DNA of 64,000 nt from Chryseomicrobium sp. FSL W7-1435 (GTDB lineage Bacteria > Bacillota > Bacilli > Bacillales_A > Planococcaceae). Each line of letters begins with the position of its first letter. The first letter of the stretch is position 1. The stretch spans positions 1,612,001-1,676,000 of the forward strand of contig NZ_CP151997.1 in NCBI RefSeq assembly GCF_038595005.1. The letters are read 5' to 3'. A program made the position numbers and the translations under genes. Below the pieces are notes generated by a model. It was not told the DNA's origin, made no database searches, and saw nothing but the letters and a program-made list of their open reading frames with translations. Below are positions 1 through 64,000 of the stretch, piece after piece.

Positions 1-471
1 GATATCAACCCTGAATGGCCTGAAGAAGAAATCGTGTTCTATTCACCTGGTTCAGACTCAGGTACTTACGATTACTTCAATGAAGTTATCTTAGAAGATG
101 CTGACATGGTTTCAGCTGCAACTCTTTCTGAAGACGATAACATACTTGTACAAGGTGTACAAGGTGACGTCAATGCAATTGGATTCTTCGGGTATGCGCA
201 CTACCTAGCGAACCAAGATACAATTTCTGCAGTGAGCATTGAGGGCGTTGAGCCAAACAACGAAACAATTGAATCTGGTGAATATTCACCACTATCACGC
301 CCACTCTACACATATGCGAGCAACGCAGCTATTGCTGAAAATCCAGCAGTATATGACTTTATGAAATATGTGATTGAAAATGCAGGAGCAATGGCTGAGG
401 CTGTTGGGTATGTAACTGCACCACAAGAAGAGTATGACGCAGATATGGAAGCACTTGAAGCTTTAAAATAA
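1..471 (+). CDS. pstS: Phosphate ABC transporter substrate-binding protein PstS (3' part)
   Basis: The frame is open from the first base, so the N-terminal part including the lipoprotein signal lies outside the window; 156 C-terminal residues are present. PstS binds phosphate outside the membrane and delivers it to PstCA. The segment SPGSDSGTYDYF near the start is the phosphate-binding helix region typical of PstS, and the IGFFGYAHY stretch is also characteristic of the family. It is followed directly by pstC, pstA, pstB and phoU on the same strand, which confirms the call. A hairpin between pstS and pstC (494-516) could lower expression of the membrane genes relative to the binding protein. 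Confidence 0.95.
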   Translation, partial: DINPEWPEEEIVFYSPGSDSGTYDYFNEVILEDADMVSAATLSEDDNILVQGVQGDVNAIGFFGYAHYLANQDTISAVSIEGVEPNNETIESGEYSPLSRPLYTYASNAAIAENPAVYDFMKYVIENAGAMAEAVGYVTAPQEEYDADMEALEALK

Positions 472-493
472 TCACTGTTTATACGTGAAGAAC

Positions 494-518
494 AAGAGTA
501 GCGTCTTGCTACTCTTTT
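494..518 (+). terminator. Hairpin between pstS and pstC (partial terminator)
   Basis: Arms AAGAGTAGC (494-502) and GCTACTCTT (508-516) form a perfect 9-bp stem with a 5-base loop, followed by a short T-rich tail. Inside an operon this looks like an attenuating terminator or a 3' stabiliser of pstS mRNA, giving more binding protein than permease. Confidence 0.7.
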
Positions 519-548
519 CTTCCGTCTAGTTGGAAAAGGGGGATCACG

Positions 549-1484
549 ATGGCTGAGCAACGTCCATCTGTTCAAGAGATGATTGCAAACGCAGGAGCAA
601 AGCGAAACCGGAAAACACTTGAAAAAGCAATACCGGTTGTCCTTTTCATCATTGCAGCAATCTCTGTACTAACTACATTAGGTATTGTATTTACACTAAT
701 AGTTGAAACATTTATCTTCTTTACAGAAGTACCTTTCTTCTCTTTCTTATTTGGTACAGAGTGGTTACCATTCTCCAATACAGAAGCGCGATTTGGGATA
801 TTGCCCCTCATTGTTGGTACTTTAAAAGTAACATTCATAGCAGTAATTGTAGCAGTGCCACTTGGTCTATCGGCAGCTATCTACTTAAGTGAATATGCAA
901 GTGATACTGCTAGAAGAATTATTAAGCCAATTCTAGAAGTACTTGCGGGTGTACCAACAATCGTATATGGCTACTTTGCATTAACATTTGTTACTCCAGT
1001 GCTTCAGCAGTTTATTCCTGAACTGAAGATCTTCAATGCAATCAGCCCTGGTATCGTAGTGGGTATCATGATTATTCCAATGATTGCTTCTTTATCTGAT
1101 GATGCGATGAGCGCAGTACCGAACAGCATTCGTGAAGGTGCACTTGGAATGGGATCAACTCGTCTTGAAGTGGCACTGAAGATTGTTCTTCCAGCTGCCC
1201 TGTCTGGAATTTTAGCATCGATTGTATTAGCGATGTCACGCGCAATTGGAGAGACAATGATTGTATCTCTAGCAGCAGGGTCAACGCCTCGATTTGATGG
1301 TCAATTCACAGACAGTATTCAAACCATGACAGCTTACATTGTGCAAGTATCAACAGGTGATGCTGGGTATGGCACAACAATCTATTATTCCATTTACGCA
1401 GTTGGGTTTACATTGTTCTTGTTCACACTAGTGATGAACTTGTTAGCACAACGAATTTCAAAACGTTTCAGAGAGGAGTATTGA
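549..1484 (+). CDS. pstC: Phosphate ABC transporter permease PstC
   Basis: This 311-residue membrane protein is one of the two permease subunits for phosphate import. A cytoplasmic N-terminus of about 28 residues precedes a first hydrophobic helix (about 29-52); five more helices follow, the usual six of PstC. The cytoplasmic permease loop that contacts the ATPase is seen around IREGALGMGSTRLEVAL. The ATG is preceded by a GGAAAAGGGGG ribosome site. The stop is one base before the ATG of pstA, so the two permease subunits are almost certainly translated together. Length and domain make-up are normal. Confidence 0.96.
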   Translation: MAEQRPSVQEMIANAGAKRNRKTLEKAIPVVLFIIAAISVLTTLGIVFTLIVETFIFFTEVPFFSFLFGTEWLPFSNTEARFGILPLIVGTLKVTFIAVIVAVPLGLSAAIYLSEYASDTARRIIKPILEVLAGVPTIVYGYFALTFVTPVLQQFIPELKIFNAISPGIVVGIMIIPMIASLSDDAMSAVPNSIREGALGMGSTRLEVALKIVLPAALSGILASIVLAMSRAIGETMIVSLAAGSTPRFDGQFTDSIQTMTAYIVQVSTGDAGYGTTIYYSIYAVGFTLFLFTLVMNLLAQRISKRFREEY

Positions 1485-1485
1485 T

Positions 1486-2364
1486 ATGCGCTATATGAAC
1501 AATGAAGCCGTGATGAAAAAGATGAATTCACGTAAAATCGTCAATCTTATCTTCAAAGGCATCTTCTTATTTGCGACAATACTCGCTCTTATGACGCTTG
1601 CTGTGCTATTTTATCGAATTTTATCTCAAGGAATCGGCTATCTCTCTTGGGATTTCTTCAACAACTTTGCCTCACGCTTCCCAGAAAAAGCTGGTATTAA
1701 AGCGGCTTTAATTGGATCGATTTGGTTGATGGCTGTTGTCGCACCTGTTTCGATGTTCTTAGGTATCGGTAGTGCAATCTATCTAGAAGAGTATGCCAAG
1801 AAAAACAAAATCAATGATTTTATTCGAGTCAATATTTCAAATTTAGCCGGCGTACCTTCTGTTGTATTCGGTTTACTTGGTTTAACGATTTTCGTTCGTG
1901 CGCTTGCGCTTGGAAATAGTGTATTAGCAGCTGGATTTACAATGAGTCTTTTAATACTACCGGTGATTATTGTGGCATCTCAAGAAGCTATCCGTGCTGT
2001 TCCTAGTGAAGTGCGAGCAGCTTCTTATGGAATGGGAGCTACAAAGTGGCAGACGATTACACGCGTCGTATTGCCAAGTGCAGTACCGGGGATTTTAACA
2101 GGTTCTATTCTTGCATTATCTCGAGCAATTGGAGAAACAGCTCCACTAGTCGTCATTGGAGTTCCCGTCATTATTCAGTTCTTGCCGAGTGGTGTGTTCG
2201 ATACATTTACCGCACTTCCTATGCAGATCTATGACTGGGCGAAGCGTCCACAAGCGGACTTCCAAAACGTTGCTTCTGCCGGGATCATTGTTTTGATGTC
2301 TGTTCTATTGTTAATGAACTCTGTGGCTGTATTAATACGTAATAAATTCCAGAAGCGTTACTAG
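1486..2364 (+). CDS. pstA: Phosphate ABC transporter permease PstA
   Basis: This is the second permease subunit of the phosphate transporter, 292 residues with about six transmembrane helices starting near residue 20. The ATPase-contact loop is visible as [17 protein letters not shown]. An AGAGAGGAG site overlaps the end of pstC and fits the ATG at 1486; a second in-frame ATG at 1495 is possible. It lies between pstC (1-base gap) and pstB (26-base gap). Together with PstC it forms the channel through which PstB drives phosphate uptake. Confidence 0.95.
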
Positions 2365-2390
2365 ACGCATCGGAAAAGGGGAGACTACAC

Positions 2391-3179
2391 ATGGTACAAC
2401 AAATTGATAAAAAGCCTGAAACAACTCAAATTGTCTATGATACAAAAGGTTTGAATCTTTGGTACGGCACGAATCACGCTTTGAAAAATATTGATTTGCC
2501 AATTTACGAAAATGAAGTGACAGCGATTATCGGTCCATCTGGATGTGGGAAATCGACGTATATAAAAACGCTAAATCGTATGGTGGAATTAACACAAGGT
2601 GTAAAAACATCTGGCGAAATTCACTACCGCGGTCGCAACATTTTTGATAAGAATTACACAGTTGAAGAACTACGTACGAAGGTTGGAATGGTATTCCAAA
2701 AACCAAACCCATTCCCGAAGTCAATCTATGACAACATTGCCTATGGTCCACGTATCCACGGTATTAAAAACAAGAAAATCTTAGATGAAATTGTCGAGAA
2801 AAGTTTACGTGGCGCAGCGATCTGGGATGAAGTAAAAGATCGTCTATCTACAAATGCTTACAGCTTTTCGGGTGGTCAACAACAACGAATCTGTATTGCA
2901 CGTGCACTAGCAATCGAACCAGATGTCATCTTGATGGACGAGCCTACTTCTGCCCTAGATCCGATCAGTACTTTAAAAGTAGAAGAATTGGTGCAGGAAT
3001 TAAAGAAAGATTACTCAATCATCATCGTCACGCATAACATGCAACAAGCAGGACGAATTTCAGACAAGACAGCATTTTTCTTAAACGGGGAAGTTGTTGA
3101 ATACGATGAGACAAATGTGATTTTCTCAAATCCATCTGATCAACGTACAGAAGATTATATTTCAGGTCGATTCGGCTAA
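2391..3179 (+). CDS. pstB: Phosphate ABC transporter ATP-binding protein PstB
   Basis: This is the 262-residue ATPase that powers phosphate import. Walker A is GPSGCGKS (near residue 46), the Q-loop follows in [12 protein letters not shown], the ABC signature is SGGQQQR, and Walker B is [11 protein letters not shown]; the switch histidine is in IVTHNMQQA. All are intact. It starts behind a GGAAAAGGGGAG ribosome site. B. subtilis has two pstB paralogues in this operon; only one is present here. phoU follows after 13 bases. Confidence 0.97.
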
Positions 3180-3192
3180 GGGGGCTATTCAC

Positions 3193-3849
3193 ATGGTAGT
3201 AAGAGAAATGTTTGATAACGAATTAAAGAATTTACACCAAAAGCTCATTCATATGAGTCAACTTTCAATTGAACGTCTTAGTGAATCTGTAGATGCACTT
3301 GCAAATCATGATGTCGCGCTGGCGAGTAAAATTAAAGAAGCAGATGCGGAGATTAATAAACTCGAGGAAGAAATTAATGATGCGGTCATTTTAACGATAG
3401 CTAGACAGCAACCTGTTGCTACAGATTTGCGACGATTAATGGTCTTAGTGAAGATTGCTGGAGATATGGAGCGAGTCGGGGACTATGCAGTCAACATTGC
3501 GAAAGAGACGGAACGCATCGGTTCACAAGAGCATTTAACTCAATTGCCTAAAATTCAAGAGATGAAAGACAAAACCGTGAATATCTTGCGTCTGACATTA
3601 GATGCATTTATCGCAGAAGATGTTGAACAAGCGCAAACTATTGCGAAGCTCGATGACGAAATTGATAAAATGTACGGTGAACTGATTCGTGACTTGTTAG
3701 GGTCTGGTGTATCAAGTCCAGACCAGCTTCCACAAATCACACAACTTGCCTTTATCTGTCGCTACTTAGAGCGTTCAGCAGATCATGCAACGAACATGGC
3801 AGAGCAATTGCTGTACCTTCGCAAAGGAAAGCACATTGATTTAAACTAA
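3193..3849 (+). CDS. phoU: Phosphate-specific transport system regulator PhoU
   Basis: PhoU is a cytoplasmic helical-bundle protein that modulates the Pst transporter and phosphate signalling through the PhoR-type kinase. The 218 residues show the two homologous PhoU repeats; the conserved metal/partner-binding helices are seen as KIAGDMERVGDYAVNIA (about 75-95) and CRYLERSADHATNMAEQ (about 190-206). It is the last gene of the pst operon and a strong terminator follows. The B. subtilis pst operon does not carry phoU at this place, whereas many other Firmicutes do. Confidence 0.95.
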   Translation: MVVREMFDNELKNLHQKLIHMSQLSIERLSESVDALANHDVALASKIKEADAEINKLEEEINDAVILTIARQQPVATDLRRLMVLVKIAGDMERVGDYAVNIAKETERIGSQEHLTQLPKIQEMKDKTVNILRLTLDAFIAEDVEQAQTIAKLDDEIDKMYGELIRDLLGSGVSSPDQLPQITQLAFICRYLERSADHATNMAEQLLYLRKGKHIDLN

Positions 3850-3861
3850 AATTATTTCAAT

Positions 3862-3905
3862 CCAGTGCAGACTCTATGGAACCAATAGAGAATGCACTGG
3901 TTTTC
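3862..3905 (+). terminator. Terminator of the pst-phoU operon
   Basis: Outer arms CCAGTGCA (3862-3869) and TGCACTGG (3893-3900) plus inner arms CTCTAT/ATAGAG form a long stem, followed by TTTTCCTTT. It ends the pst operon just downstream of phoU. Confidence 0.8.
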
Positions 3906-3952
3906 CTTTAGAGTAAAACAAGAGTTCATCAAAATAATTTAGTGAAAATGAC

Positions 3953-3980
3953 TAGATTTTATATTTCATTGTGATATAAT
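3953..3980 (+). promoter_or_regulatory. Probable promoter of rpmG
   Basis: A consensus TATAAT lies at 3975-3980, about 66 bases before rpmG. The matching -35 is weak (TAGATT at 3953-3958, 16-base spacer), so only the -10 is firm. Confidence 0.45.
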
Positions 3981-4046
3981 AGGTAAGTCGTATAAATCAG
4001 CTCAAAATGATTTTAATACATCCTTTATAGAGTGGGAGGGACTACA

Positions 4047-4196
4047 ATGCGCGTTAATATTACTCTTGCATGCACAGATTGTGGAGAGCGTAACTACATT
4101 TCTAAAAAGAACAAACGTAACAATCCAGAGCGTTTGGAGCTTAAGAAATATTGCTCTCGTGAAAAGAAAATGACTCTTCACCGTGAAACGAAATAA
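4047..4196 (+). CDS. rpmG: 50S ribosomal protein L33
   Basis: A 49-residue ribosomal protein of the large subunit, starting [19 protein letters not shown] and ending in the family tail TLHRETK. The start follows a GGGAGGG ribosome site. Zinc-binding L33 forms carry two CxxC pairs; here the first pair (C9, C12) is present but the second is reduced to one cysteine (C36), with arginine at residue 38 and glutamate at residue 39, where the paired cysteine of the zinc form would be expected. This three-cysteine form occurs in other Bacillales L33 proteins and suggests weakened or lost zinc binding. It is monocistronic, between its own promoter and terminator. B. subtilis rpmGA sits at the same place. 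Confidence 0.93.
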
Positions 4197-4207
4197 TAAC
4201 TGATCAA

Positions 4208-4238
4208 CCAAAATCCCCGCTCGGATTTTGGTTTTTTT
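4208..4238 (+). terminator. Terminator of rpmG
   Basis: Arms CCAAAATCC (4208-4216) and GGATTTTGG (4223-4231) with a 6-base loop are followed by seven T. Confidence 0.9.
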
Positions 4239-4260
4239 AAAAAAATAATACCACATCATT

Positions 4261-4294
4261 CACTCATCTGGTCTTGATCAGATGAGTGTTCTTC
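4261..4294 (+). terminator. Hairpin ahead of fthC (attenuator-like)
   Basis: CACTCATCTG (4261-4270) and CAGATGAGTG (4279-4288) form a perfect 10-bp stem with an 8-base loop, followed by TTCTTCTT. It lies only about 25 bases before the fthC start, so it may attenuate fthC or act as a second terminator behind rpmG. Confidence 0.6.
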
Positions 4295-4313
4295 TTGAAG
4301 GGAGTTGCAGGAA

Positions 4314-4868
4314 ATGAAACGACAGCTGCGAATAGATGTATTGAATCAATTGCAAAACTTATCAAAAGAAAACCATGCTGAAAAAAGTACATTCCTTCAT
4401 CAACATGTTTGGCAGTATATAAAAGATAAGTCTGTACAGTCTGTTGCCGTAACCATTTCCTCATACCCTGAAGTTGATACAAAACGTTTGATTGAATGGC
4501 TGTGGGAAGCAGAAAAAGATGTGTATGTTCCGAAAAGTGACTTTTCTACACGACAGATGAAGTTTATAAAGATCACCTCATGGAATGATGTTAAACCTGG
4601 CTTTAAAGGGATCTTAGAGCCAATTGAGAGCAGTCCTGAATCTACAACATTTGATTTAGTTATAGTTCCAGGAGTGGTCTTTTCGAAAGATGGATATCGT
4701 ATCGGTTTTGGTGGAGGTTTTTATGATCGTTTTTTAGAAGAGTACAAGGGAGAAACGCTTTCTTTGGCATTTGAAACCCAGCTCCGAGATGCCGTGCCGT
4801 ATGAAAGCCATGATATCCCCGTGAAGCATCTCGTTTTACAAGATGGTATTTTTGATACAAGTAGGTGA
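4314..4868 (+). CDS. fthC: 5-formyltetrahydrofolate cyclo-ligase
   Basis: This cytoplasmic enzyme converts 5-formyltetrahydrofolate to 5,10-methenyltetrahydrofolate using ATP, returning a stored folate to the one-carbon pool. The family signature is seen as VPGVVFSKDGYRIGFGGG followed by FYDRFL near residue 130-145, and the N-terminal KRQLRIDVL is the usual lysine/arginine-rich ATP-binding start. I chose ATG 4314 because a GAAGGGAG ribosome site lies 10 bases upstream; an in-frame TTG at 4305 is too close to that site. The product is 184 residues, a normal length. It overlaps the next gene by 4 bases. The B. subtilis counterpart is yqgN. Confidence 0.93.
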   Translation: MKRQLRIDVLNQLQNLSKENHAEKSTFLHQHVWQYIKDKSVQSVAVTISSYPEVDTKRLIEWLWEAEKDVYVPKSDFSTRQMKFIKITSWNDVKPGFKGILEPIESSPESTTFDLVIVPGVVFSKDGYRIGFGGGFYDRFLEEYKGETLSLAFETQLRDAVPYESHDIPVKHLVLQDGIFDTSR

Positions 4869-5065
4869 ACAAAGTGGAATCATTTTATGACGTCCAGCAG
4901 TTATTAAAGAAATTTGGTATTTTTGTTTACACAAAGGATTTACAGGCAGATGTAGATCTTATGGAATTTGAGCTGTATGAATTGCACAGTTCGGGTTTGT
5001 TATCGACTGATGACTATATTAAAGCTAAGCTAATTATTCGAAATCGCGTATCAAAAGGGATATAA
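4865..5065 (+). CDS. yqgQ: YqgQ family small protein
   Basis: A 66-residue soluble helical protein of unknown function. The core SFYDVQQLLKKFGIFVYT followed by an acidic helix matches the YqgQ (DUF910) family. The start is GTG at 4865, overlapping the fthC stop; GTG at 4874 is an alternative and would give MESFYDV. In B. subtilis yqgQ sits between rhomboid protease gluP and glucokinase glcK; neither of those is here, so fthC and yqgQ are directly joined. Confidence 0.85.
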   Translation: MNKVESFYDVQQLLKKFGIFVYTKDLQADVDLMEFELYELHSSGLLSTDDYIKAKLIIRNRVSKGI

Positions 5066-5229
5066 ATACATGAACGATTTACAATTGACTATGACTTTTG
5101 GTGTAAAATTTATAAATTTTGAAACTAATTAGGACTAAATCCGTCTAATAGAGGGTATTATATTTACGTTATGTAAAGATTTTATGGGATATGTGAAGAG
5201 TATCCACATATATTGAAGGAGGAGTGGCC

Positions 5230-7125
5230 ATGAAAAAATGGTCTACACATTCTTTACTATTTGCTGCAATAGTATTGACTTGGTTCAAAACATTTATTGT
5301 TTATCATACGAGTTTTGATTTAAAATTAGAAAACATCATGCAGCATTTTATTTTATTACTCAATCCATTGAGCTTTATCTTACTGTTCTTTGGTATTTCA
5401 CTATTTTTATCAAAAGAAAAATCTCGTAGACGCTTTATATTAGCTGGAGCAACAATTCTATCAATTGTTTTGTATGCTAATGTAGTTTTCTACCGCTTCT
5501 TTACAGATTTCATCACATTGCCTGTACTTTTCCAGACAAGCAATTTTGGTGATTTAGGAAGCTCAGCTTCATCGAGCATTTTCTTCACGGATATCTTTTA
5601 CTTTGCCGATGTGATTTTATTGTTTATCCTAGCAAGAAAACTAGCAAAACAACCTGAACAAGCTATGCAAAAGCAAATTCACCGTAAAGCTTATTATGTC
5701 TTTGCAGCCGCGATCTTCTTCTTAAATCTTGGTTTAGCTGAGATTGAAAGACCGCAATTACTAACACGTAGCTTTGACCGTGAGATGCTTGTGAAAAATA
5801 TTGGAACGTACAATTACCATATTTACGATGCTTATGTTCAATCCAAGTCTCAAGCCCAACGCGCATTTGCTGACGGAAGTGAATTAGTTGAAGTAAATAA
5901 CTACGTTCGTGCCAATCAAGTAGACAGTGAATCTCCTTTAGAAGGAATCGCAAAAGATAAAAACATCATCGTTGTCTCAATGGAGTCTCTTCAAAATTTT
6001 GTGATCAACAAAGATATGAACGGTGAAGTCATTACACCATTCCTGAATGAATTGACGCAAGATGAAGATACGATGTACTATTCGAATTTTTATCACCAAA
6101 CGGGTTTAGGGAAAACATCCGATTCAGAGTTTCTTGTTGAGAACTCGTTGTACCCTTTAGGGGGAGGAGCGGTATTCTTCACTCATGGTGGGAATACGTA
6201 TAATTCTCTATCAGAACGTCTTGGAGAAAATGGTTATCACACTTCCGTTATGCATGCCAACAACAAAAGCTTCTGGAACCGCGATATGATGTACCAATCA
6301 CTAGGGGTTGAGAAATTCTTTGATCTTGATAGCTATACTGTCGAGGAAGGGCAAGCGGTCAACTGGGGGATGAAGGATATTCCATTCTTCGAACAATCTG
6401 TTGAATTGATGAAGGATATTCCACAACCTTTCTATACACGTATGATTACATTGACGAATCATTATCCATTTACATTGGATGAAGAAGATAAATTTATTCC
6501 AGAATACACATCAAATTCTGGTACCTTAAATCGTTACTTCCAAACTGTCCGCTATATGGACGAATCTTTACGCGTGTTCTTTGATGAATTAAAAGAACAA
6601 GGTTTATATGAAAACTCCATCATTGTTATGTACGGTGACCATTATGGAATCTCTGAAAACCATAATAAAGCGATGTCTGAATACCTTGGTGAAGAAGTAA
6701 CACCATATGTTTCAACTGGTTTGCAAGAAGTTCCGCTATTCATCCATATTCCTGACAGTGGATTAGGTGGAGAAAAAACAGATATTGCTGGACAAATTGA
6801 TTTAAAACCTTCAATCTTGCACATGGCAGGAATCGACTCTTCTAAAGATATCCAACTAGGAACTAGTTTATTTGCAGAAGAACGCGAACAAAAAGTAGTA
6901 TTCCGTGATGGTGGATTTGTCACAGAGGACTATGTTTTTGCCAAAAACACTTGTTTTGATGCCAAGACAGGGCTTGAAATTGAACCTTTAAATTGTGAAG
7001 AGAAAGCTGAAGCGGCTATTCAAGAGTTAAACTACTCGGATCAATTGATCAATGGCGATTTACTTCGTTTCTATAACCGTGAAACAGGGCAGTTATTAAT
7101 TGACAAAGAAGAGACAATTGAATAG
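5230..7125 (+). CDS. Lipoteichoic acid synthase family protein
   Basis: This membrane enzyme of the LtaS family transfers glycerol-phosphate from phosphatidylglycerol to build lipoteichoic acid on the outer face of the membrane. Five hydrophobic segments occupy roughly residues 5-180; the sulfatase-like domain follows. Metal-binding glutamate lies in VVSMESLQNF (about 252), the catalytic threonine in GLGKTSDSEF (about 296), and the late metal site in MYGDHYG. A possible signal-peptidase site (AQRAFA) lies between membrane and catalytic parts, as in LtaS proteins that are cut. ATG 5230 fits an AAGGAGGAG site; a GTG 6 bases earlier sits too close to it. It is the positional equivalent of B. subtilis yqgS; which LtaS paralogue it replaces functionally cannot be told. 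Confidence 0.93.
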   Translation: MKKWSTHSLLFAAIVLTWFKTFIVYHTSFDLKLENIMQHFILLLNPLSFILLFFGISLFLSKEKSRRRFILAGATILSIVLYANVVFYRFFTDFITLPVLFQTSNFGDLGSSASSSIFFTDIFYFADVILLFILARKLAKQPEQAMQKQIHRKAYYVFAAAIFFLNLGLAEIERPQLLTRSFDREMLVKNIGTYNYHIYDAYVQSKSQAQRAFADGSELVEVNNYVRANQVDSESPLEGIAKDKNIIVVSMESLQNFVINKDMNGEVITPFLNELTQDEDTMYYSNFYHQTGLGKTSDSEFLVENSLYPLGGGAVFFTHGGNTYNSLSERLGENGYHTSVMHANNKSFWNRDMMYQSLGVEKFFDLDSYTVEEGQAVNWGMKDIPFFEQSVELMKDIPQPFYTRMITLTNHYPFTLDEEDKFIPEYTSNSGTLNRYFQTVRYMDESLRVFFDELKEQGLYENSIIVMYGDHYGISENHNKAMSEYLGEEVTPYVSTGLQEVPLFIHIPDSGLGGEKTDIAGQIDLKPSILHMAGIDSSKDIQLGTSLFAEEREQKVVFRDGGFVTEDYVFAKNTCFDAKTGLEIEPLNCEEKAEAAIQELNYSDQLINGDLLRFYNRETGQLLIDKEETIE

Positions 7126-7135
7126 TTTTCAAAGT

Positions 7136-7168
7136 AAACCCTTTATCCTGTGCGGATAAAGGGTTTTA
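7136..7168 (+). terminator. Terminator of the LTA synthase gene
   Basis: AAACCCTTTATCC (7136-7148) pairs with GGATAAAGGGTTT (7154-7166) across a 5-base loop; a short T run follows. Confidence 0.85.
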
Positions 7169-7194
7169 ACTTGCTCTAAATTAATTTTTGCAAT

Positions 7195-7226
7195 AAAAAA
7201 AACCTCCACAAGGGAAGTCTTTTTTA
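7195..7226 (-). terminator. Terminator of yqgW (minus strand)
   Basis: Read on the minus strand, AAGACTTCC and GGAGGTTTT form a stem with two G-U pairs around CTTGT, ending in a run of eight T just downstream of yqgW. Confidence 0.6.
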
Positions 7227-7243
7227 AGAACAGCTAGATTGAA

Positions 7244-7423
7244 TTAGTGCAAGCCTGGTGGATATCCGTGGTGGATAACCGTCGCAATCGAGAAAAATCC
7301 AAATACTAAAACTGTTGCTGCATTGAAAAATACGCCTAAGAAATTTCTTTCTTTAAACGCTTGATACGTTCCAACGATAGCCAGAATCGTAGTCAGTAAG
7401 AAAATAACGATTAATAAGTTCAT
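7244..7423 (-). CDS. yqgW: DUF2759 small membrane protein (YqgW-type)
   Basis: A 59-residue protein with two hydrophobic helices (about 2-18 and 30-49) separated by a short charged loop (FKERN) and a C-terminal HHGYPPGLH tail. I recognise it as the DUF2759/YqgW family; its function is unknown. The start is ATG at 7423, nine bases after a GAAAGGAGTG site on the minus strand; a longer frame upstream has no such support. It is divergent from the MBL hydrolase yqgX and has its own promoter at 7483-7511. Confidence 0.85.
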   Translation of the reverse strand: MNLLIVIFLLTTILAIVGTYQAFKERNFLGVFFNAATVLVFGFFSIATVIHHGYPPGLH

Positions 7424-7482
7424 GGATGACACTCCTTTCGACACCTGAAAAAATGAATGCCGCAAACAAATATTCCTCTTTC

Positions 7483-7511
7483 ATTTTACGTTGTTCTACT
7501 GGATTTGTCGA
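7483..7511 (-). promoter_or_regulatory. Promoter of yqgW
   Basis: On the minus strand TCGACA (7511-7506) and TAAAAT (7488-7483) are separated by exactly 17 bases; each box matches five of six consensus positions. Confidence 0.7.
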
Positions 7512-7520
7512 GTGGGATTC

Positions 7521-7550
7521 ATGACAATTGTTTGAACGTTGCGTTACACT
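7521..7550 (+). promoter_or_regulatory. Promoter of yqgX
   Basis: ATGACA (7521-7526) and TACACT (7545-7550) with an 18-base spacer lie just upstream of the yqgX start. Confidence 0.55.
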
Positions 7551-7567
7551 AATGAAGAGGTGAGAAA

Positions 7568-8206
7568 ATGACAACGATAAGAAGATTACCACTAGGACCT
7601 ATTCAAACGAATTGTTATATAGTTCGTTCTGGAAGCCGAGCGCTGATTATTGATCCAAGTGATGAACCGACTAAAATCATACAAGCTTTAAAACAGTCGA
7701 ATTTAAAGCCGGTAGCGATTTTATTGACGCATGCCCACTTTGATCATATTGCAGCACTTCAAGCAATTGTGGATACATACAGTATACCTGTTTATATGCA
7801 CAAGGCGGAACAAAAATGGCTTAAAGATCCGATGTTAAATGGTTCAGGGAAATATGCAGAACTACCAAATGTGGTTGTAGATGTAGAAATCACAGAAGTT
7901 GTGGAAGGGTCACTGCAAATTGATGCATTCAACTTTCATGTTTTAGAGACTCCTGGACACTCACCGGGCAGCTTGAGCTACTATTTTCAAGAGGACGGGT
8001 ATGTAGTAAGTGGAGATGTGCTCTTTAAAGGGAGTATTGGCCGCACAGACCTAGCGGGAGGAAACTTACAGGTGTTGATGCAATCCATTACGCGAAAGCT
8101 TGTAGAGTTACCTGAGCAAACGATTGTTTATTCCGGACACGGAGTGGAGACGACGATTGAAGACGAAATCGAGTCAAATCAATTCTTGAATGGTTTCAAT
8201 GCATAA
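7568..8206 (+). CDS. yqgX: Metallo-beta-lactamase fold hydrolase (YqgX-type)
   Basis: A 212-residue soluble metallohydrolase of the glyoxalase II-like branch. The zinc ligands are visible as THAHFDH (about 56-62), GHSPGS (about 136), SGDVLF and the late SGHG. Such enzymes hydrolyse thioesters or related substrates; the actual substrate is not known. The ATG follows GAGGTGAGAAA. The gene has its own promoter and a two-way terminator shared with the facing gene yqgY, the same arrangement as in B. subtilis. Confidence 0.92.
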   Translation: MTTIRRLPLGPIQTNCYIVRSGSRALIIDPSDEPTKIIQALKQSNLKPVAILLTHAHFDHIAALQAIVDTYSIPVYMHKAEQKWLKDPMLNGSGKYAELPNVVVDVEITEVVEGSLQIDAFNFHVLETPGHSPGSLSYYFQEDGYVVSGDVLFKGSIGRTDLAGGNLQVLMQSITRKLVELPEQTIVYSGHGVETTIEDEIESNQFLNGFNA

Positions 8207-8210
8207 AAAA

Positions 8211-8243
8211 ACCAGATTCTCGTAATGAGAATCTGGTTTTTTG
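8211..8243. terminator. Two-way terminator between yqgX and yqgY
   Basis: ACCAGATTCTC (8211-8221) pairs with GAGAATCTGGT (8227-8237) around GTAAT, flanked by A-run and T-run, so it can end transcription from both convergent genes. Confidence 0.92.
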
Positions 8244-8245
8244 GA

Positions 8246-8491
8246 TTAGTGACTTGCTCCTGGCACGTGAATGAATGATGCATAGTACGTAAATCCTGCA
8301 AAGAAAAACATCAGGTACGCACCGAAAATATACATATACATACGTTCAGATAAGTTCAAGAAACCAAGAAGAAGAAATAATCCAGTGTTTGCTAACATGA
8401 TCAATGAAGCTGGAACCATATCGCCTAGGTAGAACATGACAGAGAAAATACCTGTCCAAAAAGCCATTACTTTATACATATTGCCCATCAT
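8246..8491 (-). CDS. yqgY: DUF2626 small membrane protein (YqgY-type)
   Basis: An 81-residue protein with three hydrophobic helices, the conserved RMYMYIFGAY segment in the middle, and a short tail ending VPGASH. It belongs to the DUF2626/YqgY family of Bacillales proteins; no function is established. The start is ATG at 8491, nine bases after AAGGAGGGA on the minus strand. A promoter lies 43-72 bases upstream. The convergent neighbour yqgX shares its terminator. Confidence 0.88.
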   Translation of the reverse strand: MMGNMYKVMAFWTGIFSVMFYLGDMVPASLIMLANTGLFLLLGFLNLSERMYMYIFGAYLMFFFAGFTYYASFIHVPGASH

Positions 8492-8533
8492 AATTAGAGT
8501 CCCTCCTTTTAACGGCAGACGAATCACACTCTT

Positions 8534-8563
8534 ATTATAATGTATTGGGCAAACGAATGTAAA
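8534..8563 (-). promoter_or_regulatory. Promoter of yqgY
   Basis: On the minus strand TTTACA (8563-8558) and a perfect TATAAT (8539-8534) are 18 bases apart. Confidence 0.78.
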
Positions 8564-8649
8564 CACAATCTCTTCTGGAAACAACAATGACAAGATGTTG
8601 TCACATCTTCAGGCTCTCTAATAAAATTCGGATAATTCAGAAATAAAGA

Positions 8650-8677
8650 TAGACAAAGCATTTTCATAAGGTATACT
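8650..8677 (+). promoter_or_regulatory. Promoter of the comG operon
   Basis: TAGACA (8650-8655) and TATACT (8672-8677) with a 16-base spacer precede comGA by about 55 bases. In B. subtilis this operon needs ComK; I could not see two clean ComK boxes here. Confidence 0.6.
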
Positions 8678-8732
8678 AAATTTACATTCTGCTGGCGATG
8701 TCAGAATGTACTGGAGAGAAGGAGCCGAATCG

Positions 8733-9725
8733 GTGACAGAAATTAACCCGATTGAACAAAAGGGAAGAGAGCTTTTAGAAAAAGCTATTTTATTTGAAGC
8801 GTCAGACCTTCACTTCATACCTTTAGAAAAAGACTATCAAATTTTATTTAGACGTCATCAGCAAATGTATGATGCCGGATATCTTCCGCATGCATATGGT
8901 GATCGGATCGTTACCTACTTCAAATTTTTATCTTCACTTGATATTACGAATAAACGTAATCCCCAAAGCGGTGCATTCCACATGCCCATCTTATCAACCA
9001 CGTATCACTTTAGAGTCTCGACACTTACTTCCGTATCACGTCGAGAAAGTTTGGTACTCCGCATAGCAAAACCCAATCTAGTCGTACCCATTGATGAAAT
9101 CAGTTTACAAGCTGGTCAGGCCAGTAAACTCTGTGAAATTGTGTCTGCTCGGCAAGGTTTAGTTTTACTTATTGGACCAACAGGTTCTGGTAAGTCTACG
9201 ACTATGTACGCGTTGACAAAATACTGCTCAACTGAGCTTGCTCGTCACGTTATTTCTTTAGAGGATCCTGTAGAGATCAGTCAAGACTATCTCCTGCAGG
9301 TTCAAGTAAATGAAGGTGCAGGATTGACGTATTCCACTGGATTACGTGCCATACTCCGCCATTCTCCAGATGTCATATTAATAGGTGAAATCCGTGATAA
9401 GGAGACTGCCAAAATCGCGATTGAAGCAGCTCTAACAGGTCACTTGGTCATTTCTACCATTCATGCCAAAGATTCTGTGGGTGCCATCTATAGACTTTTA
9501 GATCTGGGTATCTCGATCGAGGAAATCGAGCAAGTTTCTAGGGCCTATATTTCTCAGCGTCTTTTGATACGGTCAGGTCCCAGCCATTCTCTTGGAGCAG
9601 TTTATGAGATTGTAGAAGCTGAAGAAATCCGAGCGCTAGTTGAGGCCATTCATTCCGGAAAACGACCAGAGTTGCCGCGTGACCTAACTCTTGCTTACCA
9701 AATTGAAAAAGCGGTTAGAGGATAG
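8733..9725 (+). CDS. comGA: Competence pseudopilus ATPase ComGA
   Basis: ComGA is the cytoplasmic hexameric ATPase that drives assembly of the transformation pseudopilus. It carries Walker A GPTGSGKSTT, the Asp box around ISLEDPVE, Walker B VILIGEIRD and the His box TGHLVISTIHA, all intact, so it is a working type II secretion ATPase. The start is GTG at 8733, eight bases after an AGAAGGAG site; the in-frame ATG at 8706 lies before that site. The product is 330 residues, somewhat shorter than the 356 of B. subtilis. The comG order ABCDEFG follows without gaps. Confidence 0.95.
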   Translation: MTEINPIEQKGRELLEKAILFEASDLHFIPLEKDYQILFRRHQQMYDAGYLPHAYGDRIVTYFKFLSSLDITNKRNPQSGAFHMPILSTTYHFRVSTLTSVSRRESLVLRIAKPNLVVPIDEISLQAGQASKLCEIVSARQGLVLLIGPTGSGKSTTMYALTKYCSTELARHVISLEDPVEISQDYLLQVQVNEGAGLTYSTGLRAILRHSPDVILIGEIRDKETAKIAIEAALTGHLVISTIHAKDSVGAIYRLLDLGISIEEIEQVSRAYISQRLLIRSGPSHSLGAVYEIVEAEEIRALVEAIHSGKRPELPRDLTLAYQIEKAVRG

Positions 9726-9732
9726 CGGGAAA

Positions 9733-10734
9733 GTGAAACCCATACACCCATCTAATCAAGCTGAGTTTCTCGAAAAACTTGTTACCACAGTCGGTGAAGG
9801 GATTTCCATTACGGATGCCATGTTAGTTTTGGGACCTTTCTACTTAAAACAACTGGAACTGGAGAGGCTCACACTCCTGTTTGAGGAAGGGAATGAACTT
9901 TCCACCAGTTTTCACTATTTAGGCTACTCCAAGACTATTGTGGAATCGATTAAACTTGCAGAGATTCATGGACAAATGACGCAAGTCTTCTCACGAACAG
10001 CTAAACAACTCAAGAACCAACAAGCACTTAAAAAAGAAGCTGTGAAAACGTTAAGCTATCCCGTTGGTCTTTTATTCTTCATGTCAGTTTTATTTATTGT
10101 ATTTAAACTCTTTTTCCTACCCATATTCTTACCGATTATTGAAAGGGCAAACCCAGATGCTGTGTCACGTGTTCAGCTCATATTTTCTCTGCCTTTTTAT
10201 ATGATTATTGGTTGTCTAAGCATTGCTGTAGTAAGTGGGATTGGAATCGTCGTCACTAAATTTAGTAGATCTGATAAGTGGATATTAAACTTTCGTAGCT
10301 ATCCACTTATTCGAAGCGGCCAAAATGCAATAGCCGGTTATTCCATTTCTAAAGAACTAGCCCTGCTGTTAGAGAGTGGCTTTACAATAGCTCAGTCACT
10401 TATGTACTTATCTACTAGTCACTCACTACTTGTTAGGCAAGCTTCTATGTCGACTCTCAGCTATTTACAACGTGGAGAAAGTTTTTCACAAGCCATGAAA
10501 CTAGCAGGATGGTTTCCGAAAGCAATGATTCGTTATGTAGAGCATGGCGAAATTCATGGCTATGTTGCAAAGGAGCTTCAGCTTTATCAATATTTTACGA
10601 TTGAAAACCTTCAAAAGAGAGTATCATTTTTTATTGCTGTTGCTCAACCTGTCCTTTTTTTAATCATTGGAGCGCTCGTGATAAGTGCTTACTTGTCTTT
10701 GATGCTTCCCATGTACAACTTAATCTCACTATAG
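9733..10734 (+). CDS. comGB: Competence pseudopilus membrane protein ComGB
   Basis: ComGB is the polytopic inner platform protein of the pseudopilus, a type II secretion F-domain protein. Two T2SSF repeats and three strong hydrophobic segments (middle of the protein twice and one at the C-terminus) are visible. The start is uncertain: GTG 9733 has an AGAGGA site in front of it and avoids most overlap with comGA; TTG 9691 in the same frame would add 14 residues and overlap comGA by 35 bases. The product from GTG is 333 residues, close to the family length. Confidence 0.9.
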   Translation: MKPIHPSNQAEFLEKLVTTVGEGISITDAMLVLGPFYLKQLELERLTLLFEEGNELSTSFHYLGYSKTIVESIKLAEIHGQMTQVFSRTAKQLKNQQALKKEAVKTLSYPVGLLFFMSVLFIVFKLFFLPIFLPIIERANPDAVSRVQLIFSLPFYMIIGCLSIAVVSGIGIVVTKFSRSDKWILNFRSYPLIRSGQNAIAGYSISKELALLLESGFTIAQSLMYLSTSHSLLVRQASMSTLSYLQRGESFSQAMKLAGWFPKAMIRYVEHGEIHGYVAKELQLYQYFTIENLQKRVSFFIAVAQPVLFLIIGALVISAYLSLMLPMYNLISL

Positions 10735-10747
10735 GAGGAAATTATAT

Positions 10748-11056
10748 ATGAAACGTATTCGAAATGAGTCAGGTTTTACATTAGTCGAAATGATGATTGT
10801 GTTGCTCATTATTTCTGTATTGTTGCTAATCACTATACCTAACATTGCTCGTCATACAGCTACCATCGATGAGAAGGGATGCGAGGCTTACCGAACTATG
10901 CTAAGTTCTCAGATTGAAGCTTACAAACTGGAGTTCAAAGCAAAGCCTGAACTTGCAGATTTGCAAACTGAAGGTTTTGTAAAAGAAGGCGATCTTGTTT
11001 GTCCAAACGGTACAGAGCTTACTATTGTTGCAGGCGTAATTAGTGAAAAGCCTTAA
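10748..11056 (+). CDS. comGC: Major competence pseudopilin ComGC
   Basis: This is the main subunit of the transformation pseudopilus. A type IV prepilin signal is present: basic leader, then the peptidase site SGFTLVEMM (cut between G9 and F10) and a hydrophobic helix to about residue 30. Two cysteines (C45 and C85) can make the disulfide that ComGC proteins form. ATG 10748 follows GGAGGAAAT. It is 102 residues and overlaps comGD by 14 bases. Confidence 0.96.
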   Translation: MKRIRNESGFTLVEMMIVLLIISVLLLITIPNIARHTATIDEKGCEAYRTMLSSQIEAYKLEFKAKPELADLQTEGFVKEGDLVCPNGTELTIVAGVISEKP

Positions 11057-11477
11057 TTCACAAAACGGGTTCACTCTTTTAGAAGTCATCGTCGTGTTAG
11101 CAGGACTAAGTGTTTTGATAGCAAGCGCTACAATTTATGGCCAATATAACTATTTGAAACTTGAAGAGTCCCATTTTTTCACATTATTACAGCAAGACAT
11201 TCTACTAGCTCAAAGTTTAGCAATAGAGAGAAAACAAGTCACTTATGTAAAGTTTTCCTCAGAACAACGCAAGTACACTATCACCACTAAATTTGAGGCC
11301 TATAAGACCGTCAGTTTTCCTCAATCGGTTCAATACAAGAACAATTCATTTTTCTCGACGATTGAATATACGCCTGCCGGTACTATTACATCATTTGGTA
11401 CGGCTTACTTCTCGACATCCGATGTGGATAAGAAGCTAACGGCTTTTATCGGAAGGGGGCGGGTGCAAATTGACTGA
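11043..11477 (+). CDS. comGD: Minor competence pseudopilin ComGD
   Basis: A 144-residue minor pseudopilin with the prepilin motif NGFTLLEVIVV near the N-terminus followed by the hydrophobic helix. The globular part (about 35-144) is beta-rich as in GspH-like minor pilins. Start GTG 11043 lies within comGC, so the two are translationally coupled; the end overlaps comGE by 8 bases. Confidence 0.92.
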   Translation: MKSLNSQNGFTLLEVIVVLAGLSVLIASATIYGQYNYLKLEESHFFTLLQQDILLAQSLAIERKQVTYVKFSSEQRKYTITTKFEAYKTVSFPQSVQYKNNSFFSTIEYTPAGTITSFGTAYFSTSDVDKKLTAFIGRGRVQID

Positions 11478-11754
11478 AAGAGGCTTTAGCACAGTAGAGG
11501 CACTGGCAGCATTCAGTTGTGTTATTGTGATCATTGCTTCGACTGTGCCTCTCATAGATCAGTTGAACGAGAGGATGGACAAATCGCAGGCGGATTATCA
11601 TGCAGCGCTTGCTGAGTATGAGTTACTGCGGCAATTACCGAATGAAGCTACAATTACATTAGGTGGGTCTTCTTATACGAGTTACTGGAAAGAAGGTCAG
11701 TGGTGTTTAGCCAATCGAGGTGTTGAATTGAAATGCCTAATTACAAGTCATTAA
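11470..11754 (+). CDS. comGE: Minor competence pseudopilin ComGE
   Basis: A 94-residue minor pseudopilin. The start of the protein, TERGFSTVEALAAF, carries the prepilin peptidase site (G before F) and the glutamate at mature position 5, then a hydrophobic helix. TTG 11470 follows a GGAAGGGGG stretch. Two cysteines occur near the C-terminus. Position between comGD and comGF and the similarity of its N-terminus to ComGE support the name. Confidence 0.88.
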   Translation: MTERGFSTVEALAAFSCVIVIIASTVPLIDQLNERMDKSQADYHAALAEYELLRQLPNEATITLGGSSYTSYWKEGQWCLANRGVELKCLITSH

Positions 11755-12176
11755 ATGAACAAGGCTATTTTGTTATGGATCAATTACTCCAAATTATTGT
11801 GATTGGAGCAGTGACGACGCTACTCCTATTTTATACGACTACGGTAAGTACTTTTTTGAGAGCGACCGAGACGCATGAACTGCAGCAATATGATCAATAT
11901 TGGCTTGAACTGACTGAATTGGTTCATTCAGCATCATCTGTGCGTCAACATTTTAGTACATGTTCTTTGATAATCGAGACAACTAGCGGACTATATCGCT
12001 ACGATAAACTTGCTGACCGCATACGTAAAACAAAAGATGGTCTCGGTTACGAGCCGGTGCTCATGAAAATCGAAAGTTGTACGTACCGTGTAAACGGAAA
12101 TTTATTGACCGCTACTGTGAAATTCACCTCTGGCTTGGAGGTTAGACGGGAGACATTACTTCGTGAAGCTCCCTAA
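11733..12176 (+). CDS. comGF: Minor competence pseudopilin ComGF
   Basis: A 147-residue protein that starts MPNYKSLNEQGYFVMDQLLQ; the G before YFVMDQ marks a prepilin-type cleavage site followed by a hydrophobic helix. It overlaps comGE by 22 bases and comGG by 14 bases. Order and N-terminus identify it as ComGF, a minor component of the transformation pseudopilus. Confidence 0.87.
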   Translation: MPNYKSLNEQGYFVMDQLLQIIVIGAVTTLLLFYTTTVSTFLRATETHELQQYDQYWLELTELVHSASSVRQHFSTCSLIIETTSGLYRYDKLADRIRKTKDGLGYEPVLMKIESCTYRVNGNLLTATVKFTSGLEVRRETLLREAP

Positions 12177-12351
12177 TGGCTTTATATTACCTTTCACATT
12201 ATTACTCATTCATTTGCTAATGACAGCTGTCTTTTACGCCAGTTCACATTATAGTGCACAGCTTGCGTATTATCATTCTTTAGAAAAAATCTATAGTGAC
12301 AAGGCGCAGGAGAGGTGGATAGTGTATACTGAAAAAAACAAATCGAAGTAA
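12163..12351 (+). CDS. comGG: Short ComGG-like minor pseudopilin
   Basis: A 62-residue protein beginning MKLPNGFILPFTLLL, with a prepilin site (G6 before F7) and a hydrophobic helix, then a short amphipathic tail. It occupies the comGG position, with a GTG start inside comGF. B. subtilis ComGG is about twice as long (124 residues), so the globular part is largely missing here. It could still act as a tip subunit. A rate of change this high is common in comGG, hence the moderate confidence in orthology. Confidence 0.78.
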   Translation: MKLPNGFILPFTLLLIHLLMTAVFYASSHYSAQLAYYHSLEKIYSDKAQERWIVYTEKNKSK

Positions 12352-12364
12352 ATGAGTGAGTGTA

Positions 12365-12886
12365 GTGAAAAAGGTATATTTGATCGGGTTTATGGGATGT
12401 GGGAAAACCGCAATCGGTAAGCGCTTAAGCTTTGCACTTAGAATACCGTTTTATGATATGGATAAAGAGATCGTCAAACAACAAGGCATGACGATTCCTG
12501 AAATCTTTGAAGCATACGGGGAGGCATACTTTCGGAAACTGGAGACAGATTTCTTGAAGTCCTTTCGAGATGAATTTTGCATCATCTCAACGGGTGGGGG
12601 TGCTGCAATAGCGGAAGAGAATCGCAAAATCATGCGAGAGACAGGATTAGTGTTATTCTTAAACGCTGTGTTCCCCGATATTTGGATGCGCATCCATCGT
12701 GATAAAAACCGCCCTATCGTGCAGCGTAGTACTCGCGAACAGATTGAATCACTTTATCTTGAAAGACTTACTTTCTACAAAAAAGTAGCCCACATCACAA
12801 TCCGTACGGAAGGAAAGACGTTACGTCAGATTACAGAATACTGTGCTTTCCAAGTGAATCGCTTAAAAGGCGAACATTTAAAGTGA
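12365..12886 (+). CDS. aroK: Shikimate kinase
   Basis: This enzyme phosphorylates shikimate at O3 with ATP, step five of chorismate synthesis. Walker A is GFMGCGKT, the shikimate-binding aspartate is in FYDMDKEI, a substrate arginine is in YFRKLE, the TGGG loop is present (ISTGGGAA), and the lid has NRPIVQRS. The start is GTG 12365, giving MKKVYLIGF, which fits other shikimate kinases; GTG 12356 in frame is also possible. It directly follows comGG and may be read through from the comG promoter. Confidence 0.92.
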   Translation: MKKVYLIGFMGCGKTAIGKRLSFALRIPFYDMDKEIVKQQGMTIPEIFEAYGEAYFRKLETDFLKSFRDEFCIISTGGGAAIAEENRKIMRETGLVLFLNAVFPDIWMRIHRDKNRPIVQRSTREQIESLYLERLTFYKKVAHITIRTEGKTLRQITEYCAFQVNRLKGEHLK

Positions 12887-12931
12887 ATAAACTCTAAAAA
12901 GTTCGTGTATAAACCCAGAAATAGAAATAGA

Positions 12932-12960
12932 TTGCGTTTTCAATTCTATAATGTTAGGAT
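12932..12960 (+). promoter_or_regulatory. Probable gcv promoter
   Basis: TTGCGT (12932-12937) and TAGGAT (12955-12960) have a 17-base spacer; a perfect TATAAT also lies at 12947-12952 but without a clear -35. Either would start the leader containing the glycine riboswitch. Confidence 0.45.
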
Positions 12961-12994
12961 ATACGTATTGAAAACAGCATAAAATGCGGATGAA

Positions 12995-13162
12995 AGTGCG
13001 GGGAGAGAACGCCTTGAGCGTCGCCGAAGGAGCAAATGTCTTAGACATGAATCTCTCAGGCAAAAAGACTCGTGCTGGACGCACCTCTGGAGAGCGCTAC
13101 ACAACTAGCCACCAAAGAAGATAAGCCTAGCGGCAAAACTTTCAGGTAACAGGACAGAGACC
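12995..13162 (+). ncRNA. Tandem glycine riboswitch
   Basis: The leader before gcvT has the two-aptamer glycine riboswitch layout. Aptamer I spans about 12998-13084 and contains GGGAGAGAACGCC, the loop GCCGAAGGAGCAA and ATCTCTCAGGCAAAA; aptamer II spans about 13087-13162 with CTGGAGAGCGC, GCCACCAAAGAAG and CTTTCAGGTAACAGGACAGAG. These are hallmark sequences of the class. The 3' end of aptamer II overlaps the terminator at 13153-13182, so glycine binding should hinder termination and turn on glycine cleavage. Confidence 0.95.
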
Positions 13163-13189
13163 TAAGAAATTGGGTTTCTGTCTTTTTTT
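13153..13189 (+). terminator. Riboswitch-controlled terminator before gcvT
   Basis: GACAGAGACC (13153-13162) pairs with GGTTTCTGTC (13173-13182), one G-U included, and seven T follow. Its left arm is shared with the end of aptamer II, which makes it the expression platform. Confidence 0.85.
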
Positions 13190-13237
13190 ATGCAGAAAAT
13201 TCACAATACTATGAATTCAATACGAGGAGGAAGAAAA

Positions 13238-14314
13238 ATGCAACGAACGCCACTGTATGACTTATATGCAGAGTACGGAGCCAAAACAATTGATTTTGGT
13301 GGGTGGGATCTACCTGTCCAGTTTTCAAGCATTAAAGAAGAACACGAAGCTGTGCGCACAAAAGCAGGCCTATTCGATGTATCCCATATGGGTGAAGTTT
13401 GGGTTAGCGGTGCTGACAGTGAAGCGTTCATTCAAAACCTCATTACAAATGACGTGACAAAATTGACAGTGGGTAAAGCCCTTTATGCTGCTATGTGTTA
13501 TGAAGATGGCGGTACAGTAGACGATTTGTTAGTTTATAAATTTGCTGAAGATAAATTTTTACTAGTTGTGAATGCTTCAAATATCGAAAAAGATGTCGAC
13601 TGGATGAAGCAGCACCTATCTGGTGATGTCACAGTTGATGATCAATCCAATGACTGGGGTTTGTTAGCTTTGCAAGGGCCAGTTGCTCAACATGTATTAC
13701 AACAGCTGACAGAAACAGACCTCTCTGAGTTGAAATTCTTCCACTTTACGGAAGGACAAGTAGACGGTAAGGAAGTAATAATTTCACGAACTGGCTATAC
13801 AGGGGAAGACGGCTTTGAGTTGTATGCCAAAAATGATGCACTGCCTCACCTTTGGAAGAGTTTACTCTCTACAGGGCAACAAGCAGGTGTCGTTCCTGCG
13901 GGCTTAGGTGCTCGCGACACATTGCGCTTCGAAGCTTGTTTACCACTATATGGTCAGGAACTTAATAAAGATATTTCTCCTTTAGAAGCTGGAATTGGAT
14001 TTGCTGTGAAAACAGCGAAAGATGCTTTTATTGGAAAGGACGCAATTGTTGAAAAAGGCAAGCCTCGTAAATCAGTTGGAATTGAAATGCTCGATAAAGG
14101 TATTCCACGCCACGGCTATAAAGTATTTAGTGGCGAGCAAGAAATTGGTGAAGTGACTACTGGCACACAATCACCAACTTTGAAAAAAAATATTGGTCTA
14201 GCTTTAGTTGCCTCGGAATTTACTGAACAGGGTCAACAAGTTGAAGTTGAGATACGCGGCAAGCGTCTAAAAGCAGTCGTAGTACCAACACCATTTTACA
14301 AGCGACAAAAATAA
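13238..14314 (+). CDS. gcvT: Aminomethyltransferase, glycine cleavage T-protein
   Basis: GcvT takes the aminomethyl group from lipoylated GcvH and passes the methylene to tetrahydrofolate, releasing ammonia. The product is 358 residues. It starts [16 protein letters not shown] with the usual [12 protein letters not shown]; the folate-binding aspartate region is seen in LFDVSHMGE and the C-terminal barrel ends at [12 protein letters not shown] 13238 follows an AGGAGGAAG site; longer upstream frames run into the terminator. It leads the gcvT-gcvPA-gcvPB operon under the glycine riboswitch. Confidence 0.97.
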
Positions 14315-14330
14315 AAGGAGCGATTGACTC

Positions 14331-15680
14331 ATGATCAAACATCGTTATTTACCAATGACCGAACAAGATCAACAAGCAATGCTTGATACAATTGGCGTCT
14401 CATCTATAGATGAACTATTTTCTGATATTCCGGAAAAAGTTCGTTTCCAAGGTGATTATCAAATTAAACCAGCAAAGTCTGAAACGGCTTTGTTGAAAGA
14501 ACTTAGTAAAATGGCTGCGAAAAATGCAGATACACGTAACTATGCGTCATTTATTGGTGCAGGTGTCTATGACCATTTTAAGCCTACTATCGTTGATCAC
14601 GTAATTTCACGTTCTGAATTTTATACAGCTTATACGCCGTATCAACCAGAAATCTCACAAGGTGAATTGCAAGCAATTTTTGAATTCCAAACAATGATTG
14701 CTGAGTTAACAGGAATGGAACTTGCGAATTCATCGATGTATGATGGCGGAACAGCGCTTGCAGAAGCTGGAAATTTAGCAGCTGGTCACACGCGTCGTAA
14801 AAAGATTCTAATCTCAGAGGCTGTTCATCCTGAGTACCGTGACGTAGTAAGAATGTATGCACATGGTCAAAACATTGCAGTAGAAGTAGTCGCTCAAAAA
14901 GACGGTAAAACGGATTTAGCTGCATTAGAAGAACAGCTTTCTGATGAGGTAGCAGCTGTTATGGTTCAATACCCGAACTTCTTCGGTCAACTTGATGATA
15001 TGCAACGAATCTCAGATATGACTCACGAACACGGAGCGCTATTTGTTAGTTCATCGAATCCACTAGCTCTAGGAGTGTTAACACCTCCAGGGAAATTTGG
15101 AGCAGATATTACGGTTGGAGATGCGCAAGTATTTGGTATTCCAGAAGCATTTGGTGGACCTCACTGTGGGTACTTCGCAGTATCAAGTAAGTTGATGCGT
15201 AAAGTACCGGGTCGTCTAGTAGGAGAAACAACAGATGACCAAGGACGTCGTGGATTCGTCTTGACATTACAAGCACGTGAACAACATATTCGTCGTGACA
15301 AAGCCACTTCAAATATTTGTTCGAACCAAGCGTTGAACGCATTGGCAGCTAGTGTAGCCATGACAGCACTAGGGAAACAAGGCGCAAAAGAAATTGCGAT
15401 TCAAAACATAGCAAAAACCGCTTATGCAAAAGCCGCTTTAGAATCAGCTGGATTCTCGGTCGTGTTTGGTGGAGCGCACTTTAACGAGTTAGTTGTAAAG
15501 CTACCAGGTAGTTTTGAAGGCTTGAATGTGCATCTTCTTGAAAAAGAGATCATTGGTGGTTTACACCTTGGGACGTACTATAAAGAGTTACAAGACCATG
15601 TGTTGGTAGCTGTCACAGAACAACGCACTAAAGAAGAAATCGATGCATTTGTGCAGGAAATGGGGGCTTATTATGCATAA
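14331..15680 (+). CDS. gcvPA: Glycine dehydrogenase (decarboxylating) subunit 1
   Basis: N-terminal half of the split P-protein, 449 residues, that decarboxylates glycine and loads the aminomethyl group on lipoyl-GcvH. Family motifs include [14 protein letters not shown], the substrate region [13 protein letters not shown] and [16 protein letters not shown]. It lacks the PLP lysine, which lies in GcvPB. The ATG follows AAAAGGAGCG. Its end overlaps gcvPB by 8 bases, which fits equal synthesis of the two halves. Confidence 0.97.
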
Positions 15681-17130
15681 AGATAACCAACCCTTGATTT
15701 TTGAAATTTCAACTGAAGGTCGTATTGGCTATAGCTTGCCAGATTTAGATGTACCTGAAGTAGACCTTTCATCCCTTCTCCCGGAAGGAATGGTACGTGA
15801 AGAAGAGGCGGAACTACCAGAAGTATCTGAATTAGATATTATGCGTCATTACACAGCACTTTCAAACCGTAATCACGGTGTAGATTCAGGATTCTATCCA
15901 TTAGGTTCTTGTACAATGAAATACAATCCAAAAATCAACGAGAGTGTTGCTCGTTACCCTGGATTTGCAAACATCCACCCACTTCAAGATGAGTCTTCTG
16001 TTCAAGGAGCTATGGAATTGATGTATGACCTCCAAGAGCACTTGATTGAAATTACAGGTATGGACGATGTTACATTGCAACCTGCTGCTGGTGCTCATGG
16101 GGAGTGGACAGCGCTTATGATGATTCGTGCATTCCACGAAGCAAACGGGGACCATCATCGTACAAAAGTAATTGTACCTGACTCTGCTCACGGTACGAAC
16201 CCAGCTTCAGCAACCGTTGCTGGCTTTGAGACCATCACAGTAAAATCAGACGAATTTGGTCTAGTGGATCTTGAAGATCTTCGCCGAGTGGCAGGAGATG
16301 ACACAGCGGCTCTTATGTTAACGAATCCTAATACACTTGGACTTTTCGAAGAACATATTTTAGAAATGGCTAGCATTATTCATGGCGTTGGCGGAAAACT
16401 TTATTACGATGGTGCCAACTTAAATGCAGTAATGTCGAAAGCTCGCCCTGGAGACATGGGCTTTGACTGTGTACATTTAAATTTACACAAAACATTTACA
16501 GGTCCACACGGTGGTGGGGGTCCAGGTTCAGGTCCAGTTGGCGTGAAGAAAGACTTGATTCCTTTCTTACCAGCACCAGTACTTGTGAAAAAAGAGGGAC
16601 GCTACACATTTGATTATGATCGCCCACAAGCTATTGGTCGTGTGAAGCCGTTCTACGGAAACTTTGGTATTAATGTTCGTGCTTACACTTATATTCGTTC
16701 TATGGGTCCAGATGGTCTTAAAGCCGTTACAGAATATGCTGTATTGAACGCAAACTACATGATGCGTCGTTTAGAGCCTTATTTTGACCTTCCATACAAC
16801 CGTCATTGTAAGCATGAGTTCGTGTTAAGTGGACGTCGTCAGAAGAAATTAGGCGTGCGCACACTGGACATGGCAAAACGTCTGTTAGACTTCGGGTATC
16901 ATCCGCCAACGATCTACTTCCCGTTAAATGTAGAAGAGGGCATGATGATTGAACCTACGGAGACAGAATCTAAAGAAACATTGGATGCATTCTGTGATGC
17001 CATGATTCAAATCGCAAAAGAGACAGAAGAGAATCCGGAAATGGTGCAAAATGCACCACATACTACTGTTATTGGTCGTTTAGATGAGACGAAGGCAGCG
17101 CGTAAACCTGTGTTACGTTACACAAAATAA
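15673..17130 (+). CDS. gcvPB: Glycine dehydrogenase (decarboxylating) subunit 2
   Basis: C-terminal half of the P-protein, 485 residues, carrying the PLP cofactor. The Schiff-base lysine is in [19 protein letters not shown] near residue 273, with the family motif SCTMKYNP near residue 77. ATG 15673 gives [11 protein letters not shown]; a GGAAATGGGGG stretch precedes it. gcvH is not in the window; LipM, encoded just downstream, would supply its lipoyl precursor. Confidence 0.97.
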
Positions 17131-17134
17131 ACGA

Positions 17135-17163
17135 AAGGCTCGCCAACTTGGCGAGCCTTGTTT
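17135..17163. terminator. Terminator after gcvPB
   Basis: AAGGCTCGCC (17135-17144) pairs with GGCGAGCCTT (17150-17159) around AACTT. It lies between convergent gcvPB and yqhL and may serve both. Confidence 0.8.
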
Positions 17164-17167
17164 ATGA

Positions 17168-17557
17168 TTATTTCGTTTTAATTTTGCCTGTCCATTTGCG
17201 GAATCCGCCATCTAACTGATAGAGTTGGTCATAGCCGTTCTTTTTTAATGTCAAAGCAGTTCGTGCACTACGTGCGCCACTTTGGCAGTATAAATAAACT
17301 GGCTTGTCTTTACGAATTTCTTTCATCCGCGTCTTCATCTGGCTAGCCGGGATATTACGAGCCCCTAAAATGTGGCCACCATCAAACTCTTTTGGTTCAC
17401 GGACATCAATAAGCTGTGCTTTTCGATACCCTTGGATGAAATCATCCTGGGACAGTGTCGATACAGATTTTTTCATTTTCATACCTGTAAAGAATGTATA
17501 AATTCCGAACACAATAATGGCACCTAAGATACCTAATACGATTTCTAACAACTGCAT
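17168..17557 (-). CDS. yqhL: Membrane-anchored rhodanese-like protein (YqhL-type)
   Basis: A 129-residue protein with one N-terminal transmembrane helix (about 3-24) and a single rhodanese domain (about 36-129) facing the cytoplasm. The active-site loop CQSGARS holds cysteine 91, so it can carry a persulfide sulfur. The C-terminal GGFRKWTGKIK matches the family. ATG 17557 follows GAAGGGAGTA on the minus strand; the longer frame upstream has no ribosome site. The physiological acceptor is not known. It is divergent from lipM, whose product partners sulfur-containing lipoate metabolism, but a link is only suggestive. Confidence 0.92.
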   Translation of the reverse strand: MQLLEIVLGILGAIIVFGIYTFFTGMKMKKSVSTLSQDDFIQGYRKAQLIDVREPKEFDGGHILGARNIPASQMKTRMKEIRKDKPVYLYCQSGARSARTALTLKKNGYDQLYQLDGGFRKWTGKIKTK

Positions 17558-17576
17558 TACTCCCTTCTCTTCCTCT

Positions 17577-17605
17577 ATTATAAGTAGTAGACTAAAGAGA
17601 TTCAA
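17577..17605 (-). promoter_or_regulatory. Promoter of yqhL
   Basis: On the minus strand TTGAAT (17605-17600) and TATAAT (17582-17577) are 17 bases apart. Confidence 0.78.
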
Positions 17606-17644
17606 CGAGTTTACAAGACATTCTCGCAAAACGGAGGCAATTCG

Positions 17645-18478
17645 ATGACAAACGAGTGGTTTTTTATAGATTCAGGCAAACAAGATGCGGCTTATAACAT
17701 GGCACTTGATGAGGCCTTACTAGAATGGCATGCAGAAGGGTTACTTCCGCCCATCATTCGATTTTATCAATGGGAACCTGCAGCCTTATCCATCGGTTAT
17801 TTTCAACGAGTAGATCGTGATATTCATTTACCTGCTGTTAAAGAGATGGGACTAGGATTTGTTCGCAGACCGACGGGGGGAAGGGCAGTTCTACATGAAC
17901 ATGAGTTGACGTATAGCGTCATTGTTTCGGAAGACTATCCTGATATGCCTAAAACGGTAACAGAAGCTTACCGCGTCATAAGTGAAGGGATTCTACAAGG
18001 ATTTCGGAACTTAGGGATGCAAGCAGAGTTTTCAATCCCAGAAACCAGTTCTCAAAAAAGTGCATTGAATCAGCCTAAATCAGCTGTCTGTTTCGATGCA
18101 CCTTCTTGGTATGAACTAGTGGTAGAGGGGAAAAAAGTAGCCGGTTCGGCACAGACTCGACAACGAGGCGTCATATTGCAGCATGGTGCCATTCTTGTTG
18201 ATCTTGATGAAGAAAAATACATTAATTGTTTTTCCTATACATCTAAAGACCACCGGGAGAAAGTTCAAAAAAGCTTGCGTCAAAAAGCTGTCTCAATCAA
18301 CAAATTACTACCATATCCGACCTCGGTGGATGCTTGTGTACCCGCCTTCAAAAAAGGCTTTGAAATGGCTTTAAATGTTCATCTTACTTCTTTTTCATTG
18401 AATTCAGAACAGCAAGATTATGTGGAGAAGCTAGCAGCATCAAGGTATCGCTCTGACGAATGGAACTTACGAAAATAA
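17645..18478 (+). CDS. lipM: Octanoyl-[GcvH]:protein N-octanoyltransferase LipM
   Basis: LipM moves octanoyl from acyl carrier protein to GcvH, the first step of lipoate assembly in Bacillales. The catalytic cysteine is C149 in [12 protein letters not shown] and the paired lysine follows in [12 protein letters not shown], the layout of LipM rather than LipB. The [11 protein letters not shown] motif near residue 77 is the acyl-binding loop. The ATG follows AACGGAGGCAATTCG. The gene sits beside the gcv operon, which uses lipoylated GcvH, and the bkd operon in this window also needs lipoyl-E2. Confidence 0.95.
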
Positions 18479-18547
18479 ACGCCACTTCTGGGCTATGGAA
18501 ATTCACCCGAATAGGTTCAAAGTTTCATATTTTGAAACCGGCTCTCT

Positions 18548-18605
18548 TTGACTAGACAATCAATATGTAGTGCTATATCATTTCTATATACACTACATAT
18601 TGTGT
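18548..18605 (+). promoter_or_regulatory. nrdJ promoter region with two NrdR boxes
   Basis: Box 1 (18559-18574, ATCAATATGTAGTGCT) and box 2 (18590-18605, ACACTACATATTGTGT) match the NrdR box pattern acaCwAtATaTwGtgt. Their starts are 31 bp apart, three helical turns, as is typical for NrdR sites. A -35-like TTGACT lies at 18548-18553, so box 1 would cover the core promoter. NrdR, an ATP/dATP-sensing repressor, should control nrdJ. Confidence 0.85.
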
Positions 18606-18640
18606 CAATATCAGAATAATCTATTTCGGGAGGAATTCAT

Positions 18641-21202
18641 ATGGTCTCACCATCTACTCTATTAAGCCAGCATTCAGCTATACAACAACTGAACGAAACG
18701 ATTCAACAATTTCCTCAAGTTCATCCGATCACAACGGATATGAAACTTACCCACAAAGGCGTCTCACGCTTAGTGATGATTGACCGCTATTCCTTCAAAG
18801 ATACCGAAAAGAAAACACTACAACCAGATGACTTTGTAGTTCTTACCGTGAAAGAAGACCCGAAATTCCCGGCACGTGGTCTTGGGCAAATTGTCTCAAT
18901 TGATTGGAGTAAGAAAACGGCTGTTGTCAAAATTGATGAAGAGTACAGAAGCGCAATCGATAACCCAGAACAAGCGATTACAGGGGAAATTACACGACCT
19001 CTATCGGTTATTGAAAAACCTCTTGAGTTGTTCTATGAGCAAATTGCCCTGCGTAATGCTACAGGACTGGCAAGTGTCGAAGAAACAGAAGAAAAAAGAA
19101 AGTATTGGTTCCAAAAATTTTACGATCAACTGGTATCTCTAAACTTTATTCCTGCTGGTCGAGTGATATATGGCGCTGGGGCAGAAACAGACGTCACTTA
19201 TTTTAACTGTTACGTAATGCCGTTCGTTCCCGACTCTCGTGAAGGCATCAGTGACCACCGTAAACAGGTCATGGAAATCATGAGTCGCGGTGGTGGAGTA
19301 GGAACAAATGGCTCTACATTACGCCCTCGTAACACTCTTGCGCGTGGAGTAAATGGTAAATCTTCGGGATCCGTTTCCTGGTTAGATGACATCGCTAAGC
19401 TTACACATCTAGTTGAGCAAGGCGGTTCTAGACGTGGAGCACAAATGATTATGCTAGCGGATTGGCATCCAGATATTGCTGAGTTCATTATTTCCAAAAT
19501 GCAAAATCCACGTATTTTACGTTATTTGATTGAAAACACAGATGATGAGTGGATCACACAATTAGCAAAAGATAAATTGAAATTCAAGCCTTTGACAGTA
19601 CAAGAAGAACAAATGTATCAAGGGATTGTTAATTATAAAGCCATCCCTGGTTTAGGTGGATTTAGTGAAACAATTATTCGTGATGCTGAAGTCAAGTTGC
19701 GCGATGGCGGTCATTACAGCGTTCACAACTCAGAATTTTTGACCGGTGCTAACATCTCTGTGACGTTAACTAAAGAATTTATGCAAGCTGTAGAAGATGA
19801 AGCTTCATTTGATTTGCGCTTCCCAGCTGTAGAAAATTACTCAAAAGAAGATATGGCTATTTACAACCGTGAGTGGCATAAGGTTGGAGATGTTCGAGAG
19901 TGGGAACAAATGGGCTATGAAGTTCGTACGTACCGCACAATCCAAGCAAGGGAATTGTGGAACTTGATCAATATTTGTGCGACCTATTCGGCAGAGCCAG
20001 GAATCTTCTTTATCGATAACGCCAACGATAAAACAAATGCAAAAGCCTATGGACAGAAGGTAGTGGCAACCAATCCTTGTGGGGAACAACCACTTGCGCC
20101 ATACAGTGTTTGTAACTTAGCAGCTGTTAACTTAGCTCAATTTGCGCACAAAGAATCCAAGACTGTTGATTTTGAAGCATTAAAAGATACAGTGCGCGTA
20201 GGTGTACGTATGCAAGACAACGTCATTGATGCGACACCGTATTTCTTAGAAGAGAACAAAGTACAAGCACTAGGAGAACGACGTGTCGGACTCGGAGTTA
20301 TGGGCCTTGCAGATCTATTGATTTATTGTGAAAAACCATATGGCTCTGAAGAAGGCAATCAAGTAGTCGACCAAATTTTCCAAACAATTGCCGAAACTGC
20401 TTACGAGACATCTGTCGAGCTTGCTAAAGAACGAGGAAGCTTCCCATTCTTAGTAGGGGATACTGAAGAAGAGACGGCTCGTTTGCGCAAGGCCTTCACT
20501 GAGACTGGTTTCATGCAAGGAATGAATGAATCCATTCGTGAATCGATTTTGGAAAACGGGATTCGCAATTCTCATTTGCTAACAGTAGCACCAACAGGCT
20601 CAACGGGCACTATGGTTGGGGTGTCGACTGGTCTAGAACCGTACTTCTCATTCACTTACTACCGTAGCGGTCGACTTGGCAAGTTTATTGAAGTCAAAGC
20701 AGATATCGTAAGCGAGTACGTAGAGCGCAATCCTCACGCTTCAGCTGATGATTTGCCAGAGTGGTTTGTAACGGCTATGGAATTAAAGCCTGAAGCCCAT
20801 GCAGACGTACAGTGCATTATTCAACGTTGGATTGATTCTTCGATCTCTAAAACAGTTAATGCGCCTAAAGGCTACACCGTCGAGCAAGTAGAAGGTGTGT
20901 ATGAGCGACTTTACAAAGGTGGGGCAAAAGGTGGCACGGTGTATGTAGATGGTAGCCGTGACTCGCAAGTGCTGACGCTGAAAGCTGAAGAAAACGATAT
21001 GTCAGAACCCCATGATGAAATTGTCGAAACAAAACGACCAATCGTTCTGATTGATACAATTCAAGATTTGCGAAGCACAAACGTAACAATTGGTTCTGAA
21101 GTTGGGAACACTTGTCCGGTATGTCGAAAAGGTACTGTCCAAGAGCTAGGTGGCTGTAACACTTGTACAAATTGTGGTGCACAACTGAAGTGTGGACTTT
21201 AG
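18641..21202 (+). CDS. nrdJ: Adenosylcobalamin-dependent (class II) ribonucleoside reductase
   Basis: This 853-residue enzyme reduces ribonucleotides to deoxyribonucleotides with a vitamin B12-derived radical, without oxygen dependence. Catalytic elements are visible: NCYVMPF (first active cysteine), NPCGEQPLAPYSVCNLA (radical cysteine and glutamate) and the phosphate-binding APTGSTGTM. The C-terminal tail has CPVCRKG, CNTCTNCG and KCGL, a zinc-like module with the shuttle cysteines of long class II enzymes. ATG 18641 follows CGGGAGGAATTC. It is monocistronic, under NrdR boxes, with its own terminator. It implies the cell can obtain or make cobalamin, as do the mutAB genes here. Confidence 0.96.
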   Translation: MVSPSTLLSQHSAIQQLNETIQQFPQVHPITTDMKLTHKGVSRLVMIDRYSFKDTEKKTLQPDDFVVLTVKEDPKFPARGLGQIVSIDWSKKTAVVKIDEEYRSAIDNPEQAITGEITRPLSVIEKPLELFYEQIALRNATGLASVEETEEKRKYWFQKFYDQLVSLNFIPAGRVIYGAGAETDVTYFNCYVMPFVPDSREGISDHRKQVMEIMSRGGGVGTNGSTLRPRNTLARGVNGKSSGSVSWLDDIAKLTHLVEQGGSRRGAQMIMLADWHPDIAEFIISKMQNPRILRYLIENTDDEWITQLAKDKLKFKPLTVQEEQMYQGIVNYKAIPGLGGFSETIIRDAEVKLRDGGHYSVHNSEFLTGANISVTLTKEFMQAVEDEASFDLRFPAVENYSKEDMAIYNREWHKVGDVREWEQMGYEVRTYRTIQARELWNLINICATYSAEPGIFFIDNANDKTNAKAYGQKVVATNPCGEQPLAPYSVCNLAAVNLAQFAHKESKTVDFEALKDTVRVGVRMQDNVIDATPYFLEENKVQALGERRVGLGVMGLADLLIYCEKPYGSEEGNQVVDQIFQTIAETAYETSVELAKERGSFPFLVGDTEEETARLRKAFTETGFMQGMNESIRESILENGIRNSHLLTVAPTGSTGTMVGVSTGLEPYFSFTYYRSGRLGKFIEVKADIVSEYVERNPHASADDLPEWFVTAMELKPEAHADVQCIIQRWIDSSISKTVNAPKGYTVEQVEGVYERLYKGGAKGGTVYVDGSRDSQVLTLKAEENDMSEPHDEIVETKRPIVLIDTIQDLRSTNVTIGSEVGNTCPVCRKGTVQELGGCNTCTNCGAQLKCGL

Positions 21203-21206
21203 AACA

Positions 21207-21234
21207 AAAAGATGCCGATTTCGGCATCTTTTTT
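21207..21234 (+). terminator. Terminator of nrdJ
   Basis: AAAAGATGCC and GGCATCTTTT form the stem around GATTTC, with further T following. Confidence 0.9.
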
Positions 21235-21254
21235 GAGTGACGAAATAATAATCG

Positions 21255-21283
21255 TTTTCTGAAAAATAGCCCTATGCTACACT
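21255..21283 (+). promoter_or_regulatory. Promoter of the pepQ-efp operon
   Basis: TTTTCT (21255-21260), a 17-base spacer and TGC-TACACT (21278-21283, an extended -10) lie about 34 bases before the gene. Confidence 0.5.
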
Positions 21284-21316
21284 AGACATAGTGTTTATAT
21301 AGGAGGCTAAGTCATT

Positions 21317-22375
21317 ATGAAATTAGAAAAAGTTCGTCAAGCATTGACTGATTCATCTTTATCCGCTCTTCTAGTCACAAATCCACACAGTCGTCGTTAC
21401 TTAACAGGCTTTACTGGAACGGCAGGAGTAGCTCTTGTTACACAGTCAGAAGCTTTCTTTATTACAGATTTTCGCTACACAGAACAAGCAAATGCTCAAA
21501 TCACAGGGTATACACTTGTAGAACAAAAAACTACACTGATTGAAGCTGTTGCTCAAGTCGTGAAAGAAAATGGCCTTGATAAAGTTGGATTCGAACAAGA
21601 GGCTATGACTTTTGCAGAATATGATCGCTACAACAAGGCTCTGGAAGCAGAACTTGTCCCAACAACGGGCATCGTTGAAAAAATCCGCTTGATTAAGACG
21701 GAAGACGAGCTTACTATTATTAAGCAAGCATGTAAAATTGCAGATGACGCTTACGAGCACATCCTCACATTTATTCAACCAGGTATGACGGAACTAGATG
21801 TTTCAAATGAACTTGAATTTTTCATGCGCAAACAGGGGGCAACATCTTCGTCATTTGATATAATTGTTGCTTCTGGGGTTCGCTCTGCACTGCCACATGG
21901 TGTAGCAACTCATAAAGTAATCGAGCAAGGTGATTTCATTACACTAGACTTTGGTGCATACTACAATGGCTACGTATCTGATGTGACACGTACACTTGCT
22001 GTTGGAGAGCCTTCTGAAAAGTTAAAAGAGATTTATCAAGTCGTCTTAGATTCTCAACTTCTTGCACTTGAAAAAATCAAGCCAGGTATGACAGGTAAAG
22101 AGGCAGACGCGATTGCTCGTGACTATATTGCTTCAAAAGGTTACGGAGAAGCATTTGGACACTCACTAGGTCATGGAATTGGTTTAGAGGTACATGAAGG
22201 TCCTGGTCTTTCCTCACGTTCTGACGTTGTATTAGAGCCTGGCATGTTAATCACTATTGAGCCGGGTATTTATTTACCGGATATCGGTGGTGTGCGAATT
22301 GAAGATGACGCGTTAGTCACTGAGACGGGCGTAGAACGCTTAACGCTTACTTCAAAAGAATTAGTTATTTTATAG
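21317..22375 (+). CDS. yqhT: Xaa-Pro peptidase, M24 family (YqhT-type)
   Basis: A 352-residue cytoplasmic metallopeptidase that cleaves X-Pro bonds. It has a creatinase-like N-terminal domain (about 1-125) and the pita-bread catalytic domain. Metal ligands are seen in [18 protein letters not shown] (two Asp), [16 protein letters not shown] (His), TIEPGIY (Glu) and GGVRIEDD (Glu). The ATG follows TAGGAGGCTAAG. It lies directly in front of efp, as in most Bacillales. Confidence 0.94.
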
Positions 22376-22386
22376 GAGGAAATCAC

Positions 22387-22947
22387 ATGATTTCAGTAAA
22401 TGATTTTAAAACAGGCTTAACCATCGTTTTTGACGGTAACTTATACCGTGTAATTGAATTCCAACACGTTAAACCTGGTAAAGGCGCTGCATTTGTTCGT
22501 TCAAAACTGCGTAACCTTCGCAGTGGTTCAGTCAATGAACGTACGTTCCGTGCGGGCGAAAAAGTAGAGAAAGCCCAAATTGATACACGCAAAATGCAAT
22601 ATCTGTATGCAAATGGTGATATGCACGTATTTATGGATACAGAGAGCTACGATCAAGTAGAGCTTCCTGAAAACTCTATCGAATATGAATTGAAGTTCTT
22701 GAAAGAAAACATGGAGCTTAGCATTGTTCAATACCAAGGAGAAACACTTGGTATCGAGTTGCCGAACACAGTTGAATTAGAAGTTATCGAAACTGAACCA
22801 GGTATCAAAGGCGACACTTCTGGTGGTGGATCGAAAACGGCTAAGTTAGAGACTGGCGTTATGGTTACTGTGCCATTATTCATTAATGTTGGCGATCGAT
22901 TAATCGTTAATACAACTGAAGGTTCATACGTATCTCGCGCACAATAA
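22387..22947 (+). CDS. efp: Elongation factor P
   Basis: EF-P enters the ribosomal E-site and rescues ribosomes stalled at polyproline. The 186 residues form the three usual beta domains. The tip loop KPGKGAAF places lysine 32, the residue modified in B. subtilis with 5-aminopentanol. The ATG follows TAGGAGGAAATCAC, 11 bases after the peptidase gene. A hairpin at 23009-23056 ends the unit. Confidence 0.97.
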
Positions 22948-23008
22948 CTCTACAGTTATGAACTATTGCCGATTTACAAAAACTAAATCCCAACAAGATT
23001 TAACATCG

Positions 23009-23060
23009 AAAATCAGTAGTTTCTCTAGAATTTATTCAAGAGAATCTGCTGATTTCTTTT
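23009..23060 (+). terminator. Terminator after efp; member of a repeated hairpin
   Basis: AAATCAGTAG (23010-23019) pairs with CTGCTGATTT (23046-23055) and TTCTCT with AGAGAA inside, followed by CTTTTG. The sequence is closely related to the hairpin after tlyA (34700-34745), so both are copies of one element. Confidence 0.8.
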
Positions 23061-23078
23061 GTTTCAAGCTCTTTTTTA

Positions 23079-23107
23079 GTCTATAGCATCCAATTTGCTC
23101 ATACAGT
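23079..23107 (+). promoter_or_regulatory. Possible sigma-E promoter of the spoIIIA operon
   Basis: GTCTATA (23079-23085) and CATACAGT (23100-23107) with a 14-base spacer resemble the sigma-E pattern (GTCATATT and CATACAnT). It lies 22 bases before spoIIIAC, where mother-cell control is expected. Confidence 0.5.
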
Positions 23108-23128
23108 ACTAACAAAGGAGGTAGCTGG

Positions 23129-23335
23129 GTGGGCTTTGATGACATCTTCAGAATGGCAGGAGTAGGCATCCTTCTTGCACTCCTTCACGTGTTCCTCGAA
23201 CTTAACAATAAAAGTGAATACTCATTTTTTATTTCGGTCACTGCATTCATTTACTTTTCAATCGAATTGTTGCGCATGCTCAAACTATTTTTTGAAGTGA
23301 TTGAAGAGTATTTGTTGTGGCTTTATGAGATGTGA
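23129..23335 (+). CDS. spoIIIAC: Stage III sporulation protein AC
   Basis: A 68-residue, two-helix membrane protein with a conserved N-terminus (DDIFRMAGVGILLALLH) and the same length as B. subtilis SpoIIIAC. SpoIIIA proteins form the mother-cell half of the channel across the engulfed forespore membranes. GTG 23129 follows AAAGGAGGT. It is the first gene of the operon here; spoIIIAA and spoIIIAB, which precede it in other spore formers, are absent from the 181 bases after efp. The stop overlaps the start of the next gene. Confidence 0.88.
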   Translation: MGFDDIFRMAGVGILLALLHVFLELNNKSEYSFFISVTAFIYFSIELLRMLKLFFEVIEEYLLWLYEM

Positions 23336-23685
23336 TGCCAAGTCTTTGGGCGACAATCGGTCTTGTCTTTTTTTATATTCTGCTGTCTCAAATCATTCGA
23401 CAGCTAGTACCGTCCGTTAGTTTTTATTTACAAACTTCCATGTTGTTTCTCGTTGTCACCATTACCATTCAATCTACCAAGCCTCTCGTCGAAATGGCTA
23501 TTGAAGCAGTGCCGATAGATCTTTTACCCATAGTTAAAGGTTTACTTGTAACGACATTTTTTTACTTAGCATTGGATTTTTTGGCTTCCTATTTAGACGC
23601 GTTAGGGGAAACTGTGCTTTCAAAACTCATAGTGCTGTTGTTTAAACTTTCTCTCATTCATTACTGGATACAATTACTCCTATAA
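23332..23685 (+). CDS. spoIIIAD: Stage III sporulation protein AD (divergent)
   Basis: A 117-residue protein with four hydrophobic segments and little else. Position directly behind spoIIIAC (4-base overlap, GTGA; an ATG at 23335 is the alternative start) and before the AE-like gene, as well as the size, identify it as SpoIIIAD. The sequence itself is only weakly similar to B. subtilis SpoIIIAD (133 residues), and the N-terminal part is shorter. It is a predicted channel membrane component. Confidence 0.72.
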   Translation: MMPSLWATIGLVFFYILLSQIIRQLVPSVSFYLQTSMLFLVVTITIQSTKPLVEMAIEAVPIDLLPIVKGLLVTTFFYLALDFLASYLDALGETVLSKLIVLLFKLSLIHYWIQLLL

Positions 23686-23698
23686 ATGCGGTGACAGC

Positions 23699-24577
23699 TT
23701 GTCCAACTGGCTACCAATCGAACTTTTAACAACTTTACTCGTGCTTACATGTACGCATCAATTGTTATCATTTGTTCATCCAAATGCAAAAAAACTTTCA
23801 GAGTTTCTCTACTTTCTGTTGGTTGTGTATATGATGATTCGCTACTTTTCTGGAATCTTAACAACCATCCAGACAATACGTGAGGTCCTCAATCCTCTCT
23901 GGTCAGCTATTGTGCCCTTTCTATTAGTGGTATCCCAATTATTTGTGTCCGTCCTTTTTCCTTTGGCGCCATTTGCGGCTGTCGCTTACAGTTTGTTCAG
24001 TCTTCAGTTTTTAGAATCCATCATCTATCCACTGCTCCTTTTTACAACCAGCATTACTCTGTTGAACCGATTGGACTCTGAGTCTAGCTTCACTCGACTC
24101 ACGGAACTGGCACGTAATCTTCTCATTTTCTTATTGTTTCTACTGTTTACCTTATTTACAGCCATTATCACTGCAAGTGGCGGGTTAAGCTGGTTGCTGA
24201 TGGATCAACTAAAACCGTCACTAGTTTCTGTTGTTCAAAACTCTATTCCGCTTGTAGGCTCGTTATTTACGGAGGGACTGTCTACTGTCAAAGGCCTCGC
24301 TTCTTTGTCTGCATTAACGTTAGGGACCACTGCCTCTATAACCATTGGAGGCATGGTCGCCATTCCGCTAGGTAAACTCCTGTTAGATGCATTTGTGTTG
24401 CGTGCAAGCGGCGCAATTCTAGTCATCATTGGCAGTGAGAGAGTGGGGGCCTTGCTAGACGACTTAGGTAAATTGCTGTTTATCATGTGTGCCTGGTTTC
24501 TGTTTATGATTGCAGTCATATTAGTGCTGTTATTATATTGTCTAGTATTGTTCCAGTTGACCGTAGGTAGTGCCTGA
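23699..24577 (+). CDS. spoIIIAE: Stage III sporulation protein AE, N-terminally short
   Basis: A 292-residue polytopic membrane protein with seven or so hydrophobic helices. The C-terminal two thirds align by pattern with SpoIIIAE (for example a long central stretch ending in a segment like NSIPLVGSLFTEGLSTV, comparable to the family's GNFIPVLG...). B. subtilis SpoIIIAE is 399 residues with a signal peptide and an outer domain of about 100 residues in front of the first membrane helix; that whole part is missing here. TTG 23699 is the start. The stop overlaps the next start (ATGA). Confidence 0.78.
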   Translation: MSNWLPIELLTTLLVLTCTHQLLSFVHPNAKKLSEFLYFLLVVYMMIRYFSGILTTIQTIREVLNPLWSAIVPFLLVVSQLFVSVLFPLAPFAAVAYSLFSLQFLESIIYPLLLFTTSITLLNRLDSESSFTRLTELARNLLIFLLFLLFTLFTAIITASGGLSWLLMDQLKPSLVSVVQNSIPLVGSLFTEGLSTVKGLASLSALTLGTTASITIGGMVAIPLGKLLLDAFVLRASGAILVIIGSERVGALLDDLGKLLFIMCAWFLFMIAVILVLLLYCLVLFQLTVGSA

Positions 24578-24723
24578 TGATTTTTTTACAAACAATGCTA
24601 CTTTTATATGTTTTAACGGAATGTCTCTGTCTACTTTTACCAGATCGCGAACAAGAGTTGCATACGATGAAAAAATTGCTGGTGTTATTATTTATTTTCA
24701 TATTTATCCGAGGTCTCTCATAA
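24577..24723 (+). CDS. spoIIIAF: SpoIIIAF-like membrane microprotein
   Basis: This 48-residue frame is ATG 24577 to TAA 24723, coupled to the AE stop by ATGA. It has two hydrophobic helices (about 2-21 and 33-45) linked by PDREQELHTMKK. The pattern matches the two N-terminal membrane helices of SpoIIIAF, which in B. subtilis is 206 residues with a cytoplasm-distal ring-building domain after the helices. That domain is absent, and the next gene begins 15 bases later. The frame has no interruption, so it may be a working reduced subunit rather than debris. Confidence 0.65.
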   Translation: MIFLQTMLLLYVLTECLCLLLPDREQELHTMKKLLVLLFIFIFIRGLS

Positions 24724-24738
24724 CGTATTGTAGGTGAC

Positions 24739-25095
24739 GTGTTGCAGCCAAAACAAAAGCTTGCTCTATTGCTCGGCGCACTGTTGATTTTAGCAATTGG
24801 CTTTATCACTACTGATCAACCCGATAAGACAGCGGAACAACCACTTGCTACAGCCTTGATGCAAATGGAAGGGGTGGGCAGAGTGGAACTTTACATCCAT
24901 TATCCTGAGAAGTCCGCTAGTTTTTTTGATGTTGCAGATAATTCATCAGCACCTGTAGGAGTTCTTGTCATAGCGGAAGGAGCCAACCAGCCATCTACCA
25001 GGCACAAATTACGTCAGACTGTCGCATCCGTTCTCCAAATCTCACAACATCGCATTCAAGTAGAACCTATGGAAGGAGATTTTATTGACCCCTAA
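24739..25095 (+). CDS. spoIIIAG: Stage III sporulation protein AG, shortened
   Basis: A 118-residue protein with one N-terminal membrane helix (about 8-24) and a small ring-building domain: MEGVGRVELYIHYPE, then PVGVLVIAEGA, then QTVASVLQISQHRIQVEP. These match the core of SpoIIIAG. B. subtilis SpoIIIAG is 229 residues and has a long insertion between the first two strands that makes the beta ring of its 30-subunit channel; here only about 20 residues join them. GTG 24739 (a TTG at 24742 is also possible) starts it; it overlaps the next gene by 11 bases. Confidence 0.82.
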   Translation: MLQPKQKLALLLGALLILAIGFITTDQPDKTAEQPLATALMQMEGVGRVELYIHYPEKSASFFDVADNSSAPVGVLVIAEGANQPSTRHKLRQTVASVLQISQHRIQVEPMEGDFIDP

Positions 25096-25603
25096 AAAAC
25101 GTATAGTTTGGTTTATGACATTGCTCAGCCTTGGTGCCGTATTCTCCGTTTATGTATTGAACGATCGTCCAGATCCCTTCAGTGGTATCGTGTTGTTTGA
25201 GGACGAAGCTGCCGTAGATGGCATCAATCAAAATCAACCCGTAAGTTATCCGACAAACGAAAAATTTCAAGAGATGCGCATGGAAGTAGAATCGCAAAGA
25301 AGTCAGTTGAGAGAACAACTCACACAAAAAATCGGCTCACCAGAGTTTACAGCTGAAGAAAAAAATGAAGCGTATCAACAGCTAGAGAATCTCACTAACC
25401 AAGATTCTACTGAGGCCTTGCTTGAACTAGTAATCACTTCACTCGGGTACCCAGAAGCATTGGTGCGCATCCAAGAAGATCAAGTGCTGGTTCATGTTTC
25501 TGCTGAGATGCTGGCACCAGAAGAAGCAAATGACATTATTTATGCAGTGAAAAAAGAATACCCTGAGGCTGCAAAAGTACAAGTCGATTATTCAACTTAT
25601 TAA
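25085..25603 (+). CDS. spoIIIAH: Stage III sporulation protein AH
   Basis: A 172-residue protein with a membrane helix at about 7-24 and a YscJ/FliF-like ring domain at the C-terminus (TSLGYPEALVRIQEDQVLVHVS). SpoIIIAH spans the intermembrane space and binds SpoIIQ from the forespore. The linker has a predicted coiled coil (about 58-110, rich in E, Q, R). B. subtilis SpoIIIAH is 218 residues; the difference is mainly in the linker. TTG 25085 lies behind a GAAGGAGAT site. It is the last gene of the operon. Confidence 0.88.
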   Translation: MTPKKRIVWFMTLLSLGAVFSVYVLNDRPDPFSGIVLFEDEAAVDGINQNQPVSYPTNEKFQEMRMEVESQRSQLREQLTQKIGSPEFTAEEKNEAYQQLENLTNQDSTEALLELVITSLGYPEALVRIQEDQVLVHVSAEMLAPEEANDIIYAVKKEYPEAAKVQVDYSTY

Positions 25604-25627
25604 AACTCGCCGCGAGCGAGTTTTTTT
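25603..25627 (+). terminator. Terminator of the spoIIIA operon
   Basis: AAACTCGC (25603-25610) pairs with GCGAGTTT (25616-25623) around CGCGA, with a T run. Confidence 0.88.
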
Positions 25628-25766
25628 GTTATTCAAACGATTTTATGTTATCCGAAAAATAGGAAATATAAGAGCTGGTAATAAAAAAGGGTGCGCGAAA
25701 GAACGAAAAACTGTAGAATAGACAGTGGAAAGATTCTCATAACTGAAATAGGGGAGTTCGATAAAA

Positions 25767-26252
25767 ATGAAAATTCAAGAAATTCGAGAAATCATAAAAT
25801 TAATGGATCAATCTTCACTAGATGAATTTGTATTTGAAGCAGACGGTACTAAATTAAAACTTAAAAAGCATGGTGTAGGCACAGGCACTACTCAAAAAGT
25901 AGTAGAACAGCCATCACAAGTTACAGCTGCAGTTGAAGCATCAACGCCAGCCGTCTCGCAAACATCTGTTGTAGAAGAAAAAGAAGTTGCAGCTCCAGAA
26001 CAAAAAGAACAAAACAACTACAAAACAATCACTTCACCAATGGTAGGAACTTTTTATGAATCTTCTTCTCCGGACGCAGCAGCTTATGTCAAAGTTGGCG
26101 ATAAAGTCTCAGCTAGTTCAGTAGTTTGTATCGTTGAAGCTATGAAACTATTTAATGAAATTGAGGCTGAAATTGATGGTGAGATCGTTGAGATTCTCGT
26201 CAAAGATGGACAGCTTGTTGAATACGGCCAGCCACTATTTTCTATTAAATAA
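25767..26252 (+). CDS. accB: Acetyl-CoA carboxylase biotin carboxyl carrier protein
   Basis: AccB carries carboxybiotin between biotin carboxylase and carboxyltransferase in the first step of fatty-acid synthesis. The 161 residues have an N-terminal helical part, an Ala/Pro/Glu-rich linker (about 35-85) and the biotinyl domain with EAMKLFNEI, lysine 127 being the biotin site. The ATG follows GGGGAG. accC follows after 21 bases. The spoIIIA-accB-accC order is the B. subtilis one. Confidence 0.97.
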   Translation: MKIQEIREIIKLMDQSSLDEFVFEADGTKLKLKKHGVGTGTTQKVVEQPSQVTAAVEASTPAVSQTSVVEEKEVAAPEQKEQNNYKTITSPMVGTFYESSSPDAAAYVKVGDKVSASSVVCIVEAMKLFNEIEAEIDGEIVEILVKDGQLVEYGQPLFSIK

Positions 26253-26273
26253 TTCATCGAAGAGGTGACAAAC

Positions 26274-27638
26274 ATGAAAAAAGTACTTATTGCCAATCGA
26301 GGCGAGATTGCCGTGCGTATTATTCGCGCATGCAAAGAAATGGACATCGAAACAGTTGCTGTTTATTCAGAAGCTGATAAAGAAGCGTTGCACGTCCAAC
26401 TAGCCGATGAAGCTTATTGTATTGGACCCCGCACATCGAAAGATTCTTACTTACACTTTTCGAACATCATGAGCGTTGCCAAACTAACTGGCGCCGATGG
26501 CATTCACCCGGGTTATGGATTTTTAGCAGAAAATGCTGATTTTGCTGAGCTCTGTGAAACTTGCAATATTAAATTCATTGGACCATCTAGTTCAGCGATT
26601 TCTAAAATGGGAACAAAAGACGTTGCACGAGAAACGATGCGAGCAGCTGGTGTTCCTGTAGTGCCAGGTTCTACTGGAATTGTTGAATCCATTGAAGAAG
26701 GCAAAAAAATAGCTGGTGAAATCGGCTATCCTGTCATAATTAAAGCTACAGCAGGTGGTGGAGGTAAAGGAATTCGCGTGGCACGTTCAGAAGAAGAACT
26801 TGTTACAGGAATCAAGATTACCCAAAAAGAAGCACAGGCCGCATTCGGTAATCCAGGTGTCTACTTGGAGAAATTTATTGAAGAATTTCGCCATGTAGAG
26901 ATTCAAGTGCTAGCAGATGGTCACGGAAACGCGATCCATCTTGGCGAGCGCGATTGTTCCATCCAGCGTCGCATGCAAAAACTGGTGGAAGAAGCACCTT
27001 CGCCTGCTCTAACGGAACAGACTCGTCAAAAAATGGGAGATGCTGCTGTAAAAGCGGCTCTTGCCGTGAACTATGAGTCTGCCGGTACAGTAGAATTCAT
27101 CTATGATCATATTCAAGATAGCTTTTATTTCATGGAAATGAACACACGTATTCAAGTAGAACATCCTGTTACCGAAATGGTTACTGGAGTAGATTTAATC
27201 AAACAACAACTTCTGGTTGCTTCTGGTGAAGTATTAAAAATCAAGCAAGAAGATATTCGTTTGAATGGTTGGTCTATTGAATGTCGTATCAATGCTGAAA
27301 ACCCGTCGAAAAACTTCATGCCGTCACCTGGTAAGGTTGCAATGTACCTACCTCCTGGTGGTTATGGGGTACGTGTCGATTCAGCGGTATACCCAGGATA
27401 CGTGATTCCTCCATTCTATGACTCTATGGTAGCGAAGTTGATTGTTCATGCACCTACACGAGAAGAAGCAGTGCTTAAAATGAAACGTGCGTTGCAAGAG
27501 TTTATCGTTGATGGAGTAGAGACAACGATTCCTTTCCATTTACGTCTAATGGATCATGAAGTTTTCCGTTCAGGAAATTTTGATACTAAATTTTTAGAGC
27601 ACTATGAAATTATGAAGGAGGATGTTCCCAATGGCTGA
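26274..27638 (+). CDS. accC: Acetyl-CoA carboxylase biotin carboxylase
   Basis: AccC carboxylates biotin on AccB using ATP and bicarbonate. It is a 454-residue ATP-grasp enzyme: N-terminal [13 protein letters not shown], the glycine loop [10 protein letters not shown], the biotin/ATP residues in [13 protein letters not shown] and the C-terminal [14 protein letters not shown] 26274 follows AGAGGTGA; a GTG three codons earlier overlaps that site. It may also serve the propionyl-CoA carboxylase whose beta subunit (mmdA-type) lies further on. It overlaps the next gene by 8 bases. Confidence 0.97.
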
Positions 27639-28026
27639 AACTAAAGATCAAGAATATTTTCAAATGTCCACTGGTAAAGGTGACTTAGGATCTATTCAAA
27701 TCGCTCCTGATGTTTTAACTGTGATCGCTGGAATTGCTGCACATGAAGTAGATGGAGTAGCAGCTACTCGTGGCAACTTCGCAGCAGGCGTTGTCGAGCT
27801 ATTAGGTAAAAAAGTGCACGGTAAAGGTATCAAAACTGACATCTCTGCTAAAGGCTTGTTCATAGACGTCTTTTGTACAGTTCGCTATGGCAAATCGGTG
27901 CCAACTATTGCACAAGAAGTACAACAAAATGTACGTCAGGCAATTTTAAATATGACGGGCCTTGAAGTGAAAGAAGTCAATGTCCACGTGACGGGCATTC
28001 AATTCGAAACACAAGAAAACAATTAA
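27631..28026 (+). CDS. yqhY: Asp23/Gls24 family protein (YqhY-type)
   Basis: A 131-residue soluble protein of the Asp23 family, without membrane segment. The core [18 protein letters not shown] and the [16 protein letters not shown] end are characteristic. In B. subtilis YqhY is encoded with accBC and affects acetyl-CoA carboxylase control. ATG 27631 lies nine bases after AAGGAGG; an ATG at 27622 abuts that site and is unlikely. The gene overlaps accC by 8 bases, which supports a functional tie. Confidence 0.92.
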
Positions 28027-28032
28027 TTTCAA

Positions 28033-28067
28033 GCACCTCACGGGCATCCTGTGAGGTGCCTATTTTT
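28033..28067 (+). terminator. Terminator of accB-accC-yqhY
   Basis: GCACCTCAC (28033-28041) pairs with GTGAGGTGC (28051-28059), followed by CTATTTTTTG. Confidence 0.85.
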
Positions 28068-28101
28068 TGCTTCCATTAAACTTTCTGAATTAGGAATAAA
28101 G

Positions 28102-28139
28102 TTTTGTAACCACCATTTCTATGCTATGATATGTAGCAT
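28102..28139 (+). promoter_or_regulatory. Promoter of the nusB-folD operon
   Basis: TTTTGT (28102-28107), 17 bases, and an extended -10 TGC-TATGAT (28125-28130). The -10 sits inside an inverted repeat ATGCTA (28121-28126)/TAGCAT (28134-28139). Confidence 0.6.
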
Positions 28140-28166
28140 AGTGAATGGATAAAGGAGTCAACATGT

Positions 28167-28544
28167 ATGAAAAGAAGAGAAGCTCGCGAACATGCACTGC
28201 GCGTACTGTTTCAATTGGATCATTCCGAAATGAATATACACGAAGCGATGTTGCACGTCACAGAAGAACAAGATGTATTTTATGATACTTTAGTAAACGG
28301 AACTCTGGCCCACCGTGAAGAGATTGACAATAGCCTCGAAGAAAAGCTCGAGAACTGGTCACTTAACCGCCTTCCAAAAATTGAGCGAACTATATTGCGG
28401 ATGGCTGTATTTGAATTAGAACATACAGAAGATACTCCTAAACCAGTAATCATTAATGAAGCGATAGAACTGACAAAAGCATATGGAGACGAACAATCCA
28501 GCCGATTTGTAAATGGCGTATTATCTAAATACATCAACAAGTAG
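28167..28544 (+). CDS. nusB: Transcription antitermination factor NusB
   Basis: NusB binds boxA RNA with S10 to form antitermination complexes, chiefly on rRNA operons. The 125-residue all-helical protein starts KRREAREHALRVLFQLD, the RNA-binding end of the family, and has the RFVNGVLSKY C-terminus. The ATG at 28167 follows AAAGGAG at a slightly long distance. folD follows after 11 bases. Confidence 0.95.
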   Translation: MKRREAREHALRVLFQLDHSEMNIHEAMLHVTEEQDVFYDTLVNGTLAHREEIDNSLEEKLENWSLNRLPKIERTILRMAVFELEHTEDTPKPVIINEAIELTKAYGDEQSSRFVNGVLSKYINK

Positions 28545-28555
28545 GAGCGTGCAAC

Positions 28556-29410
28556 ATGACAGCGACAATCATCGATGGCAAAGCAATTGCTGAGCAAGTA
28601 ATTTTGAAAGTAAAAGATCGCGTTTCTGTGCTGAACGAGCAGGGAATACTACCGGGTTTGACCGTGATTTTAGTTGGTGACGACCCAGCTTCTCAAACTT
28701 ATGTTGGCAGTAAAGAGCGTACTAGCACCCGTTTAGGCATGAAATCTGACGTGATTTCTCGTCCTTCAAGCCTTACTGAGGATGAATTATTGGCACTTAT
28801 CGACGACCTCAATCAGGATCATTCGGTACACGGAATCTTGGTTCAGCTGCCACTTCCAAAGCACATGGACGAACATAAAATCCTGCAAGCTATTGATCCA
28901 AGGAAGGATGTAGATGGTTTTCATCCTCTCAATGTTGGGAAACTACTACTTGGTCAACAAGGCTTTATCCCATGTACACCGTTTGGAATTATTCAGCTCC
29001 TTGATTATTCGGCGATTGAAATCGAAGGCAAACACGCTGTTATCGTTGGTCGCAGTAATATCGTGGGCAAACCGATGGGACAATTACTACTCAACCGGCA
29101 TGCCACAGTTACCTACACTCATTCAAGAACTCCAGACTTGGCCGAGTTCACGAAACAGGCGGACATTTTAATTGTTGCAACAGGACAACCTTCTATGATT
29201 ACGGGAGAGCATATTAAACCTGGTGCAGCCGTTATTGATGTCGGGATTCATAGAAACTCAGATGGCAGGCTATCTGGAGACGTTGATTTTGCATCTGCAA
29301 AAGAAGTGGCTGGTGCTCTAACACCTGTTCCGGGTGGCGTCGGTCCGATGACGATTGCCATGTTAATGGAGAATACCTGTTTGAGTGCAGAGCGTGCACT
29401 TAGAACTTAA
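28556..29410 (+). CDS. folD: Methylenetetrahydrofolate dehydrogenase/cyclohydrolase FolD
   Basis: This bifunctional enzyme interconverts 5,10-methylene-, methenyl- and 10-formyl-THF with NADP. The 284 residues hold family signatures GILVQLPLPKHMDEHKIL and the NADP loop VGRSNIVGKPMGQLLL plus PVPGGVGPMTIAMLMENT; the catalytic lysine is in TYVGSKERTS. The ATG lies behind TAGGAGCG. A strong terminator separates it from xseA, though xse is close enough to be partly read through. Confidence 0.97.
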   Translation: MTATIIDGKAIAEQVILKVKDRVSVLNEQGILPGLTVILVGDDPASQTYVGSKERTSTRLGMKSDVISRPSSLTEDELLALIDDLNQDHSVHGILVQLPLPKHMDEHKILQAIDPRKDVDGFHPLNVGKLLLGQQGFIPCTPFGIIQLLDYSAIEIEGKHAVIVGRSNIVGKPMGQLLLNRHATVTYTHSRTPDLAEFTKQADILIVATGQPSMITGEHIKPGAAVIDVGIHRNSDGRLSGDVDFASAKEVAGALTPVPGGVGPMTIAMLMENTCLSAERALRT

Positions 29411-29419
29411 TACAATGAC

Positions 29420-29453
29420 AACAAGCTTGTACATCCCGTACAAGCTTGTTTTA
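29420..29453 (+). terminator. Terminator after folD
   Basis: AACAAGCTTGTAC (29420-29432) pairs perfectly with GTACAAGCTTGTT (29438-29450) around ATCCC, with T after it. Confidence 0.85.
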
Positions 29454-29470
29454 CCGGAGGGGGCGTTGTT

Positions 29471-30835
29471 TTGACCGAGCAATCTAGTTATTTAACTGTC
29501 ACCGCATTAACCAGGTACATAAAAAAGAAATTTGATGCAGATCCTTATTTACGAAAAGTGTTCGTTAAAGGGGAGTTATCAAATGTGAAATACCACTCTA
29601 ATGGCCATGTTTATTTTACTTTAAAAGATGCGGGATCACGCATTGCTTGTGCCATGTTCGCAGGGCAGGCGCGTAGCTTAACTTTCCGTGCAGAAGAGGG
29701 AATGAATGTGTTTGTCACGGGTGATATTAGTTTGTTTGAAAGTGCGGGGAATTATCAATTCTATGTAAAATCGATGGAGCCAGATGGAGTGGGAGCTCTA
29801 TTTGTTGCCTATGAACAATTAAAAAAGAAGCTAGATCAAGAAGGTTTGTTTTCTCCCCATCTGAAGAAACCTCTTCCTAAAATTCCTCAACATATAGGTG
29901 TCATTACCTCACCGACAGGAGCAGCGATTCGAGATATACTTGCTACATTAGAACGCAGATTTCCGTTAGCAAGAGTTACCGTGTTTTCTGCACTTGTGCA
30001 AGGGGCCGGAGCAGCTGCTTCTGTTGTTCGAGCGATAGAAAAAGCCAACCGAAGTAAGGACATGGATGTTCTCCTCGTAGGTCGAGGTGGCGGTTCAATT
30101 GAAGATTTGTGGGCTTTTAATGAAGAACCAGTAGCTCGAGCAATAGCTGGGAGCCGCGTTCCTATTATAAGTGCTGTTGGGCACGAAACCGATACCACAA
30201 TAGCTGATTTTGTAGCAGATCTACGTGCGCCGACTCCTACGGCAGCTGCAGAACTTGCCGTTCCTGATCAGTTGCAACTAAGACGCCATATTGACGATCA
30301 AGCAACTCGAGTGCGGCAACTGGCAACGGTGGCTCTGCAGCAACGAGAGGAACATTGGCAGCGTCTGTCTTCATCACTTGTTTTTACCGACACAGCTAGA
30401 CTTTATCGACCATTTGTCGAACAGCACATTCGGTTACAAGAGCAATTGACCGCTGCTTTAGAAAAACAGGTCCAACGAACACGTTCTGACTATAGACAGC
30501 TCGAAATGCGTTTGCAGTTTTTGTCTCCGCATGCTCGTATTCAAACAGAAATGGCCAATAATCAAAAACTGCAACAACGTCTGCATTTCATCGTTAAGCA
30601 ACAGACCGCTGCAAGAAGCAGGGAACTCCTTGATCGTATGCGTACGCTTGAGGCGTTGAGTCCACTTCAAACGATGAGAAAAGGATTTGTCTATACAGAA
30701 ATCCAAGGGACTGTCATTAAGTCTGTCGAACAACTAAACGCTAATGACACACTAGCAATACACTTTCACGATGGGACTGCTCAAGCAGTCATACAATCTG
30801 TAGAAAAGGGTGAAAAGCATGGAACGGACATTTGA
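29471..30835 (+). CDS. xseA: Exodeoxyribonuclease VII large subunit
   Basis: Large, catalytic subunit of exonuclease VII, a single-strand nuclease. The 454 residues begin with an OB-fold (about 1-105; FVKGELSNVKYHSNGHVYF), then the XseA domain with GVITSPTGAAIRDI, LLVGRGGGSIEDLWAFN and SAVGHETDTTI, and a long coiled-coil region toward the C-terminus. TTG 29471 is preceded by CCGGAGGGGG. It overlaps xseB, as usual. Confidence 0.96.
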   Translation: MTEQSSYLTVTALTRYIKKKFDADPYLRKVFVKGELSNVKYHSNGHVYFTLKDAGSRIACAMFAGQARSLTFRAEEGMNVFVTGDISLFESAGNYQFYVKSMEPDGVGALFVAYEQLKKKLDQEGLFSPHLKKPLPKIPQHIGVITSPTGAAIRDILATLERRFPLARVTVFSALVQGAGAAASVVRAIEKANRSKDMDVLLVGRGGGSIEDLWAFNEEPVARAIAGSRVPIISAVGHETDTTIADFVADLRAPTPTAAAELAVPDQLQLRRHIDDQATRVRQLATVALQQREEHWQRLSSSLVFTDTARLYRPFVEQHIRLQEQLTAALEKQVQRTRSDYRQLEMRLQFLSPHARIQTEMANNQKLQQRLHFIVKQQTAARSRELLDRMRTLEALSPLQTMRKGFVYTEIQGTVIKSVEQLNANDTLAIHFHDGTAQAVIQSVEKGEKHGTDI

Positions 30836-31013
30836 AGAAGCAATGAAACAATTAGAGGAGATTGTGCGTCGATTAGAACAAGGGGACGTTCCTTTAGAGG
30901 AATCAATCGATTTGTATAAACAAGGCATGGAGCTATCTGCTCAATGTTCAACTAAATTGCAACAAGCTGAAAAACAACTTGTCCAGTTTATCAGTGAAGA
31001 AGAGGAGGTCTAG
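30819..31013 (+). CDS. xseB: Exodeoxyribonuclease VII small subunit
   Basis: A 64-residue helical-hairpin protein that coats the XseA coiled coil. Signature: FEEAMKQLEEIVRRLEQG and PLEESIDLYKQGMEL. ATG 30819 fits AAAGGGTG; GTG 30810 in frame is another option. It overlaps xseA by 17 bases and is 3 bases from ispA. Confidence 0.95.
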   Translation: MERTFEEAMKQLEEIVRRLEQGDVPLEESIDLYKQGMELSAQCSTKLQQAEKQLVQFISEEEEV

Positions 31014-31016
31014 TCT

Positions 31017-31901
31017 ATGTCTCAAGATGTCAAACTGTTCATTCAGCAGCATCTACAAGATATCGAACAGCATTTACTAGCGGGCATTCAACAACAATCG
31101 ATTACCGAAACGTTGAAGAAGTCGATGCTCTATTCATTAGAAGCTGGTGGAAAACGAGTTCGTCCTATGTTGCTTCTTGCAGTTCTTGAAGAATTTGGTC
31201 AACCACTTGCAAGAGGCTACGATGCTGCGTGTGCTCTTGAGTACATTCACACCTACTCCCTTATTCATGATGATCTTCCGGCGATGGATGACGACGAGTT
31301 ACGTCGAGGAAAACCTACAAACCATGTCGTTTTTGGTGAAGCTACGGCGATCTTAGCAGGTGATGGACTCTTAACTGAAGCGTTCCGTCTACTTAGTCAC
31401 TCGACAACATACACAGATGGCGAGAAAATCTCACTAATTCGCCTACTTTCAGAAGCTGCGGGTGCTAAAGGTATGGTCGGTGGCCAACTAATGGATATGG
31501 AAGCAGAAGGAAGTGCAGTAGAGCTAGCTCATCTTCAACAAATTCATGCAAACAAAACTGGTGCGCTCCTTCAGTTTAGCGTACAGGCTGGAGCCCTTCT
31601 TTCAGGAGCAAATGAACAGCAACAACAAGCACTTGCTGAGTATGCTACAGCTTTAGGTGTTCTGTTCCAAGTACAAGATGATATTTTAGATGTTACAGCC
31701 GATTCAACCATACTTGGAAAAACAGCTGGCAAGGATATAGCTGCCAATAAAAGTACTTATCCTGCCCTGCTAACTCTAGAAGGCGCAGTAGCTGAAAGAA
31801 CTAAGTATCATCAACAAGCAACCGAAGCTTTGGCATCCATTGGCAAAGGTCAAGGCTTACTAAAAAGCTTCGCAGACTATATTACCTATAGAGACAACTA
31901 A
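31017..31901 (+). CDS. ispA: Farnesyl diphosphate synthase (polyprenyl synthetase)
   Basis: IspA condenses dimethylallyl and isopentenyl diphosphates to farnesyl diphosphate. It is 294 residues; the first aspartate-rich motif is [14 protein letters not shown] (about 86-99), the second is FQVQDDILD (about 220-228), and GGKRVRP near residue 44 binds the diphosphate. The ATG follows AGAGGAGGT. It sits directly before dxs, joining precursor supply and chain elongation. Confidence 0.95.
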
Positions 31902-31981
31902 CTTCTCACTGTATTTTCATGAGGGTTATTGCTATTATTAGAACTACCTATAAATTAAGGAATAACAAGATAAGGTGTGTG

Positions 31982-33871
31982 ATGGAAGTGGATCTGAATA
32001 CTATAACAAGTCCATCCTTTTTGAAAACAATGTCGAAAGAGGAACTCGAGTCGTTAAGTCAAGACGTTCGAGATTTTCTTATTGAAAAATTATCTGTAAC
32101 AGGTGGTCATATTGGACCGAACTTAGGAGTAGTCGAGTTAACTCTCGCTCTTCATAAAGCTTTTAACTCTCCAGAAGACAAGTTTATTTGGGACGTAGGG
32201 CATCAAGCTTACGTGCACAAAATACTGACAGGTCGCGCGAATCAATTTGACACGCTCCGTCAATTCAAGGGATTATGCGGTTTTCCAAAACGCATTGAAA
32301 GTGAACATGATGTATGGGAAGCTGGGCATAGCTCCACATCCCTATCTGCCGCAATGGGTATGGCGAAAGCTCGAGATGTCTTGGGCAAGTCTAACCATGT
32401 AATTCCAATTATTGGGGATGGTGCGTTAACTGGGGGTATGGCTCTTGAGGCACTTAACCATATCGGCCATGAAAAGACAAAAATGATTGTTATTTTAAAT
32501 GACAATGAAATGTCTATTGCCCCTAACGTTGGAGCACTTCACAATATTTTAGGCAAATTACGCACACATGGATCTTATAACAAAGCAAAAGATGATATTG
32601 AATACTTAATAAAAAAAATCCCTGCTGTCGGTGGGAAAATTGCTTCAACTGCTGAACGCGTAAAAGATAGCTTAAAGTATCTAATGGTGTCTGGAGCATT
32701 CTTTGAAGAGATGGGCTTCACTTACTTAGGACCTATCAATGGTCATGACTTCGATGATTTAGAAGAAAACATCAAATTTGCTAAAAATGCAGATGGTCCT
32801 GTTATCTTGCATGTTATCACGAAGAAAGGGAAAGGTTTCCAACCAGCTGAACTTGATAAGATTGGCACATGGCACGGAACCGGCCCTTACAAAATGGAGA
32901 CGGGTGACTTTGTGAAATCATCTTCTAAAGGTCCTTCATGGAGTGGTCTCGTTTCAGAGACAGTTCGTCGATTAGCACGTGAGGACAAGCGTATCGTTGC
33001 GATAACTCCAGCTATGCCTGTAGGTTCAAAGCTAGAAGGCTTTGCTTCTGAATTCCCTGATCGTATGTTTGATGTGGGGATTGCTGAACAACATGCCATT
33101 ACAATGGCAGCTGGTATGGCAATGGACGGTATGAAACCGTATGTTGCGATTTATTCCACTTTCTTGCAACGAGCTTATGATCAAATGCTTCATGACGTTT
33201 GCCGTCAAAATCTAAACGTATTTTTAGGTATTGACCGATCTGGTCTCGTTGGCGCAGATGGAGAAACGCATCAAGGAGTCTATGATATTGCTTTCTTACG
33301 TCATATGCCTAATATCGTTATCATGATGCCTAAGGATGAAAACGAAGGGCAACACATGGTGAAAACAGCTATTGAATACAATGATGGTCCAATTGCACTT
33401 CGTTACCCTCGCGGCAACGGCTATGGAGTTCCAATGGATGAGGAATTAAAAACAATTCCAATCGGAAGTTGGGAAGTCTTATCGGCAGGAACTGATGCAG
33501 CGATCTTAACTTTTGGAACGACAATTCCAATGGCGATGCAAGCAGCTGAAGAATTAAGCCAAGAAGGAATTTCTGTAGAAGTTGTAAATGCTCGTTTTAT
33601 TAAGCCACTTGATAGCGAAATGTTAAACTCAATTGCTCAACGTTCTATTCCAGTTATCACTCTTGAAGAAGCAGTCTTGCAAGGCGGTTTTGGAAGCAGT
33701 GTACTAGAACATTATAATGATCAAAAACAGCATGTGAATGTAACTCGAATGGGAATTCCAGATTGCTTCATCGAGCACGGAGATGTGCCTGAGTTGTTAA
33801 ATGATATTCATATTTCTGTAGAAGAGTTGAAAAAACAAGTGAAGTCACAACTTCAGCAGGCTACCGTGTAA
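31982..33871 (+). CDS. dxs: 1-deoxy-D-xylulose-5-phosphate synthase
   Basis: Dxs makes DXP from pyruvate and glyceraldehyde-3-phosphate with thiamine diphosphate, the entry of the MEP isoprenoid pathway. The 629 residues show [27 protein letters not shown], the TPP motif [15 protein letters not shown] and the transketolase C-terminal part ([13 protein letters not shown]). ATG 31982 has AAGG in front; GTG 31988 would give MDLNT as in other Dxs. An open frame reaching back to 31919 does not look like Dxs. The stop overlaps tlyA by one base. Confidence 0.96.
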
Positions 33872-34701
33872 TGAGTCAAGTTCCAAAGGAAAGAGCAGAC
33901 ATTTTGCTCGTTGAAAAAGAGCTCTTCACTTCACGTGAGCAGGCAAAACGGGCTATCATGGCCGGTCAGGTTTATGTGAATGAAATGCAGATTATGAAAC
34001 CTGGTGAAAAAGTAGAGGTTTCATGTGAGTTTGTTTTAAAAGGACAGCGTCTAAAGTATGTGAGTCGTGGTGGTCTTAAACTTGAAAAAGCTATTGAGGC
34101 ATTCTCTCTCGACTTGAAAGACGCTATTTTGTTAGACATTGGCTCTTCTACAGGTGGATTTACTGACTGTGCATTGCAAAACGGTGCTAAACACGCTTAT
34201 GCACTTGATGTCGGGTATAACCAGCTGGACTGGAAAATCCGTAGCGATGAACGTGTGACCGTGATGGAACGTACAAATTTCCGCTACAGCAAACCGGAAG
34301 ATTTTCCAGTTGGCTTGCCGACTGTCGCTACAATAGATGTATCCTTTATTTCTCTCCATTTAATTTTTCCGCCACTTGCTTCAATCTTAGTGGATAGTGG
34401 AGAAGTGGTTGCGTTAGTCAAACCGCAGTTTGAAGCTGGTAAAGATCGAGTCGGAAAGAAAGGGATTGTCCGTGACCCTAAAGTGCATTTAGATGTTCTT
34501 GAACAAGTGGCATTATTTGCTAACAATGCTGGGTTTGCTGTACAAGACGCGACTTTCTCACCGATTACTGGCGGAGAAGGAAATATTGAATTCTTGTTTT
34601 ATTTAAAGAAATCCAGTGATTTTACACAATCACCTAATTTTGAAGAGATTGTCCAACAAGCGCATCAAACATTAAACTCTAAAGAGGTTAGACCAAAATA
34701 A
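33871..34701 (+). CDS. tlyA: TlyA family rRNA methyltransferase/hemolysin-like protein (YqxC)
   Basis: A 276-residue protein with an N-terminal S4 RNA-binding domain (RADILLVEKELFTSREQAKR onward, about 7-65) and an FtsJ-like methyltransferase domain with the SAM motif LLDIGSSTGGFTD (about 87-99) and an acidic motif ALDVGYNQ. Family members methylate ribose in rRNA. It is joined to dxs by TAATG, and a repeated hairpin terminates it. Confidence 0.93.
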   Translation: MSQVPKERADILLVEKELFTSREQAKRAIMAGQVYVNEMQIMKPGEKVEVSCEFVLKGQRLKYVSRGGLKLEKAIEAFSLDLKDAILLDIGSSTGGFTDCALQNGAKHAYALDVGYNQLDWKIRSDERVTVMERTNFRYSKPEDFPVGLPTVATIDVSFISLHLIFPPLASILVDSGEVVALVKPQFEAGKDRVGKKGIVRDPKVHLDVLEQVALFANNAGFAVQDATFSPITGGEGNIEFLFYLKKSSDFTQSPNFEEIVQQAHQTLNSKEVRPK

Positions 34702-34748
34702 ATCAGTAGATTCTCTAGATTAAATTCTAGAGAATCTACTGATTTTTG
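34700..34748 (+). terminator. Terminator after tlyA; second copy of a repeated hairpin
   Basis: A perfect 20-bp stem: arms 34700-34719 and 34726-34745 around TTAAAT, then TTG. The arms share AAATCAGTAG and TTCTCTAGA with the hairpin after efp at 23009-23056. The stop codon of tlyA lies in the left arm. Confidence 0.85.
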
Positions 34749-34805
34749 TTTAAGTTGCGTTCTACTAGTATATTTTTTCCAATCCCTTTTTTACGTAATA
34801 CTTGT

Positions 34806-34857
34806 TTGCGTATGATTCGAATGATACTGTATAAATACTAAGGTATAAATATACAGT
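34806..34857 (+). promoter_or_regulatory. ahrC promoter with ARG-box-like operator
   Basis: TTGCGT (34806-34811) and TATAAA (34830-34835) with an 18-base spacer form the promoter. A palindrome with arms ACTGTATA (34826-34833) and TATACAGT (34850-34857), containing two GTATAAAT-like half sites, covers the -10. This is where an ArgR/AhrC operator for self-regulation would be. Confidence 0.65.
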
Positions 34858-34873
34858 CGATGGAGTGAATGAA

Positions 34874-35323
34874 ATGAATAAAGGACAGCGGCATATACGG
34901 ATTCGAGATATTATCTCGAACAACGAAGTGGAAACGCAGGACGATTTAGTCGACATTTTAAAAGCTGAAGGATTTAACATTACTCAAGCAACTGTGTCTC
35001 GAGACATCAAAGAGTTGCATCTAGTAAAAGTTCCTTTGCCAGATGGTCGCTACAAGTACAGTTTACCGGCAGATCAGCGCTTCAATCCGATGCAGAAATT
35101 AAAACGTGCATTAACAGATGCGTTTGTATCTATCGATGGAGCAAGTCATTTCTTAGTAATGAAGACGCTACCAGGGAATGCGCATGCAATCGGTTCACTG
35201 ATTGATTATTTAGACTGGGAAGAAATATTGGGGACCATTTGCGGAGATGATACTTGTCTGATTTTGTGTCGCCAAGAAAATGATCGAGATGAAGTTAAAC
35301 GGAAGTTGCTTGAAATGCTATAA
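34874..35323 (+). CDS. ahrC: Arginine repressor AhrC/ArgR
   Basis: A 149-residue hexameric transcription factor that represses arginine biosynthesis and activates catabolism with arginine as co-effector. N-terminal winged helix: [12 protein letters not shown] and [18 protein letters not shown]-terminal arginine-binding core: [17 protein letters not shown] and [11 protein letters not shown]. The length equals B. subtilis AhrC. ATG 34874 gives MNKGQRH; a GTG three codons earlier lies within the TGGAGTG site. An operator-like palindrome lies in its promoter. Confidence 0.96.
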
Positions 35324-35340
35324 GAGGAGTTGTTTCCCGT

Positions 35341-37020
35341 ATGTTAGCGGAACTATCAATACGTAATTTTGCCATTATAGACGAGTTGACGGTTAGCTTT
35401 AGTGAAGGGTTAACAGTTCTAACCGGTGAGACCGGTGCTGGTAAATCGATTATCATCGATGCTGTGCAATTATTGTGTGGCGCACGTGGTTCATCCGAGT
35501 TTATTCGACATGGTACAAAAAAAGCAGAACTTGAAGGCTTGTTTTCTCTTGAATCGCGGAACCACTCGAGTTATAAAAAATTAGAACAGCTAGGCATTCC
35601 TGCAGATGAAGAGAGCATCATATTAAGAAGAGAATTGAATTCAAACGGAAAAAGCACCTGTCGAATCAATGGAAAACTTGTAACGATTGCTGTGTTGCGT
35701 GAAGTAGGTACCACTCTTGTCGATATCCATGGGCAACATGAGAGCCAAGAGCTTATGGACGAGCGTTTCCATATCGATTTATTAGATCAATTCGCTTCTA
35801 AAGAGCTGATTGCAGCTAAACTTGCCTACAAGGAAATCTACGCTTCCTATTTAAAAACAAAAAAACGCTTAAAAGCTCTTCAAATGGATGATCAAGAGAT
35901 GACCCATCGCATGGATCTTTACCGCTTCCAACTTAATGAAATTCAAGAAGCTGGTCTAACAAGTGGTGAAGAAGAGCAATTGACTGCAGAGCGCACAGAA
36001 ATGATGAATTACTCCAAGATAGTGGATAAACTGCAAACTTCTTCTCAGGCGCTCACTTCTGAATCTGGGGCAATGGATTATTTAGGTGTCGTGCTCCATG
36101 CACTACAAGATATCCGGTCAGTGAATCAGACCTACGAAAAAATTAATGAAGAGTTTGCCAATGCCTATTTTATTTTGGAAGATATCCAATCTCAAATTCA
36201 ACAGCAACTCGACAGTATGGAATTTGATGAAGAGCGGATGCAGTATTTAGATGACAGGCTTGCTCTCATTCAAACTTTAAAGCGCAAGTATGGACAAACT
36301 GTTGATGAAGTCATCCTCTACGGTGAAAAAATCAACAAGCAACTGGATCAATTAACAAATCGTGACGAAGAAATTGCACAGCTTGAGAAAAAATCTGCTC
36401 AAATTGAAGCAGACCTTTTGCTTGAAGCGCAAGAACTTACGGCTATTCGTCAACAAACAGCATTAGCGTTAAGTGCAAGTATTATGGAACAATTAAGTGC
36501 TCTCTATATGGACCGAGCGATCATGGATGTGCGTGTAGAAGAGATCGCGCAATTTGGCGAAAACGGAAGAGATCATGTTGTTTTTTATATCGCAACCAAC
36601 GTTGGTGAGCCTCTAAAACCTCTTACAAAAGTAGCTTCTGGTGGGGAATTGAGTCGCGTCATGCTTGCATTGAAGAGCATTTTTTCAAAGCATCAAGAAA
36701 TTACGTCTATCATTTTTGATGAAGTGGATACGGGTGTTTCGGGTCGAGTTGCACAAGCCATCGCCGAAAAAATCGGTCAAATTGCCAAAGACTCACAAGT
36801 GCTTGTCATTACTCACTTGCCTGCAGTAGCAGCTTTAGCTGATACTCATTTACGTATTGAAAAACATGTACAGCAAGACCGAACTAAAACATCGATACAA
36901 GAATTAACTTTACCTGAACGAACGGAAGAGTTGAGTCGAATGATGGCAGGAGAAGAGATTTCTGAGATTACTTTGCATCACGCAGCAGAATTATTACAGC
37001 AGGCGCAATCAAAAAAATAA
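35341..37020 (+). CDS. recN: DNA repair protein RecN
   Basis: An SMC-like ATPase acting early in double-strand break repair. The 559 residues have Walker A TGETGAGKSIIID (near 28), long coiled coils in the middle, the ABC signature SGGELSRVMLALK (about 436-448) and Walker B SIIFDEVDTGVSG. The ATG is preceded by TAAGAGGAGTTG. It lies between ahrC and spoIVB, the conserved Bacillales order. Confidence 0.96.
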   Translation: MLAELSIRNFAIIDELTVSFSEGLTVLTGETGAGKSIIIDAVQLLCGARGSSEFIRHGTKKAELEGLFSLESRNHSSYKKLEQLGIPADEESIILRRELNSNGKSTCRINGKLVTIAVLREVGTTLVDIHGQHESQELMDERFHIDLLDQFASKELIAAKLAYKEIYASYLKTKKRLKALQMDDQEMTHRMDLYRFQLNEIQEAGLTSGEEEQLTAERTEMMNYSKIVDKLQTSSQALTSESGAMDYLGVVLHALQDIRSVNQTYEKINEEFANAYFILEDIQSQIQQQLDSMEFDEERMQYLDDRLALIQTLKRKYGQTVDEVILYGEKINKQLDQLTNRDEEIAQLEKKSAQIEADLLLEAQELTAIRQQTALALSASIMEQLSALYMDRAIMDVRVEEIAQFGENGRDHVVFYIATNVGEPLKPLTKVASGGELSRVMLALKSIFSKHQEITSIIFDEVDTGVSGRVAQAIAEKIGQIAKDSQVLVITHLPAVAALADTHLRIEKHVQQDRTKTSIQELTLPERTEELSRMMAGEEISEITLHHAAELLQQAQSKK

Positions 37021-37051
37021 GTCGTTTAAGAAAAATAGTACCAATCATGAA

Positions 37052-37088
37052 TCACCTCTTTTGAAGCACACTACTTCAAAGGAGGTGA
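37052..37088 (+). promoter_or_regulatory. Hairpin that hides the spoIVB ribosome binding site
   Basis: CACCTCTTTTGAAG (37053-37066) pairs with CTTCAAAGGAGGTG (37074-37087), 14 bp with one G-U pair, plus T37052-A37088; the loop is 7 bases. The whole AAAGGAGGTG site is inside the right arm. T-rich sequence follows, so it could also act as a weak recN terminator. Confidence 0.75.
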
Positions 37089-37096
37089 ATTTTATT

Positions 37097-37993
37097 TTGG
37101 GATCCTGGAAGATAGCTGTTTTTATACTTTGCTTGTTGGTACCGATTCCTGTCTCAGCAGCCATCGTCCCTTTAGGTGAGTCGATTGAAATCGAAATTCC
37201 GCTTGAGGAAATGATTGTCGTTGAAGATTTATCTTTGTGTAAAACGGCAATTAAACAGCAAGACAAAGTGTATTCGTTGCAGTCGAAAAAAGAATTAATA
37301 GAATTAATTAGTAAATCTTCCTCAACTTCTATACCACTTACTATGAGTCGAGATGGTGAACAGTATACATTAGCGTGTTCAGCTAAAGAACTGGAGCGCC
37401 TCCTACCAGTAGTGATTGATACAGTGGCAGGTGTCGGTACACTGACTTTTTTAGATACAACTAGTAACACGTACTATGCACTAGGGCATCCCATACAAGA
37501 ACATTTGACAGGAACAATCCCGACAGGTGCAAATGGCCATATTCGGTTAGCTGCTGTAGACAAAATCGTACGCTCCGCTCCTCAAAAACCAGGATTTAAA
37601 GTAACAAAGCCGCTTATCCCTTTGAGAGTGGCGCCAGTAACTCAAAACTCTCTATACGGCCTTCTGGGAGATGCATCATCAGTTGCAGCTTGGTTTCCAA
37701 GTCGTCAAGAAATCCAAGTCAGCAATCCAAGAAAAGGAAAAGCCACGTTAAGAACAGTAACTGCTGGAGATCAAGTAGAGGAGTATGATCTTGAGATAAC
37801 AGCTATCGACTCTGACAAATTTTTTGTCACGATAACGGATGAGCAATTACTCAACTTATCAGGTGGTATCCTCCAAGGAATGAGTGGAAGTCCCATTATT
37901 CAAAACAATCATTTGGTTGGAGCACTTACACATATGAACAGTGTTCAACCAACAAAAGGTGCAGCTATCTCCATTGATCAGATGAAAAAGTAG
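37097..37993 (+). CDS. spoIVB: SpoIVB peptidase, short form
   Basis: A serine peptidase (family S55) that, in sporulation, leaves the forespore and triggers SpoIVFB cleavage of pro-sigma-K. From TTG 37097, nine bases after AAAGGAGGTG, the product is 298 residues with an N-terminal signal/anchor. The catalytic set is complete: histidine in ALGHPI (131), aspartate in TITDEQLL (248) and serine in GMSGSPII (263). B. subtilis SpoIVB has about 425 residues; here about 80 N-terminal residues and much of the PDZ region are missing or eroded. An earlier TTG (37061) would place the start inside the hairpin. Confidence 0.88.
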   Translation: MGSWKIAVFILCLLVPIPVSAAIVPLGESIEIEIPLEEMIVVEDLSLCKTAIKQQDKVYSLQSKKELIELISKSSSTSIPLTMSRDGEQYTLACSAKELERLLPVVIDTVAGVGTLTFLDTTSNTYYALGHPIQEHLTGTIPTGANGHIRLAAVDKIVRSAPQKPGFKVTKPLIPLRVAPVTQNSLYGLLGDASSVAAWFPSRQEIQVSNPRKGKATLRTVTAGDQVEEYDLEITAIDSDKFFVTITDEQLLNLSGGILQGMSGSPIIQNNHLVGALTHMNSVQPTKGAAISIDQMKK

Positions 37994-38018
37994 AAACCAT
38001 CCTTCGGGGTGGTTTTTT
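37994..38018 (+). terminator. Terminator of spoIVB
   Basis: AAACCATCC (37994-38002) and GGGTGGTTT (38007-38015) around a TTCG tetraloop, with T run. Confidence 0.9.
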
Positions 38019-38046
38019 CATTTGTATCCGATTGACGAATTTTCAG

Positions 38047-38076
38047 TTGCTATCGATTCATTAAAAAAGTTATACT
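38047..38076 (+). promoter_or_regulatory. Vegetative-type promoter of spo0A
   Basis: TTGCTA (38047-38052) and TATACT (38071-38076) with an 18-base spacer, about 147 bases before spo0A. Confidence 0.6.
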
Positions 38077-38089
38077 ATAGTGAAGATTA

Positions 38090-38127
38090 TTCGACAAAAC
38101 CCTTAAAAATTGTCGGTAGTTGTCAGA
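38090..38127 (+). promoter_or_regulatory. Spo0A-box cluster upstream of spo0A
   Basis: TTCGACA (38090-38096) is an exact 0A box in reverse orientation (TGTCGAA). TGTCGGT (38111-38117) and TGTCAGA (38121-38127) resemble it in forward orientation. They lie just downstream of the vegetative promoter, as expected for self-control of spo0A. Confidence 0.65.
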
Positions 38128-38222
38128 ATTGATAGAAATTATCCTACAAAAGATATATTTAACTTTTGAACTACTTTCTCTATAGTATGTAAGTAGAATG
38201 ATAGAAGGCAGGGGATGAAGGA

Positions 38223-38999
38223 ATGGAAAAAATTAAAGTAATGGTAGTGGATGATAATCGTGATTTAGTGACAACGATTGCTGACTATTTTAAAGAGCAT
38301 CCGTCGATTGAAGTCATTCACGTGGCTTTTAACGGCAAACAGTGTTTGGAACTTTTAGAAAAGCAAGTTCCTGATGTTTTGTTACTAGATATCATCATGC
38401 CTCATCTCGATGGCATTGCGGTCATGGATTATCTGCATAAAGAGCAGCTCTATCCAAATATGAAAGTCATCATGCTGACGGCGTTTGGCCAAGAAGAAGT
38501 GATGAAGCAAGCCGTTGATTTAGGAACTGCATACTTTATGTTAAAACCGTTTGAATTTGACCGCCTGGTTCAACAGATCCTTCAAGTCGCTGGTTCGGCT
38601 CAAAGCCAATCAGATGCGTCTCCTAGACGTCATGCGTTTAAGACAAAGGGAATCGACTTCACCATTACAAACGTTATTAAAGAGATTGGTGTACCTGCAC
38701 ATATCAAAGGGTATTCTTATTTGCGAGAAGCAATTCAAATGGTCTATCATGACATTGAACTACTTGGCTCTGTAACGAAAGTGCTCTATCCAGAAATCGC
38801 TAAAAAATTCGATACGACACCATCCCGTGTGGAAAGAGCGATTCGACATGCTATAGAAGTAGCATGGAACAGAGGGAATTATGAGACGATTTCACAGACA
38901 TTCGGTTACACAGTTCATCACCTTAAGAGCAAACCAACAAATTCAGAATTTATTGCCATGATTGCAGATAAGATTCGTTTAGAGAACATGGCAAGTTAG
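38223..38999 (+). CDS. spo0A: Sporulation master regulator Spo0A
   Basis: A 258-residue response regulator. Receiver: acidic pair D10/D11, phosphorylation site D56 in [10 protein letters not shown] switch near LTAFGQ and K108 in MLKPF, the same numbering as B. subtilis. The C-terminal DNA-binding domain has [21 protein letters not shown], the recognition helix region. The ATG follows GGGGATGAAGGA. An intact Spo0A argues that the strain descends from, or is, a spore former. Confidence 0.97.
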
Positions 39000-39012
39000 A
39001 AAGGGTTTTACT

Positions 39013-39729
39013 ATGCTTCCTATTTATGCGCATCGTGGTGCATCAGGATATAAAATGGAGAATACACTTGCCGCATTTAAAGAAGCGATAGCAAGACAAT
39101 GCACAGGAATTGAAATTGATCTACAACTAACCGCTGACGGAGAACATATGGTGATTCACGACTTAGATTTGTTTCGTCTGACGGGACAAAACAAACAAAT
39201 TCGAGATGTGGCTGCAGAAGAAGTGATGAAGTGGAAAGTAGGTAGGCGCTTTTTCAGACGCTGGTTCGGCCAACGAATTTTAACACTGCGTGAATTTATA
39301 GACTTTGCATCAGAGCATCAAGTAGCGTTAAATGTTGAATTAAAAGAGACCTACATGGGGAAACACGAAAAAATCTGGGAAGTCGCAGAATTGATCAAAG
39401 GGTTTTCAGATGTTCACTTTTCGTCTTTTGATGTCTCGATTCTTGAATTAGGGAATCAAAAATATCCTGAGTACGATTGGTGCTTGATCGGAAAAAAATC
39501 AACCGATTGGAATGAAATGAAACAGTATTCTTGGTTACGTACCATTCACTTAAACAAACGCTATTATAAATCTGAGTGGGTGAAGGCGTTATGTGCAGAC
39601 TACTCCATTCGTTTCTATGGACTGACAGGTAAGGAAGCATTCATCACCAATCCAATGCCCTGTGTCATAGGGTGGATCAGCGATTATCCAGATATCATCA
39701 TGAAAAAACAAAAAAGGCAAAATCCATAA
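39013..39729 (+). CDS. yqiK: Glycerophosphodiester phosphodiesterase family protein (YqiK-type)
   Basis: A 238-residue GDPD-barrel enzyme that hydrolyses glycerophosphodiesters to glycerol-3-phosphate and an alcohol. Catalytic residues: AHRGASGYKMENT (His, Arg, Glu), EIDLQLTADG (Glu, Asp), VIHDLDLFRLT (His), and NVELKE. No signal peptide is evident, so it is cytoplasmic. It lies 13 bases after spo0A, as yqiK does in B. subtilis. Confidence 0.9.
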   Translation: MLPIYAHRGASGYKMENTLAAFKEAIARQCTGIEIDLQLTADGEHMVIHDLDLFRLTGQNKQIRDVAAEEVMKWKVGRRFFRRWFGQRILTLREFIDFASEHQVALNVELKETYMGKHEKIWEVAELIKGFSDVHFSSFDVSILELGNQKYPEYDWCLIGKKSTDWNEMKQYSWLRTIHLNKRYYKSEWVKALCADYSIRFYGLTGKEAFITNPMPCVIGWISDYPDIIMKKQKRQNP

Positions 39730-39749
39730 ATTGGATTAGCCTTTTTTTT
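39709..39749. terminator. Two-way terminator between yqiK and DUF2627 gene
   Basis: AAAAAGGC plus AATCC pair with GGATT plus GCCTTTTT with a one-base bulge; A-run and T-run flank it. The yqiK stop is in the loop. Confidence 0.75.
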
Positions 39750-39978
39750 CTTTGAATCGCTCGGATACACGTCCATTTTTACGATCTCGTCGCAACAAGA
39801 ATCCTGCAAAAAATCCGACTCCCATAATCATAAAGAGCAATCCGAGTATAAATTGTAACCATAAGGGCGCTGTTCCTAAGTTGCTAACTCCAAAAAAAGT
39901 ATCCCGCATTAATTTAATCCCATAAGCTGCGAAAATACCTGGTATTACCAGTATTATCAATGCTACTAGCCTAGCCAA
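39736..39978 (-). CDS. DUF2627 small membrane protein (YqzF-type)
   Basis: An 80-residue protein with two hydrophobic helices (about 3-20 and 37-60) and a basic tail (RRDRKNGRVSERFKEKKG). It belongs to DUF2627, found in Bacillales between spo0A-yqiK and the bkd genes; function unknown. The start is probably TTG at 39978 (MARLVALIIL), nine bases after TTAGGAG on the minus strand; the ATG at 39987 directly abuts that site. It is divergent from bkdR with overlapping -35 boxes. Confidence 0.85.
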   Translation of the reverse strand: MARLVALIILVIPGIFAAYGIKLMRDTFFGVSNLGTAPLWLQFILGLLFMIMGVGFFAGFLLRRDRKNGRVSERFKEKKG

Positions 39979-40004
39979 TTGCGTCATCTCCTAACCTTTA
40001 GATA

Positions 40005-40033
40005 ACTATCGCATGTGTAAAAATGATTGTCAA
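40005..40033 (-). promoter_or_regulatory. Promoter of the DUF2627 gene
   Basis: Minus strand TTGACA (40033-40028), 17 bases, GATAGT (40010-40005). Its -35 occupies the same bases as the -35 of the bkdR promoter on the plus strand. Confidence 0.7.
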
Positions 40034-40055
40034 TCGAGTCATCTTACGGTATCAT
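40027..40055 (+). promoter_or_regulatory. Sigma-A type promoter of bkdR
   Basis: TTGTCA (40027-40032), 17 bases, TATCAT (40050-40055). It is 51 bases before the TTG start of bkdR. No sigma-54 type GG-N10-GC element was seen before bkdR or ptb. Confidence 0.75.
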
Positions 40056-40065
40056 AAAGGAGAAA

Positions 40066-40110
40066 TGCAACAACTTGCACTTACACCAGGGAGGTGTGCA
40101 ATAAATTGCA
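40066..40110. repeat. Paired inverted repeats TGCAA-N4-TTGCA at bkdR
   Basis: Two 14-base sites, 40066-40079 (TGCAACAACTTGCA) and 40097-40110 (TGCAATAAATTGCA), have identical arms and lie 31 bp apart, three helical turns. The first starts about where transcription should begin; the second covers the start codon. They look like operators, perhaps for BkdR itself. Confidence 0.65.
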
Positions 40111-42061
40111 AAATATACTTTTACTTGGAGCAGGTAGAGGTGGCACTGCTATTCTACGTCTTCTCAATGATTTGGGGAATTTCACGTTTGCAGCAGTTAT
40201 AGATGAAAATCCTGAAGCGCCTGCCTTGTTACTCGCTGAATCTATGGGTATTCCAACAGATTCAAAATGGACGTCTTATATGTCTCCTGAAATCGATGTC
40301 ATTATAGATGCTACAGGTGATCCACAGTTGTTGCCTAAGCTTTTAGCCAAACGAGATCGAAGCACTGTAGTTATCCCAGGAGAAATTGCTTCAATCTTAG
40401 TCCAACTGATTGAAGAAAAAGAACGATCGTTTCATTTGATAGATGCTCAAAGAACTGTTCAACGCATTATATTTGATTCGATGGAAGAAGGAATCATTAG
40501 TATTGATGTGGACGGGAAAATTACATTTTTCAATGAAAGTGCGGCCCGGCTCACACAGGTGAAAAAGGACACAGTGATCGGCAAGCATATTCACGAAGTC
40601 ATTCCTCATAGCCGATTGATGCAAGTGATCGAAACTGGCCGATATGAATCGTTCCAACAATTAACTCTTGAAAGCGGTACCAAGATTGTCACATCAAGGT
40701 TTCCTATAACAATTGATTCTGGTGAGCGTATTGGTGCGTTTGCAGTATTTAAAGATATTTCAGAGATCCAAGAAATGGCTGAAGAACTGACGAACTTACG
40801 TGAGATTCAAATGATGTTAGAAGCAATTATCCAATCTTCCGATGATGCTATTTCAGTAGTCGACGAAAAAGGAATAGGGCTTCTTATCAATCCGGCTTAT
40901 TCACGAATAACAGGTCTCACGGAACAAGACATCATTGGAAAACCAGCAGAAGCAGACATTGCAGATGGAGAAAGTATTCATCGACAAGTATTGGATACAC
41001 GTAAACCTGTGCGTGGAAAACAGCTTCAAATAGGAAAAGATCGAAAAGATGTCATTGTTAACGTTGCTCCTGTCATTGTCAATAATCGATTAAAGGGCAG
41101 TGTAGGAGTTATCCATGACGTGACAGAAATGCGACTTATGATGAAAGAATTAGACCGAGCCCGCTTGCTTATTCGCTCTCTAGAATCCAATTTGTCTTTT
41201 GAAGATATTATTGGACAATCTGAAAAAATTCAATTTGCTAAAGATCAAGCAAAATTAGCGGCTGGAGTACCAGTTACCATATTACTTCGCGGAGAAACAG
41301 GCGTCGGTAAAGATTTGTTTGCTCATGCCATTCATCGAAAAAGCGAATGGAAGCACAATAAATTTATTCGCGTCAATTGTAGTTCTGTGGAAGCAACCAG
41401 TTCATTATTTGAAGATGGCTCTCAAGAGATTTTGATGAAGCAAGCTTCTGGAGGTACATTGTTTCTTGATGAAATAGGAGAACTGTCCTCTGATCAACAA
41501 AAAGAACTATTAAGTCGCTTAGCAGTTGCGGACTTTAGATTGATTGCTTCGACAAGTGATCAATTAGAAAAAAATATGCGCGATGGCACTTTTCTTGAAG
41601 AACTTTATTTCCAAGTTAATAAAATGCCAATCTACATACCACCTTTGCGCGAACGAACAGAAGATATTCATTCCATCCTAGAGCATGTGCTAGTGAGACT
41701 GAATAAAGAATTCGGAAAGCAAGTCGAAGGGTTCTCTGACCGGGCACTGCGTGCATTAGAATCGTATGATTGGCCAGGGAATGTCCGAGAGCTTGAAAAC
41801 GTCATAAGCCGTACATTGATCTTTATGAATGCCAATGAAAAACTAGTAGAAGAAAAGCATTTACCATTGACTACGATTCGAAGGTCACAACCGGTGTTGC
41901 CAGATGGCTCTCTTACTGAATTAGTAGAAGAGTATGAACGCAAATTGATTCAAGACACACTAGCTTCATTTAAAGGAAACAAGACTGAAGCTGCAAAAAA
42001 GCTAAAGATTTCGCTACGAACACTCTACTACAAAATTGAGAAACTAGGCGTTGAAGGATAA
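40106..42061 (+). CDS. bkdR: BkdR-like AAA+ regulator lacking the sigma-54 contact loop
   Basis: From TTG 40106 (GGGAGGTG upstream) the protein has 651 residues: a Rossmann-like N-domain (LLGAGRGGTAILRLL, 1-105), two PAS domains (about 118-225 and 238-340), an AAA+ domain (about 367-600) and a Fis-type HTH (NKTEAAKKLKISLRTLYYKI). Walker A RGETGVGKD and Walker B GTLFLDEIGE are present. In sigma-54 activators GAFTGA stands between SLF and the SGGTLF region; here only about ten residues (EDGSQEILMK) join them, and the arginine fingers of FRxDLxxRL are replaced (FLEELYFQV). The gene precedes ptb by 14 bases. It probably controls the bkd operon without sigma-54. In the bkd locus of B. subtilis the regulator uses sigma-L. 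Confidence 0.88.
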   Translation: MQNILLLGAGRGGTAILRLLNDLGNFTFAAVIDENPEAPALLLAESMGIPTDSKWTSYMSPEIDVIIDATGDPQLLPKLLAKRDRSTVVIPGEIASILVQLIEEKERSFHLIDAQRTVQRIIFDSMEEGIISIDVDGKITFFNESAARLTQVKKDTVIGKHIHEVIPHSRLMQVIETGRYESFQQLTLESGTKIVTSRFPITIDSGERIGAFAVFKDISEIQEMAEELTNLREIQMMLEAIIQSSDDAISVVDEKGIGLLINPAYSRITGLTEQDIIGKPAEADIADGESIHRQVLDTRKPVRGKQLQIGKDRKDVIVNVAPVIVNNRLKGSVGVIHDVTEMRLMMKELDRARLLIRSLESNLSFEDIIGQSEKIQFAKDQAKLAAGVPVTILLRGETGVGKDLFAHAIHRKSEWKHNKFIRVNCSSVEATSSLFEDGSQEILMKQASGGTLFLDEIGELSSDQQKELLSRLAVADFRLIASTSDQLEKNMRDGTFLEELYFQVNKMPIYIPPLRERTEDIHSILEHVLVRLNKEFGKQVEGFSDRALRALESYDWPGNVRELENVISRTLIFMNANEKLVEEKHLPLTTIRRSQPVLPDGSLTELVEEYERKLIQDTLASFKGNKTEAAKKLKISLRTLYYKIEKLGVEG

Positions 42062-42075
42062 AGGAGGGATTGTTT

Positions 42076-42960
42076 ATGAAATCTTTTGCTGAACTTTTAA
42101 ACAGGTCAACTTCTCAGCAAAAAAAGACAGTCGCAATCGCCTGTGCTGCAGATGCCGAAGTTATGGAGGCAGTAAGTAAAGCGGTTGAGCTTAAACTGGC
42201 GAAATTTGTTCTGTATGACACCGAACAAAACTTCCAAGCCATTTCGCAAGACATCTTATCCCATCCTGACATCGAATTACGCTATACACCGACAGCGGCG
42301 CAAGCAGTTAAACAGGCTGTTCAATCAGCGGGTTCAGGTGAAGCGGATGCTTTGATGAAAGGGCATGTGGATACAGCGACATTATTACGAGAAGTATTGC
42401 GTGATGAAAACGGCTTGAAGACAGGGAAAACCATTTCGCATGTGGCAGTTTTCGAGTTTCCAGAGTTCGATCGATTGTTATTTGTGACAGATGCTGCGAT
42501 GAACATTGCTCCCGACTTGAAACAAAAGAAAGATATTCTTGTCAATGCTGTTGCTGTCGCACATCGGGTAGGTCTCGCTAATCCAGTCGTTGCTCCACTG
42601 AGCGCTGTTGAGGTTGTCAATCCAGCCATGCCATCCAGCACAGATGCTGCGTTGCTGACAATGATGTATCAGCGTGGTCAGATTAAGGGTTGTGTCGTTG
42701 ACGGGCCGTTAGCTTTTGACAATGCCATATCAGTGGCTTCTGCAAAGGCGAAGGGAATCTCATCTGAGACAGCAGGATATGCCGATATTTTACTCGTACC
42801 GAATATTGAATCTGGAAATGTGCTTTACAAATCATTTATGTACTTTGGCCGCGCCAAAGTAGGAGCAGTTATTGAAGGCGCAAAAGTGCCAATCATCTTA
42901 ACTTCCCGTGCCGATAGTGCAGAAAGTAAATTGTACTCAATCGCCCTTGCAAGTATATAA
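42076..42960 (+). CDS. ptb: Phosphate butyryltransferase
   Basis: Ptb converts branched or straight acyl-CoA to acyl-phosphate, which Buk uses to make ATP. The 294-residue protein belongs to the phosphate acyltransferase family, with GEADALMKGHVDTATLL near residue 90 and VDGPLAFDNAIS near 215. ATG 42076 lies 8-9 bases after AAAGGAGGG; a TTG two codons earlier is too close. It opens the ptb-bcd-buk-lpdV-bkdAA-bkdAB-bkdB operon. Confidence 0.95.
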   Translation: MKSFAELLNRSTSQQKKTVAIACAADAEVMEAVSKAVELKLAKFVLYDTEQNFQAISQDILSHPDIELRYTPTAAQAVKQAVQSAGSGEADALMKGHVDTATLLREVLRDENGLKTGKTISHVAVFEFPEFDRLLFVTDAAMNIAPDLKQKKDILVNAVAVAHRVGLANPVVAPLSAVEVVNPAMPSSTDAALLTMMYQRGQIKGCVVDGPLAFDNAISVASAKAKGISSETAGYADILLVPNIESGNVLYKSFMYFGRAKVGAVIEGAKVPIILTSRADSAESKLYSIALASI

Positions 42961-42984
42961 AACACTTAATTGGAGGAATTACAA

Positions 42985-44079
42985 ATGGAAATTTTCAAAT
43001 ATATGGAGACATACGATTACGAACAACTAATTTTTTGCCAAGATAAAACTTCAGGTCTTAAAGCAATCATCGCTATTCACGACACAACACTTGGTCCAGC
43101 ATTAGGTGGAACACGTATGTGGAACTATGCAACTGAAGAAGAAGCAATTGAAGATGCACTTCGTCTTGCAAAAGGGATGACTTATAAAAATGCGGCAGCT
43201 GGTCTAAACTTGGGTGGTGGTAAAACCGTTATTATCGGTGACCCATTGAAAGACAAAAACGAAGAAATGTTCCGTGCTTTCGGTCGTTTCATTCAAGGGT
43301 TAAATGGTCGCTATATTACTGCAGAAGATGTGGGCACAACTGTAGCCGACATGGATCTGATTCATGAAGAGACAAACTATGTAACAGGGATCTCTCCAGC
43401 ATTTGGTTCTTCAGGTAACCCATCTCCTGTGACAGCTTATGGTGTTTACATGGGTATGAAAGCAGCGGCTATGGAAGCATTTGGTTCGGATTCACTAGCA
43501 GGCAAAAAAGTCGCTGTCCAAGGTGTAGGGAATGTTGCTTACAAACTATGTGAATTCTTACATGAAGAAGGCGCTATCTTGACAGTTGCTGATATTAACC
43601 AAGTTTCTGTTGACCGTGCAGTAAATGAATTCGGCGCAACACAAGTTGACGTATCAGAAATCTACTCACAAGACGTGGATATTTTTGCACCATGTGCATT
43701 AGGAGCCATCATCAATGATGAGACAATTCCACAACTGAAGGCGAAGGTAGTTGCTGGAGCTGCTAACAACCAATTAAAAGAGCCACGCCACGGTGACAAA
43801 TTGAACGAACTTGGAATCGTTTATGCACCAGATTACGTAATCAATTCTGGTGGTGTTATGAACGTAGCGGATGAATTGAACGGCTACAACCGTGAACGTG
43901 CGATGAAACGCGTTGAAGGCATTTACGATACAATCGCTCGTATCTTTGAAATTTCAAGAACAGAGGGAATTGCTTCTTATGCAGCAGCGGATCGTTTGGC
44001 TGAAGACCGTATTGCACGCATGGCAAAATCTCGTCGTCAGTTCTTACAAAATGGAAAACATTCATTAACAAACCGATAA
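42985..44079 (+). CDS. bcd: Leucine/branched-chain amino acid dehydrogenase
   Basis: This NAD-dependent enzyme deaminates Leu, Val and Ile to the 2-oxo acids that feed the Bkd complex. The 364 residues show the substrate motif [14 protein letters not shown], catalytic lysine in [15 protein letters not shown] and the NAD loop [20 protein letters not shown] 42985 follows TTGGAGGAATTAC. Length is standard for the family. Confidence 0.96.
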
Positions 44080-44102
44080 TCGAAAAACAGGAGGCTCATC
44101 AA

Positions 44103-45179
44103 ATGGAACCTTACCGCATACTCGTTTTAAATCCAGGTTCGACCTCCACGAAGATCGGTGTCTATGAAAATGAAACATTGTTAGTCGAAAAGACGATTCG
44201 TCATAAAACGGATGAAATCGAACAATTCTCTTCAATCATCGAGCAATATGCTTTTCGGAAAGACATGATCTTACAGGCCTTGGATGAAGAACAAATCAAT
44301 ATCTCCCGTCTCTCTGCCGTGTGTGGACGGGGAGGCCTGCTTCGCCCTATCGAAGGCGGTACTTATGCAGTAAATGAACAAATGCTTGCTGATTTGCGTA
44401 CAGGGTACTCTGGTCAGCATGCATCCAATCTTGGTGGAATCATTGCTAATGAAATTGCCAAGGGTCTGAACATCCCGGCTTACATTGTAGACCCCGTCGT
44501 AGTCGATGAAATGCATGATTTGGCACGGATTTCAGGAACGGCAAAACTTGAAAGACGTTCCATTTTCCATGCCTTGAATCAAAAAGCTGTAGCTAGACGC
44601 TATGCAAAAGAAGTCGGCAAACCTTATGACACGTTGTCATTAATTGTCGTTCATATGGGCGGTGGAGTAACCGTTGGCACACATTACAACGGCAAAGTGA
44701 TCGATGTGAACAATGGTCTTCACGGAGACGGCCCGTTTAGTCCAGAACGTTCTGGAAGTGTACCTATCGGAGATTTAATTGAGCTTTGCTTCTCAGGCGA
44801 CTATTATCAACATGAAGTCATGAAAATGATAGTAGGACAAGGTGGACTCGTCAGTTACCTCGGAACAAACGATGCCGTAACAGTTGAAAAAAGAATCGCA
44901 CAAGGTGATAAAGAAGCTAATCTTATCTATGATGCCATGGCCTACCAAATAGCCAAAGAAATTGGTGCTCAAAGCGCTGTTCTCAGTGGAAAAGTAGATG
45001 CCATTTTATTAACAGGTGGGATTGCGTACGGCAAGGATTTTGTAAAAGAAATCTCAAATCGAATTAGCTGGATCGCAGATGTCGTTACCTATCCAGGTGA
45101 AGATGAATTACAAGCACTCGCAGAAGGCGCTTATCGCGTATTAAGTGGAGAAGAACAACCAAAACATTACCCCAATTAG
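44103..45179 (+). CDS. buk: Butyrate kinase
   Basis: An acetate/butyrate kinase family enzyme, 358 residues, making ATP and a short or branched acid from the acyl-phosphate. The phosphate-binding starts are [16 protein letters not shown] and [30 protein letters not shown] and [12 protein letters not shown] are further signatures. The ATG follows AACAGGAGGCTC. Together with Ptb it allows substrate-level phosphorylation from branched-chain amino acids. Confidence 0.95.
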
Positions 45180-45191
45180 AGGAGGGATTGT

Positions 45192-46619
45192 ATGGCACAA
45201 GATTATGATATCGTCATTATAGGCGGTGGAACAGGCGGCTACGTCGCAGCAATCCGCGCAGCTCAACTTGGCTTGAAAACAGCTATCGTTGAAAAAGGAA
45301 AACTTGGAGGGACATGCTTACATAAAGGTTGTATTCCAAGTAAAGCATTGCTTCGTTCAGCTGAGGTGTATCACACAACAAAAGATCGTGCAAAAGAGTT
45401 TGGTGTCCTAACAAGTGATGTGACATTAGATTTTAGTGCTGTTCAAAAACGTAAACAATCCATCGTTGACCAATTGCATCAAGGCGTTCAAGGCTTGATG
45501 AAAAAAGGGAAGATCGATGTTTATGAGGGAACTGCTCGCATGCTCGGCCCATCAATCTTTAGTCCATCACCAGGTGGCACTGTCTCTGTAGAGATGAACA
45601 ATGGAGAAGAAAACGAAATGCTAATCCCTAAAAATGTAGTGATAGCAACTGGTTCTCGACCTCGTACCCTGCCAGGACTTACAATTGACGGCAAATTCGT
45701 GATGACTTCAGATGAAGCTCTCGAAATGAAGGAATTGCCTGCATCTATCATCATCGTTGGTGGAGGTGTCATTGGTATTGAATGGGCATCTATGCTGAAT
45801 GATTTTGGAGTAGAGGTCACGGTCATCGAATATGCGGACCGGATTATCCCTACTGAAGATGAGGCTATCTCAAAAGAAATGAAAAAATTGCTTGAGAAAA
45901 AAGGCATTACTATTGTGACTTCAGCAAAAGTTCTTGCCGATACGCTAAAAGTTGAAAATAGCGTGGCGATCGAAGCCGAAATCAATGGAGAAAATCAGAC
46001 ATTCCAAGCTGAGAAAATGATGGTATCTGTAGGTCGACAAGCAAACATCGAAAATATTGGTATTGAAAACACTGATATTATGATCGAAAAAGGCTTTATT
46101 CAGGTTTCAGATACGTATCAAACAAAAGAATCGCATATCTATGCAATCGGCGATGTCATTGGCGGTCTTCAACTGGCTCATGTAGCTAGTCATGAAGGAA
46201 TTACTGCTGTTGAACACATTGCTGGTGAAGAAGTGCATGCTATGGATGTTGAAAAAGTAGCTCGCTGCATCTACTCAAGCCCTGAAGCATCAAGCGTCGG
46301 GATTACCGAAGCTCAAGCTAAAGAACGCGGTTATAACATCAAGACAGGGAAATTCTCATTTAAAGCGATTGGTAAAGCTTTAGTTTATGGAGAATCCGAT
46401 GGCTTTGTGAAGATTATTGCTGATAAAGATACAAATGATATTTTAGGTGTTCACATGATTGGGCCACATGCGACCGATTTAATCTCTGAAGCAGGTCTTG
46501 CAATGGTTTTAGATGCAACTCCGTGGGAGATTGGTTCAACAGTTCATCCGCACCCAACGCTTTCTGAAATTATGGGAGAAGCAGCGCTTGCCGTGGACGG
46601 AAAAGCAATTCATAGCTAA
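45192..46619 (+). CDS. lpdV: Dihydrolipoyl dehydrogenase of the branched-chain complex (E3)
   Basis: The 475-residue flavoenzyme reoxidises the dihydrolipoyl group of BkdB with NAD. FAD loop GGGTGGYVAAIRAAQLG, redox pair GGTCLHKGCIPSK, NAD loop VGGGVIGIEWAS, second FAD contact YAIGDVIGG and the catalytic HPHPTLSE histidine pair are all present. The ATG follows TAGAGGAGGG. Placement inside bkd marks it as the dedicated E3. Confidence 0.96.
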   Translation: MAQDYDIVIIGGGTGGYVAAIRAAQLGLKTAIVEKGKLGGTCLHKGCIPSKALLRSAEVYHTTKDRAKEFGVLTSDVTLDFSAVQKRKQSIVDQLHQGVQGLMKKGKIDVYEGTARMLGPSIFSPSPGGTVSVEMNNGEENEMLIPKNVVIATGSRPRTLPGLTIDGKFVMTSDEALEMKELPASIIIVGGGVIGIEWASMLNDFGVEVTVIEYADRIIPTEDEAISKEMKKLLEKKGITIVTSAKVLADTLKVENSVAIEAEINGENQTFQAEKMMVSVGRQANIENIGIENTDIMIEKGFIQVSDTYQTKESHIYAIGDVIGGLQLAHVASHEGITAVEHIAGEEVHAMDVEKVARCIYSSPEASSVGITEAQAKERGYNIKTGKFSFKAIGKALVYGESDGFVKIIADKDTNDILGVHMIGPHATDLISEAGLAMVLDATPWEIGSTVHPHPTLSEIMGEAALAVDGKAIHS

Positions 46620-46634
46620 CGAGGAGGAAATCAA

Positions 46635-47639
46635 ATGTCTACACGTCATGAAGAAGTCGGCTTAACAAACGACGACGTATTGAAAATGTATGAAACGATG
46701 TTGCTCGCGCGCCGAATTGATGAGCGCATGTGGTTATTGAACCGTGCCGGTAAAATTCCATTTGTTATCTCATGTCAAGGACAAGAAGCAGCGCAAGTTG
46801 GAGCAGCGTATGCATTAGATACTACTAAAGATTACATCGCCCCGTATTACCGGGATATGGGTGTAGTCCTGCATTTTGGAATGACTGCTCGTGACTTAAT
46901 GCTTTCAGCGTTCGCAAAAGCGGAAGATCCAAACTCAGGTGGTCGTCAAATGCCTGGTCACTTTGGACAAAAGAAGAATCGTATCCTTACAGGTTCATCT
47001 CCTGTAACAACTCAACTTCCACATGCAGTGGGTGTAGCCCTGGCAGCTAAGATCGAACAAAAAGACTTCGTCTCGTTTGTCACTCTTGGTGAAGGATCTT
47101 CTAACCAAGGAGATTTCCATGAGGGCTTAAACTTTGCGGGAGTTCACAAATTACCATGTATCACAATGGTTGAAAACAATAAATACGCAATTTCAGTGCC
47201 TTTTGATCGTCAAGTGGCAAGTAAGAATATTGCGGTCCGCGCTAGCTCGTACGGAATGCCAGGATTTGAAGTGGATGGTAAAGATCCAATAGAAGTATAC
47301 CGTGTTACAAAAGAAGCAGTTGAGCGCGCACGTAAAGGCGAAGGGCCAACTCTAATTGAAGCCGTAACATTCCGTTTGACAGCTCACTCATCAGATGATG
47401 ATGACCGTCAGTACAAATCGGCTGAAGAGATTGCAGAAGGTAAAAAGCTAGATCCAATTCTTTCATTTGCTGCGTATTTAAAAGAAGCGGGTGTGCTAAC
47501 AGATGACTCTGAAAAAGAGATAAATGAGCGCATTATGAAAGAAGTAAACGAAGCGACAGATTACGCGGAGAATGCCGCATATGCAGCTCCTGAAGATGCA
47601 TTGAAGCATGTCTACGCGGAACCGGGAGGCGACAACTAA
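46635..47639 (+). CDS. bkdAA: Branched-chain 2-oxoacid dehydrogenase E1 alpha
   Basis: E1 alpha, 334 residues, binds thiamine diphosphate and decarboxylates branched 2-oxo acids. The TPP/Mg motif is LGEGSSNQGDFHEGLNFA with VENNKYAISVP completing it; YRDMGVVL and the phosphorylation-loop-like FRLTAHSSDDDDRQY are family features. The ATG follows GAGGAGGAAATC. It joins bkdAB by TAATG. Confidence 0.96.
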   Translation: MSTRHEEVGLTNDDVLKMYETMLLARRIDERMWLLNRAGKIPFVISCQGQEAAQVGAAYALDTTKDYIAPYYRDMGVVLHFGMTARDLMLSAFAKAEDPNSGGRQMPGHFGQKKNRILTGSSPVTTQLPHAVGVALAAKIEQKDFVSFVTLGEGSSNQGDFHEGLNFAGVHKLPCITMVENNKYAISVPFDRQVASKNIAVRASSYGMPGFEVDGKDPIEVYRVTKEAVERARKGEGPTLIEAVTFRLTAHSSDDDDRQYKSAEEIAEGKKLDPILSFAAYLKEAGVLTDDSEKEINERIMKEVNEATDYAENAAYAAPEDALKHVYAEPGGDN

Positions 47640-48622
47640 TGCCAATCATGTCCTATATCGATGCCATTACATTAGCCATGAAAGAAGAAATGGAACGTGA
47701 TGAACGCGTCTTCGTACTTGGAGAAGATGTTGGTCGTAAAGGTGGCGTATTTAAAGCGACCAATGGCCTTTACGATCAATTTGGAGAATATCGTGTGTTG
47801 GATACACCATTAGCAGAATCAGCTATCGCTGGAGTGGGGATTGGAGCGGCGATGTATGGTCTACGTCCGATTGCTGAAATGCAGTTCGCAGATTTCATCA
47901 TGCCTGCTGTTAACCAAATCATTTCAGAAGCAGCACGTATTCGTTACCGCTCGAACAATGACTGGACATGTCCAATGGTTATCCGCGCTCCATTTGGTGG
48001 CGGTATCCACGGTGCACTTTACCATTCACAATCGGTTGAAGCAATATTCGCTAACCAGCCGGGTCTTAAAATTGTAATCCCGTCAACACCTTACGATGCG
48101 AAGGGCTTGTTGAAAGCTGCAATTCGTGATGAAGATCCTGTGCTATTTTTCGAGCACAAACGTGCGTATCGTTTAATCAAAGGGGAAGTACCGACAGAAG
48201 ATTACACAATTGAAATAGGTAAAGTCGATGTAAAACGTGAAGGGGAAGACATCACTGTCATCACTTACGGTCTTGCGGTTCACTTTGCTCTTCAAGCGGC
48301 TGAACGTCTTGAAAAAGATGGTATCTCCACGCATGTTGTCGATCTACGAACGGTTTATCCTTTAGATAAAGAAGGTATCATCGAAGCCGCTTCTAAAACA
48401 GGTAAAGTACTTCTTGTTACAGAAGATAACAAAGAAGGTAGTATTATGTCAGAAGTAGCAGCTATCATTGCAGAAAACTGCTTATTCGACTTAGATGCAC
48501 CTGTTCAACGCTTAGCAGGACCTGATGTACCTGCCATGCCGTATGCACCAACGATGGAAAAATTCTTTATGATTAACCCAGATAAAGTAGAAAAGGCGAT
48601 GCGCGAGCTAGCTGAATTCTAA
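47639..48622 (+). CDS. bkdAB: Branched-chain 2-oxoacid dehydrogenase E1 beta
   Basis: E1 beta, 327 residues, forms the heterotetramer with BkdAA. Signatures: LGEDVGRKGGVFKATNGL, EMQFADFIMPAVNQI, RAPFGGGIHGALYHSQS and the C-terminal transketolase part with VTEDNKEGSI. Translation is coupled to bkdAA (one-base overlap) with GGGAGGC in front. A second in-frame ATG lies three codons in. Confidence 0.96.
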   Translation: MPIMSYIDAITLAMKEEMERDERVFVLGEDVGRKGGVFKATNGLYDQFGEYRVLDTPLAESAIAGVGIGAAMYGLRPIAEMQFADFIMPAVNQIISEAARIRYRSNNDWTCPMVIRAPFGGGIHGALYHSQSVEAIFANQPGLKIVIPSTPYDAKGLLKAAIRDEDPVLFFEHKRAYRLIKGEVPTEDYTIEIGKVDVKREGEDITVITYGLAVHFALQAAERLEKDGISTHVVDLRTVYPLDKEGIIEAASKTGKVLLVTEDNKEGSIMSEVAAIIAENCLFDLDAPVQRLAGPDVPAMPYAPTMEKFFMINPDKVEKAMRELAEF

Positions 48623-48637
48623 GAAGGAGGACTACTC

Positions 48638-49951
48638 ATGGCACTTGAACAAATCAAAATGCCTCAGCTTGGGGAAAGTGTTACAGAAGGTACGATTGAA
48701 AAGTGGTTAGTGTCACCAGGTGACCACGTTAACAAATATGACCCTTTAGCTGAAGTCAACACAGATAAAGTAACAGCTGAAATTCCTTCTTCATTCACGG
48801 GTGTAATCAAAGAATTGATTGCTTCTGAAGGCGACACTTTCGCTGTTGGAGAAGTAGTTTGTACAATTGAAACAGAAGGTGGAGCTACCGAATCGGCTCC
48901 AGCAGAAGAAACAAAAGAAGAAACAAAACAAGAACCACAAGCAACACAGACACAAGAAAAATCTCCTTCTTCAGCTCCTGCAAAAATGGAACGTCCCGCT
49001 GGAGCAGGTCGTTTCTCACCAGCAGTTTTAAAAATGGCAGGTGAGCACGGAATTGATTTAAATCTTGTCGACGGTTCTGGTAAAGAAGGCCGTATCACAC
49101 GAAAAGACCTTCAAAAAATTATCGATTCTGGTGAGATCCCACAAGCGAAAGCTACTTCGGCAGTGGAAGAGAAAACGCAGGAAGCACCTAAATCGGCTCC
49201 TGCTGCTCAAGCACCAGCTGCACCGAAGCAAGACATCCCAACAATGCCAGGGGATGTAGAAATTCCGGTAACGGGTATTCGTAAAGCGATTGCAGCCAAT
49301 ATGCTGCGTAGTAAACATGAAGCACCACACGCTTGGACGATGATTGAAGTGGATGTGACGAACCTAGTTTCTTATCGTGACTCCATTAAAACTGAGTTCA
49401 AACAAAAAGAAGGCTTCAATGTGACGTATTTTGCTTTCTTCGTGAAAGCTGTTGCACAAGCATTGAAAGAATTCCCAATGATGAACTCCATGTGGGCAGG
49501 CGACAAGATTATCCAGAAAAAAGACATCAACATCTCAATCGCGGTAGCGACAGAAGATGCGTTGTACGTTCCGGTTATCAAGCATGCTGACGAGAAGACG
49601 ATTAAAGGGATTGCGCGTGAAATCAATGAACTGGCTGGCAAAGTGCGTGCTGGTAAATTGAAATCAGAGGATATGCAAGGTGGTACATTTACTGTTAATA
49701 ACACAGGATCATTCGGTTCTGTACAGTCAATGGGAATTATCAACTACCCACAAGCGGCTATCCTTCAAGTAGAATCGATTGTCAAACGACCAGTCATTAT
49801 GGACGGCGGTATGATTGCTGCACGTGATATGGTCAATCTATGTCTATCTCTTGATCACCGTGTTCTAGATGGTCTAGTTTGTGGCCGATTCCTAGCACGT
49901 GTCAAAGAAATCCTAGAAAACATGACAAAAGAGAATACTTCCGTTTATTAA
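48638..49951 (+). CDS. bkdB: Branched-chain 2-oxoacid dehydrogenase E2 (lipoamide acyltransferase)
   Basis: The 437-residue core enzyme has one lipoyl domain (1-80; lipoyl lysine in EVNTDKVTAEIPS, about residue 44), an Ala/Glu/Gln-rich linker, a peripheral-subunit-binding domain (SPAVLKMAGEHGIDL, about 128-163), a second flexible linker and the acyltransferase domain ending with the catalytic LSLDHRVLDG. The ATG follows AGAAGGAGGAC. A strong terminator ends the operon. Its lipoyl group would come through LipM. Confidence 0.96.
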   Translation: MALEQIKMPQLGESVTEGTIEKWLVSPGDHVNKYDPLAEVNTDKVTAEIPSSFTGVIKELIASEGDTFAVGEVVCTIETEGGATESAPAEETKEETKQEPQATQTQEKSPSSAPAKMERPAGAGRFSPAVLKMAGEHGIDLNLVDGSGKEGRITRKDLQKIIDSGEIPQAKATSAVEEKTQEAPKSAPAAQAPAAPKQDIPTMPGDVEIPVTGIRKAIAANMLRSKHEAPHAWTMIEVDVTNLVSYRDSIKTEFKQKEGFNVTYFAFFVKAVAQALKEFPMMNSMWAGDKIIQKKDINISIAVATEDALYVPVIKHADEKTIKGIAREINELAGKVRAGKLKSEDMQGGTFTVNNTGSFGSVQSMGIINYPQAAILQVESIVKRPVIMDGGMIAARDMVNLCLSLDHRVLDGLVCGRFLARVKEILENMTKENTSVY

Positions 49952-49957
49952 TACTAG

Positions 49958-49987
49958 AAGTCGTCCATTTTTTTGGACGACTTTTTG
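49958..49987 (+). terminator. Terminator of the bkd operon
   Basis: AAGTCGTCC (49958-49966) pairs with GGACGACTT (49975-49983) around an A-plus-seven-T loop, with more T after it. Confidence 0.88.
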
Positions 49988-50051
49988 TTTATCTTCGAAA
50001 AGTTTAGTAAACTAGAATTGGAATGAAAACGTATTCACGGGGAGGAAGCTC

Positions 50052-51392
50052 ATGACTCAACAAACACCGCAATTTGAACAAGCGAGTTTTAGCCAATGGC
50101 ACCAGCTTGTATCAGATTCTTTAAAAGGAAAAGATTGGCGCACCTTAACTACAGCAACCTCTGAAGGGATAACTATTGATCCTTTGTATTATGAATTGAC
50201 GGCTGTTCATCATGATCAAATCGAAAAGGTGCAGCAAGCTTGGACTGATGAGACCATCCATTTTGTCGAACCAGTTGATTCACTTGAAGTGGATGCTCGT
50301 ACTCTACATAAAAAAGGTGCTGATGCAGTTACAGAACTCGTCTATTTTCTTGTGAAACTGGATGAATACTATGAAAACCACCGACGTTTGCCGAAGCAAA
50401 TTGGTTTTTCTGTCGATACGCATTTCTTCATGGAAGTTGCTAAACTTCGTGCAGCACGCGTCCTGTGGCAAGCGTTTCTCCATGCCCACAAACTAGAGCC
50501 AACTGCTGTTGCGCTATATGCAGAGACTTCATTGCGTTCATTCTCGAGTTACGATCCGACCGTAAATCTGCTGCGCAGTGCGAATAGTGCATTTTCTGCT
50601 GTCATTGGAGGCGCTAATGCAGTGGCCGTTCATCCATTTGACGTACTTACGGAACCAACACCTCTAGGCAAAAGACTTGCTGAAAATATTGTAGAAGTGA
50701 TTCGCCATGAAACATTTGTCACAGCGGTTGAAGATCCGGCAGCAGGTTCCTATGCAGTGGAATCGTTGACAGCGCAACTGGTCGACAAAGCATGGGACTC
50801 CTTTATCACTGTTCAGGACTTACCAAAAGATGAGCAAGATGCTTGGTTTACTGCTCAATCAGAAAAGGCATTTGATACAAATCTACAAGCTGTTGCTAGT
50901 CGAAAACATGCGTTGATTGGTACGACGATTTATGCAAATCCGGTCGATAACAGCCAAACTGTTAATACGACATTTGATTACCGTAGACTGGCGGAGCCAT
51001 TTGAAACTATACGTGCTAAGTTGCAGCCATACAGTCAACGTGTAGCTATTATTCAAGCGGGTGACTATAAATCTTCTAAACCTCGAGTGGATTATGTTAA
51101 AGGCTATCTCTCTGTATTTGGGTGGGACACAGAAGTAATGGATGTACCGCAATTCCAACAGCACTTTAGGTCTTATGATTATGCGGTTCTAGCTGGAACG
51201 GATGAAGATATCGCGGTAGCTGTTGGCAATCTTCCAACATCTTCTTTAACCATTGATGTTGCAGGCAAGCATCCTGAAATGAGTTCCCTACAACAACAAG
51301 GTATCGATGGATCCATTTACATGGGGCTATCTTTGCTTGATAAAGGTCATCAATTGGTAGCTATTTGGAGTGGCAAGGAGGAAGCGAAATGA
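50052..51392 (+). CDS. mutA: Methylmalonyl-CoA mutase small (beta) subunit, shortened barrel
   Basis: The non-catalytic partner of MutB. From ATG 50052 (GGGGAGGAAG in front) it has 446 residues. N-terminus (W..L....L.G.DW..L....EGI.IDPLYY), half-barrel helix [15 protein letters not shown], the SANSAF...[12 protein letters not shown] region, [13 protein letters not shown] and a C-terminal flavodoxin-like domain are present. The equivalent helix is at about residue 260 in MutB but 124 here, so some 136 residues, the first half of the TIM barrel, are missing. Other MutA proteins are usually above 600 residues. The frame is clean and coupled to mutB by ATGA. Confidence 0.88.
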
Positions 51393-53482
51393 CAGATTTA
51401 CACAAAACAAATGAAGGCATCCCGTTAAAAACTCGCTACACAGTTGAAGATTTAAAAACCGTTCGTCATATGCATGAGTTTCCTGGATTGGTCCCTTATA
51501 CGCGTGGACCTTATCCGACGATGTATGTCACGAAACCTTGGACTGTTCGCCAATATGCCGGCTTCTCGACTGCAGAAGAGAGCAATGCTTTTTATCGTCG
51601 CAACTTGGCAATGGGCCAAAAAGGGCTATCCGTTGCATTTGATTTAGCAACACACCGTGGCTATGATTCTGATCATGACCGAGTCAAAGGTGACGTCGGT
51701 AAGGCGGGAGTAGCAATTGATTCGGTTGAAGACATGAGAATTCTGTTTGATGGGATTCCCCTCGATAAAATGTCTGTGTCGATGACCATGAATGGAGCTG
51801 TCCTACCAATCTTAGCGTTTTACATTGTGACCGCTGAAGAACAAGGAGTTACTCCTGAACAACTGACGGGTACGATACAGAACGATATATTGAAAGAATA
51901 CATGGTGCGTAACACATATATTTATCCCCCAGAAATGTCGATGAAGATCATTGCTGACATTTTTGCTTATACATCGCAACATATGCCAAAATTTAATTCC
52001 ATTTCAATTTCAGGCTATCATATGCAAGAAGCAGGAGCGACAGCTGATATCGAGCTTGCCTATACACTTGCGGATGGACTGGAGTACGTTCGTACGGGTC
52101 TAGCTGCTGGAATGGACATTGACCGTTTTGCCCCTCGTTTGTCGTTCTTCTGGGCAGTGGGGATGAACTATTACATGGAAGTGGCAAAAATGCGGGCTGC
52201 ACGCCGAATTTGGGCTGAGTTAATTGCGCCATTTGAACCTAAAAATGAAAAGTCATTAGCACTTCGCACACATTCACAGACATCTGGCTGGAGTTTGACG
52301 GAACAAGATCCGTTCAACAATGTTACCAGAACGCTACTCGAAGCCAATGCTGCAGCAATGGGCCATACACAGTCCCTTCATACAAATGCTTTAGATGAAG
52401 CGATTGCCCTACCAACGGACTTTTCTGCTCGTATTGCCCGAAATACGCAACTGTTTTTACAGGAAGAAGCGAAAATGACTTCCATCATTGATCCATGGGG
52501 TGGCTCATTTTATCTAGAAACATTAACAGAAGAATTGATGAAAAAAGCTTGGGAACATATTGAAGAAATCGAAGAATTGGGTGGTATGGCAAAAGCCATC
52601 GAAACTGGACTACCTAAAATGAAGATTGAAGAAGCGGCAGCTATTCGACAAGCACAAATAGATTCAAAGAAAGAAAAAATCGTTGGCGTCAACTATCGTC
52701 GTCTTGCACAAGAAGATGCTTTAGATATTTTAGCTATCGATAATTCTGCTGTGCGCCTTTCTCAAATCGCTCGAATAGAACGTGTTCGTGCAGCGCGAGA
52801 TAATGAAAAGGTGCAACAAGCGTTGACGAAATTAACGGAAGCGGCTGAGTCAGGAACTTCTAATCTACTAGAACTTGCAGTAGAAGCAGCTCGCCAGCGT
52901 GCGACGCTTGGTGAAATTTCTGATGCGATTGAAGCCGTTTCTGGTCGCCATAAAGCAATCATCCGATCTATTAGCGGCGTCTATAGCTCCAACTATTCAG
53001 AATCACATGAAGTCGATTCTGTAAAAGAAATGGCTGAAGATTTCTTAGAGAATGAGGGGAGACGACCACGAATCATGATCGCCAAAATGGGTCAAGACGG
53101 ACACGACCGTGGAGCAAAGGTCATTGCTACCGCATTTGCTGACCTTGGATTTGATGTGGACATGGGACCCCTGTTCCAAACGCCAGAGGAGACGGCACTT
53201 CAAGCTGTTGAAAATGATGTGCATGTTATTGGTGTAAGTTCTCTAGCAGCCGGTCACTTGACACTAGTCCCTGAATTAAAAGCAGAGCTTGAGAAACTTG
53301 GACGCGGCGATATTTTACTCGTTGTCGGTGGCGTCATTCCTAGTCAAGATTATGCCTTTTTACTTGAAAACGGAGCAACAGCCATCTTTGGACCAGGTAC
53401 TGTAATTCCTGTTGCTGCTCAGAAAGTGATTGAAGAAATTTATAAACAACTCGGCTATGAAGAAGCTGGGAGTTCTTTATGA
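51389..53482 (+). CDS. mutB: Methylmalonyl-CoA mutase large (alpha) subunit
   Basis: This adenosylcobalamin enzyme interconverts methylmalonyl-CoA and succinyl-CoA. The 697-residue protein has the TIM barrel ([20 protein letters not shown], then [19 protein letters not shown]) and the C-terminal B12 domain with the cobalt-ligand motif QDGHDRGAK (about 571). ATG 51389 overlaps the mutA stop and follows AAGGAGGAAGC. meaB overlaps its end by 4 bases. Confidence 0.96.
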
Positions 53483-54492
53483 CCCCTATCAAAAAATTCA
53501 CCAAAAAAACTGATTCCGTACTGAACTTGGAGGAACTGGGGAAAGACTTGCGAGCTGGCTCACGTATTGCCTTATCCAAGGCCATTACTTTGATTGAAAG
53601 TCAGCATCCCGATCACCACAGACAGGCGCAACAGTTTTTGCAAGAGCTTTTGCCATATAGCGGGAATAGTATTCGCATTGGAATCACTGGCGTACCGGGT
53701 GCTGGAAAAAGTACTTTCATTGAAGCCTTTGGACAATTACTTTGTGCTAAGGGTTATCGTGTAGCCGTCCTTGCAATCGATCCTACTTCTTCCCGCTCAG
53801 GTGGAAGCATTCTCGGGGATAAAACGCGTATGGAGCAACTAGTGAAAGAGCCGAATGCATTTGTCAGACCGTCTCCTACCTCTGGAACTCTGGGTGGGGT
53901 GCACAAGAAAAGCCGTGAGACAATGTTGCTTTGTGAAGCGGCTGGTTATGACATTGTGTTAGTCGAAACAGTTGGGGTTGGGCAATCAGAGACAGCCGTT
54001 AGAGGAATGACAGACTTTTTTCTATTGTTGACTTTAACTGGCGCGGGGGATGAGCTGCAAGGAATGAAAAAGGGAATTATGGAACTGGCCGACGCTATTA
54101 TTGTTCATAAAGCAGATGGTGCAAATGAACCCATGGCTAAAAAGACCGTTAGAGAGTACCAACAAATCTTGCATTTTATCCAGCCCGCTACAACGGGGTG
54201 GACACCAACCGCTTTGCCGGTATCCTCTTACAAAAACACAGGGCTCCAAGAAGTGTGGTCATTGATTGAAACATTTTCTGGTCAGACGAAGGAGTCGGGT
54301 GTGTTTACCGAAAGACGCAATCAGCAACAGATGGAATGGTTCAGAAGCTCTGTGACCGATGTTCTTGTACGGCATTTTTTTGCGGATCACGAAAAGAAAC
54401 GCTTGATGAAACTACTAGAAAATCAAGTAGCTAAATCAGAACTTACTGTTGATCAAGCACTCTCTAAACTTTTTACTTCAGCAAAAGACTAA
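53479..54492 (+). CDS. meaB: Methylmalonyl-CoA mutase-associated GTPase MeaB
   Basis: A G3E-family GTPase chaperone that guards cofactor loading of the mutase. The 337 residues include Walker [16 protein letters not shown], the switch motif [18 protein letters not shown], Walker [10 protein letters not shown] and the base-recognition HKADGAN. ATG 53479 overlaps the mutB stop. Together with mutAB it forms a complete module for propionate-derived carbon. Confidence 0.94.
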
Positions 54493-54531
54493 AAGTCTGA
54501 TACAATACAGCTATAAAGGAGTGATTAACTT

Positions 54532-54972
54532 ATGAGTATGGATTTTAACTTATATATGAATGAAATCGTAACAACTGCCCGCAATGAAATGGACGCTGCA
54601 GGCTATGAGCAACTGCGTACAACTGAAGATGTGGATCGTGCGCTAGAGCGTCCGGGAACTACATTGTTTATGGTGAACTCTGTTTGTGGTTGTGCAGGAG
54701 GCATTGCACGTCCTGCAGCTACACATGCGGCTCATTATGACCGCCGCCCAGATCATTTAGTGACTGTATTTGCAGGTCAAGACAAAGAAGCTACTTTTTA
54801 TGCACGCGATAAATTTGGAGACGAGCATTTGCCATCATCTCCTTCATTCGTTCTTGTAAAGGATGGACAAATGGTAGCAGAGGTTGGCCGTCACGAAATC
54901 GAAGGTCATGATCCTATGAGTGTAATAACTCATTTACAAGGTCTATTCGAAGAATACTGCGAAGAATATTAA
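54532..54972 (+). CDS. brxB: Bacilliredoxin BrxB (YqiW-type)
   Basis: A 146-residue thioredoxin-fold protein that removes bacillithiol from S-bacillithiolated proteins. The CGC active site is C52-G-C54 in [13 protein letters not shown], which marks the BrxA/BrxB family. The ATG follows AAAGGAGTG. It is placed between meaB and the mce-mmdA pair, matching yqiW in B. subtilis. Confidence 0.93.
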
Positions 54973-54981
54973 GTAAAAAGT

Positions 54982-55015
54982 AAAAAGACACGGTCTACGC
55001 AGACCGTGTCTTTTT
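54982..55015. terminator. Two-way terminator between brxB and prli42
   Basis: A perfect 15-bp stem: AAAAAGACACGGTCT (54982-54996) with its complement at 55001-55015, loop ACGC. It serves both convergent genes. Confidence 0.93.
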
Positions 55016-55109
55016 ATAGTAGAAAGCTTAAACCAAAAACAAATGTGGACAGTAACATCGTGATGATCATCAAATAAATAATTACTTTACGGAAAGTTTC
55101 ATTTCGCAT
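55014..55109 (-). CDS. prli42: Prli42-type stressosome-associated membrane microprotein
   Basis: A 31-residue protein, MRNETFRKVIIYL then a hydrophobic helix to the end (VFGLSFLL). Length, the basic N-terminus (R-N-x-x-x-R-K-V) and the single helix match Prli42, the Firmicutes membrane peptide that tethers the stressosome. Start is ATG at 55109; the GAGGAG site is somewhat far (about 13 bases). The stop codon lies in the terminator arm. It is easily missed because of its size. Confidence 0.72.
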   Translation of the reverse strand: MRNETFRKVIIYLMIITMLLSTFVFGLSFLL

Positions 55110-55140
55110 CCATACATCGCTCCTCTAGTTGACTACCCTT

Positions 55141-55169
55141 AGTTTATCAGAGACAAAAGAGGTAGCCAA
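55141..55169 (-). promoter_or_regulatory. Possible promoter of prli42
   Basis: Minus strand TTGGCT (55169-55164), 17 bases, TAAACT (55146-55141). Confidence 0.45.
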
Positions 55170-55223
55170 CCTTTTTTGAAATCGCTACAATAGAAGATAG
55201 AGTGTGAAAGGGGATGGACTAGA

Positions 55224-55637
55224 TTGAAAAAAGTGGACCATATTGGGGTAGCCGTCAATTCACTAGATGAAGCGCTTCCATACTATACAGAGACACTGGG
55301 GTTACCTCTCTTAGGAATTGAAGAAGTAGAGAGCGAGCAAGTGAAGGTTGCATTTCTAGATGCAGGGAATTTAAAAATCGAACTTTTAGAGCCTATGTCT
55401 GAGAAAAGCGCAATCCATACTTTCCTCGAGAAAAAAGGACCAGGCATGCATCACATTGCATTTGGCGTAGAATCGATTCAGACCCGTCTGGACGATTTGA
55501 AGGAAAACGGTGTTCGTTTGTTGCATGAACAACCCAAAACCGGTGCTGGCGGCGCATTAGTTGCTTTTATACACCCAAAATCGTCACATGGTGTACTATA
55601 TGAACTTTGTGAGAAACAGTCGGAGGCGAAAGCGTAA
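55224..55637 (+). CDS. mce: Methylmalonyl-CoA epimerase
   Basis: A 137-residue VOC-fold enzyme that interconverts the R and S forms of methylmalonyl-CoA, linking propionyl-CoA carboxylase to MutAB. Metal ligands are seen at DHIGVAV (His), HHIAFGVESI (His) and VLYELCE (Glu). The start is TTG 55224 (MKKVDHIG), with AAAGGGGAT upstream. It overlaps mmdA by one base. Confidence 0.93.
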   Translation: MKKVDHIGVAVNSLDEALPYYTETLGLPLLGIEEVESEQVKVAFLDAGNLKIELLEPMSEKSAIHTFLEKKGPGMHHIAFGVESIQTRLDDLKENGVRLLHEQPKTGAGGALVAFIHPKSSHGVLYELCEKQSEAKA

Positions 55638-57184
55638 TGGATATGTACGATAAAATTAATGAACTTTATGACCGTAAACGCACAATCGAGCTAGGTGGTG
55701 GAGATGCTCGAATAGAGAAGCAACATGAAAAAGGCAAATTGACAGCACGCGAGCGCATCGAGTTACTAGTCGACGAAGGCACGTTTGTAGAATTGAATCC
55801 ATTTATTAAACACCGAACTACTGATTTTGGAATGGACAAACTTGAAGGACCTGGAGATGGGGTAGTTACGGGGTATGGTAAAGTTGCTGGAAAACCTATC
55901 TACTTATTCTCACAAGATTTCACTGTATTTGGCGGTGCGCTAGGTGAGATGCATGCTCTAAAAATCTCAAATGTTATGGACTTAGCCGCAAAGAACGGGG
56001 CACCATTTATTGGACTCAATGATTCAGGTGGAGCGCGAATTCAAGAAGGCGTGGTCTCATTAGATGGATATGGCCAAATTTTTTACCGAAATGCCATTTA
56101 TTCAGGTGTCATTCCTCAAATTTCTGTTATCTTAGGCCCATGTGCTGGAGGCGCAGTTTATTCACCTGCTATTACGGACTTTGTGTTTATGACCGATAAA
56201 ACGAGCCAAATGTTTATTACTGGACCGAAAGTCATTGAGACAGTAACCGGAGAAAAGATTTCTTCAGAAGATCTTGGCGGTTCAAAAGTACATAATGCAA
56301 TCAGTGGGAATGCCCATTTCCGAGCTGCAACGGAAGAAGAAGTATTGGCGCAAGTGCGTCAGCTCCTTACTTATTTGCCACAAAATAATGAAGAAAAAAC
56401 GCCAATCTTAGCTTCAGATGATGCTTCAGATGAACGTCCTGACTTAGCAGATATCGTCCCATTTGAGGCAATCCGTCCTTACGATATCCGTCGCGTAGTG
56501 GAACAAGTAGTGGACACTGATTCGTTTTTAGAGGTACAAGCTGAATTTGCGAGAAATATTGTAGTAGGTTTTGCTCGAATCAAAGGAGAGACAGTAGGAC
56601 TTATCTGTAACCAACCAAAAGTGATGGCGGGTGGCCTCGATATCGATTCATCTGATAAAGCGGCACGGTTTATTCGATTCTGTGACTCTTTCAACATTCC
56701 TCTGATCACGTTTGAAGATGTTACTGGCTTCTTCCCAGGAATCAAACAAGAGCATGGAGGAATCATTCGTCACGGAGCCAAGATTTTATATGCCTACTCT
56801 GAAGCGACAGTTCCGAAACTGACTGTTATTTTGCGTAAAGCCTATGGTGGAGCTTATGTAGCACTGAATTCAAAATCAATTGGTGCCGATGTCGTCTTTG
56901 CTTGGCCAAACGCAGAAATTGCGGTTATGGGACCAAATGGCGCAGCCAACATCATTTTTGCACGAGAAATTGACAACAGTGAAAATCCAGAAGCTATGCG
57001 TGCTGAAAAAATTGAAGAATACCGTGAAAAATTTGCCAACCCTTATGTTGCCGCATCCATGGGAATGGTCGATGATGTCATAGATCCACGCGATACGCGA
57101 ATCAAATTAATTCAAGCCCTAGAAATGATGCGTACTAAAAAAGAAGAACGTCCTAAGAAAAAACACGGCAATATTCCATTGTAA
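55637..57184 (+). CDS. mmdA: Acyl-CoA carboxylase carboxyltransferase (propionyl-CoA type, YqjD)
   Basis: The 515-residue carboxyltransferase holds both halves of the crotonase-like fold. Motifs: GDGVVTGYGKVAGKPIYLFSQ (cut to its core GDGVVTGYG), NDSGGARIQEG, GPCAGGAVYSPA and IIRHGAKILYAYSEATVP. It most probably makes methylmalonyl-CoA from propionyl-CoA, or the reverse decarboxylation; sodium-pump subunits are not nearby. The partner biotin carboxylase is not in this cluster, so AccB/AccC or an unlinked subunit must serve. Its stop is 11 bases before the peptidase gene. Confidence 0.92.
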   Translation: MDMYDKINELYDRKRTIELGGGDARIEKQHEKGKLTARERIELLVDEGTFVELNPFIKHRTTDFGMDKLEGPGDGVVTGYGKVAGKPIYLFSQDFTVFGGALGEMHALKISNVMDLAAKNGAPFIGLNDSGGARIQEGVVSLDGYGQIFYRNAIYSGVIPQISVILGPCAGGAVYSPAITDFVFMTDKTSQMFITGPKVIETVTGEKISSEDLGGSKVHNAISGNAHFRAATEEEVLAQVRQLLTYLPQNNEEKTPILASDDASDERPDLADIVPFEAIRPYDIRRVVEQVVDTDSFLEVQAEFARNIVVGFARIKGETVGLICNQPKVMAGGLDIDSSDKAARFIRFCDSFNIPLITFEDVTGFFPGIKQEHGGIIRHGAKILYAYSEATVPKLTVILRKAYGGAYVALNSKSIGADVVFAWPNAEIAVMGPNGAANIIFAREIDNSENPEAMRAEKIEEYREKFANPYVAASMGMVDDVIDPRDTRIKLIQALEMMRTKKEERPKKKHGNIPL

Positions 57185-57195
57185 AGGAGCTCATT

Positions 57196-58293
57196 ATGTC
57201 ACGCTTACTAAATGAATTTATTGAACTTGTTGAAATTCCTTCAGAAACAGGAAAAGAGCATGTCATCGCTCCAATTTTAAAAGAAAAATTAGCAGCACTT
57301 GGTTTTTCAGTTATGGAAGATGATGCAAAAGAGAAGACTGGATTTGGAGCTGGAAATTTAATAGCCACTAAAAAAGGCAATTCCTCGAAACCAAAACTAT
57401 TGTTCTCTGTTCATATGGACACCGTAACACCGGGTGAGGGAATTGTAGCCATTCAAAAAGGTAACACAATTGTGTCTCAAGGAGATACGATCTTGGGTGC
57501 AGATGATAAAGCGGGAATTGCGGCCTTGTTTGAGGCGATTCGTCGTATTATCGAAACAAATGCTGACCATGGCCAATTACAAGTTGTCATTTCAGTTGGA
57601 GAAGAAAGTGGCCTTGTCGGCGCAAAAGCTTTAGATCCAGCAATGCTTGACGCTGATTTTGGCTATGCACTTGATAGCGACGGAGAAGTGGGCGGTATTG
57701 TTGTAGCGGCCCCGTTCCAAGCCAAGCTATGGACGACGATTACTGGAAAACCAGCGCATGCGGGAGTAGCACCTGAAAAAGGGATTTCAGCTATCACCGT
57801 TGCGGCTAAATCAATTGCAGCTATGAATCTTGGTCGTATTGATGAAGAAACAACGGCGAATATTGGTCGATTTGAAGGCGGCAAAGCAACGAATATTGTT
57901 TGCCCAGAAGTCCACATTTTATCAGAGGCACGTGCATTGACTGAAGAAAAAGTGAATGCTCAAGTAAACCATATGGTAGAAACATTTGACACGACTGCAC
58001 AGTCACTCGGTGCTACTGCTGAAACAAAAACAGAGCTGATGTATCCTGGATTTTCTTTCAGTGAACAGGATGAAGTGGTTCGTTATGCGAAAACGTCATT
58101 TGAAGCACTTGGAATCCCAGTAGCCATTAAACGTAGTGGCGGGGGTAGTGATGCCAACATATTTAATGGTTTAGGTATTCCAACTGCTATCTTGTCTGTC
58201 GGTTATGAAGAGATTCACACAACAAATGAGTCCATGCCAATTGATCAATTAGAAAAATTGGCCGATGTTGTGACGCATTTAATTCAACAATAG
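57196..58293 (+). CDS. yqjE: M20/M42 family peptidase (YqjE, PepT-like)
   Basis: A 365-residue zinc peptidase resembling tripeptidase T. Metal ligands: FSVHMDTVTPGEG (His, Asp), GADDKAGIAALFEA (Asp), VGEESGLVGAKAL (Glu pair), ALDSDGEVG and the late GGGSDANIFNGLGIP. No signal peptide. The ATG follows AAAGGAGCTC. dinB follows after 11 bases. Confidence 0.92.
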   Translation: MSRLLNEFIELVEIPSETGKEHVIAPILKEKLAALGFSVMEDDAKEKTGFGAGNLIATKKGNSSKPKLLFSVHMDTVTPGEGIVAIQKGNTIVSQGDTILGADDKAGIAALFEAIRRIIETNADHGQLQVVISVGEESGLVGAKALDPAMLDADFGYALDSDGEVGGIVVAAPFQAKLWTTITGKPAHAGVAPEKGISAITVAAKSIAAMNLGRIDEETTANIGRFEGGKATNIVCPEVHILSEARALTEEKVNAQVNHMVETFDTTAQSLGATAETKTELMYPGFSFSEQDEVVRYAKTSFEALGIPVAIKRSGGGSDANIFNGLGIPTAILSVGYEEIHTTNESMPIDQLEKLADVVTHLIQQ

Positions 58294-58304
58294 GAGGAAT
58301 GGTC

Positions 58305-59552
58305 GTGGGAGAACAAGCGCGTATCTTATTTCATCTTGATATGAATAGCTTTTTCGCATCTGTAGAACAGGCCTACGACCCCTCATTAAAAGGAAAGCCT
58401 GTCGCAGTGGCTGGCAATCCAAAAGAGCGCAGAGGAATCATCATCACGTGTTCCTATGAAGCTCGAGCATTCGGGATCTATACAACGATGCCTGTCTGGG
58501 AAGCGAAGCGCAAATGCCCTTCGCTTCTTTTTGTTACACCGACATTTGAACGCTACCGAATTGCTTCTCAAGCTATGTTTGCCATCTTACGAGACTACAC
58601 GCCTTTAGTGGAACCCGTTTCAATTGATGAGGGATATGTGGATGTCACCGATATTGTAGAAGGCGCAGATGCGGTAGATTTGGCACGAACTATACAAGAC
58701 CGAATCCAGCGAGAATTAGATCTGCCATGCAGCATCGGAATCGCCCCAAATAAATTTCTCGCCAAAATGGCAAGTGGCATGAAAAAGCCCATGGGCATCA
58801 CAATCCTTAGAAAGAGAGATGTTCCTCGAGTCTTGTGGCCACTTGATGTAGAAGAGATGCATGGCGTAGGAGACAAGACAGCCAAAAAGCTCAACGACAA
58901 AGGGATTCAAACGATAGGAGATTTGGCTCGTCTACCAGAAAAACAAGTTCAAGCGATGCTTGGCCAGCACGGTGAAAAGTTGTGGAGACGAGCGAACGGT
59001 TCTGATAGCCGAAGTGTAGACCCTGACTCTATTTATGAACGGAAAAGTGTAGGGAATTCAAAGACCTTATCATTTGATGAAACATCAAAAGCTGCTTTAT
59101 TCGCTCATATTGATCAGCTCTCAGTAAAAGTTGCTGACCGTCTAAAAGAAAAAGGATATGTCGGTTATGTAGTACACGTACAAGTTCGCTACCATGATTG
59201 GCAAAACAAATCCAAGAGTCGGACATTTCGTGAATCCATCTATCGAAAGAGTGACATCGCAAGACTTTCCAAACAATTGTTCCTGGAACTGTGGAATGAA
59301 GAACCAGTTCGTTTACTTGGAGTTACCGTGCAAGATTTAAAAGAGCCTGGTGAAATAACAGAGCAGTTAACATTTGATTCCTATCAACAGATTGCCAAAG
59401 AAGAACCGGTTCGGAATTTGATTGAAGATTTACAAAAGAAATACGGCAAGGCAAGTATTCAACGAGGCGTGAAATTTCAAAAGAAAACGGGCTCTAGCTC
59501 TAGTTTCAGTAAAGATTTCTTAAACGATCATAACCGAAAGGAGGAAGAGTGA
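58305..59552 (+). CDS. dinB: DNA polymerase IV (Y family, YqjH/PolYB-like)
   Basis: A 415-residue translesion polymerase. Catalytic carboxylates lie in FHLDMNSFFASVEQ and SIDEGYVDVT; helix-hairpin-helix elements are in MHGVGDKTAKKLNDKGI; the little finger domain is at about 240-360. The C-terminus (QRGVKFQ region) could hold a sliding-clamp contact. GTG 58305 is seven bases after TAGGAGG; the ATG at 58299 is too close. rnz starts right after its stop. Confidence 0.94.
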   Translation: MGEQARILFHLDMNSFFASVEQAYDPSLKGKPVAVAGNPKERRGIIITCSYEARAFGIYTTMPVWEAKRKCPSLLFVTPTFERYRIASQAMFAILRDYTPLVEPVSIDEGYVDVTDIVEGADAVDLARTIQDRIQRELDLPCSIGIAPNKFLAKMASGMKKPMGITILRKRDVPRVLWPLDVEEMHGVGDKTAKKLNDKGIQTIGDLARLPEKQVQAMLGQHGEKLWRRANGSDSRSVDPDSIYERKSVGNSKTLSFDETSKAALFAHIDQLSVKVADRLKEKGYVGYVVHVQVRYHDWQNKSKSRTFRESIYRKSDIARLSKQLFLELWNEEPVRLLGVTVQDLKEPGEITEQLTFDSYQQIAKEEPVRNLIEDLQKKYGKASIQRGVKFQKKTGSSSSFSKDFLNDHNRKEEE

Positions 59553-60509
59553 ATGGAACTTATCTTTCTTGGGACTGGTGCGGGAATGCCGTCCAAACAA
59601 CGCAACACCTCATCGGTCGTTCTCAATCTCGTGGAAGAGCGAGGCACATACTGGCTCATCGATTGCGGGGAAGCCACTCAGCACCAACTCCTCTATACGT
59701 CTTTAAAACCACGCCGAATCGAGAAAATATTTATTACTCACATGCACGGTGACCACATCTACGGATTGCCTGGGCTGTTGGGTTCTCGCTCATTTTTAGG
59801 GGGGACTGAAAAATTGACTGTCTTCGGTCCGCGTGGAATAGAAGACTATATTCGGCTATCCCTCAAGTTAACACGTACTCATTTGACATACCCACTGGAG
59901 ATCATTGAAATCAAACCAGGAGTAATATTCCAAGATAAAAGTTTTCAAATCTTTGCGGACAAACTGGATCATGTTATTCCTTCTTACGGCTTTCGATTTC
60001 AACAAAATGAACTACCTGGCGAATTGTTGATGGACAAAGTGCGAGAATTTTCAGTGCCAAAAGGACCTTTATTAGGCCGTCTAAAATCGGGGGAAGATAT
60101 CACGCTTGATGACGGAACGTTTGTGAAAAGTACAGATGTTACATCTCCACCTCGAGCTGGTTTTACAGTGACAATTCTAGGGGACACACGTTTGTCAGAA
60201 ACATCTATTCAACTGGCGAATGACGCAGATATCCTTGTCCATGAAGCGACGTTTGATGACACTGGAGAAAAAATGGCTGCAGATTATGGGCACTCGACAT
60301 TTCGACAAGCTGCACAAGTGGCGAAAGCTGCCACTGCCGCTCATCTGATTGTTACGCATATTAGTGCTCGGTTTACAAAAGAAAACGAGCCGTCTCTTTT
60401 AGCAGAACTAAAAGAAAGCGGCTGCCCGTCATTTATTGCATCTGATTTTACGCATTACAAATTACTACGAGATGGGAGCATAGAATCTTTCACAACATCG
60501 CCTAAATGA
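59553..60509 (+). CDS. rnz: Ribonuclease Z
   Basis: RNase Z removes the 3' trailer from tRNA precursors lacking encoded CCA. The 318 residues show FLGTGAGMPSKQRNTSS, the zinc motif THMHGDHIYGLPGLL, the exosite region (about 150-190), the ILGDTRLSE aspartate and TFDDTGEKMAADYGHST with the later THISARF. The ATG follows AAAGGAGGAAGAGTGA. Its last 55 bases overlap proI on the other strand. Confidence 0.95.
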   Translation: MELIFLGTGAGMPSKQRNTSSVVLNLVEERGTYWLIDCGEATQHQLLYTSLKPRRIEKIFITHMHGDHIYGLPGLLGSRSFLGGTEKLTVFGPRGIEDYIRLSLKLTRTHLTYPLEIIEIKPGVIFQDKSFQIFADKLDHVIPSYGFRFQQNELPGELLMDKVREFSVPKGPLLGRLKSGEDITLDDGTFVKSTDVTSPPRAGFTVTILGDTRLSETSIQLANDADILVHEATFDDTGEKMAADYGHSTFRQAAQVAKAATAAHLIVTHISARFTKENEPSLLAELKESGCPSFIASDFTHYKLLRDGSIESFTTSPK

Positions 60510-61294
60510 TTGGATTGGGTGCAAGCAGCTTGGAGTCCTTTGATAATGGCTGTTTGGAGACCTAGTTCTTCCATTTGTTTTAACCCAGCTTCTGTAGTTC
60601 CTCCAGGACTCGTCACATGTTTTCGCAATGTGGCGGGTTCTTCTTTTGTTTTTTTTAACATCGCTACTGCTCCTTCGAGCGTTTGGAGGATCAGTGCATT
60701 TGCCTGTTCTTTCGGCAGTCCGATTTCGTGTGCGGCGCGTTGCAGGGCCTCTGTAATATAGTAGACGTACGCTGGACCGCTTCCGGATAATGCCGTAACT
60801 GCGTGCATATGCTCATCCAGCATGACTTCTACTGATCCGATTGCTTCGAATAAAGAGGTAACAAAGCGTAGGTTTTGGTCAGTTACATCGGATGTATGGC
60901 TGAGAACTGTAGCACTTTTGCCAATCATCGCGGAAGTGTTTGGCATAACGCGAACAATTGGGTGGCCAGGAAAAGCATGTTGTAGTAGTTCTAAATCAAT
61001 TCCTGCTAACACTGATAAAACGGTAACATCACTAGGAAGCAATGGCTGAATCGCCTTAAATGCCTCTTTTGCATCTTTTGGCTTCATTGCGAGAACTACA
61101 TAGTTGGCATCTTGTATACACTCGGGATGGTCTTTGACAAGCGAGACCTGGTAACGAGATTGTAACGCCACCAGTGCCTCTTCATCACTTTTATTGGTCA
61201 CGTACAGAGAAAGAGGAGGAAGTTTGGGGGAGTTGACCCACCCGCTAATAATCGCTTCTGCCATAGCACCAGCTCCAAAAAATACAATCTTCAT
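60455..61294 (-). CDS. proI: Pyrroline-5-carboxylate reductase (ProI-type)
   Basis: The 279-residue enzyme makes proline from pyrroline-5-carboxylate with NAD(P)H. Rossmann loop FGAGAMAEAIISGW, VVLAMKPKDAKEA, MPNTSAMIGK and the substrate motif ALSGSGPAYVYYITEAL are complete, as is the TSPGGTTEAGL end. The ATG follows TTGAGGAGGCG. Position between rnz and yqjP fits B. subtilis proI. The extra C-terminal residues (HLGDVVKDSMLPSRSNL) produce the overlap with rnz. Confidence 0.95.
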   Translation of the reverse strand: MKIVFFGAGAMAEAIISGWVNSPKLPPLSLYVTNKSDEEALVALQSRYQVSLVKDHPECIQDANYVVLAMKPKDAKEAFKAIQPLLPSDVTVLSVLAGIDLELLQHAFPGHPIVRVMPNTSAMIGKSATVLSHTSDVTDQNLRFVTSLFEAIGSVEVMLDEHMHAVTALSGSGPAYVYYITEALQRAAHEIGLPKEQANALILQTLEGAVAMLKKTKEEPATLRKHVTSPGGTTEAGLKQMEELGLQTAIIKGLQAACTQSNHLGDVVKDSMLPSRSNL

Positions 61295-61325
61295 GGAAAA
61301 CGCCTCCTCAAGTATAATGATTCGA

Positions 61326-61354
61326 ATTATAAAGTTGTCTTAAAGCATTGTCAA
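61326..61354 (-). promoter_or_regulatory. Consensus promoter of proI
   Basis: Minus strand TTGACA (61354-61349), 17 bases, TATAAT (61331-61326), a perfect match to the consensus. Confidence 0.9.
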
Positions 61355-61376
61355 TGCCACTAGTGACGACTGTATC

Positions 61377-61407
61377 TATTCATAGTACACTATGAATAAT
61401 CATTCAT
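61377..61407. promoter_or_regulatory. Overlapping palindromes before yqjP (operator-like)
   Basis: TATTCATAG (61377-61385) and CTATGAATA (61390-61398) form a perfect 9-bp inverted repeat around TACA; ATGAAT (61392-61397) then pairs with ATTCAT (61402-61407). Three copies of one half-site overlap the likely -10 (TACACT, 61386-61391) just before the ribosome site. Confidence 0.5.
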
Positions 61408-61422
61408 TTTAGGAGGCCCACT

Positions 61423-62364
61423 ATGATTCACACACTAACACTTCCGACACCCTTTGCTGTTGGGGATGTCCATAGCTATTTACTTAAAGGGGACTCCCTA
61501 ACACTTTTCGACGTCGGTCCTAAAACCGATCAAGCGCGACAAGTATTAGAACAAAAATTAAAAGAATTAAATATTGCTACAAGCGATATCGAGCAAGTGG
61601 TTTTAACCCATCATCATCCAGATCACTCCGGCTGGACGGAACTTTTTGAAAATGCTACGCTGCTTGGTCATGCCTATAACGATGTTTGGTTCACACGGGA
61701 TCAAGATTTTTTTGCTTACCATGATGCGTTTTATTTAGAACAATTACAAGAAGAAGGCGTTCCAGAAGAGTATTATCACTGGATCGAAAAGATGAAAAGA
61801 CCGATTCAATTAATGGGAAATCGTCCGCTGGATGCGGTGCTTGAGGAGGGAGACAAGTTGCCTGGACACCCTGAACTAGTTGTTCTTGAAACCCTTGGCC
61901 ATGCACAAAGTCAACTTTCTTTCTATAATGAACAAGCAAATTGGATGATTGGTGGAGACCATGTAATTGCTCATATTTCTTCCAATCCTCTCATCGAACC
62001 ACCATTAAAAAAATCTCAAGGCCGACCGAAAGCGTTGCTTCAATACAACGCGTCACTTCGACGGATGTTAGACTTTACTATAGAAAAAATCTACAGTGGG
62101 CATGGGGAAGTCGTTCAAGATGTGCACCCACTGATTGAATACCGACTGCAACGTCAACATCAGCGTGCCCTTCATATGTTAACGCTCTTAGGAGATGAAA
62201 CACTTACGATCTTTGAACTGACGAAACGGTTATTCCCGAAAGTGTATGAGAAAGAACTTGGATTGACTTTGTCTGAAACAATTGGTCAGATCGACTACTT
62301 GATGGATAATGCACTTCTTGTAGAAGAACTACACGAAGGAGTGAAGTATTATCGAAAAGCCTAA
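61423..62364 (+). CDS. yqjP: MBL fold metallo-hydrolase (YqjP-type)
   Basis: A 313-residue enzyme with an N-terminal metallo-beta-lactamase domain (THHHPDHSGW near 66-75; TLGHAQSQLS; IGGDHVIAH; YSGHGEVV) and a C-terminal helical extension (about 245-313) like that of winged-helix-tailed MBL proteins. Substrate unknown. The ATG follows TTTAGGAGGCCC. Its end overlaps the proposed start of the SDR gene by 17 bases. Confidence 0.92.
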   Translation: MIHTLTLPTPFAVGDVHSYLLKGDSLTLFDVGPKTDQARQVLEQKLKELNIATSDIEQVVLTHHHPDHSGWTELFENATLLGHAYNDVWFTRDQDFFAYHDAFYLEQLQEEGVPEEYYHWIEKMKRPIQLMGNRPLDAVLEEGDKLPGHPELVVLETLGHAQSQLSFYNEQANWMIGGDHVIAHISSNPLIEPPLKKSQGRPKALLQYNASLRRMLDFTIEKIYSGHGEVVQDVHPLIEYRLQRQHQRALHMLTLLGDETLTIFELTKRLFPKVYEKELGLTLSETIGQIDYLMDNALLVEELHEGVKYYRKA

Positions 62365-63109
62365 AAAAATATTACTGACTGGCGGTACGAGTGGTCTTGG
62401 GCTTTATGTAGCAAGAGAGCTTTTGAGGCAAGGCCACAGTATTACCGTTACCGGTCGAAACGAACAGGCATTAGCTGAGCTTCAACAGTTAGGCGCGCGC
62501 GCAACCCACTGGGATATGTCTAGACAACATAGACAAGAAGATTGGCCAACCTCTCTGTTAGATACCGATTATGACGTGGTGATCTTAAATGCCGGTGTTG
62601 GCTTTTTTAAGCAACATGATGAACTCTCAGCACAAGAAATACAGTCTATGCTTCTAGTCAACGTTGAAATTCCGATGCTACTAGCGCGGTATCATAGTCC
62701 ATTTATGCAACGAAGAGAGGATGGCTTGTTGTTATTCATCGGTTCATTGGCGGGGCGGATGGCTTCACCGAAAGCAAGTGTCTATGCAGCGTCTAAGCAC
62801 GCGTTAACTGGTTATGTGCAAGGTCTCCGAATGGAATTGATGCAGACCAATGTGAAAGTGAGCATTGTGCAACCAGGTCCGATTGATACGCCGTTTATTG
62901 ATAAGGCAGACGAAACAGGGGGCTATAAAAAAGCACTTGGAAAACATATCTTGTCTATCGAACAGGTGGGGGAGGTTGTCATGAGACAACTAATTAAACC
63001 AAAAGGCGAAGTATTGGTGCCTGATCTTCTTGGCGTCGGGGCAAAGTTTGCTCAACTCACGCCTTTATTATTTGAACGTTTTGGCAGAAAAATTTATGCA
63101 AAAAAGTAG
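62348..63109 (+). CDS. yqjQ: Short-chain dehydrogenase with non-canonical start (YqjQ-type)
   Basis: The reading frame codes for an SDR: cofactor motif TGGTSGLG, NAG in VVILNAGVG, catalytic Ser in GSLAG and YAASK tetrad residues (Y and K), then PGPIDTPF. The cofactor motif is encoded at 62378-62401, upstream of the first usual start (TTG 62423). Behind the in-frame stop at 62342 no ATG, GTG or TTG occurs before that motif. AAGGAG at 62336-62341 sits 6 bases before ATT 62348 and 9 before ATC 62351, so initiation at ATT (or ATC) is inferred, giving about 253 residues. A sequencing error is the alternative. Substrate unknown. Confidence 0.75.
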   Translation: MIEKPKKILLTGGTSGLGLYVARELLRQGHSITVTGRNEQALAELQQLGARATHWDMSRQHRQEDWPTSLLDTDYDVVILNAGVGFFKQHDELSAQEIQSMLLVNVEIPMLLARYHSPFMQRREDGLLLFIGSLAGRMASPKASVYAASKHALTGYVQGLRMELMQTNVKVSIVQPGPIDTPFIDKADETGGYKKALGKHILSIEQVGEVVMRQLIKPKGEVLVPDLLGVGAKFAQLTPLLFERFGRKIYAKK

Positions 63110-63135
63110 AGAGCCGATGGGCTCTCTACTTTTAT
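63102..63135. terminator. Two-way terminator between yqjQ and the symporter gene
   Basis: AAAAGTAGAGAGCC (63102-63115) pairs with GGCTCTCTACTTTT (63120-63133) around GATG. Confidence 0.92.
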
Positions 63136-64000
63136 TTTAGACCTATTGTCGCCTTTACATCGACTTCTGCATATTTTTTGAGATCTGCTTTTTGGCCAAC
63201 CAGTGTACCAATCCATCCTCCTAAGAATCCAGCGGGTACAGAAACGAGTGCTGGGTTAGTCAGTGGGAAGAGAGGCTCACCTGTAAACAACATCGAGCCA
63301 TCTGCTGCCCATAGGTTTGGACTGAGTACGACGAGAACAAGAGCAGTGACAAGACCCGTTACAATAGCTGCCAAGGCTCCTGTAGTGGAAAACTTACGCC
63401 AGTAAATTGTGTATATGATTACTGGTAAGTTGGCAGATGCAGCAATACAAAATGCAAGGGACACTAAAAAGGCAACATTCATATTTTGTGCACCAAGCGC
63501 TAAGACGATAGAAATTACTGAAACGGCAATAGAGGCACTTCGTGCAGCAATCATTTGCTCTTTTTCAGTGACATTGCCTTTTTTGAAAATTTGACCGTAT
63601 AGATCATGGGCAAATGCAGAGGCTCCTGATAACACAAGACCTGCTACTACTGCCAAAATCGTTGCAAATGCTACTGCTGAAACAAACGACAACAACAAAT
63701 CTCCGCCAAGTGCTTCGGCTAAAAGAGGAGCGGCCATGTTTCCAGCTGCATTAGCTGCAATAATCTGTTCTGAACCAACAAATGCTGCTGCGCCAAAGCC
63801 AAGGAATATCGTCAATATATAGAAAATCCCGACAATCCAAGTAGCATAGACAACAGAGCTTCGCGCAGTTTTCGCATCTTTCACTGTGAAGAAGCGCATC
63901 AAGATGTGTGGAAGACCTGCAGTTCCTAAAACAAGGGCAATCATCATCGAGATTGTATCAATGCCATTTGTGTAGCGCACACCAGGATGCAAATAAGCTT
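63132..64000 (-). CDS. actP: Sodium:solute symporter, cation/acetate type (3' part)
   Basis: The C-terminal 289 or so residues of an SSS-family symporter; the frame stays open to the window edge, so the N-terminus is missing. At least seven hydrophobic helices are visible. The segments GTAGLPHILMRFFTVKDAK and the SGASAFAHDLYGQIF region match the acetate symporter ActP/YwcA branch. ActP imports acetate with a cation. Other SSS substrates cannot be excluded from this part alone. Confidence 0.88.
   Translation of the reverse strand, partial: AYLHPGVRYTNGIDTISMMIALVLGTAGLPHILMRFFTVKDAKTARSSVVYATWIVGIFYILTIFLGFGAAAFVGSEQIIAANAAGNMAAPLLAEALGGDLLLSFVSAVAFATILAVVAGLVLSGASAFAHDLYGQIFKKGNVTEKEQMIAARSASIAVSVISIVLALGAQNMNVAFLVSLAFCIAASANLPVIIYTIYWRKFSTTGALAAIVTGLVTALVLVVLSPNLWAADGSMLFTGEPLFPLTNPALVSVPAGFLGGWIGTLVGQKADLKKYAEVDVKATIGLK

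Follow-up and report, generated by a model that had tools for sequence, protein, structure and literature searches.

In Bacillus subtilis, the SpoIIIA proteins and SpoIIQ form a complex between mother cell and forespore; whether it works as an active pump, as a passive channel or as a zipper is disputed, and deletion of spoIIIAA or spoIIIAB lowers sporulation to ~0.001–0.003%, according to the accessible text of PMC12720343. SpoIIIAA and SpoIIIAB resemble the ATPase of type II secretion and F-type platform proteins, as described in the available part of PMC2703783. Spore-forming Planococcaceae have been reported without SpoIIIAA, SpoIIIAB, SpoIIIAF, SpoIIM, SpoIIB and GerM, with a Sporosarcina signature of Spo0A, SpoIIIAC, AD, AE, AG, AH, SpoIIQ and DP; in that study (PMC7924749) AF counts as absent, AD is scored as missing from five species and one passage has AG missing from Planococcaceae as well. 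For Lysinibacillus sphaericus C3-41, the available text of PMC3533761 notes in 2012 that AA, AB, AD, AF and SpoIIM are missing, and its authors considered that genome unreliable. That spore-forming Planococcaceae have lost AA, AB, AF and SpoIIM is already published in these passages of PMC7924749 and PMC3533761.

The window analyzed here is a 64-kb stretch of the genome of Chryseomicrobium sp. FSL W7-1435 that contains a spoIIIA operon between efp and accB. We regard this operon as probably the Planococcaceae form of spoIIIA, an ancestral motorless SpoIIIA–SpoIIQ conduit or scaffold that still serves sporulation. Its features, in window positions, are as follows.

22387..22947, + strand: efp, left neighbour, marks the ancestral spoIIIA site
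23079..23107, + strand: candidate sigma-E-type promoter (GTCTATA, 14 bases, CATACAGT), directly 5' of spoIIIAC
23129..23335, + strand: spoIIIAC, 68 aa, GTG start; PF06686 2.1e-6; TIGR02848 2e-7 (below cut-off)
23332..23685, + strand: spoIIIAD, 117 aa, GTG start
23699..24577, + strand: spoIIIAE, 292 aa, TTG start; PF09546 2.1e-21; without the N-terminal ~97 residues
24577..24723, + strand: spoIIIAF, 48 aa by translation, membrane hairpin only
24739..25095, + strand: spoIIIAG, 118 aa, GTG start; TIGR02830 1.1e-12 (below cut-off)
25085..25603, + strand: spoIIIAH, 172 aa, TTG start; PF12685 7.2e-21
25767..26252, + strand: accB, Biotin_lipoyl 6.2e-24, right neighbour, marks the ancestral spoIIIA site
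37061..37993, + strand: spoIVB, 310 aa; TIGR02860 1.3e-41 (below cut-off), part of the retained sporulation set
38223..38999, + strand: spo0A, 258 aa; PF08769 1.0e-45

Sequence and open reading frames bear out the layout given in an earlier sequence-only reading of this DNA: efp, 181 bases, then AC, AD, AE, AF, AG, AH and accB, with every frame open. AC and AD overlap by 4 bases, AE and AF by 1 and AG and AH by 11, with gaps of 13 bases between AD and AE and 15 between AF and AG. A profile search with spoIIIAD gave no relevant match, and the gene is named by its place between AC and AE together with weak similarity to the AD of some relatives. SpoIIIAH matched solved SpoIIIAH chains of B. subtilis origin in a phmmer search (3uz0, 4.9e-13; 3tuf, 2e-12).

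By the sequence-only reading, SpoIIIAA and SpoIIIAB elsewhere in the genome would have refuted its inference; profile search of the complete 2.71-Mb assembly (one contig, 100% complete) detected neither, with the B. subtilis control positive for both. The family survey gives no support to a view of this genome as special: SpoIIIAA was found in 0 of 261 Planococcaceae genomes, SpoIIIAE in 193 of 261 and SpoIIIAB above cut-off in 0 of 261. In a class-level set of 358 genomes AA was present in 221 and AE in 243, and outside the family the two co-occur when the match lists are compared by eye, except that G301 has AA alone and G498 has AE alone, the latter below cut-off at 4.5e-4. The family loci read share one layout with the Chryseomicrobium window; no AA or AB remnants were detected in 52 efp–AC spacers, in a search whose positive controls worked, and the spoIIIA site of the loci read showed no gene for an ATPase. 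At the efp–accB site of Jeotgalibacillus campisalis, AA, AB and a 180-residue AF are all kept. Weak AB matches in G044, G049 and G256 fall below cut-off and lie away from the operon, within frames of 340, 2955 and 464 aa. A candidate ATPase, an open reading frame of 335–338 aa lying between efp and AC in Lysinibacillus loci, was rejected: the copy scanned, that of L035, encodes a nitronate monooxygenase (PF03060 3e-82), which the others resemble by sequence. SpoIIM was likewise found in 0 of 15 family genomes, that of the window included, with 6 of 6 class controls positive. The loss of AA and AB is an old, family-wide trait much older than the genus Chryseomicrobium, and because the family-wide survey also finds neither gene, the absence noted for L. 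sphaericus C3-41 is real.

The six genes named by the sequence-only reading stand in their order and frames, but its "AF" encodes only 48 residues, and AG and AE are also shortened. Full-length AF in eight outgroup loci has 180–235 residues, so the window AF is a membrane hairpin only. A comparable mini-AF, a membrane hairpin of ~50 residues, is present in all 59 of 59 operon-bearing loci read, some of which repeat one genome or nearly identical ones. For this count the stop-to-stop segment of highest hydrophobicity behind AE was taken and trimmed to 58 residues, a choice biased in favour of membrane-like segments. Stop-to-stop segments were used because a start-codon rule missed loci: with a usual start codon required, a hydrophobic frame of 39–59 residues was found in 40 of 51 loci, none in 10 and the wrong frame in 1. 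The mini-AF is further supported by omega (below) and by profile comparison with controls, in which its match to full-length AF is confined to the initial ~51 residues (hhalign probability 93.9, E 1.6e-7; controls 0.6 and 0.1). An AD frame, recognized by place and length, is present in 59 of 60 loci. AG is an ordinary open reading frame in 49 of 60; nine of the 11 loci without one are Psychrobacillus-type, and in those inspected the AG frame is open with no usual start near its beginning. Alignment of the window AG with full AG (hhalign probability 99.1) shows that a mid-domain insert of ~30 residues is absent, and the protein is a bare ring-building-motif domain after an N-terminal hydrophobic stretch. 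Its structural model has a helix–strand–strand–helix–strand order with a mean pLDDT of 72.5, high mainly in the ring-building domain, and the best matches to the predicted fold are FliF and ring proteins of type III secretion (E ~1e-3), with SpoIIIAG itself (5wc3) ranking 24th. The window AE aligns with full-length AE over columns 99–385 (hhalign probability 99.5); its model (mean pLDDT 77.0) gave no fold match at E <= 0.001 and is consequently silent on mechanism. In passages of the mainly open-access literature searched, neither the mini-AF nor the shortening of AG and AE was found described, and this trimming seems to be new to the literature.

Median omega in 19 family pairs of our choosing was 0.029 for AC (19 pairs), 0.102 for AD (18 usable), 0.035 for AE, 0.103 for AF, 0.193 for AG (13 pairs) and 0.095 for AH, with outliers in one AG pair (0.646 at dS 0.03) and one AC pair (0.252). 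All six frames are under purifying selection across Planococcaceae, and the selection that the sequence-only reading had proposed for an ATPase-less SpoIIIA set holds family-wide. Dropping L009, L039, L040, L041, L042, L045, L048, L077, L079, L081 and L127 from the 59 loci left 48 for counts of promoters and AE residues. Scored against the sigma-E consensus, the best sigma-E-like site ends 15–25 bases 5' of AC in 31 of the 48 (counted by hand), with ~3 expected under even placement. Because the score of the window site does not exceed that of shuffled sequences (0.46), it is proposed as a promoter by its position only; a form with a 16-base spacer scores equally (12 of 15), and the 14-base form listed above is our reading of the sequence.

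The sigma cascade is retained in this genome. SpoIIQ and sigma E, F, G and K, singled out by the sequence-only reading, were all found in the window genome, with sigma F and sigma G named by score and neighbours and SpoIIQ (229 aa; NF053738 1.2e-49) at 169 bits against a cut-off of 250 bits, adjoining spoIID. SpoIIAA, SpoIIAB, SpoIID and SpoIVB are also kept (some of this set below cut-off), as are Spo0A and SpoIVA, with open frames for SpoIIQ, SpoIID, SpoIVA, SpoIVB and all four sigma factors. In three sister Chryseomicrobium species, intact sigma F and sigma G are absent, SpoIVA persists as fragments only, and three different deletions have removed most of the spoIIIA operon, leaving remnants that do not nest. 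The genus is a snapshot, with the operon intact in one species and deleted three ways in its sisters. Furthermore, SASP and SpoIVA are both missing from G105, a family genome that lacks AE.

These sister losses lend weight to the reading of the window operon as a leftover, in which the organism has stopped sporulating or is about to and AC–AH are open only through recency of the loss. Rates of change point the same way: in this lineage six of the eight sporulation proteins tested have diverged ~1.5–2.2 times as much as expected, AG (0.96) and AH (1.23) not being unusual, and the medians were 1.98 for the eight and 1.16 for 13 others (housekeeping; p 0.002), in a test that used three or four relatives per gene, left out AD and the M24 peptidase, the latter for having just two relatives, and placed Spo0A among the 13. 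The window AE differs at 9 of the 23 near-invariant family positions, other family AEs at no more than 3 (48-locus set), and the genome has a single SASP gene, compared with 2–6 in 14 AE-bearing genomes of other family genera searched. In addition, PMC8085925 lists as non-spore formers two soil isolates that by 16S come nearest to Chryseomicrobium species (98.09 and 97.27%). Because the six proteins diverge unusually fast, constraint on sporulation proteins may have weakened or shifted in Chryseomicrobium, and weakened sporulation is possible. Against a mere leftover stand the open frames of the operon and of the sporulation genes listed above, and mostly silent change since the genus split in AC (pN/pS 0.107/0.795 against G014, ratio 0.13) and the AH tail (0.065/0.667 against C. 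aureum, ratio 0.10), with Efp at 0.04–0.06 for comparison and with partner copies that themselves sit in broken operons. The missing AA and AB are themselves a family-wide trait, and what survives of the sequence-only suggestion of early sporulation loss is the fast divergence and the altered AE, not the missing motor, which was lost long before the genus arose. We consider the leftover reading unlikely, though it deserves real weight.

Because deletion of AA or AB cripples B. subtilis sporulation (accessible text of PMC12720343), a replacement motor has to be entertained, and another traffic ATPase could act in trans, for instance ComGA with ComGB, encoded ~12–14 kb upstream in the window. 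ComGA matches T2SSE (4.3e-77) and ComGB T2SSF (7.2e-28), families of the kind to which SpoIIIAA and SpoIIIAB are likened in the part of PMC2703783 cited above. This substitution is nevertheless improbable: C. aureum and C. excrementi, the two sisters examined, keep comGA–comGD, so that retention of comG is explained by competence, and the spoIIIA site offers no ATPase gene in the loci read, the extra Lysinibacillus gene being the nitronate monooxygenase. The sequence-only proposal that the proteins have been put to a non-sporulation use is weaker still and in our judgment very improbable, as it has nothing positive in its favour beyond the absence of the motor. The window genome keeps its sigma cascade and other sporulation genes; the operon is broken in the three sisters devoid of intact sigma F or G; G105 lacks AE together with SASP and SpoIVA; and the sigma-E-like site stands at a fixed distance before AC in most of the 48 loci.

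Under the favoured reading of a motorless complex that still serves sporulation, the family ancestor would have lost the motor and platform (the SpoIIIAA ATPase and SpoIIIAB) along with the insert of AG, the front part of AE and most of AF, probably after the split from the Jeotgalibacillus line. The remaining AC, AD, AE, AF hairpin and AG and AH rings would pair with SpoIIQ in the forespore membrane, forming either a passive mother cell–forespore conduit or a scaffold that holds both membranes, and such a passive complex would suffice to sustain late forespore transcription. In Chryseomicrobium, constraint on this system would then have eased or shifted, with its loss in three sisters. We infer that the window organism forms spores, that these parts assemble into a complex and that no ATPase is required for transport or holding. 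The broader proposition, that an entire family of genuine spore formers has a motorless mother cell–forespore complex, with a hairpin AF, a bare FliF/SctJ-like AG ring and a passive conduit or scaffold, we regard as evenly balanced. If true, the ATPase that is essential in B. subtilis would not be intrinsic to the function, and "secretion machine" would be the wrong general model. A spore-forming family in which no recognized motor part is detected, but whose membrane and ring parts are under strong purifying selection, constitutes a natural experiment on the pump, channel or zipper dispute, and the Planococcaceae complex provides a smaller target for structural work.

Among the closest described systems is the Planococcaceae pattern of PMC7924749, whose retained and missing spoIIIA genes are the same as in the Chryseomicrobium window; in contrast to the scoring there, a mini-AF is recognized here in all operon-bearing loci read, and all loci but one have a frame whose place and length fit AD. 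The likeness of the window AG to the FliF and SctJ/PrgK ring proteins is one of predicted fold only, at E ~1e-3. Unlike the B. subtilis SpoIIIA–SpoIIQ complex, the window genome is without AA, AB and SpoIIM, its AF has no soluble domain, its AG no insert and its AE no N-terminal part. With that complex it nonetheless shares the AC–AH order ahead of accB seen in the full operons read, a related AH, the SpoIIQ partner and SpoIID.

The sequence and open reading frames of the window bear out the gene order, spacing and couplings that the sequence-only reading had described for a pared-down spoIIIA operon, AC-AD-AE-AF-AG-AH (SpoIIIAC to SpoIIIAH), between efp and accB. Pfam models recognise AC, AE and AH as members of their own families, AG matches its own NCBIfam model with a score below the cut-off, and AD is tentatively identified from its place and from weak similarity to some relatives. 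Among named relatives, C. aureum has the closest Efp (96%), followed by C. excrementi (94%), which places the genome in Chryseomicrobium with these two as sisters. Profile searches of the whole genome (a single contig of 2,710,361 bases, listed as 100% complete) found neither the ATPase motor AA nor the platform AB, at the operon or elsewhere.

Comparison with relatives confirmed that this absence is real; that it is peculiar to this genome did not hold, since it is family-wide. AE was present in 193 of 261 Planococcaceae genomes, AA in none of the 261, and AB above the cut-off in 0/261, with three weak matches below it; the B. subtilis control was positive in all three family searches. A class sample of 358 genomes contained AA in 221 and AE in 243, and the two match lists, compared by eye, agreed outside Planococcaceae save for one genome with AA only (G301) and one with AE only, below the cut-off at 4.5e-4 (G498). 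Planococcaceae within this sample contributed 22 genomes with AE and none with AA. At the same site Jeotgalibacillus campisalis carries AA (2.4e-77), AB (3.7e-30) and a 180-residue AF (1e-13), and no remnant of AA or AB was seen in the 52 efp-AC spacers looked at. On these data, a single loss of AA and AB in an ancestor of Planococcaceae would be the simplest account.

Trimming of the operon extends to AF, AG and AE. We read 60 Planococcaceae loci including the window, several being repeats of one genome. One of them, Lysinibacillus alkalisoli (L113, 5555-5956), lacks any spoIIIA gene in the efp-accB interval, unlike the other Lysinibacillus loci read, which carry the operon; in the Lysinibacillus-type loci L035, L036, L037, L102 and L104 a nitronate monooxygenase-like gene (identified by profile in L035 only) lies between efp and spoIIIAC. 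AC, AD, AE and AH were found in 59/59 operon-bearing loci and AG as an ordinary ORF in 49 of the 59, and every one has a hydrophobic frame of ~50 residues between AE and AG (the most hydrophobic segment being taken), here called mini-AF. Psychrobacillus-type loci inspected have an open AG frame without the usual start, which suggests unusual start codons for their mini-AF and AG; within the AE-AH interval of four such loci (L005, L011, L012, L029) both frames are open with no usual start near the beginning. Median lengths in the family are 125 for AD, 303 for AE, 140 for AG and 180 for AH, against 389-422 for AE (11 loci), 193-234 for AG (12) and 180-235 for AF (8) in full operons. When compared with full-length AF, the mini-AF profile pairs with its first ~51 residues (probability 93.9, E 1.6e-7); it does not align with the controls, AC (0.6) and the AF soluble domain (0.1). 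Family AG aligns with full AG at probability 99.1 but lacks ~30 residues inside the ring-building domain, and the alignment of family AE begins at about residue 97 of full AE. In the predicted AG model a helix is followed by two strands, a second helix and a third strand. By fold it most resembles FliF and type III secretion ring proteins, while SpoIIIAG itself ranks only 24th; the matches also include a structure of SpoIIIAF, 6dcs, with chains 114-119 residues long, which we take to be the AF soluble domain, the part lost in Planococcaceae.

The claim of selection rather than decay gained support from dN/dS: of 19 chosen relative pairs, 13-19 were usable per gene, and median omega over AC-AH ranged from 0.029 to 0.193 (AC 0.029, AD 0.102, AE 0.035, mini-AF 0.103, AG 0.193, AH 0.095). 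Given its value, mini-AF seems to be a gene kept by selection and not debris. Upstream of AC, 31 of 48 loci have their best sigma-E-like site ending at a distance of 15-25 bases; the window has one at that same place, with a score no better than shuffles.

For B. subtilis, passages of PMC2703783 report AA ATPase motifs as necessary for sigma G activity, and parts of PMC12720343 give sporulation of 0.001-0.003% on deleting AA, AB, AE or AG, describe calcein passage in both directions and treat the existence of the channel itself as debated. Given the family-wide absence of AA and AB, the simplest reading is that the cytosolic motor and platform would have become dispensable after adaptation of other parts, the remaining SpoIIIA complex serving as a passive conduit or scaffold. 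A substitute motor might instead stand in for SpoIIIAA, and the window holds an obvious candidate in ComGA/ComGB:

8706-11477, comGA-comGD competence genes, order similar in C. aureum and C. excrementi

Both asporogenous-looking sisters examined, C. aureum and C. excrementi, nevertheless retain comGA/comGB, and we consider such a replacement very improbable. A dispensable motor and a passive complex remain our preferred interpretation.

The window genome encodes sigma F and sigma G; the same search in the three sisters (C. aureum, C. excrementi and G014) returned only fragments or other sigma factors, and no intact sigma F/G. It further has profile matches, some below cut-off, to sigma E, sigma K, SpoIIAA, SpoIIAB, SpoIID, SpoIIQ and SpoIVB, a weak match to SpoIIGA (5.7e-4), and an open SpoIVA frame of 489 aa, of which the sisters have fragments only. 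Each sister has one SASP-family match above cut-off, even though sigma F, sigma G and SpoIVA were not found intact in any of them. In B. subtilis the spoVA genes come after sigF; at locus L169 (5954-8887) none was seen there, and spoIIAA-spoIIAB-sigF is followed directly by an apparent lysA. At the spoIIIA site, C. aureum has nothing left but the final 55 AH codons, C. excrementi the last 20 AG codons and AH codons 6-33, and G014 an AC frame, a piece of AD and a few codons from the end of AH; in G014 spoIID and spoIIQ, too, are reduced to adjoining remnants (L173, 7809-8393), with only SpoIID codons 258-303 and SpoIIQ 4-42 and 118-229 left in place. Because the spoIIIA remnants do not nest, the genus ancestor most likely had the whole operon, with separate deletions in the sisters. 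Changes in AC and the AH tail since that ancestor are mainly at silent sites.

Signs of weakened constraint are present in the window genome. Measured against three or four relatives, its sporulation proteins had a median divergence ratio of 1.98 (n=8) versus 1.16 for other proteins (n=13; one-sided p 0.002), with raised values for AC (2.21), SigG (2.20), SpoIVA (2.07), AE (2.03), SigF (1.93) and SpoIVB (1.53) and no excess in AH (1.23) or AG (0.96). Of 23 conserved columns in AE, the window differs at 9 (other loci, at most 3), and of 26 in AC at 6 (other loci, at most 5); all six AC departures are common to G014, so this change in AC is older than the split of these Chryseomicrobium species. 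Relaxed or altered function may lie behind the divergence, which is no proof of decay. PMC8085925 scored as non-spore formers two isolates whose closest 16S matches are Chryseomicrobium species.

Loss of AA, AB, AF and SpoIIM in spore-forming Planococcaceae is already published. The spoIIIA absences were listed for L. sphaericus in 2012 in a section of PMC3533761 whose authors distrusted the genome, and sections of PMC7924749 describe spore-forming Planococcaceae without AA, AB, AF, SpoIIM, SpoIIB and GerM, leaving the mechanism of the reduced set open. Our own SpoIIM count (0/15 Planococcaceae genomes versus 6/6 class controls) agrees with those sections, in which the Sporosarcina signature is given as AC-AD-AE-AG-AH plus SpoIIQ.
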